Source: Candidatus Polarisedimenticola svalbardensis
GTDB lineage: Bacteria; Acidobacteriota; Polarisedimenticolia; Polarisedimenticolales; Polarisedimenticolaceae
Assembly: GCA_014764515.1 (NCBI GenBank)
Contig: JACXWD010000006.1
Location: 1-62,324, forward strand
Direction of reading: 5' to 3'
Length of the DNA: 62,324 nucleotides
Part shown: positions 1 through 62,324 of the stretch, piece after piece
Numbering within the stretch: position 1 is the stretch's first letter
Layout: each line of letters opens with the position of its first letter
Translations under genes and position numbers: made by a program
The notes under the pieces: model-generated
What the model was told of the DNA's origin: nothing
The model's input: only the letters and a program-made list of their open reading frames with translations
Database searches by the model: none

Positions 1-86
1 TCATTCCCTTTGCAAGGTCCCCCTCCCCTTTTTTTACGACTTTGTTCGATAAAGTCTATGATTTTTGCAAACAACAGATAATAAAC

Positions 87-98
87 AGGTTGGAACCT
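87..98. repeat. Short inverted repeat AGGTT-GG-AACCT
   Basis: A perfect 5-bp inverted repeat with a 2-base centre lies in the AT-rich 254-bp leader before the TPR gene. It could be an operator. The rest of 1-254 shows no convincing promoter with normal spacing and no RNA gene. Confidence 0.25.
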
Positions 99-254
99 TG
101 AACACACTCCAGGCCTCTTTGCGCCTTGGTTATAACCCAGCCATATTGACGCATATAATACCAAAAGGACAGATAGCGTGGAAAATTTCTGTCACCGAAC
201 TGCTGATGTTACAATGCTTCGCCCGGCGGCATCAAGCGTGAGGGGATCCCGTAC

Positions 255-903
255 ATGGCCCGAATAACCCCCTGCTCTACCCTGGTTGCATCCCTGGCCA
301 CCCTCCTGATCATTATTTCAAGCGCAACCGCCCAGCAGGTCCGGGATCCCCTGCGACCGGACGCCCCACCGAAACAGACCACTGCAGAGAACGAGCAGCC
401 GGCCGGGGCGAACCTCTCGGAAGCAGGCGCCCGGATCAAGGCACAGGACTACGAAGGCGCAGTTCTGCTCCTCGAGCCCCAACTCGAGAAGTTTCCCGAA
501 GACCCGAGACTGCTTCTCATGCTTGGTGAAGTTCGGCTGGCCCTCAATCGCCCGGACCGAGGTTTCCGGCGATGCCGCTTCCCTGTATATCCAGGCCCGG
601 AACCCGGTGGAAGCGGAGAATGTTCTGGCGGCGGGGGCCGATCATGGATTCCAGTCGGCCCGGCACTACTACAGCCTGGGGGCGGCCTACTATAAGAAGA
701 AGATGTACGACCGGGCCGTCGCCGCCTACATGCAATGCCTGGAACAGAAGCCGACCCACGCCAACGCGGAGCGGGGCATAGGCCTCTCCCCGGAGAAGGC
801 AGGCAAGGGACCGGAAGCGGCGGCGCACTTCCGTAAATACCTGGAACTAAAGCCGGATGCTCGCGATCGCGAGCGGATTCTGGAGGCGATCGGAGGCGAC
901 TAG
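255..903 (+). pseudogene. Secreted TPR-repeat protein, broken by a frameshift
   Basis: The first half (255 to about 555) encodes a signal peptide (hydrophobic core ending in SSATA-QQ) and a helical start with a TPR-like stretch ending LLLMLGEVRLALNRP. The second half (about 550 to 903) continues in the +1 frame with AASLYIQARNPVEAENVL and two TPR-like repeats (YYSLGAAYYKKKMYDRAVAAY and AAAHFRKYLELKP). Joined, they would make one TPR protein of about 215 residues. The junction lies near 545-575 and has no obvious slippery site, so a sequencing error or a real mutation is more likely than programmed shifting. The ATG at 255 has a GAGGGG ribosome site at 240-245. Likely a periplasmic protein-interaction protein; partner unknown. 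Confidence 0.7.
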
Positions 904-980
904 ACCGGCCGCCGACCCGGGCCGCCGGCCCTTGCAACGGCTATACCGATCCGGTATCATGCTCGCTGGTTTGTGCGCAA

Positions 981-1002
981 GGCGGGCAAAGCTCGCCTTT
1001 TT
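981..1002 (+). terminator. Terminator-like hairpin between TPR gene and rimP
   Basis: GGCGGGC at 981-987 pairs with GCTCGCC at 991-997 (one G-T pair) around an AAA loop, and a run of five T follows. This is the form of an intrinsic terminator. It ends 31 bases before the likely rimP start, so it either ends the TPR transcript or acts as an attenuator in the rimP leader. Confidence 0.6.
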
Positions 1003-1033
1003 CTATTTGTACGGACTTGTGTCGGAGACCGGA

Positions 1034-1519
1034 TTGGTAACTGGAGTCGAACAAAAGAAAGCGGATACCGAGATGCTCACCCTGTCGGCGGGCCTCGCTC
1101 AATCCATGGGGATTGAGATTGTGGAATTTCGCTTTCTCGGCTCCGGATCAGACGCCGTTCTTCGTATCGATGTGGATCGGGCAGGGCCTGCCGGGGTCAC
1201 GCTGGATGATTGCCAGCGTTTCAGTATGGCCCTTGAGATGACCATGGACGATCGCGACCTTATCGACCATGGCTACACTCTGGAAGTGTCCTCCCCGGGG
1301 ATGGACAGGCCGATCGCCACCGACGACGACATCCGGCGCAATACGGGACGTAAGGTCATGGCCGATGTTCAGGCGGCAGACGGCGGAACCGCACGGGTGG
1401 TGGGCATCCTGCTGGGGATCGAGGACGGCATATTGGTTCTGGGACCGGTGGATGCTGAAGCGGGCGGACGGTTCCCGTGGACGGAAGTCGTTCACCTGCA
1501 GCAGTTTTTGCCTTTTTGA
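1034..1519 (+). CDS. rimP: Ribosome maturation factor RimP
   Basis: RimP assists late maturation of the 30S ribosomal subunit in the cytoplasm. The protein shows the family core, with MGIEIVEFRFLG near the N-terminus, DDCQRFSMALE, and YTLEVSSPGMDRPI in the middle, followed by a small beta-rich C-terminal domain. I place the start at TTG 1034 because a GGAG lies at 1024-1027, 6 bases upstream. An in-frame GTG at 1019 has no ribosome site, and ATG 1073 would also keep the core. The reading frame stays open back to 857, through the upstream hairpin, which is unlikely to be coding. It heads the nusA-infB operon, the usual place for rimP. Confidence 0.85.
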   Translation: MVTGVEQKKADTEMLTLSAGLAQSMGIEIVEFRFLGSGSDAVLRIDVDRAGPAGVTLDDCQRFSMALEMTMDDRDLIDHGYTLEVSSPGMDRPIATDDDIRRNTGRKVMADVQAADGGTARVVGILLGIEDGILVLGPVDAEAGGRFPWTEVVHLQQFLPF

Positions 1520-1572
1520 TATAGTTTCAGGTTGCCTTCACCGTTCCACGAAGGCACAGGAGTTCGAGACTC

Positions 1573-3054
1573 ATGAGCAGCGAGCTTTACCACACAATCG
1601 AAGCGATTGGCCGTGAGAAAGGGATCGATGCCGAGGTCGTCATCCAGGCGATCGAGGAGGCGTATGCCGCCGCCTCGAGAAAGTACTATCGCAGCAAGGA
1701 AGATTACGGCGCCCGGTTCGACAAGCAGAGCGGCAAGTTCGCTCTTTTCCAGAAGCACGTGGTTGTTGAGGAAGAGGAGATGATGGATCCCCTCACCGAG
1801 ATCACCCTGGAAGAGGCGCAGGAAAAGCATCCTGAAATAGAGCTGGGTGAGGTGATCGAGACTCCCATCGCCGACGCCGAAGCTCCCCAGACCCGGATCG
1901 CCATTCAGGCCGCCAAGCAGGTCATCTTCCAGAAGGTCAAGGAAGCGGAGCGCGAACTGGTCTGGGTCGAATATCACGAGCGGGTAGGCGAACTGCTCAC
2001 CGGGCAGGTCAAGCGTTTCGACCGCGGGGACATGATCGTAGACCTGGGCCGGACCGAAGCGGTCATCTCCCGGCGTGAACAGTCCCGGGCGGAACATTAC
2101 AACCCGGGTGACAGGATCCGTGCAATTCTCATCAACGTCGAACGCCAGGGCAAAGGGCCTCAACTCCTCCTCTCACGGGCAGACGAACTGCTGGTGGCCA
2201 AGCTGTTCGAAATGGAAGTGCCGGAGATCTACGACGGCACGGTCATTATCCGGAACGTGGCCAGGGATGCAGGTGAGCGCAGCAAGGTCGCGGTCGATTC
2301 CACCGACCGGGACGTGGATCCGGTTGGCGCGTGCGTCGGCATGAAGGGCTCACGGGTCCAGGCCGTCATCCGTGAGTTGCGTGGCGAGAAAATCGATATC
2401 GTACAGTACAGCGACGAGCAGGAACTGTACGTCCGCAACGCCCTCAACCCGGCGATGATCAACCGGGTCTCCATACTCGACTACGACACCCGCGAGCTGG
2501 AAGTGATTGTCGGCGAAGACCAGCTCTCGCTGGCCATCGGCAAGCGCGGCCAGAACGTTCGCCTTGCCAGCAAGCTGGTCGAGTGGCACATCGATATCAA
2601 AAGCGAAGCGGAGAAGAAGGCCGAAGTCGAAGACGAGATGGAGCAGATGGCTTACGCCGTCGAGCAGATCCGGTCCCTTCCCGAAATTGAGGAAGAAGTC
2701 GCCAACCGCCTCCTTGACGCCGGGTTCCTGGCTGTTGAAGAGGTCGCGCTGGCGTCTCTCGAGGATCTGATGGCTATTGACGGGATCAACGAGGATCAGG
2801 CCATCGACATCCACGACGCCGCTGAAACACGGCTCGAAGAGTTGATAGCGGAAGAAGAGGCCCGGCTGGAAGCCGAAGAAGCTGCGGCAGCCGAGGCGGA
2901 AGCCGCCGGCGAAACCGCCGATACGGACGAACCGGCGCCTCTAGACGGCGAGGCCGTTGAGGGTGATGAAGTGCCGGATCCCCAGGACGAGGTGGCGACG
3001 GAAGCTGCCGACAGCGAATCGACCGACGACGGCGAGAAGGAGAGTGAGGGCTAA
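1573..3054 (+). CDS. nusA: Transcription elongation/termination factor NusA
   Basis: NusA binds RNA polymerase and nascent RNA and controls pausing, termination and antitermination. Visible parts are the N-terminal polymerase-binding domain (1-130), an S1 domain (about 138-205, with [14 protein letters not shown]), two KH domains (about 210-350, with [11 protein letters not shown] and [13 protein letters not shown]), and a helix-hairpin-helix type C-terminal repeat ([13 protein letters not shown]...IDGINEDQA). The last 65 or so residues are an unusual low-complexity acidic tail rich in Glu, Asp and Ala. AGGAG lies at about 1558-1562 before the ATG. No ylxR or L7Ae-like gene sits between it and infB, unlike in many bacteria. 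Confidence 0.97.
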
Positions 3055-3078
3055 GCCCACACTCTACCGGGAGACGGA

Positions 3079-5763
3079 ATGGCGAAGATCAGGGTTTTCC
3101 ATCTGGCGAAAGAGCTGAAGGTCAACAGTGCGTTGATCCTCGAGCTGCTGGACATCATGGGTAAAGAGGTCAAATCGGACCTCAGCACCCTGGATGCCCG
3201 CACCGCCGACATGGTCCGGAAGCGACTTACCGCCGCCCTCGAGGCGGAGCGGGAGAAGCTTGCGGAGAAGACCCGCATCGAACATGAAATGATGGAACCG
3301 GAAGTCGCGGTTGTTGCCGAGGCCCAACCGGTTGAAGAGCCGGAGGAAGCGCCTGAGGATATGCCGGTGGACGAACCGGTTGAACTGCCGGTGGAAGTGC
3401 CTGAGCCCGTAGCCGCCGCGCCTGTGGCGGAAGAGCCTGTGGAAGACGACGAACCGGTTGAAGAGGTCGTCGAGCAGGAACCGGATGAGGAACCGGCCGC
3501 CACGCCGGCGCCGGCGGAGGAGCCGGAAAAACCGGCCATGGCAGCCAAGGCGGAGCAGGCTCCTCGTGAAGATTTCACCACCGCCCGTGCGGTGCGGCCG
3601 GGCACGCCCGGGAAGCGCACCCCCCGGGTTTTCGAAGCCAAGCGATTCCCCACCCTGGAAGCGATCCGGGCCCGGTCGATCAAGCCGAAGCCGGTGCCGA
3701 GACCGGCGCCTGCCCAGCGGCCCGGAATGGTCGGCCGCACCCCTGGCGCACCAGGCCGGTTTGGGGCTCCCGGTACACCCGGGCAGACCGTACCGCCGGC
3801 CGGGCGCCCCGGTTTCGGACGGCCGCAGCACACGCCAGGGGCCGGACCGGGCGGGAAGCGCAACAAACGCAAGAAGAAGAAAAAGGATGAGCTGAACCAG
3901 GCTCCCATCCCGTCCGCCAAGCCGAAGGCCGACCTGCCGCCGGTTCCGGAGAACATCACGATCTCCGAGGGCGTCAACGTCAAGGAACTGGCCGAGAAGC
4001 TGAACCGCAAATCGAAGGACGTCATCGCCAAGCTGATCGGCCGTGGTGTGCTTGCAACGATCAACCAGCCGCTGGATCCGGCAACGGCCGTTGAAGTCGC
4101 CCTGGAGTTTGGTTCGGTTGCCGAGGTCCTGAGCTTTGAGGAGATGGCCAAGCAGCAGGAGAAGGTTACCTCCGCCAAGTCCACCATCGGCGATGCCGCC
4201 AGCGAGGCCGAAGCCGAACTGCTGGCAGACGCCAGCCATCCGGCCCCGGTGGCGGAGCGACCTCCGGTGGTCACCGTCATGGGCCACGTGGACCACGGCA
4301 AGACCTCACTCCTGGATGCCATCCGGGCCGACAATGTCGTAGAAGGCGAGTACGGCGGCATCACCCAGCACATCGGAGCATACCAGGCCGAAGAGAAAGG
4401 CCGGAAGATCACCTTCCTGGACACGCCGGGCCACGAAGCGTTCACCATGATGCGCGCACGAGGCGCCCGTGCCACGGACATCGTGATCCTGGTGGTGGCG
4501 GCGGACGACGGAGTGAAGCCCCAGACTCTTGAGGCGATCGATCACTCCCGGGCTGCCGGCGTTCCGATCATCGTGGCGATCAACAAGATCGACAAGCCGG
4601 GGGCGGAACCGGCGCGGGTCAAGCAGCAACTGGCCGATCGCGAGATCCTCGTCGAGGAGTACGGTGGCGAAGTCGTGGCCTGCGAGGTGTCCGCAAAAAC
4701 GAAAGACGGCCTGGATCATCTACTGGAGATGGTGCTCCTGGTGGCCGACATGCTGGAACTGAAAGCGAGCCCTGAAAAAGCCGCCTCCGGTGTGGTCCTT
4801 GAGGCGCGCCTGGACAAGGCCCGGGGGGTCATCTCCACCGTGCTGGTCCAGGACGGCACCCTCAGTGTCGGAGACCCGTTCATCGCCGGTGCGACCCACG
4901 GCAAGGTCCGGGCGATGCTGGACCAGAGCGGACACAAGGTTTCCCAGGCCGGCCCAGCCACACCTGTCGAGGTCATGGGCCTGTCAACGGAGCCGGGCGC
5001 CGGCGACCTGTTCCAGGCGGTGGCAACCGAAGCCAAGGCGAGACAGATCGCCGGGTTCCGGCAGGAGAAACAGCGGTCCGCCGCGCTGGCGAAATCGTCC
5101 CGCCGCACCCTCGAGAGCCTGTCCCAGGAAATCGCCGAGGGCCATGTCAAGGATCTTCCCATCCTGCTGAAATCCGACGTCCAGGGCTCCATCGAAGCGA
5201 TCCAGAAAGCTCTGGGTGACCTCCCCGACGACAAGGTCAAGATCAACGTCGTCCGCTCTTCAACCGGCGCGATATCCCAGGCCGATGTTCTGCTGGCCTC
5301 TGCATCCGACGCGATCGTTGTCGGCTTCAACGTCCGGCCGAATAAAGAGGCCTCCGACGTCGCCAGGCACGAAAACGTCGAGATCCGTTGCTACACCGTC
5401 ATCTACGACATGATCAACGAGATCACCCAGGCGATGATCGGACTCCTGGAGCCGGACCTCAAGGAAGTGGTGTTGGGGCAGGCCCAGGTCCGGGAACTGT
5501 TCAAGGTACCCAAGATGGGGGTCATCGCCGGCTGTTACGTCAACGAAGGCAAGGTTACCCGCAACGCCGAGGTGCGGCTGCTGCGGGACAATGTCGTCAT
5601 CCACACCGGTAAGGTCGGATCGTTGCGACGCTTCAAGGACGATGCCGCCGAGGTCAAGCAGGGCTACGAGTGCGGCATCGGCATCGACGGATACAACGAC
5701 CTCAAGGACGGCGACATCATTGAGTTCTTCATCATGGAGAAGGTGGCTGTCCAGTCCCTGTGA
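3079..5763 (+). CDS. infB: Translation initiation factor IF-2
   Basis: IF-2 is the GTPase that places fMet-tRNA on the 30S subunit and promotes subunit joining. It has an N-terminal IF2_N motif ([20 protein letters not shown]), a long disordered linker that is acidic (about residues 70-160) and then Pro/Arg/Gly-rich, and a second IF2_N motif near residue 300. The G domain has G1 GHVDHGKT at 402-409, G3 DTPGH at 448, G4 NKID at 502 and SAK as G5. Domains II to IV reach the C-terminus. At 894 residues it is in the normal range for the long form. It follows nusA by 24 bases with a GGGAGACGG ribosome site. Confidence 0.98.
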
Positions 5764-5772
5764 TCCCGCCTG

Positions 5773-6102
5773 ATGACTATCGGGATATACACTCTGGAAC
5801 TGCATCTGCCCGGCTCCCGTTCCCTCAAGGACCGGCGGCAGGTGCTGCGCCGTGTCAAGGATCGGCTGCGGGCCAGGCATAACCTCTCCATCGCAGAACT
5901 GGACGAGTTCGGCGACCTGTTGCAACGAGCCGGTCTGATGATCGTCGCCGTTGCAGCCCGCCGGGAACAACTGGAAAAACTGTTCGAGACCGTGTTCAAC
6001 GAGATTCGGACCATGGTCCCCGGAGAGGTAATGGAAACCGGCGCCGAGTTCATGGAAGGCTGTGACGGCGGCCCCGCCGGCTGGGAAGGAGACATCCGTT
6101 GA
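5773..6102 (+). CDS. DUF503 (YlxP-like) protein
   Basis: A 109-residue protein opening with MTIGIYTLELHLPGSRSLKDRR, the signature of the DUF503 family. That family is commonly found between infB and rbfA and is linked by position to ribosome assembly; its biochemical role is not settled. It starts 9 bases after infB. Its TGA overlaps the TTG start of rbfA by 3 bases (TTGA), suggesting coupled translation. The C-terminus is Gly/Glu-rich and slightly longer than usual. Confidence 0.85.
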   Translation: MTIGIYTLELHLPGSRSLKDRRQVLRRVKDRLRARHNLSIAELDEFGDLLQRAGLMIVAVAARREQLEKLFETVFNEIRTMVPGEVMETGAEFMEGCDGGPAGWEGDIR

Positions 6103-6485
6103 GCAAGGTGCGAACCCAGCGGGTCGCGGATCAGATCCGTCAGACCCTGGCAGAGATCGTCATGCGGGAATTGCGGGATCCGGATATCGGGTTCGTCACC
6201 ATCACCGGAGTGGAGGTTTCCTCGGACCTGCGCTACGCCAAGGCGTTCGTTTCCACGATGGGGAGCCCGTCGGAGAAATCGGCGACTCTGGCCGCCCTTC
6301 GAAAGGCCGCCCCTTTCGCCCGGAGAGCCCTCGGCGACCGCATCCGGCTGCGGCACGTTCCCGAAATTCGTTTCCTTGAAGATCTCACCGAAAGCCGGGC
6401 AGGCAGAATCGAAGAGCTGATTCACGAGATCCAGGATGACCGTCCTCCGGAAACGCCGGAACCGGATGGAGACGACAAGCCGTGA
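6099..6485 (+). CDS. rbfA: 30S ribosome-binding factor RbfA
   Basis: RbfA is a cold-shock ribosome assembly factor that binds the 30S subunit near the 5' end of 16S rRNA. The 128-residue protein has the KH-type fold signatures: RVADQIRQTLAEIVMRELRDP, VTITGVEVSSDLRYAKAFVS, and RLRHVPEIRFLEDLTES. Start is TTG inside the TTGA overlap with DUF503. The stop overlaps the GTG start of truB by 4 bases. The C-terminus has a short charged extension. Confidence 0.95.
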   Translation: MSKVRTQRVADQIRQTLAEIVMRELRDPDIGFVTITGVEVSSDLRYAKAFVSTMGSPSEKSATLAALRKAAPFARRALGDRIRLRHVPEIRFLEDLTESRAGRIEELIHEIQDDRPPETPEPDGDDKP

Positions 6486-7402
6486 AACAGCTGCCGGAGG
6501 GACTCCTCCTGGTAGACAAATGTGCAGGGGTCACCAGCCACGACGTGGTCGCCCAGGTTCGCCGTCTTACCGGCCAGCGCAAGACCGGGCATGCCGGCAC
6601 ACTGGACCCGTTCGCAACCGGGCTTCTGCCGATGATGCTGGGCCGCGGGACCCGCCTGATCCGGTTCCTGCCTTCCTCTCCCAAGGTTTACCAGGGCACG
6701 CTTCAACTGGGCCGAACCACCTCTTCCGACGATGTCACCGGTGAAACCCTGACCGAACATGGCGGCAGACTGCCGGACGGGGATGGTGTCCTGCAGGCAG
6801 CCGGCAAGTTGACCGGACTCATCCGGCAGGTGCCGCCGGCGGTTTCCGCCCGCAAGGTTGACGGGGAACGGATGTACCGCCGGGCCCGGCGGGGAGAGAC
6901 GGTGGAGGCGCCGGCGACGGAAGTGGAAATATTCGAATTCAGCCTGAGCCCCACCGACAGTCCGGCAATCTGGTCGTTTACGGCGCAGGTATCCCCCGGA
7001 ACCTACATCCGGGCCCTGGCCAGGGATCTGGGTGCAGCACTGGAATGCGGAGGGGTCCTGGCCTCCTTGAAGAGGACGGCCATCGGGCCGTTCAGAGTGG
7101 AAGACGCAGTCCCCCTCCCGGAATGGGCCAGACCGGAACAGGTCCCGGATCTGGCGGAACACGTCACGTCCCTGGACCACCTTCCCCTCGACCTGCCTTC
7201 ATTACAGATCGAAAACCAGCGAGACGCCGGGCTTTTCCTGTCCGGTGGACGGTTGGACCTGGGGAACCGGGCCGGGACCGGCCCACAGTTTAGGGTGACA
7301 GGTCCTGACGGAACGTTGCTGGGAGTCGGCGAGGACAACGGGGGCGTGCTTCAGCCCCGAGTTGTGCTTCCGACGCCGGATTCGCCTGCTTGCCCGGGGT
7401 AG
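6482..7402 (+). CDS. truB: tRNA pseudouridine(55) synthase TruB
   Basis: TruB converts U55 in the T-loop of tRNAs to pseudouridine. The N-terminal catalytic part carries LLVDKCAGVTSHDVV and GHAGTLDPFATGLLP, the latter with the catalytic Asp, plus SPGTYIRALARDLG further on. Length 306 is typical, with a C-terminal PUA-like region. It starts with GTG in a 4-base overlap with rbfA. Confidence 0.96.
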   Translation: MKQLPEGLLLVDKCAGVTSHDVVAQVRRLTGQRKTGHAGTLDPFATGLLPMMLGRGTRLIRFLPSSPKVYQGTLQLGRTTSSDDVTGETLTEHGGRLPDGDGVLQAAGKLTGLIRQVPPAVSARKVDGERMYRRARRGETVEAPATEVEIFEFSLSPTDSPAIWSFTAQVSPGTYIRALARDLGAALECGGVLASLKRTAIGPFRVEDAVPLPEWARPEQVPDLAEHVTSLDHLPLDLPSLQIENQRDAGLFLSGGRLDLGNRAGTGPQFRVTGPDGTLLGVGEDNGGVLQPRVVLPTPDSPACPG

Positions 7403-7418
7403 GTCGCTGTGCTAACGT
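7390..7418 (+). promoter_or_regulatory. Possible sigma-70 promoter before rpsO
   Basis: TTGCCC (7390-7395), a 17-base spacer and TAACGT (7413-7418), with TG one base before the -10 (extended -10). The -35 lies inside the 3' end of truB. The match is partial, so this is a candidate only; it would let rpsO be made apart from truB. Confidence 0.3.
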
Positions 7419-7510
7419 GCAGGCTTCAAATCGGCAAGTATTGAGGCATCAAGCCTTTATGGAAATGTTCTGAGCCGTACGCATCTGTCGGCGGCCTCGG
7501 AGGAGAAAAA

Positions 7511-7780
7511 ATGCCCCTGCCCGTTGAACGAAAATCCGAGATCATCAGCGACTACCGCACCCACGATTCCGATACAGGATCACCTGAAGTGCAGGTCGCA
7601 CTATTGACCAAGCGGATCGAGCACCTCACCGGCCACTTCAAGACCCACGGCAAGGATCATCATTCCCGCCTCGGCCTCCTGAAAATGGTCGGCAAGCGCC
7701 GCCGTCTGCTGGACTACCTTAAAAGAAAAGATTACGAACGGTACCAGACGACTATTAAACGACTGGGACTCCGTAAGTAG
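7511..7780 (+). CDS. rpsO: 30S ribosomal protein S15
   Basis: S15 is a primary 16S rRNA-binding protein and forms bridge B4 with the 50S subunit. The 89-residue length and motifs are canonical: [53 protein letters not shown] strong GGAGGAG ribosome site lies 5 bases before the ATG. The 108-base leader after truB may hold an S15 autoregulatory structure, but I cannot define one by eye. pnp follows, as in many bacteria. Confidence 0.98.
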
Positions 7781-7788
7781 ACAAGCAC

Positions 7789-7811
7789 CATCCTCTCAGG
7801 TGAGAAGGATG
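7789..7811 (+). promoter_or_regulatory. Hairpin in the rpsO-pnp spacer
   Basis: CATCCT at 7789-7794 pairs with AGGATG at 7806-7811; CTC pairs with GAG inside it across a bulged A, with an AGGT tetraloop. There is no T-run, so it is not a standard terminator. It sits where enterobacteria have the rpsO terminator and the RNase III-cut pnp leader stem, and may serve RNA processing or PNPase autoregulation. Confidence 0.45.
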
Positions 7812-7897
7812 CGCCACAGGATCGTGCACCTGACGGAAGCGGCGCGGGATGTACCCGTGCATTCCAGGGCATGGTCTGATGTGGCTGGAGGCAAGAA

Positions 7898-10105
7898 GTG
7901 GTAAGAAGAAAAGAGATCCAGGTCGGCAACAAAATCATGTCTTTCGAAACCGGCAAGATGGCCAAACAGGCCGACGGCGCCATCGTCGTCCGTTACGGTG
8001 ACACCGTAGTGCTGGTTACCGCCGTATCGGCCAAGAAGCCGAGAGAAGGCGTCGACTTCCTTCCCCTGACGGTGGATTACAGAGAGAACACCTATGCGGC
8101 AGGCAAGATCCCCGGTGGTTTCTTCCGCCGCGAGGGCCGGCTCAACGAGAAGGAAATTCTGACCTGCCGGATGATCGACCGCCCGCTGCGGCCTCTGTTC
8201 CCGGACGGTTGGGCCTGTGAAACCCAGATCATTGCGAACGTTCTCTCCATCGACGGCGAAAACGACTCCGACGTGCTGGCCATTACCGGGTCATCCTTCG
8301 CGTTGGGTATCTCCAACATCCCGTTCCCCTACCCGATCGCATCGGTCCGGATGGGGATTTCGGAGGACGGCGAATTCCTCGTGAACCCGACCTTCGAAGA
8401 ACTGGAAAACAGCAAACTCGACCTGATCGTCGTAGCCTCTGAGGAGGCGATCGTCATGGTCGAAGCCGGCGCCAACGAAGTTCAGGAAGACGAGCTTCTG
8501 GAAGCGGTCTACCGCGCCCACGACGTCATCCGCCAGATCATCGCATGCCAGAACGAGCTGATCGCCGAGATCAAGCCTGTCAAGCGCGACGCACCTGTCA
8601 AGAATGAGCCGGCCGGCGTGATGGACAAGCTGGCTGCCGACTGGCAGGAGCCGCTTGCCGAGGCGATGCGGATCAAGGACAAGCTCGAGAGCTACGCCAA
8701 GGTTGACGAGCTCAAACAGCAGATGAAGGACTCGTTCGACGAGGACCAGGCTGAAGAACTGGCCTACGCATCCTCCCAGTGGCACCACCTGCAGGACATC
8801 ATCCTCAGGGAAGAAGTGGACAGCAAGGGCCGCAGGCTGGACGGCCGTGCCTTCGACGAGATCCGCAACATCACCTGCGAAGTCGGCGTACTGCCCCGGA
8901 CCCACGGTTCGGCTCTGTTCACACGGGGTGAAACCCAGGCCCTGGTAACGGCGACCCTGGGAACGTCCATGGACGCCCAGCGTATCGACTTCATCCACCA
9001 GGCCGGCTCCAAGCGCTTCATGCTGCACTACAACTTCCCGCCGTTCAGTGTCGGTGAAGCCAGGTTCCTTCGCGGCCCCGGCCGCCGGGAGATCGGCCAC
9101 GGCGCCCTGGGCGAGCGTTCGCTGCTCCCCATGGTCCCCGGTGAAGAAACCTGGCCGTACACCATGCGGGTGGTTTCCGACATCCTTGAATCCAACGGAA
9201 GCTCTTCCATGGCGACGATCTGCGGCGGCTCCCTGGCCCTCATGGACGCCGGTGTTCCGATGCCCAAGGCAGTGGCCGGCATCGCCATGGGTCTGATCAA
9301 GACCGACAAGACGGTGGCGGTTCTCACAGACATCGCCGGTGCCGAAGATCACCACGGCGACATGGACTTCAAAGTCGCCGGCACAGTGGAAGGGATCACC
9401 GGTCTGCAGATGGACATCAAGATCTCCGGGATCACCCGGGAGATCATGACCAGCGCCCTGGCCCAGGCCAAGGCGGCCAGACTCGATATTCTGGAGACGA
9501 TGCGTTCCGCCCTCGAAAAGCCGCGCACCGATATCTCCGAATACGCTCCCAGGATTCTCACCATCACCGTCCACAAGGACAAGATCCGGGACATCATCGG
9601 CCCAGGCGGCAAGATGATCCGCTCCATCACCGAGCGCACCGGTTGCAAGATCGAGGTCAACGACGACGGGCGGGTGGATATTGCCTCCACCGACGGCGTA
9701 GCCGCCGAGAAGGCGATCCAGATCATCAAGGAGCTGACCGCCGAGGCGGAATTGAACGCAACCTACATGGGCAAGGTCGTCCGGGTGGTGAACTTCGGCG
9801 CATTTGTCGAGATCCTTCCGGGGGTGGACGGCCTCCTGCATATCTCCGAGATCGCCCACCATCGCGTTGCCGAGGTCACCGACGAACTGAACGAAGGTGA
9901 CGAGGTCACGGTGAAGGTCATCGATATCGACGGCCAGGGCCGGGTGAGGCTGTCCCGCAAGGTCCTGCTGGAGCGCCCGGCTGGCGAACCGGTCGGAGCC
10001 GGCCGTGACGGCGGCGGAGACCGCAACCGGGGTGGTGATCGCAACCGCGGTGGAGACCGCAACCAGGGCGGCCAGGGCGGCGGCCAGGGCAACCCGCAGG
10101 ACTGA
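7898..10105 (+). CDS. pnp: Polyribonucleotide nucleotidyltransferase (PNPase)
   Basis: PNPase degrades RNA 3' to 5' with phosphate and forms a ring trimer. The 735 residues show two RNase PH cores (first FETGKMAKQADGAIVVRYGDT; second with GDMDFKVAGTVEGI and LQMDIKI, carrying the active-site Asp residues), a KH domain (IRDIIGPGGKMIRSI) and an S1 domain (GKVVRVVNFGAFVEILPG). Start is GTG 7898 with GGAGG 6 bases upstream. Beyond S1 is a Gly/Arg/Asn-rich tail (GGDRNRGG repeats) that standard PNPases lack. Confidence 0.98.
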   Translation: MVRRKEIQVGNKIMSFETGKMAKQADGAIVVRYGDTVVLVTAVSAKKPREGVDFLPLTVDYRENTYAAGKIPGGFFRREGRLNEKEILTCRMIDRPLRPLFPDGWACETQIIANVLSIDGENDSDVLAITGSSFALGISNIPFPYPIASVRMGISEDGEFLVNPTFEELENSKLDLIVVASEEAIVMVEAGANEVQEDELLEAVYRAHDVIRQIIACQNELIAEIKPVKRDAPVKNEPAGVMDKLAADWQEPLAEAMRIKDKLESYAKVDELKQQMKDSFDEDQAEELAYASSQWHHLQDIILREEVDSKGRRLDGRAFDEIRNITCEVGVLPRTHGSALFTRGETQALVTATLGTSMDAQRIDFIHQAGSKRFMLHYNFPPFSVGEARFLRGPGRREIGHGALGERSLLPMVPGEETWPYTMRVVSDILESNGSSSMATICGGSLALMDAGVPMPKAVAGIAMGLIKTDKTVAVLTDIAGAEDHHGDMDFKVAGTVEGITGLQMDIKISGITREIMTSALAQAKAARLDILETMRSALEKPRTDISEYAPRILTITVHKDKIRDIIGPGGKMIRSITERTGCKIEVNDDGRVDIASTDGVAAEKAIQIIKELTAEAELNATYMGKVVRVVNFGAFVEILPGVDGLLHISEIAHHRVAEVTDELNEGDEVTVKVIDIDGQGRVRLSRKVLLERPAGEPVGAGRDGGGDRNRGGDRNRGGDRNQGGQGGGQGNPQD
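10013..10066 (+). repeat. Three 18-bp tandem repeats in the pnp 3' end
   Basis: Three near-identical 18-base units (10013-10030, 10031-10048, 10049-10066) encode G-G-D-R-N-R type hexapeptides in the disordered PNPase tail. In-phase units of this kind can expand or contract without shifting the frame. Confidence 0.75.
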
Positions 10106-10110
10106 GCGCG

Positions 10111-11295
10111 ATGACCGACCGGGTGAATCAGTTTCTCCTTGAACAGGGACACATCACCCGGGAGCAGTACGATAAGGCCCGCCGGACGAAGGAATTCTTC
10201 GGCGGGCCACTTGACGCCCATCTTCTCAAACTCGGATTTATCCGAGAGGACACCTTGGGATCGGCCCTGGCTTCCCTTACCGGATGCCCCTACGCCGGCC
10301 CCGGCCACCTGCGACTCGTCGATCCGATGGTGGCCGCCCTGGTGCCTGTGGAACTGGTGGAGCAATACCGGGTCTGCCCCTTTGCGCTGAGGGGCGACGT
10401 GCTTTCCGTCGCCATGCTCAACCCTCGTGACGCGGTGGCTGTTGGAAGAATCGAGAGAGCATCCGGGCTGCCTGTAGAGCCGTGGGTCACTTCCGAGTAC
10501 CGCCTCAATCTGGCCCTCGAGCGGCACTACCGTGTCCGGCAGCGTCATTACAAAGCGTTGAGCCTGGGGCCTGAAACATCCTCCGAGAGAGAACTGAACA
10601 AGGCGGAAGAGGAACAGCCCGATTTCGAAGGCGAGGCCGGCCAGGAGTCGTGGGACACCGACGTGGGACTGGACGGCAGGCCGCTGGATGCCGAGCTTAC
10701 CGCGGACGAATTTGCCCTTCTTGGAAACTCGCCCATGTTCAGCGGCGAAACTGTGGAGACCGACCCCGTAACGCCGGAACCGGCGCCGGCGGTAGCCGCT
10801 GCCGATGCCCTCGGGGAGACCAGCGGAAAGTTGGTGTCCGCCGCCAGCGTCCAGGAGATCAACGCCGGACTCCTGGATTACTGCGCCGGCAGGGTCAGCC
10901 GCTGCGCGGTGTTCGCTTTTTCCGGGAACGGATTCAAGTGTACCGCAGGCCGTGGCCGTATTTTGTCGTCGGAGCGGATCGCCCAGGTCGCCATCCCGGG
11001 AGGGACCGGCCACCTTTTCGATCAGGTGGTGGCTGCGGACAAGAGCTTCTATCTGGGACCAGTGCCCCCGCTGCCCGCCAATCGAGACCTGTTCTCTCTC
11101 CTGGGCGGCAGCCTGCCTCCGATGGCCATGATCCTTCCGCTGAAGGTGCGGTCCCGGATCGTGGCCCTGTTGTATCTGGACAACGACACCGATCCGATCG
11201 ACGACCCGGACATACCGACCATGCGCAGGCTGGCGGCGAAAGCCGGTATGGCTTTCGAGCTTCTGTTACTGCGGCGGAAGCTCGTAGAGTTCTAG
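10111..11295 (+). CDS. GspE-N (MshEN-like) domain protein with C-terminal GAF-like domain
   Basis: Residues 1-145 match the N-terminal domain of GspE/PilB type ATPases (FLLEQGHITREQYDKA, KLGFIREDTLGSALASLTG, VPVELVEQYRVCPFALRGD, LSVAMLNPRDAVAVGRI). That domain binds c-di-GMP in some MshE relatives. No ATPase domain follows. A Glu-rich linker leads to about 150 residues shaped like a GAF domain (AVFAFSGNGFKCTAGRG, MAMILPLKVRSRIVALLYLDN). It starts 5 bases after pnp. Likely a cytoplasmic signalling or adaptor protein; the target is unknown. Its stop overlaps the stop of the opposing LysM gene by 4 bases. Confidence 0.75.
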   Translation: MTDRVNQFLLEQGHITREQYDKARRTKEFFGGPLDAHLLKLGFIREDTLGSALASLTGCPYAGPGHLRLVDPMVAALVPVELVEQYRVCPFALRGDVLSVAMLNPRDAVAVGRIERASGLPVEPWVTSEYRLNLALERHYRVRQRHYKALSLGPETSSERELNKAEEEQPDFEGEAGQESWDTDVGLDGRPLDAELTADEFALLGNSPMFSGETVETDPVTPEPAPAVAAADALGETSGKLVSAASVQEINAGLLDYCAGRVSRCAVFAFSGNGFKCTAGRGRILSSERIAQVAIPGGTGHLFDQVVAADKSFYLGPVPPLPANRDLFSLLGGSLPPMAMILPLKVRSRIVALLYLDNDTDPIDDPDIPTMRRLAAKAGMAFELLLLRRKLVEF

Positions 11296-12425
11296 CTGCC
11301 GGACCGGACTTCCACGCTGTCTCCGGGAGAGGATTCACGGACGGTGGTGGTGAGCGTGGCGGTAGAACTGTTCTGTTCCACCGTCAGGATCACCGCCTGA
11401 CCCAGCATCAGCCTTGGCAGATCTCCGTTGTCCCGATAGACCGTCAACAGGTCTCCAGGCTGGGCGCCGGATCCGGCTCCGAGATCGGTGTAGATGATGT
11501 GTCCCTCGCCGGCGTAGTCCAGCCGGTCCTTGACCAGCACCATGGTTCCCCGGACTCCGCCGGACGGCTCCACCGCGTAGCGATCGAAAGCAGGCATCGA
11601 GCCGACCATCGGAATCGGGATTTCTTCCCACTCCACCAGCTGGTCGTCCATCTGGATGTCCTCGCAGGACTCCAGAATGGCGGCGATGGAAGTGTTTTCC
11701 TGAACAGCGATGATCCGCAACTTGCCCAGCCTGCGGATGTACGTCCCCAGGATCTCGCCGGTTATCGGGTGCACTACCGGCTTGCCGGTGCGGCGGACCG
11801 CCATTTCGTCACCGGGGCGCACGCCCTGGTTCATGCCGTAGTTCAGGTAGATGACGTCGCCCTGGGCGTTGCCTTCTTTTTCCACTTCGGCGCCGGCTAC
11901 ACGGACTTCACTGTCCTGGGGCTCGGGGTCGATATAACCGGAACAGTACACATCCGCGAAATTCGCCACAGGTCGGAGCGCCATCGGCAGTGCCGTCGAC
12001 GGTTCCTGATCTTCGCCTCTTCCGAAGCCCTGGTCCACCGGCGCGTCGCCCTGGTCGCCGTCGTTGCCGTCGTCCGGCCCTTCAGGCGGAACCACCGTCG
12101 GCTTCCCCGGTACCACCAGCGGATCACCCGGGTAGATCCAGTGGGAGTCCAGGATATAGCGGTTTTCATCCCAGATCTGGGGCCACAGGTATGCGTCGCC
12201 AAGCCACAAGCCGGCCAGGTCCCACAGGGTGTCCCCTTTAACGATGATGTAGGAGTCCGGACCAGGCGCGGGAGAGTCCCAGGCGGTCCAGTGTCCGTGC
12301 ACCAGCTTCAGATCCTTGGGAGGAACCGGTGAAGATTCTTCCTGGGATAATGCCGCAGAAGTATTGATCACAAGAAAAATTATCGCGAGCAGGAATACCG
12401 TCTTGCCCGTGCACACCTTCTTCAT
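11292..12425 (-). CDS. Secreted LysM-domain protein
   Basis: It starts at ATG 12425 with GAGGAG 6 bases upstream; the open frame runs further up but that part has no ribosome site. A signal peptide (KTVFLLAIIFLVINTSAALS-Q) leads to a LysM domain (YIIVKGDTLWDLAGLWLG, then YLWPQIWDEN and a YPGDPLVVP end), which in this family binds peptidoglycan. The rest is a long beta-rich region with an acidic Gly/Asp linker in between. Probably periplasmic and wall-associated; catalytic residues were not seen, so it is likely structural or an enzyme cofactor. Confidence 0.8.
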   Translation of the reverse strand: MKKVCTGKTVFLLAIIFLVINTSAALSQEESSPVPPKDLKLVHGHWTAWDSPAPGPDSYIIVKGDTLWDLAGLWLGDAYLWPQIWDENRYILDSHWIYPGDPLVVPGKPTVVPPEGPDDGNDGDQGDAPVDQGFGRGEDQEPSTALPMALRPVANFADVYCSGYIDPEPQDSEVRVAGAEVEKEGNAQGDVIYLNYGMNQGVRPGDEMAVRRTGKPVVHPITGEILGTYIRRLGKLRIIAVQENTSIAAILESCEDIQMDDQLVEWEEIPIPMVGSMPAFDRYAVEPSGGVRGTMVLVKDRLDYAGEGHIIYTDLGAGSGAQPGDLLTVYRDNGDLPRLMLGQAVILTVEQNSSTATLTTTVRESSPGDSVEVRSGS

Positions 12426-12526
12426 GAGACTCTCCTCAGTCGCTGGCAACCGACGTTGGCTGCAGGCGAAAGCGATCGACCCCTCCCAACCAGTCCAGCA
12501 GGGAGGAAGGGGTGCCACCGCGGCCA

Positions 12527-12554
12527 AATATAATCATGACAACCCAGAAATCAA
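12527..12554 (-). promoter_or_regulatory. Probable sigma-70 promoter of the LysM gene
   Basis: On the minus strand TTGATT (12549-12554) and TATATT (12527-12532) are 16 bases apart. Transcription would begin near 12520, giving a leader of about 95 bases before ATG 12425. The surrounding 12426-12594 is more AT-rich than the coding DNA and holds no gene. Confidence 0.5.
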
Positions 12555-12594
12555 CCCCATTGGTTGAATAGAATGCATGGAAATCGCTGGAAAC

Positions 12595-13185
12595 TCAAGC
12601 AGGACGGTGTCCGGTGGTCCCGGATACGGAATAAAAATCGAGAGCGGTCCGTCCGTACCGGGCGGTCCGGACATGTTGGAACCTGGATCCGTCCCCGCCT
12701 GTCGCTTCCCCTCCCGATTCCCGCTCCAGAACCACCCTCCCTTCTTCCGCCACCAACCCTGGATCGGAGAGCCAGATGAGGAGATCGGCGGCCGCCTGCT
12801 CCGAGTAGGGTGGATCGGCCAGGACCAGGTCAAAAGGTGCTACATCCATGATGCAGCCCGGAGAACGCCCTGCCCGTCCGAGGACGGTACGGCAATGTCC
12901 GGTGACCGCCAGGTCTTCCAGTGTGGACTGGAGTGCCTTGCAGACCACCCTGTCGCTTTCAAGAAAGACGACAGTCGACGCACCGCGGCTGTAGGCTTCG
13001 AGTCCCAGCGACCCGGAGCCGGCGTAGACGTCCAGGACTCTGGCTGCGGCCACCGTTTCCCCCAGTATGCTGAACATCGCTTCCCGAACCCGGTCCGGCG
13101 TAGGTCGCACCCCCGCAACTTCGGGAACACGGATTTTCCTGCCTTTGAGGGAGCCGGCGATGATCCGGAGAGAGCCCACGCTCAC
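12595..13185 (-). CDS. rsmD: 16S rRNA m2G966 methyltransferase RsmD
   Basis: RsmD methylates G966 of 16S rRNA using S-adenosylmethionine. The protein has the RsmD start (LRIIAGSLKGRKIRVP, then RPTPDRVREAMFSIL), the SAM-binding motif (VLDVYAGSGSLGLEAYSRGA) and the catalytic DPPY in LVLADPPYSEQA. The 196-residue length is normal. It starts with GTG in a 4-base overlap with exbD, so it is probably translated together with it. Confidence 0.93.
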   Translation of the reverse strand: MSVGSLRIIAGSLKGRKIRVPEVAGVRPTPDRVREAMFSILGETVAAARVLDVYAGSGSLGLEAYSRGASTVVFLESDRVVCKALQSTLEDLAVTGHCRTVLGRAGRSPGCIMDVAPFDLVLADPPYSEQAAADLLIWLSDPGLVAEEGRVVLERESGGEATGGDGSRFQHVRTARYGRTALDFYSVSGTTGHRPA

Positions 13186-13586
13186 TCGGCGCCGCTGCGG
13201 GCGGCAATAGTCAGACCTTCCGCGCCTGCCTGGCGGATCAGCCCCATGATCCGAACCACGTCGCCATGGCTGGCGTCCTTGTCGGCCCGAAGCACGACCA
13301 GCGGATTCTCCCGCCCGGCCAGGGCCGCCTTGAGCTCACCCTCCAGTCTGTCCTCCGCCAGCAGCCGGCCATCGAATTCGAGACGGCCTTCCCGGTCCAG
13401 CACAACGGTAATCTCCCGAGGCTCCCGGTCCACGGCGGCGTTGGAGGTGGGCAGCTGCAGCTTCAGCCCGGCGCTGTCCTGGAATGTGGTGGAAACTGCG
13501 AAAAAGATAACCAGCAGGAAGACAACGTCCACCAGGGGGGCGATGTCGATGGCGACTCTCAGCTTGCTGCCCCTGCGAAAGTGCAT
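13182..13586 (-). CDS. exbD: ExbD/TolR-family biopolymer transport protein
   Basis: A 134-residue inner-membrane protein with one N-terminal transmembrane segment carrying the conserved Asp (IAPLVDVVFLLVIFF) and a periplasmic domain. ExbD/TolR forms the proton channel with ExbB/TolQ and passes energy to TonB or TolA. It lies 6 bases after exbB. Whether it serves TonB or Tol transport cannot be decided from sequence; no tolA, tolB or pal gene is nearby. Confidence 0.9.
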   Translation of the reverse strand: MHFRRGSKLRVAIDIAPLVDVVFLLVIFFAVSTTFQDSAGLKLQLPTSNAAVDREPREITVVLDREGRLEFDGRLLAEDRLEGELKAALAGRENPLVVLRADKDASHGDVVRIMGLIRQAGAEGLTIAARSGAE

Positions 13587-13592
13587 ATCCGC

Positions 13593-14264
13593 CTACTCCG
13601 ACCGGGAAGCCGATTCGGACGCCTGGGTGCGGTCCACTTCGACGGGAGCCTGCAGCGGGACCTGGAACAGGGAGCGCAGCACGCGCAGGCTGGCGCCCTC
13701 CAGCCGGTTGATGATCCGCTCGGCCCGTTCCGAGTAATAGTTGTAGGCAACCAGGGCCGGTATGGCGATGAGCAGCCCGGTGGCGGTGGTGATCAACGCC
13801 TGGGAAATCCCGTTGGAGAGTTCCGCCGCCTGCCCGATCCCCGAATTGGCGATGGTCTTGAACACCGCAATCATGCCGGTCACCGTTCCCAGCAGGCCTA
13901 GGAGCGGCGATACGGCCGCAACAGTTCCCAGGGTCGGCAGGTACCGGGTCAGGCGGGTGGTTTCGTGCCGGCCCGCATCTTCCACCGCCTCCCGTGCGAA
14001 CGGTTCCCCCTTGGGAGCCTGGTGCAGACCGGCTGCCACGATGTGGGTAAAGATCCCCGGGTTCTTCCGGCAGACCTCCATCGCCCTGTCCAGTCGCCCG
14101 CCTTCCACCAGGCCGGTCACCCGCTCCACGACGGAAGGGTCCAGGATCCGGGATGTCCGGAGTTCCAGGGCGCGTTCAATGATGATGGCGACAGTAACGA
14201 CCGAGCAGATCGCCAGGGGCCACATGACAGGCCCACCGGCCTTGAATATTTCCAGTATCGACAT
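13593..14264 (-). CDS. exbB: ExbB/TolQ-family (MotA/TolQ/ExbB) proton channel protein
   Basis: Start is taken at ATG 14264 (MSILEIFKAGGPVMWPLAI), giving 223 residues; the upstream extension of the frame has no family similarity. Three transmembrane segments are visible: near the N-terminus (MWPLAICSVVTVAIIIERAL), and a pair formed by LGTVAAVSPLLGLLGTVTGM and LITTATGLLIAIPALVAY. The latter is the family's conserved pore region. It pairs with ExbD just downstream, and a TonB-like gene lies 1.4 kb away at 15668-16747. Confidence 0.9.
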   Translation of the reverse strand: MSILEIFKAGGPVMWPLAICSVVTVAIIIERALELRTSRILDPSVVERVTGLVEGGRLDRAMEVCRKNPGIFTHIVAAGLHQAPKGEPFAREAVEDAGRHETTRLTRYLPTLGTVAAVSPLLGLLGTVTGMIAVFKTIANSGIGQAAELSNGISQALITTATGLLIAIPALVAYNYYSERAERIINRLEGASLRVLRSLFQVPLQAPVEVDRTQASESASRSE

Positions 14265-14301
14265 GGCTGAATTGTATGGGGTGGGCCGGTCGCCCGCAAA
14301 C

Positions 14302-15570
14302 CTATCCCCGACGCCCTCCACCACCATCGCGCCTGCCGCCGCGGTTTCCTCTCGGAGCGCCGCTTCCGGACTTTCCACGGTCTCCCGGGCGTCCCGGTCT
14401 TCGAGACGGCGGGCCGGAACGGGGTCGTCCCCGGGGCCGGTCGGGGATCGGCTTGTAGTTGAATCCTTCCAGGGAAATACGCTCCACCTTCAGCCCCAGC
14501 AGCGTTTCGATATCCGCAGCCCGACGCCCGTCCATCTCTCCGACAAAGGTCACTGCCTTGCCGGATTTCTCCGCCCGGCCGGTGCGACCGATACGGTGTA
14601 CGTAGTCCGAGGCGGTCATGGGCGGGTCGAAATTGATCACCAGATCGATGTCGTCGATGTCCAGCCCCCTGGCCGCCACGTCGGTGGCCACCAGGATCGG
14701 GCTGTCGCCGGAGCGAAACGAATCCAGGGCCCGCTCACGGTTCGCCTGGGACAGCAGACTCGAAAGAGAGGTCACGCTGTAACTGCGGCGCCGAAGATGG
14801 GACGCCAGCTCACTGGTCCCTTCCCGGGTGGAAGAAAAGATGAGCGCTTTCCCCGGCTTCTCCCGCCGCAGGACCTCCAGCATCAGCTGGACCTTCTGAT
14901 CCTGGGCCACGGGGTAGAACAGGTGTTCGACGGAAGCCTTGACCTTGGTCCCGGTATGCATCCGGATCATCTCGGGATCGAGCATGAACCGGTCCACCAG
15001 GTTTTTGATCGCATCCGGGAAGGTGGCGGAAAACAGCATCGTCTGCCGGCTCATCGGTGTCTTCCGCAGGATGGCGTCGATATCGTTGATGAATCCCATG
15101 TCCAGCATGCGATCCGCCTCGTCAAGAATCAGGTACCGGACCTTCCTTAGGGAAAGCCAGGCGGAATTGACGAAGTCCAGCAACCGGCCGGGCGTCGCCA
15201 CGAGGAGATCGCATCCTTCCGTCAGAAGGCGGCGCTGATCATGAGTGGACGTGCCGCCATAGGCCAGCACCACCCGAACGCCCAGGTGCTTTCCGAACCG
15301 TTCCGCCTCACCTGCCACCTGCATGGCCAGTTCCCGGGTCGGCAACACGATCACCGCCTGGGGGTCGTGGACGTCCGGCTTGAGCTGCTGGAAAAACGGG
15401 AGGAGGAACGCCAGGGTCTTGCCTGTTCCTGTTTCAGCTATACCGATCAGGTCCCGGCCGGTGAGCAGGACCGGAATCGCTTTCTCCTGGATCGGGGTCG
15501 GGGTATCGTACCCGGCCTCCGAAAGGCCGAGCATGATTTCCGGTCTGAGTTCCAGGTCCTTGAATTTCAT
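14302..15570 (-). CDS. rhlE: DEAD-box RNA helicase, RhlE type
   Basis: An ATP-dependent RNA helicase. All motifs are present: Q motif GYDTPTPIQ (20-28), motif I AETGTGKT (45-52), PTRELA, TPGR, DEAD (150-153), SAT (181-183), ARGLDI and HRIGRTGR. After about residue 375 there is a disordered tail rich in Arg, Gly, Pro and Ser that ends GGRRDGGGGRRG, an RGG-type RNA-binding tail. The N-terminus MKFKDLELRPEIMLGLSEAGY fits RhlE. Likely roles are rRNA maturation or mRNA decay with PNPase. Confidence 0.92.
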   Translation of the reverse strand: MKFKDLELRPEIMLGLSEAGYDTPTPIQEKAIPVLLTGRDLIGIAETGTGKTLAFLLPFFQQLKPDVHDPQAVIVLPTRELAMQVAGEAERFGKHLGVRVVLAYGGTSTHDQRRLLTEGCDLLVATPGRLLDFVNSAWLSLRKVRYLILDEADRMLDMGFINDIDAILRKTPMSRQTMLFSATFPDAIKNLVDRFMLDPEMIRMHTGTKVKASVEHLFYPVAQDQKVQLMLEVLRREKPGKALIFSSTREGTSELASHLRRRSYSVTSLSSLLSQANRERALDSFRSGDSPILVATDVAARGLDIDDIDLVINFDPPMTASDYVHRIGRTGRAEKSGKAVTFVGEMDGRRAADIETLLGLKVERISLEGFNYKPIPDRPRGRPRSGPPSRRPGRPGDRGKSGSGAPRGNRGGRRDGGGGRRG

Positions 15571-15635
15571 AGTTTTCCCGCAGAAATGCCGTCACACACG
15601 GCTTGGAGTGGGATCATGCTACAAGTCTTAACATT

Positions 15636-15644
15636 ATTATGCCA
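15636..15644 (-). promoter_or_regulatory. Possible extended -10 promoter for the helicase
   Basis: On the minus strand TGG-CATAAT gives an extended -10 (TGnTATAAT type, -10 at 15636-15641). There is no clear -35. The helicase start is about 60 bases downstream. The 97-base spacer 15571-15667 holds nothing else I can name. Confidence 0.3.
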
Positions 15645-15667
15645 ATGAAAGGAGCCTGGGGAGACGA

Positions 15668-16747
15668 TCAGAACTCACCCCGGGATTTCAGCCATGACAG
15701 GCTCTTCTTGAGGGCACGGATATCGCCCTGCCCTATGAACCGGCCGTGGACCGTTTCCCGGTCCCTTGGAAAATCTGCCGGCAACGGTGGCAGGATCACT
15801 TCCTTGAGAGCGTCAGCCGCAGACTGGTCCAGGGGGAGGCATCCTGAATCATCCTCGATGACGATGCCGTCCACCTGGCCGTTCTGGTGGATCGTGAACC
15901 GGATCTGCAGCTGATGATCCAGGAGCCACGACTGGCGTGAATAGGCCCAACGGTCGAATTCATCGGTGGAAAAATACAGGCGGTTGTGCCACGCCCTCCA
16001 GATCGCCATGTAGATCTGGCGGGCGTAATCGCTGAAGTCAAAGTCGGAGCTCTCGAACACCAGGTTGCCGTAACCGAAACCGGACTCAGGAAGCCGGTCC
16101 AGTTCCGGAAGCTCCAGGCCCTCGGGAGAGCCGGATGCGTCCGCCGGCCGGCCGGCGGAACTGCGCTGGGCCTCCAGCACCGATCGGGCGGTCCGGTTCA
16201 GCGCCGAACGTACGTCCAGTCGCCGCTCCGCAGGCTCGTCCGCCGTTCGCGCCTCTCCAGCCGCCTCTTCAGGCAGGTCCCGGGTCCCTGGATCCTTCGG
16301 GTCCCCGGCCTCTACCGGATCCTCCGGTTCCTTCTGCTCTTCCGCCGGATCGTCCTGGGACTCCTCCGGCCTGTCTTCCTTCTGCTCCCCTTCTACAGGT
16401 TCTGCGGTTTCCTGGTCCGGTGCCTCCTGTTGCATCTGATCGACCCTGGGGTCACCGTCGGCAGGAAGGAAGCGGGGATCTCCCAGTACGGAAGGTGGCG
16501 GGGTCGAGTCGGTCGGATCCTCAGGGGGGTCGCCGGTGACCTTGAACAGCTCCGAGGGCGGGTCCGAAGCGTTCGCCTCCGGCTCGAAAGTCACGGAAAT
16601 TATGTCCTCCTGCAGCGCTTCGGCGACCGGCTCCGACACCGGCATAGCCATGAGAAGAAGCAAAAGCAGGGCGTGGAAGACGAGGGAGTAGACTACCGCC
16701 CGCGACAGTCCAACGCTCGAGTCTTTACTGAAGGAAGCCTCGGTCAT
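15668..16747 (-). CDS. TonB-family energy-transducing protein
   Basis: An N-terminal membrane anchor (VVYSLVFHALLLLLLMAMPV) is followed by a long Pro/Glu/Asp-rich periplasmic spacer (about 50-200) and a C-terminal TonB-like domain (YARQIYMAIWRAWHNRL, then QLQIRFTIHQNGQVDGIVIEDDSG). It would carry ExbBD-derived energy to outer-membrane receptors. The spacer is strongly acidic rather than the usual Lys-Pro/Glu-Pro mix. It lies 11 bases after the serine hydrolase gene. Could also be a TolA-like protein. Confidence 0.8.
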   Translation of the reverse strand: MTEASFSKDSSVGLSRAVVYSLVFHALLLLLLMAMPVSEPVAEALQEDIISVTFEPEANASDPPSELFKVTGDPPEDPTDSTPPPSVLGDPRFLPADGDPRVDQMQQEAPDQETAEPVEGEQKEDRPEESQDDPAEEQKEPEDPVEAGDPKDPGTRDLPEEAAGEARTADEPAERRLDVRSALNRTARSVLEAQRSSAGRPADASGSPEGLELPELDRLPESGFGYGNLVFESSDFDFSDYARQIYMAIWRAWHNRLYFSTDEFDRWAYSRQSWLLDHQLQIRFTIHQNGQVDGIVIEDDSGCLPLDQSAADALKEVILPPLPADFPRDRETVHGRFIGQGDIRALKKSLSWLKSRGEF

Positions 16748-16758
16748 GAACTATCAGT

Positions 16759-17850
16759 TTACTCCGGGATCGGATCCGCCGACAGTCGGTGGAACTCCCG
16801 GCGCACCGCCTGGAAGCCGGCAGCCCCGGCGACAGGATGCACCCGGTTCGTGAGGAGAACCCAGTACCGGCCTGTTTCGGGATGGAGCCACAGGGAGGTC
16901 CCGGTAAACCCGGTATGGCCCGGAGCCGTGTCCGGCAGGATGGAGGAAGCAGCCGAACTCAAGGCCGCCGGCTGGAAGCCGAAGGTGCGCCCTCCCTGTT
17001 TAACCGGTTCCAGCAGCCGGCGCCTCGCCCTGCTTTTCAGCTCCAGCCGGGCCGGCGCCAGGATCTCGCAGGCCAGGGCGATCACATCATCCAGGCTGCC
17101 GAACAGGCCGGCGTGGCCTGCCACACCGCCCATGGCCCAGGCATTGCCGTCGTGGACCTGGCCCCGGATCATCCCTTCACGGAAGGAGTATCCGGCGGCC
17201 CGTTCTCCTGCCAGGTCGCGTTCAAACCGATTTCCCCGTTCGGTGGCCGCCGCCTGGCGGCCGATGCCGGTCCGGCCGGGAAAAATCATGGTATCGAGGC
17301 CGAGCGGTCCGGCGACCCTTTGTGCGAACAGGCGGTCAAGACTCTTGCCGGTTACGACTTCAAGAACATGTCCCAGGAGGATGTACCCAAGATCGGAATA
17401 CAGGGTCCTTCCCGGTTCCGCTCCTGGCGGGAGGGCCAGGATTCTGTAGGGGAAGTGTGAACCGTTCTCCTCCATGGCGTAGATCGGCGCCCACGCCGGC
17501 AACCCGGCCTGGTGAGCGCCGAGGTCCAGCAGGGTGGCGTCGCAGTATCGGGACCCGCGGGACTCGGGGAGCAGTTCTGCAAGCGGACTCTCAAGATCCA
17601 GCAGGCCGTCCTGCTCCAGGATCACCGCCACAACCGCCGTGGCCAGCGGTTTGGTCAGGGAGGCCAGGTCAAAGACGGTCGCAGGCTGGAGCGGCTCCCT
17701 GTCCGGCTCCGCCGCCGCCGACCCGGAGTAACCGGGAACCGGGTCCGTCCCGACGAGGCCGGCGCACCAGGCCGCTCCAGGCGGATCATCGATTGCCGTG
17801 CGGCCATCCATGTACTGCTGCAGGGATCGTAACGGGCTAACTTCCCGCAT
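16759..17850 (-). CDS. Serine hydrolase, class C beta-lactamase/penicillin-binding fold
   Basis: Start is set at ATG 17850 (MREVSPLRSLQQYMDG), overlapping the end of the oxidoreductase gene by 14 bases; 363 residues result. The three family motifs are present: SxxK in DLASLTKPLATAV, YxN-like YSDLGYILLGHVLE, and HTG in HTGFTGTSLW. These enzymes include D-alanyl-D-alanine-acting hydrolases and esterases; a true antibiotic resistance role is not implied. No signal peptide is clear, so it may act in the cytoplasm. Possibly co-transcribed with lpxA. Confidence 0.82.
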   Translation of the reverse strand: MREVSPLRSLQQYMDGRTAIDDPPGAAWCAGLVGTDPVPGYSGSAAAEPDREPLQPATVFDLASLTKPLATAVVAVILEQDGLLDLESPLAELLPESRGSRYCDATLLDLGAHQAGLPAWAPIYAMEENGSHFPYRILALPPGAEPGRTLYSDLGYILLGHVLEVVTGKSLDRLFAQRVAGPLGLDTMIFPGRTGIGRQAAATERGNRFERDLAGERAAGYSFREGMIRGQVHDGNAWAMGGVAGHAGLFGSLDDVIALACEILAPARLELKSRARRRLLEPVKQGGRTFGFQPAALSSAASSILPDTAPGHTGFTGTSLWLHPETGRYWVLLTNRVHPVAGAAGFQAVRREFHRLSADPIPE

Positions 17851-18790
17851 CGGCCGACGCCTCGATGGAAGCGAGAACCTGGTAGGCCAGTTCCACGGCG
17901 CGGCGGCCATGGACACCGTCCACCGGCGGGGCGGTGCGGTGACGGACCGCATCCAGGAACGCCTTGAGTTCGTTCCCCAGAGGTTCACCCTGGGACACCG
18001 GAAGGACATCATGGCGGATGTCCGGGCGGCCACCGTCGCCGGCCACCAGTGCGTAACGTTCTACTTTTCGGATGGCGGTATCGCAGGAGAGATAGGTTCT
18101 CTCCTGGAACACGCGAATCCGCCGCACCGGTTCGGTGGAGATCCTGCTGGCGGTCAGGTTGGCGACGCAACCGGACTCAAACCGGATACGGGCGTTGGCG
18201 ATATCGACCTTGTCGGTAAGAGCCGCAACACCGACGGCGTCCACCGATATCGGATCGGTTCCATCCAGGTGCAGCAGGAGGTCCAGATCGTGGATCATCA
18301 GGTCCAGCACCACATCGATATCCGTGCTGCGGCTGGTAAAGGCCGCCAGACGGTGGATTTCGAAAAACCGGGGCCGGTCCACGACCTGCGCCAGTGCGGC
18401 CACCGCCGGGTTGAACCGCTCCGTATGCCCGACCATCACCAGCCGTCCGTTGGCTGCCGCCGCATCCAGGATACGGTCGGCCTCATCCAGATCCTTGGTC
18501 AGAGGTTTTTCGACCAGGACGTCCCGGCCGGACTGCAGCAGTTCCACCGCCACCCTGCAATGGTGCACCGTCGGTACGGCAACGCTGGCGGCACGGACCT
18601 TGTCCGGGATGGCGGACAACCCGGTCAGCGCCTCGCAGCCGTAATCGGCCGCAATCGATTCCGCCCGGTCCCGGTCACTGTCGATGACTGCAACCAGGTC
18701 GGCGTCCGGATCCTCGGCATACAACCGGGCGTGATGCCGGCCGAGGTGACCGACACCGACTACGCATACAGGTACTTTTTCATGAGTCAT
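17837..18790 (-). CDS. Gfo/Idh/MocA oxidoreductase beside lpxA (GnnA-like candidate)
   Basis: A 317-residue NAD(P)-dependent sugar dehydrogenase with a Rossmann motif (VCVVGVGHLGRHHARLY, 8-24) and the conserved EKP (94-96 in DVLVEKPLTKD). It begins 10 bases after lpxA. In Acidithiobacillus and Leptospira a Gfo/Idh protein, GnnA, next to lpxA oxidises UDP-GlcNAc at C3 so that GnnB can aminate it, giving an amide-linked lipid A sugar. That role is an inference here, because no GnnB aminotransferase is visible in the window. Confidence 0.85.
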   Translation of the reverse strand: MTHEKVPVCVVGVGHLGRHHARLYAEDPDADLVAVIDSDRDRAESIAADYGCEALTGLSAIPDKVRAASVAVPTVHHCRVAVELLQSGRDVLVEKPLTKDLDEADRILDAAAANGRLVMVGHTERFNPAVAALAQVVDRPRFFEIHRLAAFTSRSTDIDVVLDLMIHDLDLLLHLDGTDPISVDAVGVAALTDKVDIANARIRFESGCVANLTASRISTEPVRRIRVFQERTYLSCDTAIRKVERYALVAGDGGRPDIRHDVLPVSQGEPLGNELKAFLDAVRHRTAPPVDGVHGRRAVELAYQVLASIEASADAGS

Positions 18791-18800
18791 TGGTTGATTC

Positions 18801-19583
18801 CTAGCGGCAGACGCCCCGTTCGCTGGAGCGGACGAATTCCAGGAAGTACCGGATCTCGGGTATCTCGCCGTTGGCCTCCCGGACCTGCTCCACGGCCTCT
18901 TCCAGACCCAGCTTCGAGCGGAACAGCGTCATGTAGCACTGTTTGATGGCCCGGATGGTTTCCTTGGGCAGACCGGAGCGGCGCAAGCCGACAAGGTTCA
19001 CTCCGTGGGAAGTCGCACGGTTGCCCACCGTCAGAACCCAGGGCATGGCGTCCCGGGTCACCACCGAGTATCCGCCGATAAAGGCATGATCCGCTATGCG
19101 GCAGAACTGATGAACACCACTGTAGGCCCCGATGGTCGCATCGTTGCCGACCTCCACATGGCCGGCCAGGGTGGCGGCGTTGGCAAAAACCGTTCGGTGT
19201 CCCACGAGGCAATCGTGTCCGAAATGGGCGTAGGCCATCAGCAGGTTGTCGTCCCCGACCACCGTCTTCCCGCCTCCGCCGGCAGTCCCCCGGTTGATCG
19301 TGACGAACTCGCGGATCCGGTTACGGGAACCGATGGTCAGGGTGGTTTCCTCGCCGGCATACTTGAGGTCCTGCGGATCGCCACCTATGGAAGTCATCGG
19401 GTGGATCACGTTGTCGCTGCCAAGCACTGTCGGCCCCTGAATGACAGTGGATGCCCCGATACTGCATCCGCTCCCGATACGAACCCGGTCGGCGATGACC
19501 GCATGGGGGCCGATGATGACGCCTTCATCCAGCTCGGCGCCAGGGTCCACGATCGCCGTCGGGTGGATGGAGGTAGGGTTCAC
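18801..19583 (-). CDS. lpxA: UDP-N-acetylglucosamine acyltransferase LpxA
   Basis: LpxA does the first step of lipid A synthesis, moving a 3-hydroxyacyl chain from ACP to UDP-GlcNAc or its 3-amino form. Start is GTG 19583 in a 4-base overlap with fabZ, giving 260 residues. The left-handed beta-helix hexapeptide repeats are clear (IHPTAIVDPGAELDEGVIIG). The catalytic His is in MAYAHFGHDCLVG, and GNRATSHGVNLVGLRR marks the C-terminal helical part. It is followed by a Gfo/Idh gene. Confidence 0.96.
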   Translation of the reverse strand: MNPTSIHPTAIVDPGAELDEGVIIGPHAVIADRVRIGSGCSIGASTVIQGPTVLGSDNVIHPMTSIGGDPQDLKYAGEETTLTIGSRNRIREFVTINRGTAGGGGKTVVGDDNLLMAYAHFGHDCLVGHRTVFANAATLAGHVEVGNDATIGAYSGVHQFCRIADHAFIGGYSVVTRDAMPWVLTVGNRATSHGVNLVGLRRSGLPKETIRAIKQCYMTLFRSKLGLEEAVEQVREANGEIPEIRYFLEFVRSSERGVCR

Positions 19584-20011
19584 GGCCGGTCCACCAGGGC
19601 CGACAGGATCTCCGCCTCGGCGACTTTCTTTCCGTTCACTTCGGCAATCCCCTTCATCTTGGCGGCCCGGGGCCTGAGCTTGAGGACCTCCAGCGTGAAT
19701 CGGAGCTGATCGCCAGGTACGACGGCCTGCCGGAACCGGGCACCGTCGATACCTGTGAAGTAGACCAGCTTCGAAGCCCTGTCCTCCATGTCGTGGAGGA
19801 TCAGCACTGCTCCGGCCTGGGCCATCGCCTCGATGATCAGGACTCCCGGCATCACCGGCGCTCCGGGAAAATGGCCCTGAAAAAACGGTTCGTTCACCGT
19901 GACGTTCTTGAGCGCCACGATCCGCTTCTTCGCTTCCATTTCCAGAACCCGATCCAGCAGAAGGAACGGGTAGCGGTGGGGTATGCATTTCATGATTCCG
20001 TAGATATCCAT
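19580..20011 (-). CDS. fabZ: 3-hydroxyacyl-ACP dehydratase FabZ
   Basis: FabZ dehydrates 3-hydroxyacyl-ACP in fatty acid elongation and competes with LpxA/LpxD for the same substrates. The hot-dog fold carries the active-site stretch [19 protein letters not shown] with the catalytic His and Glu, plus [13 protein letters not shown] near the start. The ATG at 20011 is preceded directly by an in-frame TTG at 20014. An AGGAGG lies 9 bases before the TTG and 12 before the ATG, so the TTG may be the true start. Confidence 0.96.
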
Positions 20012-20018
20012 CAAAGAC

Positions 20019-21059
20019 TCAGTCCTCCTGGTTACGGTCCTGTTCCAGCTGTCGGATCTTCCGGGCCAGCCGTTTCAGTTCGGCCCGCATCTCTGGAAGT
20101 CGTTTTTGGACGACCACACTTTTCTTCCACTCCCTGTGATCCGCAGCCGGTACACCGGCTACGAAGGAACCGTCCGGGATATCCGTGAACACCGCCGACT
20201 TGGCCGCCACCACGCTGCCGTCACCGATGGTCAGGTGCCCCGCCGCCCCTGCCTGGCCGGCGAATGTGACTCCCTTGCCCAACCGTGTGCTGCCGGCAAT
20301 TCCGGCCTGGCCGGCCAGGAGACAGGAAGGGCCGATGGTAACGCCGTGGGCGATCATCACCAGGTTGTCGATCTTGGATCCGGCCCCGATCCGGGTGTCA
20401 CCCAGGGCGCCCCTGTCCACGGTGGAATTCGCGCCGATCTCCACCTGGTCCTCTACGACGACCCTGCCGACCTGTGGAATCTTGCGATGGAGGCCGGACC
20501 GTGTGGCGAATCCGAATCCATCGCCGCCCAGGATCACGCCGGAGTGGATCAGGCAGGCCTTGCCGATGACCGTGCCGGGGTAGACGACAACGCCTGGCAT
20601 GAGGACCGAACCGGCGCCCACCTGGCTGCCGTTCCCCACAAAGGCTCCTGCGCCGACACGGGCCCCGTCTCCAATCCGGCATCCTGCTTCAATTACCGCG
20701 AACGGCCCGATGGTGACCCCGGCGCCGATATCGACATCGTCCGACACCCTGGCGTCGTCGGAGACCCCTGCTTCGGGCAACTCAACCGGGTGGAACAGCT
20801 CCAGCAATTCCGCCAGTGTGGTGGAGGGGTCTTCCACGACCAGAAGGGTCTTCCCCGGAAGCTCCGTCCCCTCCCGGACAAGGATTGCGCCGGCCTCGCT
20901 GTTCCGGGCCTTCTCCAGGTACCGGCTGTTGGTGAAGAACGCAAGATCTCCCGGACCGGCGGCCTCCAGTGTGGCCACCCCTTCAATCTGTCGGTCCCGG
21001 TCACCGGCGACCTCGCCGCCGAATTTCTCCGCCAGCTGTAGGAGACTGAACCGTTTCAC
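20019..21059 (-). CDS. lpxD: UDP-3-O-acyl-glucosamine N-acyltransferase LpxD
   Basis: LpxD adds the second hydroxyacyl chain in lipid A synthesis. A uridine-binding N-terminal domain (LAEKFGGEVAGD, DLAFFTNSRYLEKA) precedes hexapeptide repeats. The catalytic His region is HSGVILGGDGFGFA and a second is NLVMIAHGVTIG. The 346-residue length is typical, with a coiled C-terminal helix (AELKRLARKIRQLEQD). It is 19 bases downstream of the skp gene and immediately upstream of fabZ. Confidence 0.96.
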   Translation of the reverse strand: MKRFSLLQLAEKFGGEVAGDRDRQIEGVATLEAAGPGDLAFFTNSRYLEKARNSEAGAILVREGTELPGKTLLVVEDPSTTLAELLELFHPVELPEAGVSDDARVSDDVDIGAGVTIGPFAVIEAGCRIGDGARVGAGAFVGNGSQVGAGSVLMPGVVVYPGTVIGKACLIHSGVILGGDGFGFATRSGLHRKIPQVGRVVVEDQVEIGANSTVDRGALGDTRIGAGSKIDNLVMIAHGVTIGPSCLLAGQAGIAGSTRLGKGVTFAGQAGAAGHLTIGDGSVVAAKSAVFTDIPDGSFVAGVPAADHREWKKSVVVQKRLPEMRAELKRLARKIRQLEQDRNQED

Positions 21060-21078
21060 GGGAATATCTCCCCGGCCG

Positions 21079-21642
21079 CTACTGTCCCGAACCGGCCTCG
21101 GCCGGAGCCGGGGTTGCCTCAGGCGACTTGACCATCTCGTTGAATCGATCCACCAGCGCCGTGGTCACATCCAGGGTAGGAGCAGCCCATGCCACCAGCG
21201 ACTGGTCCAGGATCAGGTCGAAGCCCTCCTCCTGTCCAAACCGCTCCACTACCGTCAGGAGCTGTTCCTGGAACCGGTTCTGAGCGGAGTTGATCTCAAT
21301 CTGCATTTCCCGGGCCGCAGACTCCTGGGTACTCTGGAAATCAAGCGCCTTCTTCTGGATCTCGATCTCAAGGGCCTGCTTCCGTTCAGGGGACAGGGAG
21401 AGGGCCTGGGCGGTGAGTTGATCCTGCAGGGCGGTGACCGCCGTCTGCATCGCCGTCAACTCGTTCTGTTTCTGGTTCCTGAAGGCAGTCAGCCGGGCCT
21501 GGATCCGGGATCCTTCCGCAGTCTCCTCGGAAACCCGCTGAGGGTCGAACACGGCGATCTTGGGCGCATCCTGGGCCAGCGCCACGGTGCCCGCCGCCAA
21601 CAGCAGCATCAGTACCGGCAGCACCCGTTTCATTCTATTCAT
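21079..21642 (-). CDS. skp: OmpH/Skp-family periplasmic chaperone
   Basis: Skp holds unfolded outer-membrane proteins in the periplasm for delivery to BamA. The 187-residue protein has a signal peptide (VLPVLMLLLAAGTVALA-Q), the OmpH entry motif IAVFDPQRVSEET, a long coiled-coil arm region (about 50-130), and a return segment QEEGFDLILDQSLVAWA. A short Pro/Ala/Glu tail ends it. Its place between bamA and lpxD is the conserved one. Confidence 0.92.
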   Translation of the reverse strand: MNRMKRVLPVLMLLLAAGTVALAQDAPKIAVFDPQRVSEETAEGSRIQARLTAFRNQKQNELTAMQTAVTALQDQLTAQALSLSPERKQALEIEIQKKALDFQSTQESAAREMQIEINSAQNRFQEQLLTVVERFGQEEGFDLILDQSLVAWAAPTLDVTTALVDRFNEMVKSPEATPAPAEAGSGQ

Positions 21643-21670
21643 GTCGCGGTCCTTTCAAGTCGATCCGTCG

Positions 21671-24370
21671 TCAGAAACTTCGTCCGATGGAGAATGTAAA
21701 CCGGCTGGTCCTGTCGCGGACCCCTTCCCGTATCGGCCAGGCATAGATCAGCCTCAGCGGCACCGGGAAGACCGGAAGGTGGAACCTCATTTCAACCCCA
21801 GCGGAGGCGCGAGCGGTGTCGAACCCCCAGGACTGGTCTTCGAACAGGGCGTCTCCGATATCGGCGAACACGGCCAGTTCGGCCTGCTGTCCCAGAGGAA
21901 ACACCAGTTCGGTCTGGAACAGGAACATCCGGTCACCGCCGACCTCCACCAGCGCCGGTACCCCGTCGCCGGATCTTACCAGATCCTCGATATCCACATT
22001 CCGCGGATCGCCCAACACATCCAGAATCCCGCCGTTTCCATCCAGAAGGACGTACCGCCGCGGCGTGATCGACCGGGTCTCGAAACCACGGGGGCCGGGA
22101 GTTTCGCCACCGAGCCAGAACCTCTGGAACCTGGGTACGCCGTTGACGTTGGAGGAGTTGAAGCCGGTGGAGCCGCCCTGCCATTCCTTGACCAGCCCGG
22201 CCTCGGCATGGAACGCCAGGAACGACCGTTTGAACGGTCGTTTGTAGGTCGTAAACCGGGCCACCGGTTTGAGGTAGTTCGTATCGCCGCCCAGTGCGCC
22301 GCCTGCGATCTGGAACGAAAACACAAACGACGACCCGGCTGACGGCCGGTAGGGGTTGTTCACGCGGTTGTAGGAAAACACCGGGGTCAAACTGGAGATT
22401 TTGTTGTTGGAGGAAAACTGGGTCAGCGCCAGCGGATCGTTCGGGTCAATCAATGCCAGTGTCGACGAGGTCGAGGTCACGCTTTCGTAGGAATAACTCA
22501 ACCTCAGAGACGAGAACGGCGCGAGCTGTTTCCCGAGGATGATGCCGCCACCTTTGCTGCTGCTCCGCAGCGAGGCGCCGAAATCGATATCGCGGCGGAA
22601 CAGGCTGAACCCGAGGGTGTACGGCCGGTTCAGGAACCAGGGTTCCTGGAAACTGATCTGGTAACGGTTGGAGCGGCCGCCAACGGTCATGGATGCGGAG
22701 AGGACCTGGCCCCGCCCCAGGAAGTTTCGCGTGGAGTAGACGCCGCTGAAGAAAGCGCCGTCCACACCGCTGTAACCGCCGCCTATCTGGATCTCGTTCC
22801 TGCCCTTGTCCTCGCCGTCCATGATGACCTTGACCTGGTTCTCACCTTCCACCGGCTCGATGATCGCATCCTCGGGGATCTCGAAATAGCCCAGCTGGTT
22901 GACCTTGGTCTTGGATACGTCCAGCTTGGAACGGCTGAACAGGTCGCCTTCATTGATCAGCATTTCCCGGCGCAGAACCCGGTCATGGGTTTTGTTGTTC
23001 CCGCGGAACTCGATGGCCGAAATGTAGTACGGCTCGTCTTCCTCCACGGTGATCTGGATATCCGCCACCGTCTCGCCTTCCCGGCGCACAACCCGGCGCA
23101 CCACCGAAGCGTAGAGGTGCCCTCGATCCTCGTACAACCGGGTCATGGACTCGACCCCGGCTTCCAGCAGGTTGTTTCTCAGAGTCGACCCTTCCCGCAG
23201 GGGCAGGAACGCCTTGAGCTGATTGTCGGTGAACACGGCGTTGCCGGACAGGGTGATCTCGCCGGCGGTGTACTGCTCGCCTTCGTTCACCGGCACGTTG
23301 AGAACGATCCACTTCTTGACCTTCGGCTCGGCCTTCAGGCGGAGGCGGTCTTCTTTCTTCTTTTTCTTTTTGGCCTGTTTCTCGAGCTTGGCGGCGCGTT
23401 CTTTCGCCTTCTTGCGTGCCTTCTCCGGTGAGAGGCTGCTGTCCCGGTCATCGGCGATCTCTTCCGGCTGTTCCTGCTCGTCCGGGTCCCCGGCTTCCAG
23501 CGCCGCCCTTTTTTCGATAGCCTTCTTTTTAGGTTCCTTGACCTTTTCCCGGACCTCGATGTTCGGCGCCCGAAGCTCTACGTCCAGGTAGCCCTGGTTC
23601 TGGTAGAGCTCCCGGATGTTCCCGGCGTCCTGATCCCACTTCAGCGGGTGGTACAGGTTCTTTTTCGACCAGGGCCAGTACCACTTGCGAGGCTTGGTCA
23701 ATTCCAGCTGACGTCGCAGCGTCCGGTCTCCGAACAACTCGTTGCCGGTAAAATGGATGGCGCGGATGCGGGTCTTGCCGCCAGCTTTTATGGTGAAGTG
23801 CACCGCCCGTGTCTTGTCGGTGACGTTGCGGATGTCGGCCTTCACCGTTGCGTCCAGAAACCCCTTTTCCCCCAGGAAATCCCGGATTGTAGCCTCGGCA
23901 TCGGCAATGGCCCGCCGGTCCATGGGTTTCCCCAGGCGCAGGCGCATTTCCTTTTCCTTGTACCGATCCTCGATCTGGGTCCGGTTCAGGACCGGGTTTT
24001 CATCGTAGGTCACCGCCGTCAGAACCGGGCGTTCCCGGACCTTGACGACAACGATCTTGCCCCCGTCCGGTCCGTCGTCGGCCTCGATGACGATATCTTC
24101 GAACAGTCCCAGATCCCAGAGTTTCCGGAACGACATCCTGAGCTTCACCGGATCGTAGGGATCGCCGGCCCGAACACCCATGGCGTGGAGGAACGCCTCT
24201 TCCGTCATGCGGTACAGTCCGTAAACCGTGATCGAATCCACCATCCCGGAAGCGGCGCCGGCGGCCGGCGCCAGCAGGCCCAGGATCAGGAGGAATAGAA
24301 CTACAGCTCGTAGGAGTCTGCCTGTGACCCCCTTGTGCGTCGGATTTGTACTCAAGCTTTTCTCTCTCAA
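21671..24370 (-). CDS. bamA: Outer-membrane protein assembly factor BamA
   Basis: BamA is the core of the beta-barrel assembly machine. A signal peptide is followed by five POTRA domains (about 43-112, 116-197, 198-360, 364-440, 441-515) and a C-terminal 16-strand barrel ending in Phe. The conserved loop-6 motif appears as GPRGFETRS. POTRA3 is interrupted by about 80 residues (272-352) of very charged, Lys-rich sequence, which is unusual. The start is TTG 24370 or TTG 24355; no in-frame ATG precedes the signal peptide core. Confidence 0.96.
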   Translation of the reverse strand: MREKSLSTNPTHKGVTGRLLRAVVLFLLILGLLAPAAGAASGMVDSITVYGLYRMTEEAFLHAMGVRAGDPYDPVKLRMSFRKLWDLGLFEDIVIEADDGPDGGKIVVVKVRERPVLTAVTYDENPVLNRTQIEDRYKEKEMRLRLGKPMDRRAIADAEATIRDFLGEKGFLDATVKADIRNVTDKTRAVHFTIKAGGKTRIRAIHFTGNELFGDRTLRRQLELTKPRKWYWPWSKKNLYHPLKWDQDAGNIRELYQNQGYLDVELRAPNIEVREKVKEPKKKAIEKRAALEAGDPDEQEQPEEIADDRDSSLSPEKARKKAKERAAKLEKQAKKKKKKEDRLRLKAEPKVKKWIVLNVPVNEGEQYTAGEITLSGNAVFTDNQLKAFLPLREGSTLRNNLLEAGVESMTRLYEDRGHLYASVVRRVVRREGETVADIQITVEEDEPYYISAIEFRGNNKTHDRVLRREMLINEGDLFSRSKLDVSKTKVNQLGYFEIPEDAIIEPVEGENQVKVIMDGEDKGRNEIQIGGGYSGVDGAFFSGVYSTRNFLGRGQVLSASMTVGGRSNRYQISFQEPWFLNRPYTLGFSLFRRDIDFGASLRSSSKGGGIILGKQLAPFSSLRLSYSYESVTSTSSTLALIDPNDPLALTQFSSNNKISSLTPVFSYNRVNNPYRPSAGSSFVFSFQIAGGALGGDTNYLKPVARFTTYKRPFKRSFLAFHAEAGLVKEWQGGSTGFNSSNVNGVPRFQRFWLGGETPGPRGFETRSITPRRYVLLDGNGGILDVLGDPRNVDIEDLVRSGDGVPALVEVGGDRMFLFQTELVFPLGQQAELAVFADIGDALFEDQSWGFDTARASAGVEMRFHLPVFPVPLRLIYAWPIREGVRDRTSRFTFSIGRSF
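23315..23557 (-). other. Lys-rich insertion in BamA POTRA3
   Basis: Codes for about residues 272-352 of BamA. It begins after LRAPNIEVRE, runs through an acidic patch (EAGDPDEQEQPEEIADD) and then Lys/Ala/Glu-rich helix-forming sequence with a KKKKKK run, and ends before WIVLNVPVNEGEQYTAGEI, where the POTRA fold resumes. It would face the periplasm. Confidence 0.7.
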
Positions 24371-24446
24371 TTCCGGCGATTCCGGGTCCAGGCTCTGAGT
24401 TTCCTCAAGTAGACGATCATTCTACTTTGCAACGGAGCGGAGCGCT

Positions 24447-24461
24447 CCCGGCGCAGCCGGG
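24447..24461 (-). other. GC-rich hairpin after clpC
   Basis: CCCGGC and GCCGGG are paired around a 3-base loop just past the clpC stop. There is no T-run, so it is a weak terminator candidate at best; it may stabilise the clpC 3' end. Confidence 0.25.
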
Positions 24462-24466
24462 GCGAA

Positions 24467-26893
24467 TCACAAAGAGGGAACCTCGACCGGATCCCGGAAA
24501 TTCAGCTTTTCGCCGTCGAGGTAGACCTCGATCACCCCCTGGCCCTGGAATCTGCCGGTGATGATCGCGTCGGAAAGGGCATCTTCGATATGTTTCTGTA
24601 TCGCTCTCCGCAATGGACGGGCGCCATAGGCCCGGTCCTTGCAGGTTGCCTGCACCAGCCACCGGCAGGCCTCGTCGGTGGCGACGATCTCCGTATTGCG
24701 GTCCGAAAGGCTTGCGTTCAGCCTGCGGATCATGATCCGCGCGATCTCGCCGAGCTGCTCCTCGGTGAGGGAGTCGAAAACGATAACTTCGTCGATCCTG
24801 TTGATGAACTCCGGGCTGAGGGTTCTCTTGACCTCGGCCAGCACCATGTCCCGCCGTTCCTTGAACTCCTGGACCCGGTCATCCGACTTGAAGCCGACCT
24901 TGGAGATGGTCTGGTCCACGTGGCCGCTGCCGATGTTGGAGGTCATGATGACGATGGTGTTCTTGAAATCCACGGCCTGACCATAGGCATCGGTGATGGT
25001 GCCGTCTTCCAGGACCTGGAGGAGGATGTTCAGCACGTCCGGATGGGCTTTTTCGATCTCGTCCAGGAGGATGACGCTGTACGGTTTGCGCTTGATCCTT
25101 TCCGTAAGCTGGCCGCCTTCTTCGTGCCCGATGTATCCCGGAGGCGAGCCGATCATCTTGGCGATGGCGTGCTTCTCCATGTACTCGGACATGTCGAACC
25201 GAACCAGGGAACGCTCGGATGAGAACAGGAATTCGGCCAGGGTTCGGGCCACTTCGGTCTTGCCGACTCCGGTGGGACCCAGGAACACGAACGAGCCGAT
25301 CGGCCGGTCCGGGCTGGACAGGCCGGCCCGTGACCGCCGGATCGCGCGGGCCAGTGCGGAAATGGCGGCATCCTGACCGACGATCCTGCGGTGCAGGAAC
25401 GCCTCGATGTTCATCAGCTTTTCGGCTTCCTCTTCGGCCACGGCCTGTATCGGGATACCGGTCCAGCGTGCGATGACCTCTTCCACGTCGGCCCGGTCCA
25501 CATCCAGGATCTTGTTGCATTCGGATTCGTAGAGATCCTTGAGCTCCTCGTGGCGCCGGCGAAGGGTGACCTCTTCGTCGTGGTAGGCCACGGCTTCGTC
25601 GAAATCCTTGCGGGCCAGGGCGCTCTTCATGCCGTCCACCGCCTTGCGCAGCTCACGCTCCACCCGCTTGATCTCGGCGTAGGACGAACTCTTGCCGAGC
25701 TTGACCCTGGCGCCGGCCTCGTCCAGCACGTCGATCGCCTTGTCGGGCAGGAAACGGTCGGTGATGTACCGGTTTGCCTGGTACACGGCGGCCCGCAGCG
25801 CCTCGTCCGTATAGCTCACCCCGTGGAACCGCTCGTAGCGCTCCTTGACCCCTTCCAGGATAGCGATGGTCTCCGCCTCGGAAGGCGGCTTGATGGTGAT
25901 CGGCTGGAAGCGCCGGACCAGCGCCCGGTCCTTCTCGATATGCTTGTGATAGTCCCGGGGCGTGGTGGCGCCGATGCACTGGACCTCCCCCCGTGACAGC
26001 GTCGGCTTCAGAATGTTGGCGGCGTCCAGTGACCCTTCGGCCGAGCCGGCTCCGATGAGCGAGTGGATCTCGTCGATGAATACCATGACGTCGTCCGAGT
26101 TGGTCAGCTCGGAAATGATCCCCTTGAGCCGCTCTTCGAACTGCCCGCGATACTTGGTGCCTGCCACCACCAGGGACAGGTCAAGGGCCAGGATCCGTTT
26201 CGACAGCAGGGAAGGCGGCACCTCGCCGTCGATGATCCGGGTTGCAAGACCTTCGACAATGGCGGTTTTCCCGACTCCCGGTTCTCCCAGGAGGACCGGG
26301 TTGTTCTTCCTGCGTCGAGACAGGACCTGGACCACCCTCTCGAGTTCCGACTCCCGGCCGATAAGCGGGTCGAACACGCGCCGCTCGGCCAGTTCGGAGA
26401 GGTCCCTTGAAAACTCGTTCAGGAACGGCGTTTCCTTTTTCTTCTTCGGCAACGCCCTGCGCTTGTAGATTTTGACGGCGTCTTCCCGGACCGCCTCGAT
26501 GTGCATTCCCCGCTCGATGAGCATCCTGCCTGCCGTCGAATCTTCCAGGCGCAGCAGCCCCAGGAGGATATGTTCGGTGCCGATGTACGGGTGCATCAAC
26601 CGTTCCGCCTCGCTCTCGGCGTTGCGCAGAACGATCTTGGTCTCGTCGCTGAACGGGATCTCCACCGAGGTGGACAGCTTCTCCTGGACCGGGTCGTCCT
26701 GGCCCAGCTCCGCCTGAAGCATCTCCATGGATACATTGGCCCTGGCGAACAGCTCCCGGATCGTTTCTTCGCCTTCCTTGAGCAGACCGCTCAGGAGATG
26801 TTCCGTGGCGATGACCTTGCTGCCCTGCTGGCTGGCCTCGTACCGGGCGAGGAACAGGATCCGCTTCGCCTTCTCCGTAAATTTCTCGAACAT
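24467..26893 (-). CDS. clpC: ATP-dependent Clp protease ATP-binding subunit ClpC
   Basis: ClpC unfolds proteins for ClpP. Start is ATG 26893 (MFEKFTEKAKRILFLARYEA) with AGGGG upstream; 808 residues. Parts visible are the double Clp_N repeat (1-140), first AAA+ domain with GEPGVGKT (203-210) and FIDEIHSLIGAG, the middle coiled domain (about 400-480, EELKDLYESECNKI), and the second AAA+ domain with GPTGVGKT and LLDEIEKAHPDV. The ClpP loop would be in the second AAA+ domain but I cannot confirm it by eye. It follows lolD by 78 bases and has its own likely promoter. Confidence 0.96.
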   Translation of the reverse strand: MFEKFTEKAKRILFLARYEASQQGSKVIATEHLLSGLLKEGEETIRELFARANVSMEMLQAELGQDDPVQEKLSTSVEIPFSDETKIVLRNAESEAERLMHPYIGTEHILLGLLRLEDSTAGRMLIERGMHIEAVREDAVKIYKRRALPKKKKETPFLNEFSRDLSELAERRVFDPLIGRESELERVVQVLSRRRKNNPVLLGEPGVGKTAIVEGLATRIIDGEVPPSLLSKRILALDLSLVVAGTKYRGQFEERLKGIISELTNSDDVMVFIDEIHSLIGAGSAEGSLDAANILKPTLSRGEVQCIGATTPRDYHKHIEKDRALVRRFQPITIKPPSEAETIAILEGVKERYERFHGVSYTDEALRAAVYQANRYITDRFLPDKAIDVLDEAGARVKLGKSSSYAEIKRVERELRKAVDGMKSALARKDFDEAVAYHDEEVTLRRRHEELKDLYESECNKILDVDRADVEEVIARWTGIPIQAVAEEEAEKLMNIEAFLHRRIVGQDAAISALARAIRRSRAGLSSPDRPIGSFVFLGPTGVGKTEVARTLAEFLFSSERSLVRFDMSEYMEKHAIAKMIGSPPGYIGHEEGGQLTERIKRKPYSVILLDEIEKAHPDVLNILLQVLEDGTITDAYGQAVDFKNTIVIMTSNIGSGHVDQTISKVGFKSDDRVQEFKERRDMVLAEVKRTLSPEFINRIDEVIVFDSLTEEQLGEIARIMIRRLNASLSDRNTEIVATDEACRWLVQATCKDRAYGARPLRRAIQKHIEDALSDAIITGRFQGQGVIEVYLDGEKLNFRDPVEVPSL

Positions 26894-26948
26894 CGGCGCC
26901 CCTACCGCTGTCAAGCCCTGTCGGGTCAGTCGTTTAGCATCAAATCAA

Positions 26949-26957
26949 ACTATAGCA
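26949..26957 (-). promoter_or_regulatory. Probable extended -10 promoter for clpC
   Basis: Minus-strand TGC-TATAGT (-10 at 26949-26954) is a good extended -10. The start of transcription would be near 26942, about 50 bases before the clpC ATG. No strong -35 is seen. This would allow clpC, and perhaps bamA onward, to be expressed apart from lolCD. Confidence 0.45.
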
Positions 26958-26971
26958 CACAGGTTTCGGTC

Positions 26972-27712
26972 TTATTGTGGTCCGGTCCGGTCCTCCGGTG
27001 CAGGCGAACCTTCGAAAAAACGGGAGATTTCAGCTGGGGAGATCGCTTCGAGGGTGCCCTGCCTCAGCCGCAGGGTGCGGTCGCATCCCCGGGCCAACCG
27101 GCCGCTGTGGGTCGCCAGCACCAGGCCGAATGAGGATTCGGCCTGTATCTCGAGAAGCAGGTCGAAGACCGCTGCGCCGGTACCCGGATCCAGATTGCCG
27201 GTAGGTTCGTCGGCCAGAACCAGAGCAGGATCCCTCGCCACTGCCCTAGCGATGGCGACACGCTGCTGCTCCCCGCCGGACAACTCCCCCGGATAGTGGT
27301 TCCAGCGATCGGCCAGTCCGAGCCGCTCCAGCATCCCCCTGGCCCGTTCCTCACCGTCTTCCTCGCCGGCGATCCTGGACGGGATCGCCACGTTCTCGAG
27401 AGCGGTGAACTCGGGAAGCAGGTAGTGGAACTGGAATACGAAACCGACGACCCGGTTCCTGAACTCAGCAAGTGCCGGTCCGTCCAGGCTGAAGACGTTC
27501 ATTCCCCGGCAATGCATCGATCCGGCTTCGGGACGGTCCAGCCCTCCGAGGATATGGAGGAGCGTCGATTTTCCTACACCGGAATCACCGATCACAGCCA
27601 CCGATTCGCCACGGCCCACGGTCATATCCAGACCGGTGAGTACCTCGATCCAGCGCTCACCCTTGCCGTAGCTCTTGGACAGTCCGGTCGCTTCCAGAAC
27701 CGGTTCACTCAT
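26972..27712 (-). CDS. lolD: Lipoprotein-releasing ABC transporter ATPase LolD
   Basis: LolD powers release of outer-membrane lipoproteins from the inner membrane. Walker A GDSGVGKST, signature LSGGEQQRVAIARA, Walker B ALVLADEPTGNLD and the family's FVFQFHYLLPEFTALENV are all present. It overlaps the upstream permease gene by 8 bases. A related MacB-type exporter ATPase is the main alternative, but the LolC/E-type partner supports LolD. Confidence 0.93.
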   Translation of the reverse strand: MSEPVLEATGLSKSYGKGERWIEVLTGLDMTVGRGESVAVIGDSGVGKSTLLHILGGLDRPEAGSMHCRGMNVFSLDGPALAEFRNRVVGFVFQFHYLLPEFTALENVAIPSRIAGEEDGEERARGMLERLGLADRWNHYPGELSGGEQQRVAIARAVARDPALVLADEPTGNLDPGTGAAVFDLLLEIQAESSFGLVLATHSGRLARGCDRTLRLRQGTLEAISPAEISRFFEGSPAPEDRTGPQ

Positions 27713-28940
27713 AACGCAGCGCCTCCAGAGGATCGAGCCGGGCGGCGCTCCAGGCCGGATAGATCGTTGCTGCCAGGGAGACCAGGAGCGCGGCCAGACC
27801 GACCTTCAGCAGGTCCAGGTTATCCAGCACGAACGGCACATGGTCCAGGTAGTACACGTCCGGATCCAGTGCGATGATCTTGTACGTCCCCAGCCACCAC
27901 GCCACACCCGAGCCCAGCGACAGGCCGAGAAGCGTTCCGACCAGGCCGATCACCAGGCCCTGCAATACGAAGATCCGGGCGATACACCAGGATTCCGCTC
28001 CCATGGAGGACAGGGCGCCGATGTCCCGGACCTTGTCCGCCACCATCAGAACCAGCGTGGAGACGATGTTCAAAGCCGCCACCACGACGATCAGGCCGAT
28101 AGCCAGGAACAGCATCAGCTTCTCCGTCCGCAGCGCCTTGATCAGGTCCTGGTTCTGTTCGAAGAGGTCCACCACGGTCCACGGGAAATCGAACGACGTC
28201 CGGAGCTCCGGCTTCATGGCATCGAGATCGTTGAGGTCGCCAAGCCGGACCTCGACCCAGGAGGCCGCGCCGCGGGCACTCATGAGGGATCGGGCGCTGC
28301 CCAGGCTGATGTAGGCACGCATGGAATCCTGTTCGAAATGTTCACTGTGAAAGGTCGCGCCAACCTCGTACTTGCGACTCTTCGGCATGGCGGCGAACGG
28401 GGACAGGGTGATCCTGGGCACCATCACCCGGACTTCGTCCCCTACCGCCACCCGGAGTTTGGCCGCCAGGGTCTTCCCCAGCACGATCTTGTCCCGGTCC
28501 TCGGGAGGCTCCTGCAGAACGGCGAGTGCTTCCGTGGTCGCCGGATCGGCGGCGATAACTTCCGCCTGGCGATCGGGAACCACACCCCAGATTTCGGCGT
28601 AGGCCGGCTGTGCCGAGTCGGGAACCAGCATGGACGGTGTGTAGATAACCGGGGAAGCGATCCGGATACCGTCCATCGCTTCGGCCCGGAGGGCGATTTC
28701 CTCCATCCCGGTGGCCAGAGTATCTTCGGCGTTCAGGATCTGAAGATGAGCGCTCCCACTCAGGATCCTGGCCCGGATGTCCTGGACGAAGCCGTTGTTC
28801 AGCGCCAGGGCGACGACCAATGCGGCTGTCCCTACCGTCACACCGGCGATGGATATGAAGGTTATGAGGGAAATAAACGTTTTCCCCCGATGGAACCGCA
28901 GGTAACGCAGCGCCAGGTAAAGCTCGAAAGGGACCTTCAT
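27705..28940 (-). CDS. lolC: LolC/LolE-family lipoprotein-releasing permease
   Basis: A 411-residue permease with the LolC/E layout: N-terminal membrane segment after YLALRYLRFHRGKTFISLITF, a large periplasmic domain (about 55-270), then three membrane segments (LMLFLAIGLIVVVAALNIVS, FVLQGLVIGLVGTLLGLSLG, VGLAALLVSLAATIYPAWSA) ending in ARLDPLEALRYE. Only one permease gene is present, so the exporter is probably a homodimer, as in LolF-type systems. An 8-base overlap links it to lolD. Confidence 0.92.
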   Translation of the reverse strand: MKVPFELYLALRYLRFHRGKTFISLITFISIAGVTVGTAALVVALALNNGFVQDIRARILSGSAHLQILNAEDTLATGMEEIALRAEAMDGIRIASPVIYTPSMLVPDSAQPAYAEIWGVVPDRQAEVIAADPATTEALAVLQEPPEDRDKIVLGKTLAAKLRVAVGDEVRVMVPRITLSPFAAMPKSRKYEVGATFHSEHFEQDSMRAYISLGSARSLMSARGAASWVEVRLGDLNDLDAMKPELRTSFDFPWTVVDLFEQNQDLIKALRTEKLMLFLAIGLIVVVAALNIVSTLVLMVADKVRDIGALSSMGAESWCIARIFVLQGLVIGLVGTLLGLSLGSGVAWWLGTYKIIALDPDVYYLDHVPFVLDNLDLLKVGLAALLVSLAATIYPAWSAARLDPLEALRYE

Positions 28941-28949
28941 ATCGGCCGG

Positions 28950-29681
28950 CTACTCATCCTGGTCAACGCGTGTGGCCGTCCATTGACCCTGGGCGCCACC
29001 CTGACCACCGAGATCGTAGTTCAGCCATGTCCCGCTTATGGTGCGGCCGTCTCCGGAAATCGAACCCTCGAACTCCATCGATTTTCCCAGTTTTGAATCG
29101 ATCCGGACCAGGTAGACCTTGCGGTTCACCAGGGTGCCCTGCAGGGACCCGCTCCAGCCGCCGGCCAGCGTGTACGTACCGCTGACCAGGGTTCCGGACT
29201 GAACCAGGTTGAACGCACCGTTCTGTTCCCGGGGCATCATCACGACACGCCAGGTGCCGTTCAGGGGACCGGCATCCACCTCTTCCCGGGGGCCGGTAAC
29301 GCCCAGCTGCTCGTCCATGAGCTCCAGCTTGCGCTTGCGGTCGATGATTCGCCCCACCAGTTCTTGCTGTGCAGCGAAAATCATCCTCCGGCTTGCCTCC
29401 GCACCCTCGATCTGCCTGAAAATCAGCTCGGCCTGAACCACGTTCTCCTCGCCCGGCGACCCGAGGATCGCTCCCAGGGTTCGGTGCATGGTGCGAAGCT
29501 GCAGCTCCACCTGGAGGCGGTCCGAGGCCAGGGCACGCATCTTCTCCATATCCTCTGTCAGGAGAGCCTGCTCCACCTCCATCATCGCCTCCAGGGTCGG
29601 CCGGTCAGCCGCCGGGCTATGGGAGACGGTGGATACCAGTCCAAGGGCCAGGATCGCCATTATTGTCATCGCGCGTCTCAT
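28950..29681 (-). CDS. Secreted protein with helical region and small beta-barrel-like domain
   Basis: I do not recognise a named family. A signal peptide (MTIMAILALGLVSTVSHSPA) is followed by a charged helical region (about 25-125, ending LVGRIIDRKRKLELMDEQLG). The C-terminal 100 residues are beta-rich with Gly/Trp spacing (LNGTWRVVMMPREQNGAFNL, GTYTLAGGWSGSLQGTL, GTWLNYDLGG), suggesting a small calycin-like barrel. It starts 19 bases downstream of the USG-1-like gene and ends 9 bases before lolC, so it is probably periplasmic and co-expressed with lolCD. A role in lipoprotein traffic is only a guess from position. Confidence 0.6.
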   Translation of the reverse strand: MRRAMTIMAILALGLVSTVSHSPAADRPTLEAMMEVEQALLTEDMEKMRALASDRLQVELQLRTMHRTLGAILGSPGEENVVQAELIFRQIEGAEASRRMIFAAQQELVGRIIDRKRKLELMDEQLGVTGPREEVDAGPLNGTWRVVMMPREQNGAFNLVQSGTLVSGTYTLAGGWSGSLQGTLVNRKVYLVRIDSKLGKSMEFEGSISGDGRTISGTWLNYDLGGQGGAQGQWTATRVDQDE

Positions 29682-29699
29682 CGGTCGACCTCCCTCATG

Positions 29700-30704
29700 T
29701 CAGAGTACCCCGAGTTGCCGGGCCAGGCGGATCGCCTGCACCGCCGAGCCGGCTTCGGCCTCGTCCGCTGCTGCCCAGAGCCGGAACCGGTCGTTTCCGC
29801 CTGCCTCGGCCCGGATCGCCGTGATGCTGATCCCGCCGCGCCCGCTGACCTCCACCGGCGTGCATTCGCTGTCGGCGGCGTCGGCCTTCAGTCCCTCCAC
29901 GGCGTCCAGCAGTCCGTACAGGGCCTCCGGTGTCACCGGCTCACGGGTAGTGACTTGCAGGTTGACGCCATGGCCGTAAAACATCGGCACAGCCACCATG
30001 TCCACCGACACGATCACCGGCGGTGATCCAACGAGCCGGGCCGACTCCGAAGCGACCCGCTCCGATGCCACTGCACTGCCGCCTGTAATGTACTCGGAAG
30101 GAACGACGTTGAACGCCAGTTGCCGGCCGAGGTGCCCAACCGGCGGCGATCCGAAGTTGAGCAGATTGACGGTCTGTTGCCTCAGCTCGTCGACGGCGCC
30201 GTCGCCGAAGTCGGCAGCCGGCCTCAAGATGACGGCGGAGGCGGATTCGATTCCCGGTCCCCGGTGGATCGGCGCCAGGATGTCGGCCAGCAACAGGGAC
30301 AGGCTATGGGCTACAACCAGCGCCGAACCAGGTCCGTGATCCCCAGGGGGAAGCAGCCGGTCATGAATCAGAGGCAGGCCCAGACCCATGCCGGCTCCGG
30401 TCAGGTCGATGGTGATGGCACGGGGAGCGGGATCGGTCAGGAATCTGCCGGCATCGGCGGCAGTGTCGCAGATAAAGATGAGGCGGTGCTCTTCAAGGGC
30501 GGCCCGGTCCGCTTCCTGGATCATCCTTGCCTCACCGTCATATTCACTCAGGACCGTTTCACCGGCTCCGAACAGGTCTATACGGCTGCCCGGAACCTGC
30601 ATCGTCTCCAGAACCTTCCGTAGACGGTGCCCCTCGGGGCTGCCGGCGCCGACCAGGGCGATCCGACCGGTGGCCTCTGCCGGGTCAACGCGGGACGGGG
30701 TCAT
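29700..30704 (-). CDS. Aspartate-semialdehyde dehydrogenase-like protein (USG-1-like), Cys lost
   Basis: The 334-residue protein has the Asd fold: N-terminal nucleotide-binding stretch (IALVGAGSPEGHRLRKVLE) and a C-terminal dimer domain with GRQLAFNVVPSE and VAVPMFYGHGVNLQV. In true Asd the nucleophile lies in PNCST; here the region at about 130-136 reads VVAHSLS, with no Cys. It therefore cannot do the Asd reaction by the known mechanism and resembles the uncharacterised E. coli USG-1 type. It overlaps pssA by 20 bases. Confidence 0.78.
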   Translation of the reverse strand: MTPSRVDPAEATGRIALVGAGSPEGHRLRKVLETMQVPGSRIDLFGAGETVLSEYDGEARMIQEADRAALEEHRLIFICDTAADAGRFLTDPAPRAITIDLTGAGMGLGLPLIHDRLLPPGDHGPGSALVVAHSLSLLLADILAPIHRGPGIESASAVILRPAADFGDGAVDELRQQTVNLLNFGSPPVGHLGRQLAFNVVPSEYITGGSAVASERVASESARLVGSPPVIVSVDMVAVPMFYGHGVNLQVTTREPVTPEALYGLLDAVEGLKADAADSECTPVEVSGRGGISITAIRAEAGGNDRFRLWAAADEAEAGSAVQAIRLARQLGVL

Positions 30705-31461
30705 CTGCCACCTCGCCTTCCGTGGACCGATCGCCTGCGGCTCGCTTGCCGAACCGCCTTGGAAGGGACCACAGGTAAAGCGCCGGCCCGGACAGAACGT
30801 ACAGGAGCCCGGCGGAGAGAAGGGTGATCTGCGGGTCCATGAACACGCCGATCAGAACGGCTGCAATCAGCAGGATATTTATATAGGACTGCCTCGACTG
30901 CAGGTTCAGATCCTTGAAGGAGCGGTAACGGAACCGGCTGACCATCAGTACGGCGAGGCCTACCATGAGCGGCAGCGCCGCCAGCGGCAGCCAGGCTATT
31001 CCGGCCGGCTCGGGAAAGGCGAATACAACCGCTGCAGCCAGACCGGCAGCCGGCGGCGAGGGCAGACCGGCGAAATACCTTTTCTCCGTGGTATTGCGGC
31101 GGATGTTGAACCGGGCCAGACGCATGGCGGCGCAAACGACGAAAACGAAGGCGGCCAGCCACCCGGCGCGGCCCAGGGGATGAAGGACCCAACTGAAAAC
31201 CAGGAAAGCAGGCGCCACACCGAATGAAACGATATCGGCCAGGGAGTCGAACTCAACACCGAAATCCGATGTGGTTCCGGTGAGCCGGGCGATGCGTCCG
31301 TCCAGACCGTCCAGGATGCCGGACACGATGATCAGGATCGCCGCCAGCTCAAACCGTCCGAGGGAGGTCTGCACTATGGACGCGAAGCCGCAGAACAGGT
31401 TCCCTACGGTAAACAGGCTGGGCAGGAGGTAAATCCCGCGTCGGAACCTTTTATTCGGCAT
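30685..31461 (-). CDS. pssA: CDP-diacylglycerol--serine O-phosphatidyltransferase
   Basis: Makes phosphatidylserine, the precursor of phosphatidylethanolamine, at the inner membrane. The CDP-alcohol phosphotransferase motif is complete: DGLDGRIARLTGTTSDFGVE followed by FDSLAD. Six or more membrane segments are visible. Start is ATG 31461 (MPNKRFRRGIYLLPSLFTVG) with GAGGGG upstream; 258 residues. No psd gene is next to it. Confidence 0.93.
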   Translation of the reverse strand: MPNKRFRRGIYLLPSLFTVGNLFCGFASIVQTSLGRFELAAILIIVSGILDGLDGRIARLTGTTSDFGVEFDSLADIVSFGVAPAFLVFSWVLHPLGRAGWLAAFVFVVCAAMRLARFNIRRNTTEKRYFAGLPSPPAAGLAAAVVFAFPEPAGIAWLPLAALPLMVGLAVLMVSRFRYRSFKDLNLQSRQSYINILLIAAVLIGVFMDPQITLLSAGLLYVLSGPALYLWSLPRRFGKRAAGDRSTEGEVADDPVPR

Positions 31462-31545
31462 CCACCCCTCATTGCGGCCGTTCGCCGCCGCTTCATGACC
31501 GGAAAAACTATACCGGATATCCGGGGTGGGAACCATCGGATACGG

Positions 31546-31761
31546 TCAGTGCTCCTCCGACCCCCGGGACAGCTTTTCGATCTCGTCCTTGAGAGCCAGC
31601 TTCAGCTTCTTGAGCCTGGCCTCCTCGTACTCCTCGTCGGGGCTCAGATGCACACGGCCCTGCAGGACTTCCAGCCGGGATTCGTATTCCTGATGCTTTT
31701 CGGCGAGACTTGCGAGGCGGGCGTTGACGGAAGGGCTTTTCACGTTCACAGATTCATTCAC
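31546..31761 (-). CDS. Small DUF465 (YdcH-like) protein
   Basis: A 71-residue charged helical protein ending [20 protein letters not shown], the hallmark of DUF465 (LKxxRLxLKDEI). Start is taken at GTG 31761 because AGGAG at 31769-31773 sits 7 bases upstream. Family function is unknown; likely a coiled-coil cytoplasmic protein. It lies just downstream of a strong promoter and may lead the transcript into pssA, 84 bases on. Confidence 0.75.
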
Positions 31762-31800
31762 GTACACTCTCCTGAACAGGATGTGAGAATGGATAGATAG

Positions 31801-31829
31801 ATTATATGTCCCTGAACGGCCCGGATCAA
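31801..31829 (-). promoter_or_regulatory. Strong sigma-70 type promoter
   Basis: On the minus strand TTGATC (31824-31829) and a perfect TATAAT (31801-31806) are separated by exactly 17 bases. Transcription would begin near 31794 and read DUF465, pssA and the following envelope genes. It is the best-looking housekeeping promoter in the window. Confidence 0.7.
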
Positions 31830-31838
31830 AACACAATC

Positions 31839-31851
31839 CCCGTGAAACGGG
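31839..31851 (-). terminator. Weak terminator-like hairpin after tsaB
   Basis: CCCGT and ACGGG pair around a 3-base loop, followed on the minus strand by GATTGTGTTTTG. The short stem and interrupted T-run make it a weak candidate for ending the GGDEF-tsaB transcript. Confidence 0.35.
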
Positions 31852-31896
31852 TCAGGATCCCGGCTCCAGGGGGCGTCGAACGGGGGCCGGCAGTGC

Positions 31897-32580
31897 TCAT
31901 CGAGCCTTGAGCACGGCATCCGGCGTACGAAGATACAGCGGGGACATGCCGCTCCCGGAAGGCAGACCGTCATGGTGGCGCCTCACCGCCAGAAGACCTG
32001 CTCCTCCCGCCACCCCGTGTCGAACGGTCCGGACCAGTGAGCCGGGGCAACCGGCCAGAAGGGCATCGCGATGCATGGCGGCGCCGGGCCCGATCCATAC
32101 CACAGGGTCGGACTCTGCGGCCGCCACCGAGTCCGGCTTCCCGAGGCACGGATCAATCACCGCGTCTGGAGGGAACGAACCGGACGTGAAACGGGCGACG
32201 TAGATCTCCGAGCGGCCGGCATCCATCACAGCCACACGGTCCCGGTCTTCCCGGCCGTTGGCTACGGCGATCGACTCCAGGCTGCCGACGCCGAAGCAGG
32301 GTTTGTCCGCCGCCAGGGCCAGGCCCTTCAGCGTGCCGAGTCCGACCCGCAGTCCGGTGAACGAGCCCGGCCCACGGGTGGAGGCGTACAGGTCCACATC
32401 GGAGCGTCCCCAGCCGGCCTCGGCCAGAAGGTGTTCCAGCATCGGCAGAAGATGGCGGGAGTGGGAATCACGGACCAGTAGAGCCGACTCGGCCACTACC
32501 TCCCCGGCGCCCCCTTCCCCCTCCACCAGGGCGACTCCGCCCCACCAGGTGGAGGTGTCGATGGCCACGGCCCGAATCAT
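31897..32580 (-). CDS. tsaB: tRNA t6A biosynthesis protein TsaB
   Basis: TsaB works with TsaD and TsaE to make N6-threonylcarbamoyl-adenosine at tRNA position 37. The ASKHA-fold start (AVAIDTSTWWGGVALV), HSRHLLPMLEHLL and GPGSFTGLRVGLGTLKGLAL are diagnostic. The 227-residue length is typical. Its ATG overlaps the stop of the GGDEF-PilZ gene by 4 bases, so t6A synthesis is translationally linked to c-di-GMP genes. Confidence 0.93.
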   Translation of the reverse strand: MIRAVAIDTSTWWGGVALVEGEGGAGEVVAESALLVRDSHSRHLLPMLEHLLAEAGWGRSDVDLYASTRGPGSFTGLRVGLGTLKGLALAADKPCFGVGSLESIAVANGREDRDRVAVMDAGRSEIYVARFTSGSFPPDAVIDPCLGKPDSVAAAESDPVVWIGPGAAMHRDALLAGCPGSLVRTVRHGVAGGAGLLAVRRHHDGLPSGSGMSPLYLRTPDAVLKAR

Positions 32581-33806
32581 GAAGGTCCCGGTTCCGAACC
32601 GATACGGGACCGTTCAAGAAAGTCCAGAAGATCGTCGCCGGCGGCAAGGGAGTCGGCATCGAAAGCGACGCCTATCTCGTAGAGGTCCGCCCCCGGCTTC
32701 GTCCCCTCTTCTTCGGGCAGCTCTTCCAGCCGCACTACCCTGCCGCGGACCCGCAGCGGTTTCGGTCCTCCGTCCGGCGTCTGATCCTGAAGACGGATCT
32801 CGATCTCTTCCCCGACGTGCAGCGTCTCGGGGCTGGTAAAGACGATTCCGTTGCGGCTCAGGTTGCGGGCCTCCCCCACACGGACGTCCTGGGGTCCCAA
32901 AACCTCCACTTCAAACCTGCCGGGCTCAAGGTCGAACCGCAGGAACCGTCGCCGCTCAGGGTTATAGACCAGGATGATGTTCTTCCCCGAGGCCTTGGCG
33001 CGGTAGAGCGCCTGCGCCGCCCGCTCCAGGAGCTCCTCGGGCGAGTTGGCGTCCCCCGGATAGGTGGCAACCCCTCCCGAGACGGTCAAACCGACCGGGG
33101 CGCCGTCGGCCTCCCGGCGTCCGAAGAAACGCTCCACCTCAAGCCGGAACCGTTCCGCCACCAGTAGCGCCCCGTTGCGATCGGTCTGGGGCAGCACCAG
33201 GGCAACCTCGTCCTCTCCAGGGCGGGCGGCGACATCGATATCCCGGATCTTGTTGTTCAGCAGAATCGCCATTTCCTTCAATACACGGTCGCCGACAAAT
33301 CGACCGAGACGGTCGTTCATCGGGCCGAAATCGTCCAGATCGAATACCGCCACCGAAACCGTTTGCCCATACCGCCTGGCCCGGCGCAACTCATGCTGTA
33401 CGGCTACCCGGAACATCCGGTCCGTGGCAAGACCGGTCAACGGCTCCCGGGTTGAGGAACCGTCCCCGACTTCAAACATCTCGAGATCGATCAGGGTCGG
33501 GCGGATCAGATGCCGGTTGACGTTCACGAAGTAATCCAGAAGCGCCACCCGCACTCCCACATCACGTCCCAGGGCCCGGCTCAGCTCGGCGCGATGGGTG
33601 ACGATGCCGGTCCAGTGCTCCCGGGCTTCGTCGTCGTCGAACTGCAGGTGGGTCAGGATCAGGATCAGAGCGGCATGGGCTCCAACGCCGGATTCACTGG
33701 TTACGGCATCCAGCCTGCTCAACAACCTCTGAACGTTGAGGGCGTCCTCTTCCAGCATTTCCAGGAGTTCCACCCGGATTCGGCCGGCGTCTTCCTGATT
33801 GATCAA
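32577..33806 (-). CDS. Degenerate GGDEF domain protein with PilZ domain
   Basis: 409 residues: a helical N-terminal domain (1-115), a GGDEF-family domain (about 118-290) and a PilZ domain (about 300-400). The active-site signature reads GEDEV (197-201) in place of GGDEF, so cyclase activity is doubtful. The inhibitory I-site RxxD is kept (RDID, 188-191, five residues upstream), as are the PilZ motifs RRRFLRFDL and NLSRNG. It is therefore likely a c-di-GMP receptor. It starts with TTG (GGAGG 9 bases upstream) in a 4-base overlap with the upstream paralogue. Confidence 0.85.
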   Translation of the reverse strand: MINQEDAGRIRVELLEMLEEDALNVQRLLSRLDAVTSESGVGAHAALILILTHLQFDDDEAREHWTGIVTHRAELSRALGRDVGVRVALLDYFVNVNRHLIRPTLIDLEMFEVGDGSSTREPLTGLATDRMFRVAVQHELRRARRYGQTVSVAVFDLDDFGPMNDRLGRFVGDRVLKEMAILLNNKIRDIDVAARPGEDEVALVLPQTDRNGALLVAERFRLEVERFFGRREADGAPVGLTVSGGVATYPGDANSPEELLERAAQALYRAKASGKNIILVYNPERRRFLRFDLEPGRFEVEVLGPQDVRVGEARNLSRNGIVFTSPETLHVGEEIEIRLQDQTPDGGPKPLRVRGRVVRLEELPEEEGTKPGADLYEIGVAFDADSLAAGDDLLDFLERSRIGSEPGPS

Positions 33807-35014
33807 AGGTAGGAGCCTCCCCCGCTCTCACCAGCCGCAGGGCGACCGCCGAGGATGTAATCGGTCAGGCAGGTGTCGGGTATCGGCTGTTCCAGCGCGA
33901 CACCCAGCCTTCGAGTCAGAGCGGTAGGCTCTTCGATTCTCACAACCTTCCCCTGCAGCTCCCAGGGATCCGCCACCGGATCCGAACTTTTGGCGAGCCG
34001 GAATCTGACAACGGTGTCCCGGTCTACCTGCTGGCCTGTTTCGACCAGCATCCCGCCGTAGCTGATATCCACGCCCCGGACCAGGGTCCAGGCCCCGGAA
34101 GGATCGTGATGCATCCGGATGTCACCACGGCCGTTCAACGGGTAGCGAATATGGGTTCTGCGCTCCTTGTGGAACAAGGTGATACGGTCGCGCCCGGCTC
34201 TTTTGGCTTCATACAGCCCTTCGTCGGCCCGTTCCATCAGGATCGGCAGTTCCCGGCCGTCCTGCGGGAAAACCGCAATCCCGCCGGATGCGGTCAGGTT
34301 CAGCTGGGAATCGCCAGTCGGCTTCCCTTGAAATTCTTCCCGGATCCGGATCCGCAACCGGTCCGCCACGACGTAGGCGCCCAACCGCTCGGTCTCGGGA
34401 AGCAGCAACACGAATTCTTCCCCGCCATAGCGACAGGCGACATCAACATCCCGGATCGTCTTCCTCATGCAGTCGGCCGCCTTCCGCAGCGCCAGGTCCC
34501 CTACCCGGTGGCCGAACTGGTCGTTCACCCTTTTGAACCGGTCGAGGTCGATGAGAACGATGGCGAACTGCAGGCGGTGCCGGCGGCACCGGGCGATCTC
34601 CCTCTCCCCGATCCGTGTGAGGTGTCTCCGGTTGAACAGGCCGGTCAGGGGGTCTGTGGTGGCGGACTGCATGGTCTTTTCGAACTGCGCCAGCTCAACC
34701 ACTTTCGGGTTGCGCAGCAATGCTTCCACATTGGAAAGGAAGTCGACGGTGGCGACCTGCAGTCCAGGATCCCGGGCCAGGGCCGTCGCCAACTCCAGAC
34801 GATGGTCCAGAATGCGGATCAGGAGCGCCTCGGCTTCCTCTTCTCCACGGACAAGGTTCGCCAGAAGGCGCACCACGTTGGCGCAGGACGGGAACCCTTC
34901 CGCCTTGCCGATCCGCACCAATCTCCCGATCCACTCACCGGGATCAGGATCGACTTCGGCGATCATTTCAAGGAGAAGTTCACGCTGTTGCCGAGGGAGC
35001 CCAGAAGCTTCCAC
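33803..35014 (-). CDS. Diguanylate cyclase (GGEEF) with PilZ domain
   Basis: About 403 residues from GTG 35014 (GGGGG upstream), though the frame extends further. It shares the order helical domain, GGDEF, PilZ with its downstream neighbour. The active site is intact: DPLTGLFNRRHL, LIDLDRFKRVNDQFGH and RYGGEEF (GGEEF at 197-201), with an I-site RDVD five residues before. The PilZ part has RRTHIRYPL and DISYGG. It should make c-di-GMP and sense it itself. Divergent from the ECF sigma gene. Confidence 0.87.
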   Translation of the reverse strand: MEASGLPRQQRELLLEMIAEVDPDPGEWIGRLVRIGKAEGFPSCANVVRLLANLVRGEEEAEALLIRILDHRLELATALARDPGLQVATVDFLSNVEALLRNPKVVELAQFEKTMQSATTDPLTGLFNRRHLTRIGEREIARCRRHRLQFAIVLIDLDRFKRVNDQFGHRVGDLALRKAADCMRKTIRDVDVACRYGGEEFVLLLPETERLGAYVVADRLRIRIREEFQGKPTGDSQLNLTASGGIAVFPQDGRELPILMERADEGLYEAKRAGRDRITLFHKERRTHIRYPLNGRGDIRMHHDPSGAWTLVRGVDISYGGMLVETGQQVDRDTVVRFRLAKSSDPVADPWELQGKVVRIEEPTALTRRLGVALEQPIPDTCLTDYILGGRPAAGESGGGSYL

Positions 35015-35139
35015 ACTACCCCCTTCGGTCGAACTCCGGGCCGCCTTCAGCCCATCAGAATTCCACCCGGCGCGCCTATCGCCGGTACGAGCCAATGCTA
35101 GCACGGTCAACCACTTGCATGTCAATCGGCCATGATCAT

Positions 35140-35158
35140 GAACCTGGGGGCACGGTTC
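35140..35158. promoter_or_regulatory. Inverted repeat GAACC-N9-GGTTC before the sigma gene
   Basis: The 179-base divergent spacer 35015-35193 contains a perfect 5-bp inverted repeat, GAACC at 35140-35144 and GGTTC at 35154-35158, 36 bases before the sigma factor start. GAACC-type cores are also typical of ECF -35 elements, so it could be an operator or an autoregulated promoter. I could not fix a matching -10. Confidence 0.35.
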
Positions 35159-35193
35159 CCGTAGTACCATGTGTCCAGCACTGGAGGGAACGG

Positions 35194-35841
35194 ATGCAGG
35201 GACCGGGAACAACCACGGGAAAGGCAGGCCTGGGGCGGACCGCCGGCGAACGGCAGGCGACGGACGAGACCCTGGTTCACAGGTGCCTGAACGGTAACCG
35301 CTCTGCATTCGAGAAGCTGGTTCGCAGGCACCAGAAGGGATTGGTGAACCACCTCTACCGTTTGACCGGCCAACCGGATACCGCCAGGGACCTGGCTCAG
35401 GAAGTTTTCATCAAGGTCTACACTTCCCTTGGAACGTTCGATCCCAGGTACCGCTTCACAACCTGGATGTACCGCATCGCCTCCAACTGCGCCATCGACC
35501 ACCTGCGCAAACGGCGGCCCCAGACATGCTCCCTGACCGTACAGGCCGCCGAGTCCGACGACAGGAGCCAGTCGGACAGAGAGTTCGCCGGCACCGAACC
35601 GACACCGCACCAGATGCTGCGATGCCGCGAGATCCAGGAGCGCCTGGAGGCATCGGTTGAGGCCTTGCCGTCGTCCTACCGCCAGCTGATCCTCCTGCGG
35701 CACCAGAAGCACTGCCGCTACGATGAGATCGCCAGAATCACCGGGCTGCCGATCGGAACGGTGAAGAACAGGATTTTCAGGGCCAGGGAGATACTGCGCA
35801 GCCAGCTGTCGGACATCCTCGAGGCGGAGGATTTGCGGTGA
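35194..35841 (+). CDS. ECF (RpoE-like) RNA polymerase sigma factor
   Basis: A 215-residue sigma-70 family protein with region 2 (FEKLVRRHQKGLVNHLYRLT, ARDLAQEVFIKVYTSL, FTTWMYRIASNCAIDHLRKR) and region 4 (LPSSYRQLILLRHQKHCRYD, ITGLPIGTVKNRIFRAREIL). Regions 1.1 and 3 are absent, as in ECF factors. GGAGGG lies 5 bases before ATG 35194. It overlaps its anti-sigma gene by 4 bases (GTGA). The Lys/Arg-rich linker between regions is longer than usual. Confidence 0.93.
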   Translation: MQGPGTTTGKAGLGRTAGERQATDETLVHRCLNGNRSAFEKLVRRHQKGLVNHLYRLTGQPDTARDLAQEVFIKVYTSLGTFDPRYRFTTWMYRIASNCAIDHLRKRRPQTCSLTVQAAESDDRSQSDREFAGTEPTPHQMLRCREIQERLEASVEALPSSYRQLILLRHQKHCRYDEIARITGLPIGTVKNRIFRAREILRSQLSDILEAEDLR

Positions 35842-36470
35842 GTGACTGTACCCATATGAGACCGCTGATCGACCGGATCTCCGAGGGCGAAGCGACGCCG
35901 GAAGAGGCGCTGGCCCTGGGCCGCCATCTTCCGGCCTGCACGGTCTGTCGCATTCTTCTGGCCAAGGCCCACCGCCTGAACGAGATGGTGGACGGGATCG
36001 GGGATCCGCTGGAAGTGGAGGAATCCTTCCTCCAGGGAGTCATGGACTCTCTCCCCGACGGCCCTCCGCAGGGCGAGGACAAGGTCGGGGGACGGCGCAC
36101 GCGCAGGCACCTTCGGATCGTCAAACTGCTGGTAACCATGAGCCCCCTGGGCCTCCTGGGGGCCGGCCGCTCCATGGTCATGAGCTATCCGGGACAGTTC
36201 AGCCGGATCGTGGACAGCGGCACTTTCCTGCCTGTTGAAGGCGGGCCGGGGATCGCCTCCTCCTTGCGGGAGATCCTGGGAATCGTCATGGCGGTAGCCG
36301 GCAAGCTCGGCATCTCAAGCGGCGACCTGACATCGGTTCGGCCGGTGCTTGCCCTGGGGAACTTCATGTCGGTCGTATGGCCGCTGACACTCGCCCTTAT
36401 AATTACCGGTGTCCTGGCCCTGGCTCTGTACAAGCCGTTACGGAAGTTTTTCAGCCGACCCGATCCTTGA
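35838..36470 (+). CDS. Membrane anti-sigma factor with zinc-finger (ZAS) motif
   Basis: The N-terminal anti-sigma zinc-binding motif H-x3-C-x2-C is present (H30, C34, C37 in RHLPACTVC). A long middle region follows, and the protein has membrane-like stretches near 105-120 (LVTMSPLGLLGA) and at the C-terminus (VVWPLTLALIITGVLALALY). The start is GTG in a 4-base overlap with the sigma gene. It should hold the ECF factor until an envelope signal arrives. Its 3' end overlaps the opposing regulator gene by 20 bases. Confidence 0.87.
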   Translation: MSDCTHMRPLIDRISEGEATPEEALALGRHLPACTVCRILLAKAHRLNEMVDGIGDPLEVEESFLQGVMDSLPDGPPQGEDKVGGRRTRRHLRIVKLLVTMSPLGLLGAGRSMVMSYPGQFSRIVDSGTFLPVEGGPGIASSLREILGIVMAVAGKLGISSGDLTSVRPVLALGNFMSVVWPLTLALIITGVLALALYKPLRKFFSRPDP

Positions 36471-37716
36471 GGTCGGCCAGTTTCAGGCCCAGCCGGCGGG
36501 CTGCCTTCTTCATGTCGCCATCAGCTTCCCCGATCATGCGGCGGATGTAATATTCCTCGAAGGCTGCCTTGCCTTCGGAAAGAGAGCCGAACTCGCCGTA
36601 CAGATCGACCGGAGCCAGCTCCGCGCCGCCCATCGCCTTCGGCAGGTCGCTGGTCCGGACCTCCGGACCCTGAACCTGCAGCAGGAGGGTCTCCATCAGG
36701 TTACGCAGCTCGCGAACATTTCCAGGCCACTCCCAGGCGCTCATCGCCCGCCGGCAGTCCTCGGAGAAACTCTTGCGGGAATGGCCGTACTCCCGGGCCA
36801 GGATCGTCATGTAATGGTCCGCCAGGACCGAAACGTCCTCACGCCGTTCCCGAAGGGGCGGCACCTCCACCAGAATGACGCCGATCTGGTCTTTCAGGGC
36901 GCCGCCGATTCCCGGACCATCGGGATCGGCAGTGGCCATCGGCCGGGCGCCCAGTTCCTGAAACTGGTCGCTCCTCAGGTACGCCTCCAACCGCCGTTGC
37001 AGCTCCGGTTCCAGTTGATCCAGATCCTCGAACAGGACCGTACCTTTCCGGGCCATGGTGGTTCGTGACGGCGTTTCATCGGAGCCGAAGATCGCATCAC
37101 CGGCGGCGGCGCCCAGCGCACCGCAGGGAATATCCACGAACGCTTCTTCGGATCGGGAGCTGAGGGCATGGATGCGGCGAACTACAGCCTCACGGCCGCT
37201 GCCCCTGGGCCCCAGGACCAGAACCGGCGTATCGGACAATGCAGCTTCGTCGATCCGTGTCCGCAGCCTGTCAGCCGCTGGGCTGACACCATGGATCTCC
37301 GTATCCCGCGACAGCAATCGCATCAGGCGCCGGGTTCGGTTTTCCAGCATACGCTGCCTCAGGGCGTTCCGCAGAACCAGCAACGTTTTTTCCAGGGACA
37401 GCGGATTCTCTACGAAATCGAAGGCGCCCAGCTTCGTCGCCCGCACTGCGGTGTCGATATTGCCGTGCCCCGAAATCATGATCACCTGGGTATCCACCCG
37501 GGAATCCTGCAACCTTTCCAGGGTCTCAAGGCCGTCGATACCGGGAAGCCAGACGTCCAGGAGGATGGCGTCAAACCGCTCCCGGGCGATCCTCTCCAGC
37601 CCCTCTTCGCCGGATCCGGCACTCGCTACGTGAAATCCCTCGTCTTCGAGTATCCCTTCCAGTGCGGTCCGCACACCCGGTTCATCATCAATGACCAGAA
37701 TCTTTTCATCGGCCAC
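36451..37716 (-). CDS. NtrX-like response regulator with degenerate AAA+ domain
   Basis: 421 residues with a receiver domain (IDD at 9-11, phosphoacceptor D54 in LLDVWLPG), an AAA+ sigma-54-activator domain and a short Fis-like helix-turn-helix. Key residues are altered. The receiver Lys is Asn (FVENP, N104). Walker A reads GPRGSGRE with Arg175 for Lys. The GAFTGA loop is absent between about 210 and 224, and Walker B reads FEDLD in place of LDE. It cannot activate sigma-54 by the normal route. It starts 2 bases after the kinase with a GTG. Confidence 0.87.
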   Translation of the reverse strand: MADEKILVIDDEPGVRTALEGILEDEGFHVASAGSGEEGLERIARERFDAILLDVWLPGIDGLETLERLQDSRVDTQVIMISGHGNIDTAVRATKLGAFDFVENPLSLEKTLLVLRNALRQRMLENRTRRLMRLLSRDTEIHGVSPAADRLRTRIDEAALSDTPVLVLGPRGSGREAVVRRIHALSSRSEEAFVDIPCGALGAAAGDAIFGSDETPSRTTMARKGTVLFEDLDQLEPELQRRLEAYLRSDQFQELGARPMATADPDGPGIGGALKDQIGVILVEVPPLRERREDVSVLADHYMTILAREYGHSRKSFSEDCRRAMSAWEWPGNVRELRNLMETLLLQVQGPEVRTSDLPKAMGGAELAPVDLYGEFGSLSEGKAAFEEYYIRRMIGEADGDMKKAARRLGLKLADLKDRVG

Positions 37717-37718
37717 GG

Positions 37719-39941
37719 CTATCCCCTCCCGCCTGCTTCAGCCTGCACCGGAATCTCCACCACGAACCGGGCGCCGCCGGATTCGCCGTCCTTCACCTTG
37801 ATCGTGCCCCGATGTTCCGTGACCACCCGGTGAACAACCGCCAGCCCCAGCCCGGTACCGCTGGGTTTGGTTGAAAAATACGGCTCGAACAGCTTGGCGC
37901 GGTCTTCCGCCGGGATACCGGGACCGGAATCCTCCACCTCCAGGACCAGCACACCCGGATCGGCACGCCGGATCCGGACGGTGATGCGGCCCCGACCGTC
38001 CACCGCCGCCACGGCGTTATCCAGCAGGTTCACCAGGGCCCTTCTCATCTGCTGGGGATCCAGGGCGACAGTGCCCAGATCCGGCTCGGCCTCGAGGACC
38101 CATTCCACTCCGGCAACCGCCTTGTACAGGGCCAGTACCGAGTCCACCAGTTCCCTCACATCCACCGGCTGGGGAACGACCTCCGGCATGCGGGCGAATC
38201 GGGAAAACTCGTTCACCAGATGCTTGAGGCCGGCCACCTCCCGCTCGATGGAGTCGGTCGCTTCCGGCAGGATTTTCCCCAGATCCGGCGATCCGGCCAG
38301 GAACTTCTTTTTCAACCTCTGTGCCGAAAGCATGATCGGTGTCAGCGGGTTCTTGATCTCGTGTGCGATCCGTCGCGCAACCTCCCTCCATGCCGCCGCC
38401 CGCTGGGCCCGCTGCAGGTCGGTCAGGTCTTCCATCATGATCAGCACGCCGAGATATTCCCCCTGCCAGCCCTTGAGCGCCGTGATCCGGATGGCGATGG
38501 TCATGGCGCCTGCGGTTCGGACGAACTCCAGATCCCTGGCAACGACGCCGGCGGTTCCACCGGCGTCCATAACCTGGGCGAGCATGTCCAGGAGGGGACG
38601 GAACTCGGCTCCCGCCAGGCTCGACCTGATGTTCTGCCCTGCTTTCAGCGGGTATCCGAGAATCGTCTCCACCGCCGGGTTGACGGTGGTCACCCGGGCC
38701 TTGCGGTCCAGCGAGATCACAGCGGTGGACAGGTTGGCCACCAGGGTTTCGATGTACCGCCGCCGTTCGTCCAGAGCCCGGTTCGTGGTTCGCAGATCGG
38801 CGGTGGACCGGCTGATGACCTCACGGCTCTCCTGCAACTGGGCCGCCATGTCGTTGAAGGCGTCCACCAGGACACCGACCTCGTCTCCGGTGCTTTCCTC
38901 CACCCGGATCCCCAGGTTTCCGGCGGAGATTTCCCGGGCGGCGGCGGCGACCTCGTTGATCGGGCCGGTGATCCGCTTGCTCAGGTAGAAGCCGATCCAG
39001 GTGGCGAGGAACAGCGTCACCAGCAAGGTCAGGCCGATGAGCATCAGGTACAGCCTGATCAGTTCCCGCCGTTCCAGCCGGAACAGCAGGTAGGTGCCGG
39101 CGTGCTCCTTGATCGTCTGCATCTTGTCTGTGGCAGCGCCGGAATGGATCAGCCCGACGGTCACCACGCCGGTCCGCTCCCCGCCCGGTTCTGCGATCCG
39201 GAATGACGCCGAGGCCTGGACAAGAAGGTCGCCGCCCAGGAAGCCGATTTCGGACACCGTGCTCCCTTCTTCCAGACCTCGCTCGGCCAGCGCCTTGGCG
39301 CTCTGCTTCAGATCGGCCCTTGCCGGGCTATCCAGTTCAACGGCGTCACCCAGCCCCAGTACTTCCCGCCGTCCGGTCTCCTCCACCAGCGCGAAGTCCA
39401 TGCCGGCGTCCTGGAGCCAGGCCTCCAGGTAACCGGTCCGGCCTTGTGGAGGAAGTTCGGTGAAGACTCCCTGACCCAGTGCGCCGGCCAGTCTTCCGGC
39501 CTGCCGGACGCTTTGCTGCAAGAGATTCTCGTTCCATTCGTCCACGATCTCCGACGCGTTGCGTGTAATTTCCTCCACCGGCGTGCGGACGATCGCCTCC
39601 ACCGTTCGTTTGATGATCGCCCCGGAGCCGTAGACCATCATTAGGGCGGGGAACAGAACGAAGCCCAGGAGAAAGAACACCAGCTTGGTCCGCAGCCTGG
39701 ACCCCAGAACGCCGCGTTTGCGGTCGATCACCAGCTTGACCAGGTTGCGGATCAGGAGGCCGACCAGGGCGAGGGCCAGGATGACGATGGTCAGGGACAG
39801 GATAGGCAACAGGTAGCGATCGGCTGCGGAGTCCGCACCCTCGGTGGCCATGCGATCGAACACCGTGTACATGAACCAGACCAGGGCGGACAATACGATC
39901 GATACGGTAACCCAGCCCAGGGTCCTGCGCGCTCCGGCCAT
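37719..39941 (-). CDS. NtrY-like membrane histidine kinase
   Basis: 740 residues: transmembrane segments near 8-26, 44-66, 85-105 and 295-318 around a periplasmic sensor region (about 107-294). Then come a HAMP domain (319-372), a PAS domain (about 396-505), an H-box with His527 (RIAHEIKNPLTP) and an ATPase domain (LVNLLDNAVAAVDG, DSGPGIP, GTGLGLAVVHRV). The order is that of NtrY, which signals nitrogen or envelope/redox status in other bacteria; the ligand here is unknown. Its ATG shares one base with the DUF4390 stop (TGATG). Confidence 0.92.
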   Translation of the reverse strand: MAGARRTLGWVTVSIVLSALVWFMYTVFDRMATEGADSAADRYLLPILSLTIVILALALVGLLIRNLVKLVIDRKRGVLGSRLRTKLVFFLLGFVLFPALMMVYGSGAIIKRTVEAIVRTPVEEITRNASEIVDEWNENLLQQSVRQAGRLAGALGQGVFTELPPQGRTGYLEAWLQDAGMDFALVEETGRREVLGLGDAVELDSPARADLKQSAKALAERGLEEGSTVSEIGFLGGDLLVQASASFRIAEPGGERTGVVTVGLIHSGAATDKMQTIKEHAGTYLLFRLERRELIRLYLMLIGLTLLVTLFLATWIGFYLSKRITGPINEVAAAAREISAGNLGIRVEESTGDEVGVLVDAFNDMAAQLQESREVISRSTADLRTTNRALDERRRYIETLVANLSTAVISLDRKARVTTVNPAVETILGYPLKAGQNIRSSLAGAEFRPLLDMLAQVMDAGGTAGVVARDLEFVRTAGAMTIAIRITALKGWQGEYLGVLIMMEDLTDLQRAQRAAAWREVARRIAHEIKNPLTPIMLSAQRLKKKFLAGSPDLGKILPEATDSIEREVAGLKHLVNEFSRFARMPEVVPQPVDVRELVDSVLALYKAVAGVEWVLEAEPDLGTVALDPQQMRRALVNLLDNAVAAVDGRGRITVRIRRADPGVLVLEVEDSGPGIPAEDRAKLFEPYFSTKPSGTGLGLAVVHRVVTEHRGTIKVKDGESGGARFVVEIPVQAEAGGRG

Positions 39942-40549
39942 CAGTCTGCCAGCGCGCTTTCAGCGGAAGCGGTGACCGTGACCGGGAACATCATCCATAC
40001 GAATTTCCTCCCCATGGAACAGGTGACATCCACCCGCCTGCGGGAGATGGGCACTTCAGAAGCCGCCGGTAGCAAGGGCACGCCGTCCACTTCGCTCATC
40101 CAGATCCGCACCACGTCGAGAGAATCGGTGTCCCGTTCCTCATCGGCGATCCGGGCCGGCCCCTCCCAGGCCTTGCCCTTGCGTCCCAGGCGGTAGCTCC
40201 GGCTCAAATGGTACTGCTTGGTCAGGCCATCGAACTCCACCGCGGTCTCCACCACCGTCCAGGACAGGGTCTTCGGGAACCAGAGCGGCAGAGCTCTCTT
40301 GGCGTACAGTTCGATCCGGTGGCGGAAGGCGACCCGCATTCCGGAATGGACCCGCTCCAGGATGTCCTCGCTGAATGCGTTCTCAACGCTGTAGGAAACC
40401 CGAAGATCCTCGCCGACACCTTCCACCCGAAGGCCGATGACCTTGGGATCGCCCGCCCCGGCGGCTGCCTGGGGAACGGAGACCGCCATGACCATCAGGA
40501 GCATCAGGACGGCCCTCACCGCGAGACCGTTCCTCCCCGCTTCAGGCAT
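39941..40549 (-). CDS. DUF4390 periplasmic protein
   Basis: A 202-residue protein from ATG 40549 with a signal peptide (AVLMLLMVMAVSVPQAAAG) and the DUF4390 core: LRVEGVGEDLRVSYSVENAF, FRHRIELYAKRALPLWFP, and YHLSRSYRLGR. DUF4390 genes are typically found directly before ntrYX in beta-proteobacteria, so the pairing is conserved across phyla. Function is unknown; it may modulate the kinase sensor. It overlaps lpxC by 8 bases. Confidence 0.8.
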   Translation of the reverse strand: MPEAGRNGLAVRAVLMLLMVMAVSVPQAAAGAGDPKVIGLRVEGVGEDLRVSYSVENAFSEDILERVHSGMRVAFRHRIELYAKRALPLWFPKTLSWTVVETAVEFDGLTKQYHLSRSYRLGRKGKAWEGPARIADEERDTDSLDVVRIWMSEVDGVPLLPAASEVPISRRRVDVTCSMGRKFVWMMFPVTVTASAESALAD

Positions 40550-41432
40550 CGAACCGGCCGGCGGCGGACCGCTCTTCCTCCCGCCAGGGGGCCAGGTACC
40601 AGCTGTCGGGGCTCTCGTGGATCTTGCGGGCAAGGCGGGCGTGGAGATCGTGTCCGGCCCGGTAAGCGATGACATGGCCACGCATCGGGTAGCGCAGCAG
40701 GGAGAGGTCGCCGGTGAGATCCAGCATCTTGTGCCGGACAAACTCATCCTGGAACCTGAGTCCCGGGTTGAGAATACGATCCTCACCCAGGACCACGGCA
40801 TTTTCCAGGCTGCCACCCTTGGCAAGCCCGTTGCGGCGCAAAGCCTCGACGTCTTTTTCGAAAGTGAATGTCCTGGCCGGGGACAACTTGCGATAGAAGT
40901 CGTCGGCATGCCACAGGCTGGCGGTCAGCTCCTGGTATCCCAGAAGCGGATGGTCGAAATCAATGGCGTAGGTCACTCTGTATTCACGGCAGGGATACAC
41001 CGAAATTTTTTTATCTTCATGGCTGACGGACACCGGCCGTGTGATGTGGAGGTAACTCCGTTCCACGCTGGACTGCTTCAGACCGGCAGTGTTCAGCAGT
41101 TCCACGAACGGCCGGGAGGAACCGTCCAGGATCGGCACTTCAACTCCATCCAGTTCCACGCGAAGATCATCGACCCTGAGGGAATACACCGCCGCCATGA
41201 GATGCTCGATGGTGCTTACCGACTCGCCGTCCTTCTGGATGACGGTGGCGTAGAAACTGGGGCCGGCATGGTCCAGATCAGCCGGGATGGTCAACCCGCC
41301 CAGGTCGGTCCGTACGAACACGACCCCGCTGCCCGGTTCCGCCGGGATCAGTTTCATCGCTATCTTTTCACCGGAATGCAGGCCGATCCCTTCGAGGGAG
41401 ACCTGGCCGGCAACGGTCTGTCTGTAATGCAT
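40542..41432 (-). CDS. lpxC: UDP-3-O-acyl-N-acetylglucosamine deacetylase LpxC
   Basis: LpxC is the committed zinc enzyme of lipid A synthesis. Start is taken at ATG 41432 (MHYRQTVAGQVSLEGIGLHS; an upstream ATG at 41450 is possible), giving 296 residues. The zinc ligands are clear: H77 in STIEHLMAA, H234 and D238 in FVRHKMLDLTGD, and the catalytic-site H261 in RAGHDLH. In E. coli LpxC, regulated by FtsH, the C-terminal tail matters; here it is extended and basic. Confidence 0.95.
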   Translation of the reverse strand: MHYRQTVAGQVSLEGIGLHSGEKIAMKLIPAEPGSGVVFVRTDLGGLTIPADLDHAGPSFYATVIQKDGESVSTIEHLMAAVYSLRVDDLRVELDGVEVPILDGSSRPFVELLNTAGLKQSSVERSYLHITRPVSVSHEDKKISVYPCREYRVTYAIDFDHPLLGYQELTASLWHADDFYRKLSPARTFTFEKDVEALRRNGLAKGGSLENAVVLGEDRILNPGLRFQDEFVRHKMLDLTGDLSLLRYPMRGHVIAYRAGHDLHARLARKIHESPDSWYLAPWREEERSAAGRFDA

Positions 41433-41486
41433 CGGCAATTCATAATACATGATAAGAAAGGGAGCGGGATTCGGGAGGTGACGGAA

Positions 41487-41498
41487 AACCGGCCGGTT
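41487..41498. promoter_or_regulatory. Perfect 12-bp palindrome beside an extended -10
   Basis: AACCGGCCGGTT is self-complementary over 12 bases and lies just upstream of the TGG-TACAAT element at 41500-41508. A repressor bound here would block the promoter. No regulator for it can be named. Confidence 0.35.
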
Positions 41499-41499
41499 C

Positions 41500-41508
41500 T
41501 GGTACAAT
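41500..41508 (+). promoter_or_regulatory. Probable extended -10 promoter
   Basis: TGG-TACAAT has the TGn-TATAAT layout (-10 at 41503-41508). Transcription would begin about 41515, giving a leader of about 70 bases to the gene at 41585. No good -35 is seen. Confidence 0.45.
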
Positions 41509-41584
41509 TCCGACGTTGTATGCGTGGATCTTGTCCTCCCGGGAGGGCGGCTCCCCAATGCGCCGTCCGGCGTGCGAGGCTGTG

Positions 41585-42466
41585 ATGCTGGAAATACGCA
41601 CCCTGATCGAAGCTGTTGAGGCCAAGGCGAAACGGCTGACCACCGCTGAAGGTCCTTCCGACATTTTCCACACCTTGCTGGACGGCGCAGCCCTGGCTGC
41701 CCCTCGCGCCGGCCTGTACCTGGTCCGCAAACAGGTCCTCAAAGGCTGGGGCACCCGCGGTTACGCCAGGCAAGAAGCCGAACAGTTCCCGACGGAGGAA
41801 ATCGAGGAGGGCGGAGCATGGCCGGCGGAACTGATCGAGCCTGACGGACCGGAATCCACAGTCCGCCCCGACGCCCTCTCCGAGGCTCACGCTTTTGCGC
41901 TCCGGGTGGGAGGCCGGGTGCTGGCGGTGGTTGAGATCAGCCGGGAGCCGGGACAGGGACCGTGGCACCCGGAAATACTCGGCCTCCTGATCCGGGTGGC
42001 GGAGATCCGCCTGGAGCTGGATCTGGCCAAAAGGAAAATTGACCGGCTTTTGCTGGACCGAGCCTCGGAGCAGGCGGCCCCCGCCGCTGCGGAGCCCGAA
42101 CCGGTTTCGGAAGCCCCAGCGGCGGTCGAGAGCGAACCAACCCCTGTGGAACCGGCCACCGGAATGGAACCGGTAGCCCCTGCCGGAGAGGACCCGGATC
42201 AGGAAGACCCTGCCCGGGTGGCCGCCCGGCGGTTTGCGCGGCTGGTGGCCACCGATATACGGCTCTACAACGAAGAGGCGGTCATGCTCGGTCGAAAGCA
42301 CCGGGATCTCGAAGATCGCCTGAAGGACCAGATCGATCGTGGCGCGGAAGCGTTCCTGCGCCGCTACCCCGATCTGGGTGATTCCGGCGAAGCGATCCTC
42401 CGGGATGCGTATATCCAGGTCCTGGGGGCCGGAGACGCCACCTTGTTCGCAGAGGGAGCGGGATGA
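41585..42466 (+). CDS. GAF-like protein with conserved C-terminal helical domain
   Basis: I do not recognise a named family. Start ATG 41585 (or GTG 41582) has GAGG upstream. Residues 1-150 look GAF-like (GLYLVRKQVLKGWGTRGY, AHAFALRVGGRVLAVVEISR). A Pro/Ala/Glu linker follows (about 160-210), then a helical C-terminal domain (AARRFARLVATDIRLYNEEA, LEDRLKDQIDRGAEAFLRRY). I have the impression that this helical domain recurs in other proteins of related phyla, but cannot confirm it. It overlaps the next gene by 4 bases. Perhaps a cytoplasmic signalling or scaffold protein. Confidence 0.55.
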   Translation: MLEIRTLIEAVEAKAKRLTTAEGPSDIFHTLLDGAALAAPRAGLYLVRKQVLKGWGTRGYARQEAEQFPTEEIEEGGAWPAELIEPDGPESTVRPDALSEAHAFALRVGGRVLAVVEISREPGQGPWHPEILGLLIRVAEIRLELDLAKRKIDRLLLDRASEQAAPAAAEPEPVSEAPAAVESEPTPVEPATGMEPVAPAGEDPDQEDPARVAARRFARLVATDIRLYNEEAVMLGRKHRDLEDRLKDQIDRGAEAFLRRYPDLGDSGEAILRDAYIQVLGAGDATLFAEGAG

Positions 42467-43458
42467 GCCTCAGCCGACGAGCTGTCCTCCCGATCCTGAT
42501 CCTGGCAGTGGCCGCAGTCGTTCCGGTGGCGGCACAGGAACCGGAGGAGGTCCCGGCCGGGGATGCGGCGGTCTTCCAGGTGCGAACCATCAGTCGCGGC
42601 ATCCACCTGTTCCGCCCTCTCCAGCCCACAGGCAGGCATACGAACTCGCTGGTCATCGAACGGCGGGACGGCCTGCTGGTCGTCGATGCCCAGCCGACGA
42701 AAGAAGCGGCCCTGGATCTTCTGGCAGCCATCCGCGGCGTCACTACGGCGCCGCTGCGCTACCTGGTGTTTACCCACCCCCACGTGGAGGCGTCGGGAGG
42801 ATCCGATGCCTTCCCGCCGGAGGTCCTCCGTATCGCCAGTCGCGGTTACCGTGACTCTGTCGCCGACCCGGAGTTCGGATACCAGTCGGAATGGCGTTCC
42901 TACCGGGGTATCCCCGAGCCGCCTGAGTCAGCGGAGGCAGGGCCCGAACCCCAGCGCCGGCCGGTGGCAACCTTGACCCTCATGGGCAGAACCCGCCTGG
43001 AAGATCCACTGCACCCGATCGTTCTGCTTCCGGTCCCGCACACCCATTCCCCCGGCGACCTGCTGGTGTATGAACCGCGGGCCGAGATCGTCGCCGTCGG
43101 CGATCTGGTGTTCAACAATCGCAATCCGTACGCCGGCCATGCCCGGGTAAAATCGTGGATCAGCCAGCTGAACCAGTTGCTGACCCTGAACCCCAAGACA
43201 ATCGTTCCACTACGGGGCGGAGCCGTGGACGTTGCCCGGGTCCGGAACCAGAGGGACGCACTCCGCTGGCTGAAGAAACAGGTCGAGGAGCAGGTGGCGG
43301 AACGGGTTGAAGGGCAGAAGATACCGGCAGCGGTCCTGAAACTTAAGGATGCGGATCGCTACTTCAACACGGCGGTGGCGCCGTCCAACCTGCCTCTTCT
43401 GGTGCAACGGCTCGTGGATGAGGTACGGAAGGAACGACGGGAACAGGGTCTGGAATAG
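42463..43458 (+). CDS. Secreted metallo-beta-lactamase-fold protein, metal site degenerate
   Basis: A signal peptide (AVLPILILAVAAVVPVAA-Q) precedes a metallo-beta-lactamase-like fold. The metal motif HxHxDH reads THPHVEA (104-110), so the Asp and third His are lost; PHTHSPGD and VGDLVFN are kept, and the last ligand region reads PLRGGA with no His. It is probably weakly active or non-catalytic, perhaps a binding protein. Related secreted forms occur near quinoprotein and lactonase genes. Its 3' end overlaps an opposing gene by 95 bases. Confidence 0.75.
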   Translation: MSLSRRAVLPILILAVAAVVPVAAQEPEEVPAGDAAVFQVRTISRGIHLFRPLQPTGRHTNSLVIERRDGLLVVDAQPTKEAALDLLAAIRGVTTAPLRYLVFTHPHVEASGGSDAFPPEVLRIASRGYRDSVADPEFGYQSEWRSYRGIPEPPESAEAGPEPQRRPVATLTLMGRTRLEDPLHPIVLLPVPHTHSPGDLLVYEPRAEIVAVGDLVFNNRNPYAGHARVKSWISQLNQLLTLNPKTIVPLRGGAVDVARVRNQRDALRWLKKQVEEQVAERVEGQKIPAAVLKLKDADRYFNTAVAPSNLPLLVQRLVDEVRKERREQGLE

Positions 43459-43711
43459 GGACGGACGGTCCGCCACGGCGGAAAAGTCGCTTCCGAAGCC
43501 GGCCGAGCCACATCCTGATGCCCTGGTTCAGACGGTCGATCCTGCGGCTATGGCTGCCTAGCACCGCCAGTCCGGCCAGAACGAAGATCCAGCCCTGGAG
43601 TATCGGTAGAATGAACCCCAGGAGTCCGATCAACAGCAAGGTGCAGCCGACGATCCAGTCAACCGTCACCCGTACCCGGGATTTTCCTGTCCGTCCCGTC
43701 TTTTCGCTCAT
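43364..43711 (-). CDS. PGPGW-like small membrane protein
   Basis: A 115-residue protein with a hydrophobic hairpin: VDWIVGCTLLLIGLLGFILP and IFVLAGLAVLGSHS, separated by LQG, matching the pattern of PGPGW-type transmembrane proteins. The C-terminus is Pro/Arg-rich and its coding region lies antisense to the end of the preceding gene. Its ATG at 43711 overlaps the dapF stop by 4 bases. Function unknown. Confidence 0.6.
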   Translation of the reverse strand: MSEKTGRTGKSRVRVTVDWIVGCTLLLIGLLGFILPILQGWIFVLAGLAVLGSHSRRIDRLNQGIRMWLGRLRKRLFRRGGPSVPIPDPVPVVPSVPHPRAVAPEEAGWTAPPPC

Positions 43712-44553
43712 ACCGTCCTGTCCGGTTCCGGAAGGTTCAACGCTTCCGGATCAAGTTCCCCTCGGAATACCACCCTGGCGTCTCCGGCCAGGACAACGGC
43801 CGTGTGCGCCGCCGGGTTCCCATCCAGCATAACGGAAAGAGCCGCCCCGCTCCAGGGCCGGACGACAACTTCTCCGCCGCCTCGTTCCATCGCCACCGTC
43901 GCACCGGCCGCCACCGCACCGGTGCCGCATGCCAGCGTCTCGCCTTCGACGCCTCGCTCCCATGTCCGGATATGAACTTCTCCTGAATCGGGACACGAGA
44001 TCAGGTCCAGGTTGGTCCCTGCCTCTCCGAAATCGGGATGGGAGCGGACCACCGGACCCCAGCGTTCAATCGGCGCTTCGGCCACATCGCCGACCTGCAC
44101 CACGAAATGGGGAACGCCGGCCAGCACGAAACGTCCCGTAAGGCTTTCCCCTCCTGCGTCCAGTGTCCGCATGCCGTGATCCAGTACCGGCGGCAGGGTC
44201 AGCCGCACCGTTCCTCCCTGGTCCACCACCGCCGGCACTTCCCCGACAGAGGTGACCAGAACAGATGCCGGCCCCGACAGTCCGTTCAGGTACGCGTACC
44301 GGGCGGCGCAGCGGGTGCCGTTGCCGCAGAACGCCGTCGAACCGTCCGGATTCCAGAATTCAACCGAGATCCGACCCTGTTCCATGGCCCGGACCACCAG
44401 CACTCCATCGGCGCCTACGGCGACCCCTCGCCGGCAGACCGCCTGGATCCAGCCGGACAGGCCGCCACCCAGGGCGTCGGCAACCGGGCCGTCAAGAACG
44501 ATGAAGTCGTTCCCGGCCCCGGACATCTTTGTGAATCGGGCCGGTTCAGTCAC
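43708..44553 (-). CDS. dapF: Diaminopimelate epimerase DapF
   Basis: DapF converts LL- to meso-diaminopimelate for lysine and peptidoglycan. Start GTG 44553 (VTEPARFTKMSGAGNDFIVL) overlaps the upstream lipoprotein gene by 8 bases; 281 residues. Both catalytic Cys are visible: DGSTAFCGNGTRCAARY and GETLACGTGAVAAG. Lysine biosynthetic neighbours are absent. Confidence 0.95.
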   Translation of the reverse strand: MTEPARFTKMSGAGNDFIVLDGPVADALGGGLSGWIQAVCRRGVAVGADGVLVVRAMEQGRISVEFWNPDGSTAFCGNGTRCAARYAYLNGLSGPASVLVTSVGEVPAVVDQGGTVRLTLPPVLDHGMRTLDAGGESLTGRFVLAGVPHFVVQVGDVAEAPIERWGPVVRSHPDFGEAGTNLDLISCPDSGEVHIRTWERGVEGETLACGTGAVAAGATVAMERGGGEVVVRPWSGAALSVMLDGNPAAHTAVVLAGDARVVFRGELDPEALNLPEPDRTV

Positions 44554-45622
44554 GGTCCGCTCCAACCGGGCTGTCCGGGTCCAGGGCGACCAGGATACCG
44601 GCCACTTCCGAGTAACCGCTCTCGTTGGCGGGTTTAGCCCGATCCAGGGCGGTGATCCGGTAGGCGTAACGCTCGCCGGGAAGAACGTCCCGGTCAAGCC
44701 ACGAGGTCCCGTTCACCGGGCCGTTCTGCAGCACGGCCCAGTCCCCTTCTCCCCTGCGACGGTAGATCCGGTATCCGGAAAGGTCCTTCTCTTCATTGGG
44801 ATCCCAGAACAGTCTCACCACTGCAGCCTCTTGCACCGCCACCGGTCGGGTCGGCGGCGCCGGGGCGAACAGATCCACGGCATGCACCTGCACCGCCGCC
44901 GAGGAAACGCTCTCCTGGTACGGTCCATCGCCGGACGCCGCGGCCCGCAGGAGATAGCTGTAGGTGGTCCCTACCGCCACGGCGGAGTCCAGGTAGTCCC
45001 TTCCGGTGATCGGCGTGCCGTTCACCGGCTTGCGCCCGAATGCACTGCCCAGCACCGTGCGATAGATATTGATCGGGAGATCGCCGCTATCCGTCGGCAG
45101 ATCCCATTGCAGGCGGACCCCGGACGCCGTCATTTCGGCTCGCGGCCGCGGCGGAACGGTCAAAGGCTGAACCGGCGTGATCCGCCCGGCAACGACCAGG
45201 GGTGAACTGCGGCCGCGGCGGTCTTCAACCCGGACCCCGTACCACAGGACCGGCGCCGGGGACCCTCCCGTGCTTCCCGGCAGCTCCACGAATGCCGGCC
45301 TGCCGTCGGCGGCGCCGTCCAGGGAGATCACTCCGGCCTTGTCACCCCTGCGCCGGAAAGAATCGGCATCCGGCACCTGGCCGGCTCCTGCCTGCTCCAC
45401 CTTCACCAGGAACGCCCTGCTGATCTCCTGGGACGGCTTGTCCCGGTTCCGGGATTCGGGGACGTCAAAGGAAATATGGATCTCGGCCCCGATCTGCCGT
45501 ACTTCCACATCCGCCGGTGCGTACGGGCCTCGTGGTTCCGGCGGCATCGGCGCTCCCCGCTTCCCGCATCCGACAACCAGTGCCAGGCCGCAGACCAACA
45601 GGGTTGTGGCAACCGCTTTCAT
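44546..45622 (-). CDS. Lipoprotein with fibronectin type III modules and LptM-like N-terminus
   Basis: A lipobox (LALVVGC, Cys19) leads to CGKRGAPMPPEPRGP, like the CGxKGPLYxP start of the E. coli lipoprotein LptM (YifL), whose gene is also next to dapF. The rest is three beta-sandwich modules; the last two are clear FN3 domains (VRLQWDLPTDSGDLPINIYR, VRLFWDPNEEKDLSGYRIYR, GERYAYRITALD). LptM helps LptD mature in E. coli. A link to LPS export here is inference. It ends within dapF by 8 bases and abuts hslU. Confidence 0.75.
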   Translation of the reverse strand: MKAVATTLLVCGLALVVGCGKRGAPMPPEPRGPYAPADVEVRQIGAEIHISFDVPESRNRDKPSQEISRAFLVKVEQAGAGQVPDADSFRRRGDKAGVISLDGAADGRPAFVELPGSTGGSPAPVLWYGVRVEDRRGRSSPLVVAGRITPVQPLTVPPRPRAEMTASGVRLQWDLPTDSGDLPINIYRTVLGSAFGRKPVNGTPITGRDYLDSAVAVGTTYSYLLRAAASGDGPYQESVSSAAVQVHAVDLFAPAPPTRPVAVQEAAVVRLFWDPNEEKDLSGYRIYRRRGEGDWAVLQNGPVNGTSWLDRDVLPGERYAYRITALDRAKPANESGYSEVAGILVALDPDSPVGADRD

Positions 45623-47029
45623 CTAAAGGATGTACCTCGACAGATCAGCATCACCCACGATACCTGCAAGACGGTCCCGGACAAAGGAGTCATCGATGAC
45701 CACCGTTTTGTTCTGCAGGTCGGCCCCCTGGAAGGAGACTTCCTCCAGCATCCGCTCCATAACGGTGTGCAGCCTCCTGGCTCCGATGTTCTCGGTGCGC
45801 TGGTTGACCTGTTCGGCAATCTCCGCCACCGCCTGCAGGCCGTCCTCTCTGAAATCGAGTCTTACGCCTTCCGTCTCCATGAGCGCCATGTACTGTCTTA
45901 CCAGGGAGCTTTCCGGCTCGGTCAGGATGCGGTACAGCTCCTCCCGCCCCAGGGATTCCAGTTCCACCCGGATCGGGAACCTGCCCTGGAGTTCGGGGAT
46001 CAGGTCCGATGGTTTTGAGACATGGAACGCACCGGCGGCGATGAACAGGATGTGCTCGGTGCGGATCATGCCGTGCTTGGTGTTCACCAGCGTTCCTTCC
46101 ACGATCGGCAGCAGGTCCCGCTGCACCCCTTCCCGGGAGATATCCGGGCCATGGCCCCCTTCCCCGCCAGCAACCTTGTCCAGTTCGTCGATGAACAGGA
46201 TACCGGAAGATTCCACCCGGCGGATCGCTTCACGGGCAACCTGGTCCGGATCGATGAGCCGCTCCTCCTCCTCCCGCAGCAGGATCTCACGTGATTCGGC
46301 TACCGTCGCCTTGCGGGCCCGCTTCTGGCCCTGGAACAGGCCGGGCATCATCTCCTTCAGGTTCATGTCCATTTCTTCCATGCCGCCTGGAGTGAACATT
46401 TTGAATGCGGCGCTGTTGGAGCTCTGGACCTCGATCTCGATCACCCGTTCTTCCAGCTCCCCCGCCTGCAGCTTTTTCCGCAGGGTGGCCCGGCTTCGCT
46501 CCCAGGACTCCTGTTCCTCCGCCTCCCGGGCCCGGGATTCGGCGTCGTGCAGGTTGGCCTTGCGAACACGAGGAGGCAGGAGCAGATCCAGGATACGGTT
46601 TTCCACCGCCTGCACCGCCTGGGCCCTGATATGAGCCGCCCGCTCCACCCGAACCATTTCGATTGCGATCTCCACCAGGTCCCGAACCATGGACTCCACG
46701 TCCCGGCCGACGTAACCGACCTCGGTGAACTTGGAAGCCTCCACCTTGAGAAACGGCGAACCGGCCAGCCTGGCCAGGCGTCTTGCGATTTCGGTTTTCC
46801 CGACTCCGGTAGCCCCGATCATCAGGATGTTCTTGGGCATGACCTCGGCGGCCATTTTCGGGTCCAGTTTCTGCCGGCGGATCCGGTTTCGGAGGGCGAC
46901 GGCCACTGCACGTTTCGCCTTTGCCTGTCCGACGATATTCCGATCCAGCTCTCCGACGATCTGTTTCGGAACCAGTTCAAAGGCGTCCACCGGTGTATCG
47001 GCCACGTTTCCTGGCATATAGAACACCAC
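45623..47029 (-). CDS. hslU: HslU ATPase of the HslUV protease
   Basis: HslU unfolds substrates for HslV. Walker A GATGVGKTEIARRLARL, Walker B GILFIDELDKV and RSTEN-type sensor region (NQRTENIGARRLHTVMERML) are present, with the family's I-domain insertion (about 130-250, EAEEQESWERSRATLRKKLQ). The C-terminus ends DADLSRYIL, the usual tail that docks into HslV. Start is GTG 47029 with GGAG 8 bases upstream, though ATG 47017 is possible. 468 residues. Confidence 0.96.
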   Translation of the reverse strand: MVFYMPGNVADTPVDAFELVPKQIVGELDRNIVGQAKAKRAVAVALRNRIRRQKLDPKMAAEVMPKNILMIGATGVGKTEIARRLARLAGSPFLKVEASKFTEVGYVGRDVESMVRDLVEIAIEMVRVERAAHIRAQAVQAVENRILDLLLPPRVRKANLHDAESRAREAEEQESWERSRATLRKKLQAGELEERVIEIEVQSSNSAAFKMFTPGGMEEMDMNLKEMMPGLFQGQKRARKATVAESREILLREEEERLIDPDQVAREAIRRVESSGILFIDELDKVAGGEGGHGPDISREGVQRDLLPIVEGTLVNTKHGMIRTEHILFIAAGAFHVSKPSDLIPELQGRFPIRVELESLGREELYRILTEPESSLVRQYMALMETEGVRLDFREDGLQAVAEIAEQVNQRTENIGARRLHTVMERMLEEVSFQGADLQNKTVVIDDSFVRDRLAGIVGDADLSRYIL

Positions 47030-47031
47030 GA

Positions 47032-47574
47032 TCAGATCTCCTCGATAGTCAGATTATTGTTGGTGTAAATGTCGATCCCGGCGGCGATGTTGAGGGAGGC
47101 TTCCACAATTTCCCGAGCCGAGAGAGAGGTGTGGGTCACAAGCGCACGGGCCGCAGCCATAGCCGGCACCGAACCGCTGCCGATCCCCAGGATGCCGTCG
47201 TCCGGTTCGATCAGATCGCCGGTACCCGAAAGGAGCAGGGTCTTTTCCTTGTCCGCTACTACCAGCATCGCCTGAAGCTGCCGCAGCGCCCGATCGGTTC
47301 GCCAGGCCTTCACCAGTTCCACCGCCGCCCGCTCCAGCTTGCCGCTATGGGCCGACAGCATCTCCTCAAAACGGGTCAGGAGGGCGAAGGCATCGGCTGC
47401 GCCGCCGGCAAAGCCGGCCAGAACATTGCCGTTTCCCAGCCTGCGGACCTTCCGGGCTTTATCCTTGACCACCGATTTGTCCAGAGTGACCTGGCCGTCG
47501 CTGGCCAGGACCACGTGGCCGCCGTGTCGCACGGCAAGAACGGTGGTTCGAACGAATTGCGGTTCCTTTGCCAT
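47032..47574 (-). CDS. hslV: HslV peptidase of the HslUV protease
   Basis: HslV is the proteasome-like threonine peptidase. Start ATG 47574 has GGAG 5 bases upstream. The encoded protein begins MAKEPQFVR before the conserved [20 protein letters not shown], so nine residues would have to be removed to free the catalytic Thr. KKVRRL-like [36 protein letters not shown] and [14 protein letters not shown] fit the family. It lies 2 bases before hslU. Confidence 0.95.
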
Positions 47575-47659
47575 CGGCTCTCCAATCACCGGAAAATCGT
47601 TTCCGTTCCGGTACACGGGCATGTCGGAGTACATTATTCCTGGTGAAGGAGGATCCGGC

Positions 47660-48667
47660 ATGCAGCCTTGTGTTAAGACCGTTCGGCCCCCATGGCAAGG
47701 CAGGGCGATCATTTGGCTGCTGGTGGTCCCGGCCCTGGCCTTTTCTTGCGCTCTGCAGCCACCGGACGAAAGGGTGGAAGAGGCGGTAACCGGGCCAAAA
47801 CTGGTTGTGCTCGGCACAGCCCAGGACGGCGGCTTCCCCCACGCCGCCTGTGCCTGTGTCCGCTGTGAAGCAGCGCGGCTGGACCCGTCTGTGGCAAGGC
47901 TGATCACCTCCATCGCCCTGGTGGACGACTCGGCGGCACATCGGGTTCTGGTGGATGCCGGCCCGGATATCCGCGCCCAGCTGGAAATCCTGCAGTCCGC
48001 CCACCGGGAACGTCCGGACCGGGTGGACCGCAGCCCGGTGGATGGGGTGATGCTGACGCACGCCCACCTGGGGCACTATACCGGCCTGGCATTCTTCGGA
48101 TTCGAGGCGGTGCACACAACGGACCTGCCGGTCTGGTGCAGTGCGCCCATGGCCGATTACCTGAGGGGAAACGGCCCATGGAGCCAACTGGTACGGATCG
48201 GAAACATTCTTTTGCAGGAAATCGAGCCCTTTAAACCGTTCGAACCATTGCCCGGGATAGAAGTGACCGCCGTGCCGGTTCCCCACCGTGACGAATACGC
48301 CGACACCTTCGGCTTCCTCATAAAGGGTGCACGCTCCACGGTGTTCTACGCGCCGGATACCGATTCCTGGGACCACTGGCCCCGGCCGGTGACCGAGTTG
48401 CTGGAGAAGGTTGATGTGGCGATCCTGGACGCCACATTTTATTCGGCGGACGAGCTGCCCGGCCGCAGGGCGGAGGAGATCGGCCACCCCCTGATAGCCG
48501 TCACCATGGACCTGCTCCAGCCGCTGGTGGATAGCGGCCGCCTGCAGGTCTGGTTCACCCACATGAACCACTCCAACCCGGTGCTGGGCCCGGATCCTGC
48601 GGCCCGGAACGAGGTGGAGCGCCGGGGGTTCCACATCGCGGAAGACGGGCTGGAGTTCCCCCTCTAG
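47660..48667 (+). CDS. PqqB-like metallo-beta-lactamase-fold lipoprotein
   Basis: Start ATG 47660 has AGGAGG 7 bases upstream. A signal with lipobox (VVPALAFSC) leads to a PqqB-type domain: [20 protein letters not shown] (the Cys-rich opening of PqqB), a metal motif [10 protein letters not shown], and further ligands [14 protein letters not shown] and [10 protein letters not shown]. PqqB acts in PQQ cofactor maturation, but this is an anchored periplasmic form and no pqqA, C, D or E is present. It may process an unknown small molecule. Its stop overlaps the opposing gene by 4 bases. Confidence 0.78.
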
Positions 48668-50826
48668 GATTCGGTCAGGGTAATCCGGGCGTCGACAATC
48701 AGGGAGTTCTTGCGCTCCGGTGTGACGATGAACGGGTTCAGGTCCATTTCCGCAAGGTCCGGCTCGAGGTCCGCAACCATCTGGGAGAGACGGAGCAGCG
48801 ACTCCACAAGGAGTTGCATGTTCACAGCTTTTTCTCCGCGATACCCTGCCAGCAGCGGGTAGCCCTTGATCTTCCGGATCATGAGCTTGGCGCCCTCGTC
48901 GGTCAGGGGATGGATGCGGATCGCCACATCCTTCATGATCTCTACGAAAATGCCGCCAAGACCGAACATGAGGAGCGGCCCGAACTGGGGATCACGGGTC
49001 ATCCCGAGGATGACCTCCTGCCCTCCCCGAACCATCGGCTGCACTGTGACCCGCAGGTCCGGATCTTCGGATTTCAGGGAGCAGAGGCCTTTGTACGCCG
49101 CCGCCACCTCGTCGGCATTTCGGAGATCGACCTTCACGCCGCCGACGTCGGTCTTGTGGAAGATCTTCTCCGATTCGATCTTCAGCACCACCGGGTAGCC
49201 CAGGTCCATGGCGGCCTCGATCGCTTCGGCGGCGGTTGCCGCAGTCCTTGCCGGAGCGAGCGGGAACCGGTACGCCGCCAGTAATTCTCTGACCTCTCCC
49301 GGGCGCAACTCGGTGCGGCCGGCCTTGCGAGCGGTGTCGATCACCCTTTGCGCCGCCGGCCGGTCCACCTTGTACCGGACCATTTTCCCCTGGGGCCGCT
49401 CACGCAGCTTGCGGTAGGTCGTCAGCGCGCTCATGGCCGAAGCCGCCTCTTCAGGGAAGCGGTAGACCGGAACACGGCGGCTGCGGAGCAGTTCGGCCCC
49501 TTCATCGGAGCGTTGTTTCCCCATGAACACCGACAGGATCGGTTTGGTGCCGTCCGCCGCCTCGGCGATGGCCCGGGCAACCTCGTAGGCGTCGATCATG
49601 ATCGGTGAGACGAAGATCGCAACGATGGCGTCTACGTTCGGATCCTTCTTGACCGTCTCCAGGACCGCCTTGTAACGAGAGGCGTCGGCGGAGGCGATCA
49701 TATCCACAGGGTTACGGGTGGATGCCTCGGGAGGAAGGACCTTCGCGATGGCGGTCCGCGTCCGCTTGCTCAATTCGGGGATCTCGATCCCTGCTCCGAT
49801 CAGGGAGTCGGTGCAGAGGATGCCGGGGCCGCCTGCGTTGGTGACGATGGCGATCCGGTCTCCGGCCGGGATCGGCTGATTCGCAAGGGCCGAAGCCTTG
49901 ACGAACATCTCTTCCAGGGAGGAGACGCGGATGACCCCGCATTGTTCCAGCAGGGATGTCGTCGCGATGTCCTTGCCAACGATGGAACCGGTGTGGGATG
50001 AAGCAGCCAGGGCGCCTGCTGCGGTGCGCCCCGCTTTCACGGTGAGGATCGGCTTTTTGCGTGTGATCCGGCGGGCCAGGGTTGTGAACCGTTTCGGGTT
50101 TCCAAACGATTCCAGGTACATCAGTATCACTTCCACATCCGGATTGCGCTCCCAGTATTCCAGCAGGTCGTTACCGGAGACGTCCGCCTTGTTGCCCATG
50201 GATGCGAACATCGAAACGCCCAGGTTGTTCTCGCTGGCGTGAGCCAGGATCGCCTCGCCGAGGGCTCCGCTCTGGGAGATGAAGCCGACGTTGCCGCGCT
50301 CCGGCACGGTGGCGGCGAACGAAGCGTTGAGCTTGTACTCCGGTTCGGTGTTGATGATGCCCATGCAGTTCGGACCGATCATCCGCATGTTGTAATGTTC
50401 CAGCCGCTTCACGATCTCCTGTTCGAGCCGCGCGCCTTCGGAGTTGACCTCCTTGAAGCCGGCGGTTATCACAACCACCCCCAGAACCCCTTTCCGGCCG
50501 CATTCCTCGATGACCCCCAGGACATGGTCCCGGGGCACCACGATCACTGCAAGATCCACCGGATCGGGGATCGATTCCAGCGTCGGGTAGGTCTTCATGG
50601 AGTGCACGGCGACAGCGCCTGGATTCACCGGGTACACCGGTCCCGAGAACCCGAATTCCACCAGAGCCCTCAGGATCTCGCCGCCGATGCTGTTGACCCT
50701 GCGGGAAGCACCGATGACCGCCACCGACCGTGGGCGGAACAGGCCGTCCAGGAGATCCCGGCGTTTCTTTGAGGCTGTCGTAGCCTGCTTTTTCGGTGTC
50801 TTCTTTTTCGACGCCTTTTTCGGCAT
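48664..50826 (-). CDS. ADP-forming acetyl/acyl-CoA synthetase, fused alpha-beta
   Basis: Converts acyl-CoA plus ADP and phosphate to acid, CoA and ATP, or the reverse. The alpha part has a CoA-binding domain (SVAVIGASRRVNSIGGEILR), ligase domains with GNVGFISQSGALGEAIL and the phosphohistidine region ASSHTGSIVGKD. The beta part is an ATP-grasp domain (GYPVVLKIESEKIFHKTDVG, MFGLGGIFVEIMKDVAIRIH). An extra Lys-rich N-terminus (about residues 1-24) is unusual. 720 residues is typical of the fused type. GAGGTGA lies before the ATG. Confidence 0.9.
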   Translation of the reverse strand: MPKKASKKKTPKKQATTASKKRRDLLDGLFRPRSVAVIGASRRVNSIGGEILRALVEFGFSGPVYPVNPGAVAVHSMKTYPTLESIPDPVDLAVIVVPRDHVLGVIEECGRKGVLGVVVITAGFKEVNSEGARLEQEIVKRLEHYNMRMIGPNCMGIINTEPEYKLNASFAATVPERGNVGFISQSGALGEAILAHASENNLGVSMFASMGNKADVSGNDLLEYWERNPDVEVILMYLESFGNPKRFTTLARRITRKKPILTVKAGRTAAGALAASSHTGSIVGKDIATTSLLEQCGVIRVSSLEEMFVKASALANQPIPAGDRIAIVTNAGGPGILCTDSLIGAGIEIPELSKRTRTAIAKVLPPEASTRNPVDMIASADASRYKAVLETVKKDPNVDAIVAIFVSPIMIDAYEVARAIAEAADGTKPILSVFMGKQRSDEGAELLRSRRVPVYRFPEEAASAMSALTTYRKLRERPQGKMVRYKVDRPAAQRVIDTARKAGRTELRPGEVRELLAAYRFPLAPARTAATAAEAIEAAMDLGYPVVLKIESEKIFHKTDVGGVKVDLRNADEVAAAYKGLCSLKSEDPDLRVTVQPMVRGGQEVILGMTRDPQFGPLLMFGLGGIFVEIMKDVAIRIHPLTDEGAKLMIRKIKGYPLLAGYRGEKAVNMQLLVESLLRLSQMVADLEPDLAEMDLNPFIVTPERKNSLIVDARITLTES

Positions 50827-50964
50827 GGTTCACCTCGTATCGTCTTCCAAACGGAAGCATAGCACCGTGACCCATCCGTTCCAGTCCCTGCCCGCCGGTT
50901 CTTGACCCCAGCCGAACCGGCCGCGAGAATGGTGCGTTGCCACATCGACCGGGGGGAGGTGGAC

Positions 50965-51834
50965 ATGGGCCGGATCAGGGTCGGGGTAGCGGGGTGGGAT
51001 TACCCGGACTGGAACGGGATCGTCTATCCGGCCGGGGAGGCTGGGGCCACCGACCGGCTGGCCTGGATCGCCCGGTTCGTGGACGTAGTGGAAATCAACA
51101 GCACGTTTTACCGGCCTGTTGCGCCTCGAACAGCCGAGTCCTGGGTACGCAGGACGGAGAACAAGCCCGGGTTCACTTTTACGGCCAAAGCCCACAGGTC
51201 CTGGACACACCAGCGGGAGGACCATCTGGTCCGGGAGACCCTGGAGGGGCTGGAGCCTCTCAGGGACGCCGGAAAACTGGAGGCGGTTCTGATCCAGTTC
51301 CCGCAAAGCTTCCACCAGGGTCCGGAGGCGATGGATCACCTGGCCCGGCTGACCGATTCCGCCGCCTGCTGGCCCCTGGTCCTGGAGGTTCGCCACAGTT
51401 CATGGAATCACGATGGCCTGGAAGAGAGTCTGGCCTCTGCCGGCGTCGGGTGGTGCGCCGTCGATCAGCCCCTGACCGGCCCGACTCTCCTACCGCCTCT
51501 CCCGCTGGTGACCACACCAGGCGCCTACTTCCGCCTCCACGGCCGTAACACCGCCGACTGGTTCCGGGCAGGAGCCGGCCGGGACGCCCGCTACGATTAC
51601 CTGTATTCCGGGGATGAAGTCGCAAGCCTGGCGAAAACCGCATCGTCCATGGCCGACGCCGCAGAGGAGCTGGTTGTTATCCAGAACAATCACTTCCGCG
51701 GCAAGGCGCTGGCAAACGCCATCCAGATGAAACACCGCCTCACCGGTGAGAAGCCACCGGCCCCGGCAACCCTGGTGGACGAATACCCCGGCCTCGCAGA
51801 CATCTGCAGCATCATCCGCACCCGCCTCTTTTAG
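50965..51834 (+). CDS. DUF72 (YecE-like) protein
   Basis: A 289-residue TIM-barrel-like protein of unknown activity. Family marks are RIRVGVAGWDYPDWNGIVYP, VDVVEINSTFYRPV, FTFTAKAHRSWTH, ACWPLVLEVRHSSW and FRLHGRNTADWF. Start is ATG 50965 with a strong GGGGAGG site. It is divergent from the acyl-CoA synthetase, with 138 bases between. Expression level and role cannot be told. Confidence 0.88.
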   Translation: MGRIRVGVAGWDYPDWNGIVYPAGEAGATDRLAWIARFVDVVEINSTFYRPVAPRTAESWVRRTENKPGFTFTAKAHRSWTHQREDHLVRETLEGLEPLRDAGKLEAVLIQFPQSFHQGPEAMDHLARLTDSAACWPLVLEVRHSSWNHDGLEESLASAGVGWCAVDQPLTGPTLLPPLPLVTTPGAYFRLHGRNTADWFRAGAGRDARYDYLYSGDEVASLAKTASSMADAAEELVVIQNNHFRGKALANAIQMKHRLTGEKPPAPATLVDEYPGLADICSIIRTRLF

Positions 51835-51857
51835 TTTCGTTGTTTCGGTTGCTGTCC

Positions 51858-51879
51858 CCGAATTAGAACCGAATTAGAA
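51858..51879. repeat. Tandem 11-bp repeat at the YwiC stop
   Basis: CCGAATTAGAA occurs twice in a row (51858-51868, 51869-51879). The repeat contains the TAA stop of the YwiC-like gene on the minus strand, so the duplication created a second stop 11 bases on, in another frame. It lies in the 39-base spacer between convergent genes. Confidence 0.7.
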
Positions 51880-52692
51880 AGCGAGGGCGAAGAGGACGGT
51901 GAAGAGGATACTGACGATCAGTTGTCTTATGCCGATGGCCGCCGGCCTGCTCCGGGTCACCGGCCGCAGCGTTCCCCAGATCGTCTCCGCCCACTGCAAC
52001 AGGTAGGGCGCCATGAGAAGGCCGGGAACCGTACCGTTCATGGCCAGGACGGCCACTGCCACCACATTGAACGTGGCGAAACGGATCGGACCGATCCCGA
52101 GCCGGGCCCTGGTTCGAAGATCGGAAACGATCCCCTGCCGCCGCTGTTCCAGGCGCATGTTGACGTAGAGTATCGAGGCGGCGGACTGGATCCAGACCAG
52201 CGCCCACAGCACCCACCCGAATGGATCCGCCGTCCGGGTGCCGATCCAGAATGCAGCCGGTGCGGTCAGGGACAGTACGGCGGTGGCCAGCATTGCCACC
52301 AGCACCTGACGGCGCTCATTCCGGCGCCGGACCAGCTCCAGGTGCCAGATAAAGACGGTGATGCCGGGAAGAACCAGCCATAGCAGGTGGCCGTAGCCCC
52401 GGATTATCAGGCCGATAACGTGAAGCGACGCGATACCGCCGAAAACCGCAGTCCAGAACAAGGCGGCGGGAAGTTCTGTCCTCGGCCTCCGCCCGCTCCA
52501 GATTTTCACGGCGTGGATCACCGGCTGGCGCACCATGAAACCGGCGAGGGCAGCCACCAGCAGGTAGACCGAGACAATGGTCAAGCGACCGCCCAGATGC
52601 AACCCGATCACCAGGGGGCTTAGAAGGAAGACCCACGAACCGTGATCCGAGGGAACGGCGACATGTTTCAGGAACAGGGACCTGATGTTCAT
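51874..52692 (-). CDS. YwiC-like integral membrane protein
   Basis: A 272-residue polytopic protein. The N-terminal VAVPSDHGSWVFLLSPLVIG matches the YwiC family signature (HGxWxxxxxP). Six to eight membrane spans are visible, e.g. LVIGLHLGGRLTIVSVYLLV and VLVAMLATAVLSLTAPAAFW. Function is unknown; some YwiC relatives sit near nitrate or respiratory genes. It overlaps the dehydrogenase gene by 4 bases. Confidence 0.8.
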   Translation of the reverse strand: MNIRSLFLKHVAVPSDHGSWVFLLSPLVIGLHLGGRLTIVSVYLLVAALAGFMVRQPVIHAVKIWSGRRPRTELPAALFWTAVFGGIASLHVIGLIIRGYGHLLWLVLPGITVFIWHLELVRRRNERRQVLVAMLATAVLSLTAPAAFWIGTRTADPFGWVLWALVWIQSAASILYVNMRLEQRRQGIVSDLRTRARLGIGPIRFATFNVVAVAVLAMNGTVPGLLMAPYLLQWAETIWGTLRPVTRSRPAAIGIRQLIVSILFTVLFALAF

Positions 52693-53810
52693 TCGGACCT
52701 GCGAACCTCAACGCCGCGGGAAGCCAGGCCGTCCAGGATCTCGTCGGTCAGGCCGGCGTCGGCTCCCAGCAGTTCCGGCGGAACCACTCCGGGCCGGTCC
52801 CAGCGGCCATCCGCCAGCATGCGGGTCACGATGGCACAGGGAAAGCCGGTGGTTCTGGACATGGAACTGGTCCCGGTGGCCGTATCCGTCCGATCCAGAA
52901 GATCCCAGACCATCCGTCGGGGACGGCCGTCAAGTTCACCCTCCGCTTCAACACGGAGCACCGTGAACTCCTGTTCTCCCGGTCCCGGCTCCCATACTTT
53001 GAACATCAGTTCTTCGGTGAGCGCTCTCGGCCGGATCCTGACCCCCTCGACCTCCACTTCATCATCGTTGAAGAAGCCGGTCTCCCGCAGCATGCGCATC
53101 CGGTCGGCGTGGCCGGGGAATCTCAGGGTCATCTCCTTGAGATCGGGAACTTCAAGTGTGTCCAGCAAGGTCCGCAATCCGTCGGTGTTGAACGCTTCCA
53201 GGGTTCCGACCCCGGGAAGATCCACCAGTTCCACACCGGTGAGGGCCGGCACGGTAACTTCACGGCCTCCCACGCGCATCCTGCAGGGCCGGGTATATTC
53301 TTCGATCACATCCGTAGGCGAGAACACCGAACGGTATTCGAAAGGCCAGACGCGACGGATGGGAAGTCCTCCCACCATGATGGAAATCGAGTCGGTGCGG
53401 TCCAGCTCCGCCACAGCCCTTCCGGCCAGGAGGTTGGAAATCCCGGGAGCAACCCCGCAGTCAACCACCACCGGCACACCGGCTTTTTCGGCGGCCTCGT
53501 GCAGGGCCAGCGGATTCTCCGGACTGAAAGAGATGTCGGCAACCGGCTTCCCTGCGCCGATCACCTCTTTGAGCATGGCGAGACCCATCCGTCCCGGCAC
53601 GGCGCCAACCACAACATCGGCCTGTTCGCAAAGCCCGGATATCACACCCGGTTTCCCCAGGTCCGCAGCCACCGTCTCCAACCCGCCTGTCGCATCCAGT
53701 GCGGCCCGGGAACGGTCGGCTACCGTCACCTTGAGACCGCTGTCCGTCGCCAGATCGGCGGCGATCACCCGGCCTACCCGGCCGGCACCGAGCACGAGAA
53801 TTCTCTTCAT
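52689..53810 (-). CDS. Saccharopine dehydrogenase-like oxidoreductase
   Basis: 373 residues with a Rossmann start (ILVLGAGRVGRVIAADLATD) and the saccharopine dehydrogenase C-terminal fold (GVAPGISNLLAGRAVAELD, VWPFEYRSVFSPTDVIEEY). It may act in lysine or another amino-acid or polyamine pathway, but no lysine-pathway partner is nearby. The enzyme's substrate is not identifiable from sequence. It overlaps bamD by 4 bases. Confidence 0.8.
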   Translation of the reverse strand: MKRILVLGAGRVGRVIAADLATDSGLKVTVADRSRAALDATGGLETVAADLGKPGVISGLCEQADVVVGAVPGRMGLAMLKEVIGAGKPVADISFSPENPLALHEAAEKAGVPVVVDCGVAPGISNLLAGRAVAELDRTDSISIMVGGLPIRRVWPFEYRSVFSPTDVIEEYTRPCRMRVGGREVTVPALTGVELVDLPGVGTLEAFNTDGLRTLLDTLEVPDLKEMTLRFPGHADRMRMLRETGFFNDDEVEVEGVRIRPRALTEELMFKVWEPGPGEQEFTVLRVEAEGELDGRPRRMVWDLLDRTDTATGTSSMSRTTGFPCAIVTRMLADGRWDRPGVVPPELLGADAGLTDEILDGLASRGVEVRRSE

Positions 53811-54754
53811 TCCTTCTCCGGCTCTTCGTCTTTCTTTTTCTTGTTCTTTTTCGCGAATTTTTTCCGGGCCTTCATCATTCGCGCCTCTGCCTCCTTGATC
53901 CGCTTGTCGGTTCGGGCCTGCTCCTTCGCCCGGCGGCGCTCTTCTTTTTTCCGGATGTCGGCCACTGAATCTTTTGCAAGCAGTTTGGTTGCATCTTTGG
54001 CGTAGGCGCTGTTCGGCCAGCTTTCGATGAGCTTGCCCAGGTAGATGCTGCCCTCATCCATGTTGTCGGCAAGGACCAGGGCTTTGCCGAGGGCAAAATA
54101 GAGTTTGTCCCGATCCGGGTACTCGGGATAATTCAGCAGCACGTTCCGGAACCGCTTCTCCGCCGGCTGGTACGCCTTCTTTTTCATGTAGAACTTGCCG
54201 ATAAGATAATCGTGTTCCGCCAGGTTGTTCCGAGCGTTGTCGATCTTGATCTGGGCAACGCCGGCATAGTCCGACCCGGGGAATCGCCTGATGACGGCGT
54301 TCAGATCCTCGATGGACTCGTAGGTCATGGATTGATCCCTGGACGGATGGTTGACCTGTTGAAGCAGACAGACTCCTGCCTGGAGTTTGGCGTAGGGCGC
54401 TCGCTCATGGTCGCCATACAGGATGACGAAATCATCGTACAGCGGACGTGCGTCGATCAGGGACAGGCTGTCCCCGGCATAGAAGGTTGCGTCGGCCATG
54501 GACAACCGCACCATCGGCTCCAGATCCCGGGCATCCTCGGTCATGTTGATCCGCTCGAACATCTGCCGCGCCTTGCGAAGCTCATGGCTTGCCAGATATT
54601 CACGCCCCTGGTCGTACAACTCTTCGGTAGTCAGGTATGCGTCCGCCGGGCCGGAGCTGTCCTTTTTCTTGCTGCCGCCGCAGCCTGCCATGGTGACGAG
54701 GAATACCGCCGCCAGCATCAGGGCACCGACCCGACCGATTGTTCCAATTTTCAT
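53807..54754 (-). CDS. bamD: Outer-membrane assembly lipoprotein BamD
   Basis: A lipobox (LVTMAGCGG) leads to TPR-like repeats typical of BamD: LYDQGREYLASHELRKARQM, SDYAGVAQIKIDNARNNLAE, FYMKKKAYQPAEKRFRNVLL and PDRDKLYFALGKAL. BamD binds BamA POTRA domains and helps recruit outer-membrane proteins. The last 50 or so residues are a basic, Lys/Arg/Glu-rich tail ending in a KKNKKKK cluster, not usual for BamD. The ATG at 54754 follows an in-frame TTG and has GGAG 5 bases upstream. It starts one base inside the thioesterase stop. Confidence 0.85.
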   Translation of the reverse strand: MKIGTIGRVGALMLAAVFLVTMAGCGGSKKKDSSGPADAYLTTEELYDQGREYLASHELRKARQMFERINMTEDARDLEPMVRLSMADATFYAGDSLSLIDARPLYDDFVILYGDHERAPYAKLQAGVCLLQQVNHPSRDQSMTYESIEDLNAVIRRFPGSDYAGVAQIKIDNARNNLAEHDYLIGKFYMKKKAYQPAEKRFRNVLLNYPEYPDRDKLYFALGKALVLADNMDEGSIYLGKLIESWPNSAYAKDATKLLAKDSVADIRKKEERRRAKEQARTDKRIKEAEARMMKARKKFAKKNKKKKDEEPEKE

Positions 54755-55191
54755 CAACGCTCCCGCTCCATTCCCATCCCTGCGACCAGTCGTTCCCGGA
54801 TATCCACCGGGAGACGTTTCGGCCTGCCGTTCCGACCGACCGATGCGTGCACCGTATGGCCGGTGGCCAGGGTCGATCCGCCTTCATCACGTATCACATA
54901 TTCAAACCGGACACGCACACCCTCGGAGGAGGCGAGCCGGGTCTCGATCTCAAGCAGCTGATCATACCGGGCCGGCCGCAGGTAGCGCACTCCCAGGTCC
55001 ACTACCGGAAAAAACACACCGTCCCGATCTTCCATCTCTCCGTACGGGCAACCGATCTCCCGCATCCACTCGGTCCGGCCCAGTTCGAACCAGACGGGAA
55101 AATGGGAGTGGTGGGCCACACCCATCCGGTCGGTTTCCGGATATCGAACCCGGGTGGATAGCCTGTGTGTCGGCGCCGGCATTTCAGGCAC
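54754..55191 (-). CDS. Acyl-CoA thioesterase, 4HBT/YbgC family
   Basis: A 145-residue hot-dog-fold protein with the active-site stretch YPETDRMGVAHHSHFPVWF, whose Asp is the catalytic residue. YbgC-type members hydrolyse short-chain acyl-CoA and are often found near tol-pal genes. Start is GTG 55191 with GGAGG close by; ATG 55182 is an alternative. It overlaps rpe by 8 bases and bamD by 1. Confidence 0.87.
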   Translation of the reverse strand: MPEMPAPTHRLSTRVRYPETDRMGVAHHSHFPVWFELGRTEWMREIGCPYGEMEDRDGVFFPVVDLGVRYLRPARYDQLLEIETRLASSEGVRVRFEYVIRDEGGSTLATGHTVHASVGRNGRPKRLPVDIRERLVAGMGMERER

Positions 55192-55861
55192 GATCCTCCG
55201 CCATCACCGCCAGCATCCGTACCATCCGCTCGGTGGTGGCCCGGATATCATCCGTGCCGAAAATCGCCGAGCCGGAGACGATCATGTCCACACCGGTGGA
55301 TGCGACCTCCTGCAGGTTCTCCTCGGTGACGCCGCCGTCTATCTCGATACGGCAGTTCAGCCGGTCCCGGTCCACCAGCGCCCGCAGCTGCCGGGCTTTG
55401 TCCAGAACCGGCCGGATCAGGCTCTGGCCGCCGAACCCCGGGTTCACCGACATCAACAGGACGAAATCCACGTCGGGAAGGATATCGTGCAACGCCGACA
55501 GCGGTGTGGCCGGGTTGAGGACGACGCCGGCCTTGGCGCCCCGCTTCCGGATCGCCTGCACGGTCCCATGGAGGTGTCGCGCCGCCTCCATGTGCACCGA
55601 AATCATTTCTGCGCCGGCGTCGATGAAGGCATCCACGTATCGCTCAGGGTTCTCGATCATCAGGTGGCAGTCCAGGGGCAAGTTGGTGGACTTGCGAATC
55701 GCGGCGGTGACCACCGGCCCCAGCGTGATGTTGTTCACGAAATGCCCGTCCATGACGTCCACATGGATCAGGCCGGCGCCGCCGGCCTCAACTTCACGGA
55801 CCTGCTCACCCAGGCGAGCGAAATCGGCGGACAGTACCGAGGGCGCCAGAGCGGCCGCCAT
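55184..55861 (-). CDS. rpe: Ribulose-phosphate 3-epimerase
   Basis: Interconverts ribulose- and xylulose-5-phosphate in the pentose phosphate pathway. The TIM barrel has APSVLSADFARLGEQ, the metal-binding IHVDVMDGHFVNN, LDCHLMIENPERYV, LLMSVNPGFGGQSLI and EIDGGVTEENL. The length of 225 is typical, and AGGAGG precedes the ATG. Confidence 0.97.
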   Translation of the reverse strand: MAAALAPSVLSADFARLGEQVREVEAGGAGLIHVDVMDGHFVNNITLGPVVTAAIRKSTNLPLDCHLMIENPERYVDAFIDAGAEMISVHMEAARHLHGTVQAIRKRGAKAGVVLNPATPLSALHDILPDVDFVLLMSVNPGFGGQSLIRPVLDKARQLRALVDRDRLNCRIEIDGGVTEENLQEVASTGVDMIVSGSAIFGTDDIRATTERMVRMLAVMAEDRA

Positions 55862-55878
55862 GATTGCCTCCTTGCCGC

Positions 55879-56643
55879 TCAGCGGGCCACGCTGAGCTCG
55901 ACGATCTGTTTGGACGGTACAGGATACCCGGACGGCGGCGATTGCCCCACTACCTGGCCCTTTCGCTCTTTCCCGGCCCGTATCTCCCGTACCGGCCCGA
56001 CACGGAAGCCGTACGACCGAACCCAGCGCTGGGCGGCGGTTCCGGAGAGTCCGATCAGGTCCGGCATGACGTAGACAGGCTCCCGCGGTCCGGCGGATAC
56101 CAGTCGGTGCACACGGGCGCCGGGCACTGCCGGACTTTCGCTCAGAGGCGCCTGAGCCACCACACGGCCCGCCGGTTCCTCCCTGCTGTGGGCCCGGGCC
56201 TGGTCTCCAGGAGTGTACCCGTCCCGCAGAAGTTCGAATTCCACCGCTCGGGACGCCTTGCCGGTCAGATCCGGCACTTCCAGGACCCTTCCGCCCAGGC
56301 TCATGACCAGCTTTACCCTACGTCCGCGGCGGACCGAAGCCCCTGCCACCGGATCCTGCTGCAGGATCTTCCCGCTGGCCACCTTCAGGTCATGGCGGTG
56401 ATCCGCCACCTCCAGCCTCAGATCCATCGGGTCGGTGAGCTTGCTGGCCTCCTCCATCGACATGGTGGCGAGATCGGGGACGGTCACTTCGGTGGAGCGC
56501 ATCTCGCTCTTCATCGCCATGTAAAAGGAGAAAATGAAAGCGGCGCCGACCAGCGCACCGCCTCCAAAAACCGATAGCGCCAGGATGCCGATTTTGCGCA
56601 TCCGGATCCTGATGGCCGGTTTCAATACGATGCGGATCGCCAT
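55879..56643 (-). CDS. Membrane-anchored PASTA-domain protein
   Basis: A basic N-terminus and one membrane segment (ILALSVFGGGALVGAAFIFS) are followed by three PASTA repeats (TVPDLATMSMEEASKL, EVPDLTGKASRAVEFELLRD, VMPDLIGLSGTAAQRWVRSY). PASTA domains bind peptidoglycan fragments in Ser/Thr kinases and penicillin-binding proteins. No kinase or transpeptidase domain is attached. It may be a wall-sensing protein or a partner of a separate enzyme. Confidence 0.83.
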   Translation of the reverse strand: MAIRIVLKPAIRIRMRKIGILALSVFGGGALVGAAFIFSFYMAMKSEMRSTEVTVPDLATMSMEEASKLTDPMDLRLEVADHRHDLKVASGKILQQDPVAGASVRRGRRVKLVMSLGGRVLEVPDLTGKASRAVEFELLRDGYTPGDQARAHSREEPAGRVVAQAPLSESPAVPGARVHRLVSAGPREPVYVMPDLIGLSGTAAQRWVRSYGFRVGPVREIRAGKERKGQVVGQSPPSGYPVPSKQIVELSVAR

Positions 56644-56652
56644 CAGCTCAGG

Positions 56653-57231
56653 TCACCGCGCCAGGATCGGCCCGGCAGGGCCTGTCGGGCAGCCGGGTTG
56701 CTTGATGCGAGCCACCCTGGCCACCAGGCTGCCGGGGAAGCTGCGTGTAAAACCGTTGAACTCTCCCATGGACCGGTCGAACTGACGGAGATCTTCCCGG
56801 ATACGGCCTTCCATTTCGGTCAGCTTGTCGCACAGTCGATCGACCTGCCGGTCTCCGCCGCCTCGCACTTCACCGGTGAACTCGGCCAGGATATCGCCCA
56901 GCCGCCGCTGCCATGCCAGGTAGGTTGCGTAACGGTCACGATCATCGGGTAGCACCGGCATGGCGGCGAACCGTTCCAGGCCGTCCATGGTCTCCCGCAT
57001 ACGGTGAGCCGGATCGGTTCCCGGGCCGTCTGCCGCCCGGGCCAGAACCAGGAGGTCCCGGGCCAGATCGAGGCGGTGGCGGTATCCGTTGTCCAGCCGG
57101 GTCCAGGCGCCGTCCACCTGGACTTCGCAGCGGCAAAGGTCCACCCACACCACCCCGGCCCAACCGATCAAACCGGCTGCCACCGCTGCCAGAACCAGTC
57201 CGGCGATGCTGAACCGTACACGCTTGCGCAA
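56653..57231 (-). CDS. LemA-like membrane protein
   Basis: A 192-residue protein with an N-terminal membrane segment (FSIAGLVLAAVAAGLIGWAG) and a helical bundle; FDRSMGEFNGFTRSFPGSLV corresponds to the LemA marker (YNxxxxxFP). Start is TTG 57231 with AAGGAA 6 bases upstream. LemA proteins are poorly understood; in some bacteria they relate to envelope stress. The 63-base spacer before rsmB's end has a GCAGC/GCTGC hairpin but no T-run. Confidence 0.72.
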   Translation of the reverse strand: MRKRVRFSIAGLVLAAVAAGLIGWAGVVWVDLCRCEVQVDGAWTRLDNGYRHRLDLARDLLVLARAADGPGTDPAHRMRETMDGLERFAAMPVLPDDRDRYATYLAWQRRLGDILAEFTGEVRGGGDRQVDRLCDKLTEMEGRIREDLRQFDRSMGEFNGFTRSFPGSLVARVARIKQPGCPTGPAGPILAR

Positions 57232-57294
57232 TCTAAATTCCTTCAGGAAACATTGTAGTTTAGATCACGCCCGGCGGCAGCGGTAGTGCTGCAA

Positions 57295-58638
57295 TTATTC
57301 CGCACGGCGGAGCAACGCTCCGAAGAATCCGTCCATGCCGATCACCGGGGAGGTGCGCACGAACCGGTCGTCCCCGACCAGCGGACGGCAACTTTCCGGA
57401 AGGTTGGGTCCAGGATCGGCAACGGTGAACTCCGGGTGCCGCTCCAGGAACCCGGCCACCACACCGGCTCCTTCTTCATGCTCCATGGAGCAGACGCCGT
57501 AAACCAGGCTCCCCCCAGGCGCAAGGAGTGCAGCGGCGCCGGTGAGAATTTTCTCCTGCCGGGCCGCCAGCCGGGCCAGGTCGTCGACCTGAAGCCGCCA
57601 TCGGATCTCCGGATGCCGGCGCAGGGTCCCGGTTCCGCTGCAGGGTGCGTCCACCAGTACATGGTCGAACTTCCCTTCCACCGATGGAGCCGGCGTCGCC
57701 ATGTCCGCAACGACGGTAGCGATACCCTCGTGACCGAGCCGCCGGGCGTTCTGTGTAACTTTTTTCAACCGGCTCTCGTTCCGGTCCACCGCCACAAGCT
57801 CGGAGCCCTGATCCGCCATCTCCGCCAGGACCATGGTTTTTCCGCCGGGGGCGGCGCAGGCGTCCAGGATGCGGCCGGACAGGCTCCCTCCCAGGAGCAA
57901 CGGAAGCAGCTGGGAACCCTCGTCCTGGATATGGGCCAGTCCCTCTGCAAATGCGGCGGTAGCCTGAACCACCCCTTCCACCCGGAACGCCCCGGGCACG
58001 TACTCACAGGCGGTCAGCGAGACTTCTTCAGCGCTCATCCGTTCCACCAGGTCCGCCGGTGTGGATCGGGACCGGTTGACCCTGATCACCGTCGGCGCGG
58101 GACGGTTGTCGGCTTCCAGCAGTTCTACAGCCTCATCCCAGCCAACACGCTCCACAACCCTGCCGGTCCACCAGGCCGGGTGACCCAGGGCCAGGGCCAG
58201 CTGCCGCACGACGCCGGGAGAAGGTGCATCCACCCTGTGAGCATCCAGGTCCCTGGACAGTGCCCTCAACACACCGTTGACGAACCCTGCCGTCCCGGGT
58301 CCGCCCAGACCGGCCGCCACCGACACCATGACGTCCAGTACGGCGAAGGTCGGAATACGGTCCATCTCCAGCAACATGAACGCCCCGACCCGCAGGACCT
58401 GGAGGAGCTCGGGGTCGATTTCCTCGAGGGGGCGGGATGACAGCCGCGAGATGGCATGGTCCATTGCCGGCCGTCGCCGAAGCACGCCCAGGACCAGGGC
58501 ATGCAACAGCGCCCGGTCGCGCCGGTCCCTGAACCTGGGTTCAACATTCTCAAGGAGCGCGGAGGCGTAAGCCCCTCCCCGTTCCACACGGTCCAGGATT
58601 CGGACCGCTTCCCGCCTCGGGTCCAACTGCTCAGCCAT
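57295..58638 (-). CDS. rsmB: 16S rRNA m5C967 methyltransferase RsmB
   Basis: RsmB methylates C967 of 16S rRNA. The N-terminal NusB-like helical domain (RREAVRILDRVERGGAYASA, ALLHALVLGVLRRR) is followed by the SAM domain with ILDACAAPGGKTMVLAEMA, the catalytic Cys in DAPCSGTGTLRRHPEIRW and the second Cys in VYGVCSMEHEEG. Start ATG 58638 overlaps fmt by 8 bases. The order def-fmt-rsmB is a common operon. Confidence 0.95.
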   Translation of the reverse strand: MAEQLDPRREAVRILDRVERGGAYASALLENVEPRFRDRRDRALLHALVLGVLRRRPAMDHAISRLSSRPLEEIDPELLQVLRVGAFMLLEMDRIPTFAVLDVMVSVAAGLGGPGTAGFVNGVLRALSRDLDAHRVDAPSPGVVRQLALALGHPAWWTGRVVERVGWDEAVELLEADNRPAPTVIRVNRSRSTPADLVERMSAEEVSLTACEYVPGAFRVEGVVQATAAFAEGLAHIQDEGSQLLPLLLGGSLSGRILDACAAPGGKTMVLAEMADQGSELVAVDRNESRLKKVTQNARRLGHEGIATVVADMATPAPSVEGKFDHVLVDAPCSGTGTLRRHPEIRWRLQVDDLARLAARQEKILTGAAALLAPGGSLVYGVCSMEHEEGAGVVAGFLERHPEFTVADPGPNLPESCRPLVGDDRFVRTSPVIGMDGFFGALLRRAE

Positions 58639-59584
58639 CGGTTGCCACTCCTTCCAGGACATCACCCACCGCCAGTTGGCGTCCGTTGACCGCATCTTCC
58701 GCTGTCATCTGCCGTTTGCCTTCGGGCTGAACCGCTGTCACCGCCAGCACCGTGCCCTCGCCGCAGGCAAGGTGTACCGAGTCCTCTTCAAGACCGAGAA
58801 CCGTCCCATCCAGCCCTCGATGAGTCGCGCCGGGCGCTGCGTGGGCTTTACGGATACGGATTCGCGTCCCTCCCCGGGCAAACCAGACGCCGGGCCAGGG
58901 ATCGAAGCCACGGACCAGCCCTTCCAGCATGGGAGCCGGAACGGATGGGTGCGGCTCGCCGTCCTGCCGGCTGATGATCGGGGCATAGGTCGCCTCGCCA
59001 TGATCCTGCGGCCGAGGGACCAAACTGCCCTGATCCAGACCGGACAAGGTTTCCCTCAGCAACGGCACGCCGGCTTCAACCAGGCGATGGAACAGGGAAG
59101 GTGTGTGCTCTCCGGGGAGGATCGGCAGCTCCGACTGCAGCAGGACATCCCCTTCATCCATTCCCCTGTCCAGTTTCATGGTGGTGACCCCGGTCACCGT
59201 CTCGCCATGGACCAGCGCCCATTGCACCGGAGCCGCCCCTCGATATTTCGGCAGCAGCGAGAAGTGGACGTTCACTGCGCCGTGAGCCGCCGCCTCCAGC
59301 ACCCCAACCGGCAGGATCCGGCCGTACGCCACCACCACCAGGATATCGGGGGCGGCGTCTACAACCCGTTGCAGGAATGAGGGCCGGCGGGGGGAACGGG
59401 GCTGGTAGACCGTGAGTCCGATCTCTTGCGCCAGCTTCTTGACCGGGGTTGGCCGGGGTGTACGGTCCCGGCCGGCCGGCCGGTCCGGGTTGGTAATCAC
59501 CAGCGGAACATGGTGCCCCGCATCGTGAACCGCCTGGAGGAAAGGAACCGCCACTTCCGGCGTTCCAAGGAAAACAACATTCAC
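58631..59584 (-). CDS. fmt: Methionyl-tRNA formyltransferase
   Basis: Fmt formylates initiator Met-tRNA. The formyl-transferase core shows VVFLGTPEVAVPFLQAV, NPDRPAGRDRTPRPTPVKK and the catalytic signature HFSLLPKYRGAAPVQWA with Asn/His in VNVHFS. A C-terminal OB-like domain completes 317 residues. GTG start, overlapping the def stop by 4 bases. Confidence 0.96.
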   Translation of the reverse strand: MNVVFLGTPEVAVPFLQAVHDAGHHVPLVITNPDRPAGRDRTPRPTPVKKLAQEIGLTVYQPRSPRRPSFLQRVVDAAPDILVVVAYGRILPVGVLEAAAHGAVNVHFSLLPKYRGAAPVQWALVHGETVTGVTTMKLDRGMDEGDVLLQSELPILPGEHTPSLFHRLVEAGVPLLRETLSGLDQGSLVPRPQDHGEATYAPIISRQDGEPHPSVPAPMLEGLVRGFDPWPGVWFARGGTRIRIRKAHAAPGATHRGLDGTVLGLEEDSVHLACGEGTVLAVTAVQPEGKRQMTAEDAVNGRQLAVGDVLEGVATDG

Positions 59585-60111
59585 GTTGCATCCATGGCGA
59601 CCCAGTCGCCGGTCTTGATCATCTTCTTGATCTTCCTCTTGAGAATTTCACGCTTCAGCGACGAGACATTGCGCAGGAACACGTAACCGTCCAGGTGTTC
59701 GAACTCGTGCAGCATCGCCCGGGCCAGGAAATCATCCGCCTCAACCACGACCTTGTTCCCTTCAAGGTCCAGCGTCTCCACTTTGACGGCGAACGAACGC
59801 TCCACCATCAGGGTGATTTCCGGAAACGACAGGCAGCCCTCCTCGCCGACCTGGCTGCCGCTGGATTCAATCACCTTCGGGTTGATGAACACCTTGAGAT
59901 TGCCCGGTTCTTCACCGGCGGTTATGTCCACAACACAGATCCTGAGGCCGACGCCGACCTGGTTGGCGGCCAGACCGACTCCAGGCGCGGCGTACATCGT
60001 CTCGGTCATGTCCCGAACCAGGTCCCGTACGGAGTCGTCCACCACCTCCACCTCGCTGGTGGGCCGCAGAAGTACCGGATCGGGGTATAAAACCAGGGGT
60101 CGGATCGCCAT
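59581..60111 (-). CDS. def: Peptide deformylase
   Basis: Removes the formyl group from new proteins. Start ATG 60111 (MAIRPLVLYPDPVLLRP), 176 residues. The three family motifs are intact: GVGLAANQVG, EEGCLSFPE with the metal Cys, and HEFEHLDG with the two metal His. A 13-bp hairpin stands just upstream in its leader. Confidence 0.96.
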   Translation of the reverse strand: MAIRPLVLYPDPVLLRPTSEVEVVDDSVRDLVRDMTETMYAAPGVGLAANQVGVGLRICVVDITAGEEPGNLKVFINPKVIESSGSQVGEEGCLSFPEITLMVERSFAVKVETLDLEGNKVVVEADDFLARAMLHEFEHLDGYVFLRNVSSLKREILKRKIKKMIKTGDWVAMDAT

Positions 60112-60134
60112 GAACGCAATAATCCTTCTATGTT

Positions 60135-60167
60135 GGAGACGACCGGGCCTGCCCCGGATTCGTCTCC
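60135..60167 (-). promoter_or_regulatory. Strong 13-bp hairpin in the def leader
   Basis: GGAGACGA (60135-60142) pairs with TCGTCTCC (60160-60167), and inside them CCGGG (60143-60147) with CCCGG (60153-60157) around a 5-base loop, with two bulged bases. No T-run follows on the minus strand, so it is not a terminator. It ends 24 bases before the def start and would sit at or near the 5' end of the transcript. Confidence 0.6.
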
Positions 60168-60170
60168 GGA

Positions 60171-60200
60171 ACCGTAGCACTCGCCTTCCGGAACGGTCAA
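60171..60200 (-). promoter_or_regulatory. Possible sigma-70 promoter of the def operon
   Basis: On the minus strand TTGACC (60195-60200) is 18 bases from TACGGT (60171-60176). The -35 is good and the -10 weak. The predicted start, near 60164, falls inside the upstream arm of the hairpin at 60135-60167. Confidence 0.35.
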
Positions 60201-60212
60201 GATCGGCCGATT

Positions 60213-60228
60213 GTCCTCTCCCGAGGAC
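60213..60228. repeat. Inverted repeat GTCCTC-TCCC-GAGGAC
   Basis: A perfect 6-bp inverted repeat in the 261-base divergent spacer between def and the FecR gene. It may be an operator. The spacer 60112-60372 holds no gene. Confidence 0.35.
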
Positions 60229-60306
60229 GGAAGCACTGTCCCCGGCGAGTGACAAGCATTCCCCCTGTAGTCGAAATAGTTGATTTTAGTGGACTTTTTC
60301 GTGTCA

Positions 60307-60322
60307 GGCACTGGCATGTGCC
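60307..60322. repeat. Inverted repeat GGCAC-N6-GTGCC
   Basis: A perfect 5-bp inverted repeat 50 bases before the FecR/DUF6600 start. With the other two repeats in this spacer it suggests regulated divergent expression, but the binding protein is unknown. Confidence 0.3.
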
Positions 60323-60372
60323 GTGCATTGTACAAGGGTGGAACTACAGGTGACTTGAGCCGGGAGGCTGTC

Positions 60373-62324
60373 ATGAAGATGAGAAACAGAAAATACACGA
60401 TGATCCGCTGGATCCTGGCCCTTGCACTGGTAACCGTGCCGGCGTGGGCCATCGCCCGGGACACCCCTGACGAGATCTACGGCGAGGAATGGGACCAGCC
60501 GGAGAATTTCACCGACGAATATAAATCCGGCGATTACGGCCGGATCCTGTCGGCGGATCAGGGCGGACAGATAATCCATGAGAATCCCGACCCTACCGAG
60601 CCTCCCGAAGAAACGGCAACCCGCAACGCGCCGGTGTTCCCCGGCGATCGTGTCGTGACCTCGGCGCACCAGCGGGTTGAGGTGGAACTGGCGGGCGGTT
60701 CCCTGGTCCGTCTGGATGACGGCACCGAACTGTTCTTCCAGGCGCTTCCCAATCCGTACGCCGGCTACCGCGACAACACCATCCTGAACCTTGCCGCCGG
60801 GTCCCTGCAGATCCGGACCTCGGAGCTTGGCGACGACACCTTCCGTGTCGATACCCCTGGCGCCTCGGTCTACCTGCTGGGCGATGGCGAGTTCCGCATT
60901 GACCTGCTCTCAACAGGCGAGACCGTGGTGCGGTCACGGCGGGGCGTAGCCGAACTGTCCGGAGACGGCGGCTCGGTACTGGTCCGCAGCGGCATGCAGT
61001 CGGTGGCCTACGCCGGAGCCTACCCGTCCGAACCTTCCTCCTACAGCACGGTGGCGGCGGATCGCTTCGATCGCTGGACACGCTCCAGGGATGAGGCGCT
61101 TAGGGCCCGCGCCGGCGCCGGTAACAATCAAAACTACAACGACGAGGTCGTTTACGAATCCCTTCCCGACGAAGTTCAGCCGTACTACCGGGAACTGTCG
61201 GGCAGCGGCAGCTGGACCTACGCCGACGACTACGGCTGGGTGTGGTACCCCTCCCAGGTCGAGGCCGGCTGGCGGCCCTACCTCTCCGGACACTGGTCCT
61301 ACGGACCCGGCGGATATTTCTGGGTCTCCAATGAGAACTGGGGCTGGGCTCCTTACCACTACGGTCGCTGGGACCGGCTGGCCGGCTACGGCTGGTGCTG
61401 GATCCCGGGACGGGTGTTCGGCGGCGCCTGGGTCTCCTGGTCCTGGGGATCGTCCTATGTCGGCTGGGCCCCCCTGAATTACTGGAACCGGCCGGTTTAC
61501 TACGGCACCCGGTATGGCAACTACTACTGTGGCGGTTCCTGGACCTTCATCGGGTACAACCACTTCGGTCACCACAACTATTACAACCACCATGTCGGTG
61601 CCGGACACGCCTACCGGAACGGCCACAGGGGAGCGATCGTGACACGGCCTCCCAAGGTCGGACCGAGGGATCTGGCCCGTGACGGCGGCTCCAGGGACCG
61701 TGCGGTGAGACATGCCAGGGACAACGCCCTGAACCGGCGCAGCCGGGACACGCGAACGCGCAACGGCGACTCCGCCAGGCAGAACGAAGGGCAGGGACCT
61801 CGCGGCACCACTACGGCCCGCAGGTTCAGAGACACCGAGAACCGGGTCATGGACGGTGCCCGGCGGAGACCGGTCAACGCCCGGCGATCCACCCAGGGCG
61901 AACGGGACAACCGGGCGAGCACCGGGCATACATCGGAAGATCCCCGGCGCAATGTGCGCACCGCCAACCGGGGCGGTGGCTCCAGCGCCGCGACGATTCC
62001 GAGGCCGACCCGTGCAGGGAACGGGGACAGGACCATGACCAGGACCGGCAAAACCGGTGGTGAACGGGCAACCCCCGGGACCAAACGGCTGCCTGCTGCC
62101 AGACCTCAGCGTGAAAAGCCGGTTTACCGGAAGGCGGAAGGTGATTCCGGGTCCAGGGTGAGAGACCTGTACCGCGGCGTATCGCGGCAGAGCGACGGTG
62201 ACCGCAAAGCGATCGGTCAACGGACCGGACAATCGACGGATCGGCGTCCATCACGGACCTCCACACCGAGCCGTACGGTCCGACCTTCATCGCCGGCCAA
62301 CCGGCCTGCACCGCAGCGCAAGGC
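60373..62324 (+). CDS. FecR-domain protein with DUF6600-like region, cut by the window end
   Basis: Start ATG 60373 has GGGAGG 5 bases upstream, and the frame stays open to the end (650 codons). A membrane or signal segment (MIRWILALALVTVPAWAIA) precedes a FecR-like beta domain (about 90-215: PVFPGDRVVTSAHQRVEVEL, GSLVRLDDGTELFFQA, NLAAGSLQIRTSE). Then comes a Trp/Tyr/Gly-rich DUF6600-like block (about 270-415: YGWVWYPSQVEAGWRPYLSG, WGWAPYHYGRWDRLAGYGW, SSYVGWAPLNYWN). After about residue 420 it is a basic, disordered Arg-rich tail. Probably a periplasmic envelope protein; function unknown. Confidence 0.8.
   Translation, partial: MKMRNRKYTMIRWILALALVTVPAWAIARDTPDEIYGEEWDQPENFTDEYKSGDYGRILSADQGGQIIHENPDPTEPPEETATRNAPVFPGDRVVTSAHQRVEVELAGGSLVRLDDGTELFFQALPNPYAGYRDNTILNLAAGSLQIRTSELGDDTFRVDTPGASVYLLGDGEFRIDLLSTGETVVRSRRGVAELSGDGGSVLVRSGMQSVAYAGAYPSEPSSYSTVAADRFDRWTRSRDEALRARAGAGNNQNYNDEVVYESLPDEVQPYYRELSGSGSWTYADDYGWVWYPSQVEAGWRPYLSGHWSYGPGGYFWVSNENWGWAPYHYGRWDRLAGYGWCWIPGRVFGGAWVSWSWGSSYVGWAPLNYWNRPVYYGTRYGNYYCGGSWTFIGYNHFGHHNYYNHHVGAGHAYRNGHRGAIVTRPPKVGPRDLARDGGSRDRAVRHARDNALNRRSRDTRTRNGDSARQNEGQGPRGTTTARRFRDTENRVMDGARRRPVNARRSTQGERDNRASTGHTSEDPRRNVRTANRGGGSSAATIPRPTRAGNGDRTMTRTGKTGGERATPGTKRLPAARPQREKPVYRKAEGDSGSRVRDLYRGVSRQSDGDRKAIGQRTGQSTDRRPSRTSTPSRTVRPSSPANRPAPQRK

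Follow-up and report, generated by a model that had tools for sequence, protein, structure and literature searches.

A duplicated GGDEF-PilZ locus in Polarisedimenticolia encoding a probable diguanylate cyclase and a paralogue with a degenerate active site and a retained I-site

Two overlapping genes of Candidatus Polarisedimenticola svalbardensis (Acidobacteriota) encode paralogous GGDEF-PilZ proteins, of which the upstream one (P0002) carries a complete set of catalytic residues and the downstream one (P0001) has lost part of its active site (A-site) and kept the motifs of two c-di-GMP-binding sites. The genes lie in the first 62,324 nucleotides of contig JACXWD010000006.1 (assembly GCA_014764515.1), the stretch analysed here and hereafter called the window. 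In the reading that we consider probable, P0002 is an active cyclase and P0001 a catalytically dead pseudo-cyclase, retained as a c-di-GMP-binding protein and produced together with its neighbour. P0002 would make c-di-GMP; P0001, presumably devoid of cyclase activity, would bind it through the I-site of its GGDEF domain and through its PilZ domain, and would be synthesised in step with P0002 by means of overlapping reading frames; the two proteins would work together.

Degenerate GGDEF domains are common, representing about a quarter of all GGDEF domains (PMC3974145), and whether a given one is a receptor, a regulator or a relic is usually debated protein by protein. The locus described here was duplicated once, lost its active site in opposite twins depending on the family and preserved the I-site each time, and can be regarded as a natural replicated experiment. 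With it, selection for binding can be told apart from selection for catalysis, and matched protein pairs become available for direct tests of receptor, GTP-sensor and heterodimer models. Signalling by c-di-GMP need not be confined to the pair, since the genome (3.69 Mb, 180 contigs) contains 10 GGDEF, 2 EAL and 4 HD-GYP domains as well as at least 7 other PilZ domains. An additional GGDEF-PilZ gene is found elsewhere in the same genome (G000:C36:6139-6900).

Gene order and neighbourhood

On the minus strand, which carries all the features of the pair listed below, P0002 (33803-35014; 403 amino acids, GTG start) is followed by P0001 (32577-33806; 409 amino acids, TTG start) and by a tsaB-like gene of the PF00814 family (31897-32580), the third member of the coupled set, which adjoins the pair in those relatives of the class whose contig extends far enough. 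Both proteins combine an N-terminal helical domain with a GGDEF domain (GGEEF in P0002, degenerate GEDEV in P0001) and a PilZ domain. A preliminary description based on the letters of the DNA had viewed them as neighbouring paralogues with this layout, and both open reading frames, the Pfam matches and an identity of 33% over 372 amino acids (E 2e-55) bear this out. The GTG start of P0002 is consistent with the alignment of orthologues; with the ATG at 35308 as start, the open reading frame would lengthen to 501 amino acids.

The TTG start of P0001 overlaps the TGA stop of P0002 by 4 nt (TTGA, 33803-33806), the stop of P0001 overlaps the start of tsaB by another 4 nt (ATGA, 32577-32580), and a 4-nt overlap at the P0002/P0001 junction is also present in most relatives. 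The operon with tsaB proposed earlier is therefore well supported as translational coupling, and the conserved overlap of the pair points to coordinated synthesis of both proteins; the linkage to tsaB is probably just co-transcription. Searches covering 60 relatives, the class and the phylum retrieved 49 loci. The neighbourhood is conserved across the class and comprises the two GGDEF-PilZ genes, tsaB, pssA and asd, in many cases preceded by a divergently oriented ECF sigma gene; within the order of the window, it also takes in ntrY-ntrX, ahead of the sigma gene.

Inspection by eye suggested a tentative sigma-70-type promoter of the pair, TTGACA-19 nt-TAGCAT (35095-35125), and TTGAC occurs at a comparable distance upstream of the pair in about 10 of 16 loci, also by eye; a consensus scan with a spacer of 16-18 nt found nothing and did not recover this element. 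The divergent ECF-type sigma gene, accompanied by a probable anti-sigma gene (window 35194-36470), is syntenic in many relatives, and TGAAAC/TGAACC-like elements are found upstream of it in several loci. As a regulator of the pair, this sigma factor is only a lead, and the pair seems to own a TTGAC-type promoter. Further along, a small DUF465 (YdcH-like) protein, kept in some relatives, is encoded between tsaB and pssA (window 31546-31851), and the aspartate-semialdehyde-dehydrogenase-like protein at 29700-30704 is matched by Pfam in its C-terminal dimerisation domain only.

Active-site and binding-site residues

Pfam searches returned only GGDEF and PilZ domains for each protein, all above cut-off (152–154 and about 31 bits for P0002, 116–119 and 37 bits for P0001). 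In P0002, the GGDEF domain (34184-34663; PF00990, 154 bits) contains the GGEEF motif at residues 197-201 (34412-34426) and an I-site, RDVD, at residues 188-191 (34442-34453), and is followed by the PilZ domain (33875-34165; PF07238, 31.4 bits) with RxxxR and DISYGG. An active diguanylate cyclase was defined by [GAS]G[DE]E[FY] in combination with D327, K332, N335, D344 and K442 (PleD numbering); P0002 has them all, as seen in GGEEF, DLDRFKRVND...VGD and AK..GR, and is probably an active enzyme.

In P0001, the degenerate GGDEF domain (32979-33443; PF00990, 119 bits; GGDEF fold by Foldseek, E 6e-17) carries GEDEV at residues 197-201 (33204-33218), that is at the same residue numbers as GGEEF in P0002, as had been described. 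The I-site RDID occupies residues 188-191 (33234-33245). Alignment to PleD numbering equates R188 and D191 with R359 and D362, and R219 (33150-33152), the third I-site residue, with R390. In the PilZ domain (32613-32957; PF07238, 37 bits), RxxxR is formed by R286-R290 (32937-32951) and NxSxxG by NLSRNG at residues 315-320 (32847-32864). PilZ domains were accepted with a PF07238 score above the 22.5-bit cut-off in conjunction with RxxxR and [DN]xSxxG, and both proteins possess this combination, so the reported retention of I-site and PilZ motifs holds for each of them.

The same alignment details what P0001 has lost: Gly161 stands in place of K332, Glu198 in place of the second motif Gly, Val201 in place of the motif Phe and a Lys in place of R446. 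The equivalents of D327, N335, D344, E370 (as Asp), E371 and K442 are retained, along with the full R359/D362/R390 triad. What each of these PleD residues does is general knowledge of the GGDEF family. The earlier statement that the catalytic motif is lost is thus accurate for positions 2 (G to E) and 5 (F to V) and for the K332-equivalent lysine at 161; it does not extend to D199, the metal-ligand acid, or to E200, the catalytic-base Glu, which are both kept. Judged by its residues, the active site of P0001 is a case of selective loss and not of erasure. With GEDEV and a Gly at the K332 position, P0001 departs from the active-cyclase pattern and matches that of a degenerate GGDEF I-site receptor, in which the A-site is lost and R359/D362/R390 are kept, with metal ligands and catalytic Glu still present.

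In the AlphaFold2 model of P0001 each domain is confident (mean pLDDT 89), and the relative placement of the domains is uncertain because pTM is 0.56. Foldseek matched the GGDEF domain of the model to c-di-GMP-bound GGDEF structures. The N-terminal domain (residues 1-105, 33492-33806), common to homologues, is predicted as a confident bundle of five to six helices (pLDDT 90); it has no Pfam match, and a fold search gave no solved relative at E ≤ 0.001. In both proteins (window 33492-33806 and 34691-35014) this domain of about 105 amino acids bears a conserved RDxGxRVAxxDY-like signature shared by homologues in the phylum. Possibly it represents a new domain for sensing or dimerisation.

Conservation, duplication and reversed roles

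Ten genomes of the order were compared. Their downstream copies read GEDEL (three), GEDEV (two), GEDEM, GEDEF, GSDEF, GSDEL and GGDEL (one each); the canonical motif appears in 0/10, and none of the ten has either the active motif or K332. G198 is retained in one and F201 in two, K161 and H169 (after FG) in none, and D264 is gone in all nine sequences that extend that far. D156, D199 and E200 are present in 10/10, K271 is kept and N164/D173 mostly so; R188, D191 and R219 of the I-site are likewise retained in 10/10, and the PilZ motifs nearly always. Upstream copies of the same genomes are canonical in eight cases; G008 has the near-canonical GGEEI and G004 the degenerate GGSRT. In the latter, a single-contig genome (L116:6400-8777), both members of the pair are degenerate, with GGSRT and GEDEL. 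The preliminary description had made its case depend on homologues that keep the binding motifs and lack a normal GGDEF motif: a degenerate A-site with an I-site was found throughout the order, the GEDEV string itself varies, and a normal GGEEF stands at this position outside the order (G013, G024 and G030). A-site loss in the downstream copy is for this reason lineage-specific.

The opposite arrangement is seen in two families, f12, with four genomes, and f8, with six in which both copies can be read. Here the downstream copy carries GGEEF, AGEEF or SGEEF, motifs that would permit activity, although Arg or His stands at the K332 position. It is the upstream copy that is degenerate, with GGAHF, GGGHF, EGGIF, GGTRL, LEDSL, SPDAF, PAGDI, KNGDF, PPHDF or ASAGF. 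Full retention in these upstream copies is limited to 8 of the 37 canonical GGDEF columns, a set that includes all three I-site residues; the hypergeometric chance that three named columns fall within those eight is about 0.007. The equivalents of R188, D191 and R219 are present in 10/10, and none of the A-site columns 156, 161, 164, 197, 198, 200, 201 and 271 (metal, base, phosphate and motif) is fully retained, a pattern that supports selection for binding rather than for catalysis. When three f8 upstream proteins were scanned with PF00990, two had no match at E 0.1 and the third was sub-threshold; I-site receptors may therefore escape annotation, and a c-di-GMP I-site can outlast the recognisability of its GGDEF domain. 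Five f8 upstream copies (L126, L127, L128, L130 and L132) are highly diverged with RDxD still in place, and annotation would show their PilZ domain only.

In a maximum-likelihood tree built from 71 homologues, a starred branch (97/93) sets 21 upstream copies apart from the rest, and the downstream copies make up a single starred clade (99/96 for 25 rows, 98/92 when G013 is included). The upstream copy of G013 falls outside the upstream group, and the exact placement of the f8 upstream copies is less sure because their branches are long. A swap of gene order as the cause of the reversed roles is ruled out, as upstream and downstream copies group separately. On this tree, the simplest account would be one duplication before the radiation of the class, followed by degeneration of opposite copies.

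Selection was compared in one species pair (G000 and G001), for which dS is near 1 and values are approximate: dN/dS is 0.043 for the degenerate and 0.124 for the intact GGDEF domain, and 0.074 and 0.138 for the whole genes of P0001 and P0002. Mean GGDEF-domain identity across the order is 63% for the degenerate copy and 50% for the intact one. Of the two GGDEF domains, the degenerate one thus seems to be under the stronger constraint. The P0001 reading frame is intact in relatives at 53–88% identity, and P0001 is not decaying, given this conserved frame and the purifying selection.

The division into one maker and one reader proposed for this operon is mirrored across the order by A-site loss and retention of the binding motifs. 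It is not obligatory, since G004 has no canonical copy and G013 has two, and f8 and f12 reverse it; G010 combines a canonical upstream copy with SGGEF downstream. A single copy at the tsaB locus, extensively degenerate and lacking both A-site and PilZ motifs, occurs in G017 and G020 (L158, L159).

Alternative readings and comparison with known systems

A precedent for P0001 as a c-di-GMP-binding pseudo-cyclase is CdgI of E. coli, which has a degenerate A-site and an intact I-site and binds c-di-GMP (PMC5635695). The claim of selection for binding, made earlier, agrees with the kept I-site and PilZ motifs and with the dN/dS values, but the retained D199, E200 and K271 leave GTP binding possible. 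P0001 orthologues keep D156, D199, E200 and K271, and mostly N164/D173, which is more than an I-site-only receptor needs. Moreover, every member of the family has this I-site, the canonical ones too, and its retention could therefore reflect product inhibition or dimer architecture instead of a role as receptor.

A realistic possibility, though not the one we expect, is a hetero-oligomer in which the pseudo-cyclase forms a dimer with the active cyclase and either inhibits or stimulates its partner, the mixed complex being locked, as feedback, by c-di-GMP bound at the I-sites; it overlaps with the c-di-GMP-binding reading that we prefer. It would account for degeneration of either member, and agrees with the conserved pairing and overlap of the genes. 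In E. coli, degenerate GGDEF domains have been shown to make heteromeric contacts with canonical ones (PMC5635695), and the catalytic-base Glu, which works across the dimer (PMC8835794), is retained in 10/10 degenerate copies of the order. This Glu is, however, gone from the degenerate copies of f8 and f12, and P0001 and P0002 are only 33% identical. We would offer only as speculation the further idea that the pair is an enzyme/pseudo-enzyme heteromer comparable to kinase and pseudokinase, with a pseudo-twin interchangeable between lineages and c-di-GMP across the I-sites gating the active cyclase.

That P0001 is a GTP sensor, its GEDEx domain binding GTP and metal without cyclising and its occupancy controlling PilZ output or a partner, much as the GEDEF domain of Caulobacter CC3396 controls the EAL domain of that protein, is unlikely but still a live rival, because metal ligands, catalytic Glu and phosphate Lys are kept (D156, D199, E200 and K271, permitting GTP binding) and motif position 2 is E, in 7/10 orthologues of the order, as in CC3396, whose GEDEF domain binds GTP and lacks cyclase activity (PMC4823724). 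Position 2 is nevertheless Ser or Gly in three relatives, the K332-equivalent is gone in all orthologues of the order, and P0001 has no EAL or other enzyme domain to regulate; the f8 and f12 upstream copies, which lost metal and base residues and kept the I-site, would remain unexplained.

It is very improbable that P0001, with its unusual motif, has remained a diguanylate cyclase. Its metal ligands and catalytic Glu are kept, and some cyclases tolerate changes at the first position (VCA0965 AGDEF, ECA3270 SGDEF; PMC3974145), but the active motif is [G/A/S]G[D/E]E[F/Y] and P0001 is altered at position 2, where a Gly-to-Ala mutation abolished activity in a GSU1937-GacA fusion (PMC8835794); the K332-equivalent and His 169 are also gone in 10/10 and D264 in 9/9 readable sequences. 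A functionless decaying duplicate, as the loss of the catalytic motif after duplication and the single copies of G017 and G020 might suggest, is scarcely tenable, this pseudogene reading being largely refuted by an overall dN/dS of 0.07 and an intact frame at 53–88% identity in a protein better conserved than its neighbour.

A literature search under the hyphenated term GGDEF-PilZ found no paper, which does not show that none exists; several characterised systems share parts of the arrangement. Both P0001 and P0002 share RxxxR and [DN]xSxxG with YcgR-type PilZ receptors; unlike YcgR, they have no YcgR-N domain and their PilZ domain is fused to GGDEF. P0002 resembles PleD, its best sequence match in the PDB, as well as WspR and DgcR in having complete catalytic residues and an I-site, and differs from them by its C-terminal PilZ domain and an N-terminal helical domain for which no solved relative was found. 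The best PDB sequence match of P0001 is 6d9m, a T4-lysozyme fusion to a Geobacter GGDEF domain that we take to be a Hypr GGDEF, the group of Geobacter GacA and its relatives. A Hypr (cGAMP synthase) identity is ruled out by the D344 position, which is Asp in both proteins (D173 in P0001) instead of the defining Ser. With the GEDEF-EAL protein CC3396 (PdeA) of Caulobacter, P0001 shares E at motif position 2 followed by D and E, and seven of ten orthologues have GEDE[VLMF]; where CC3396 has an EAL phosphodiesterase domain, P0001 has PilZ and no enzyme domain. Parallels to the predicted receptor are PopA, Bdellovibrio CdgA, SgmT and E. coli CdgI, which like P0001 join a degenerate A-site to RxxD, P0001 having the full R359/D362/R390 triad. 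Unlike these proteins, P0001, whose c-di-GMP binding is predicted from its residues, has a C-terminal PilZ domain, a coupled intact paralogue and conserved metal ligands.
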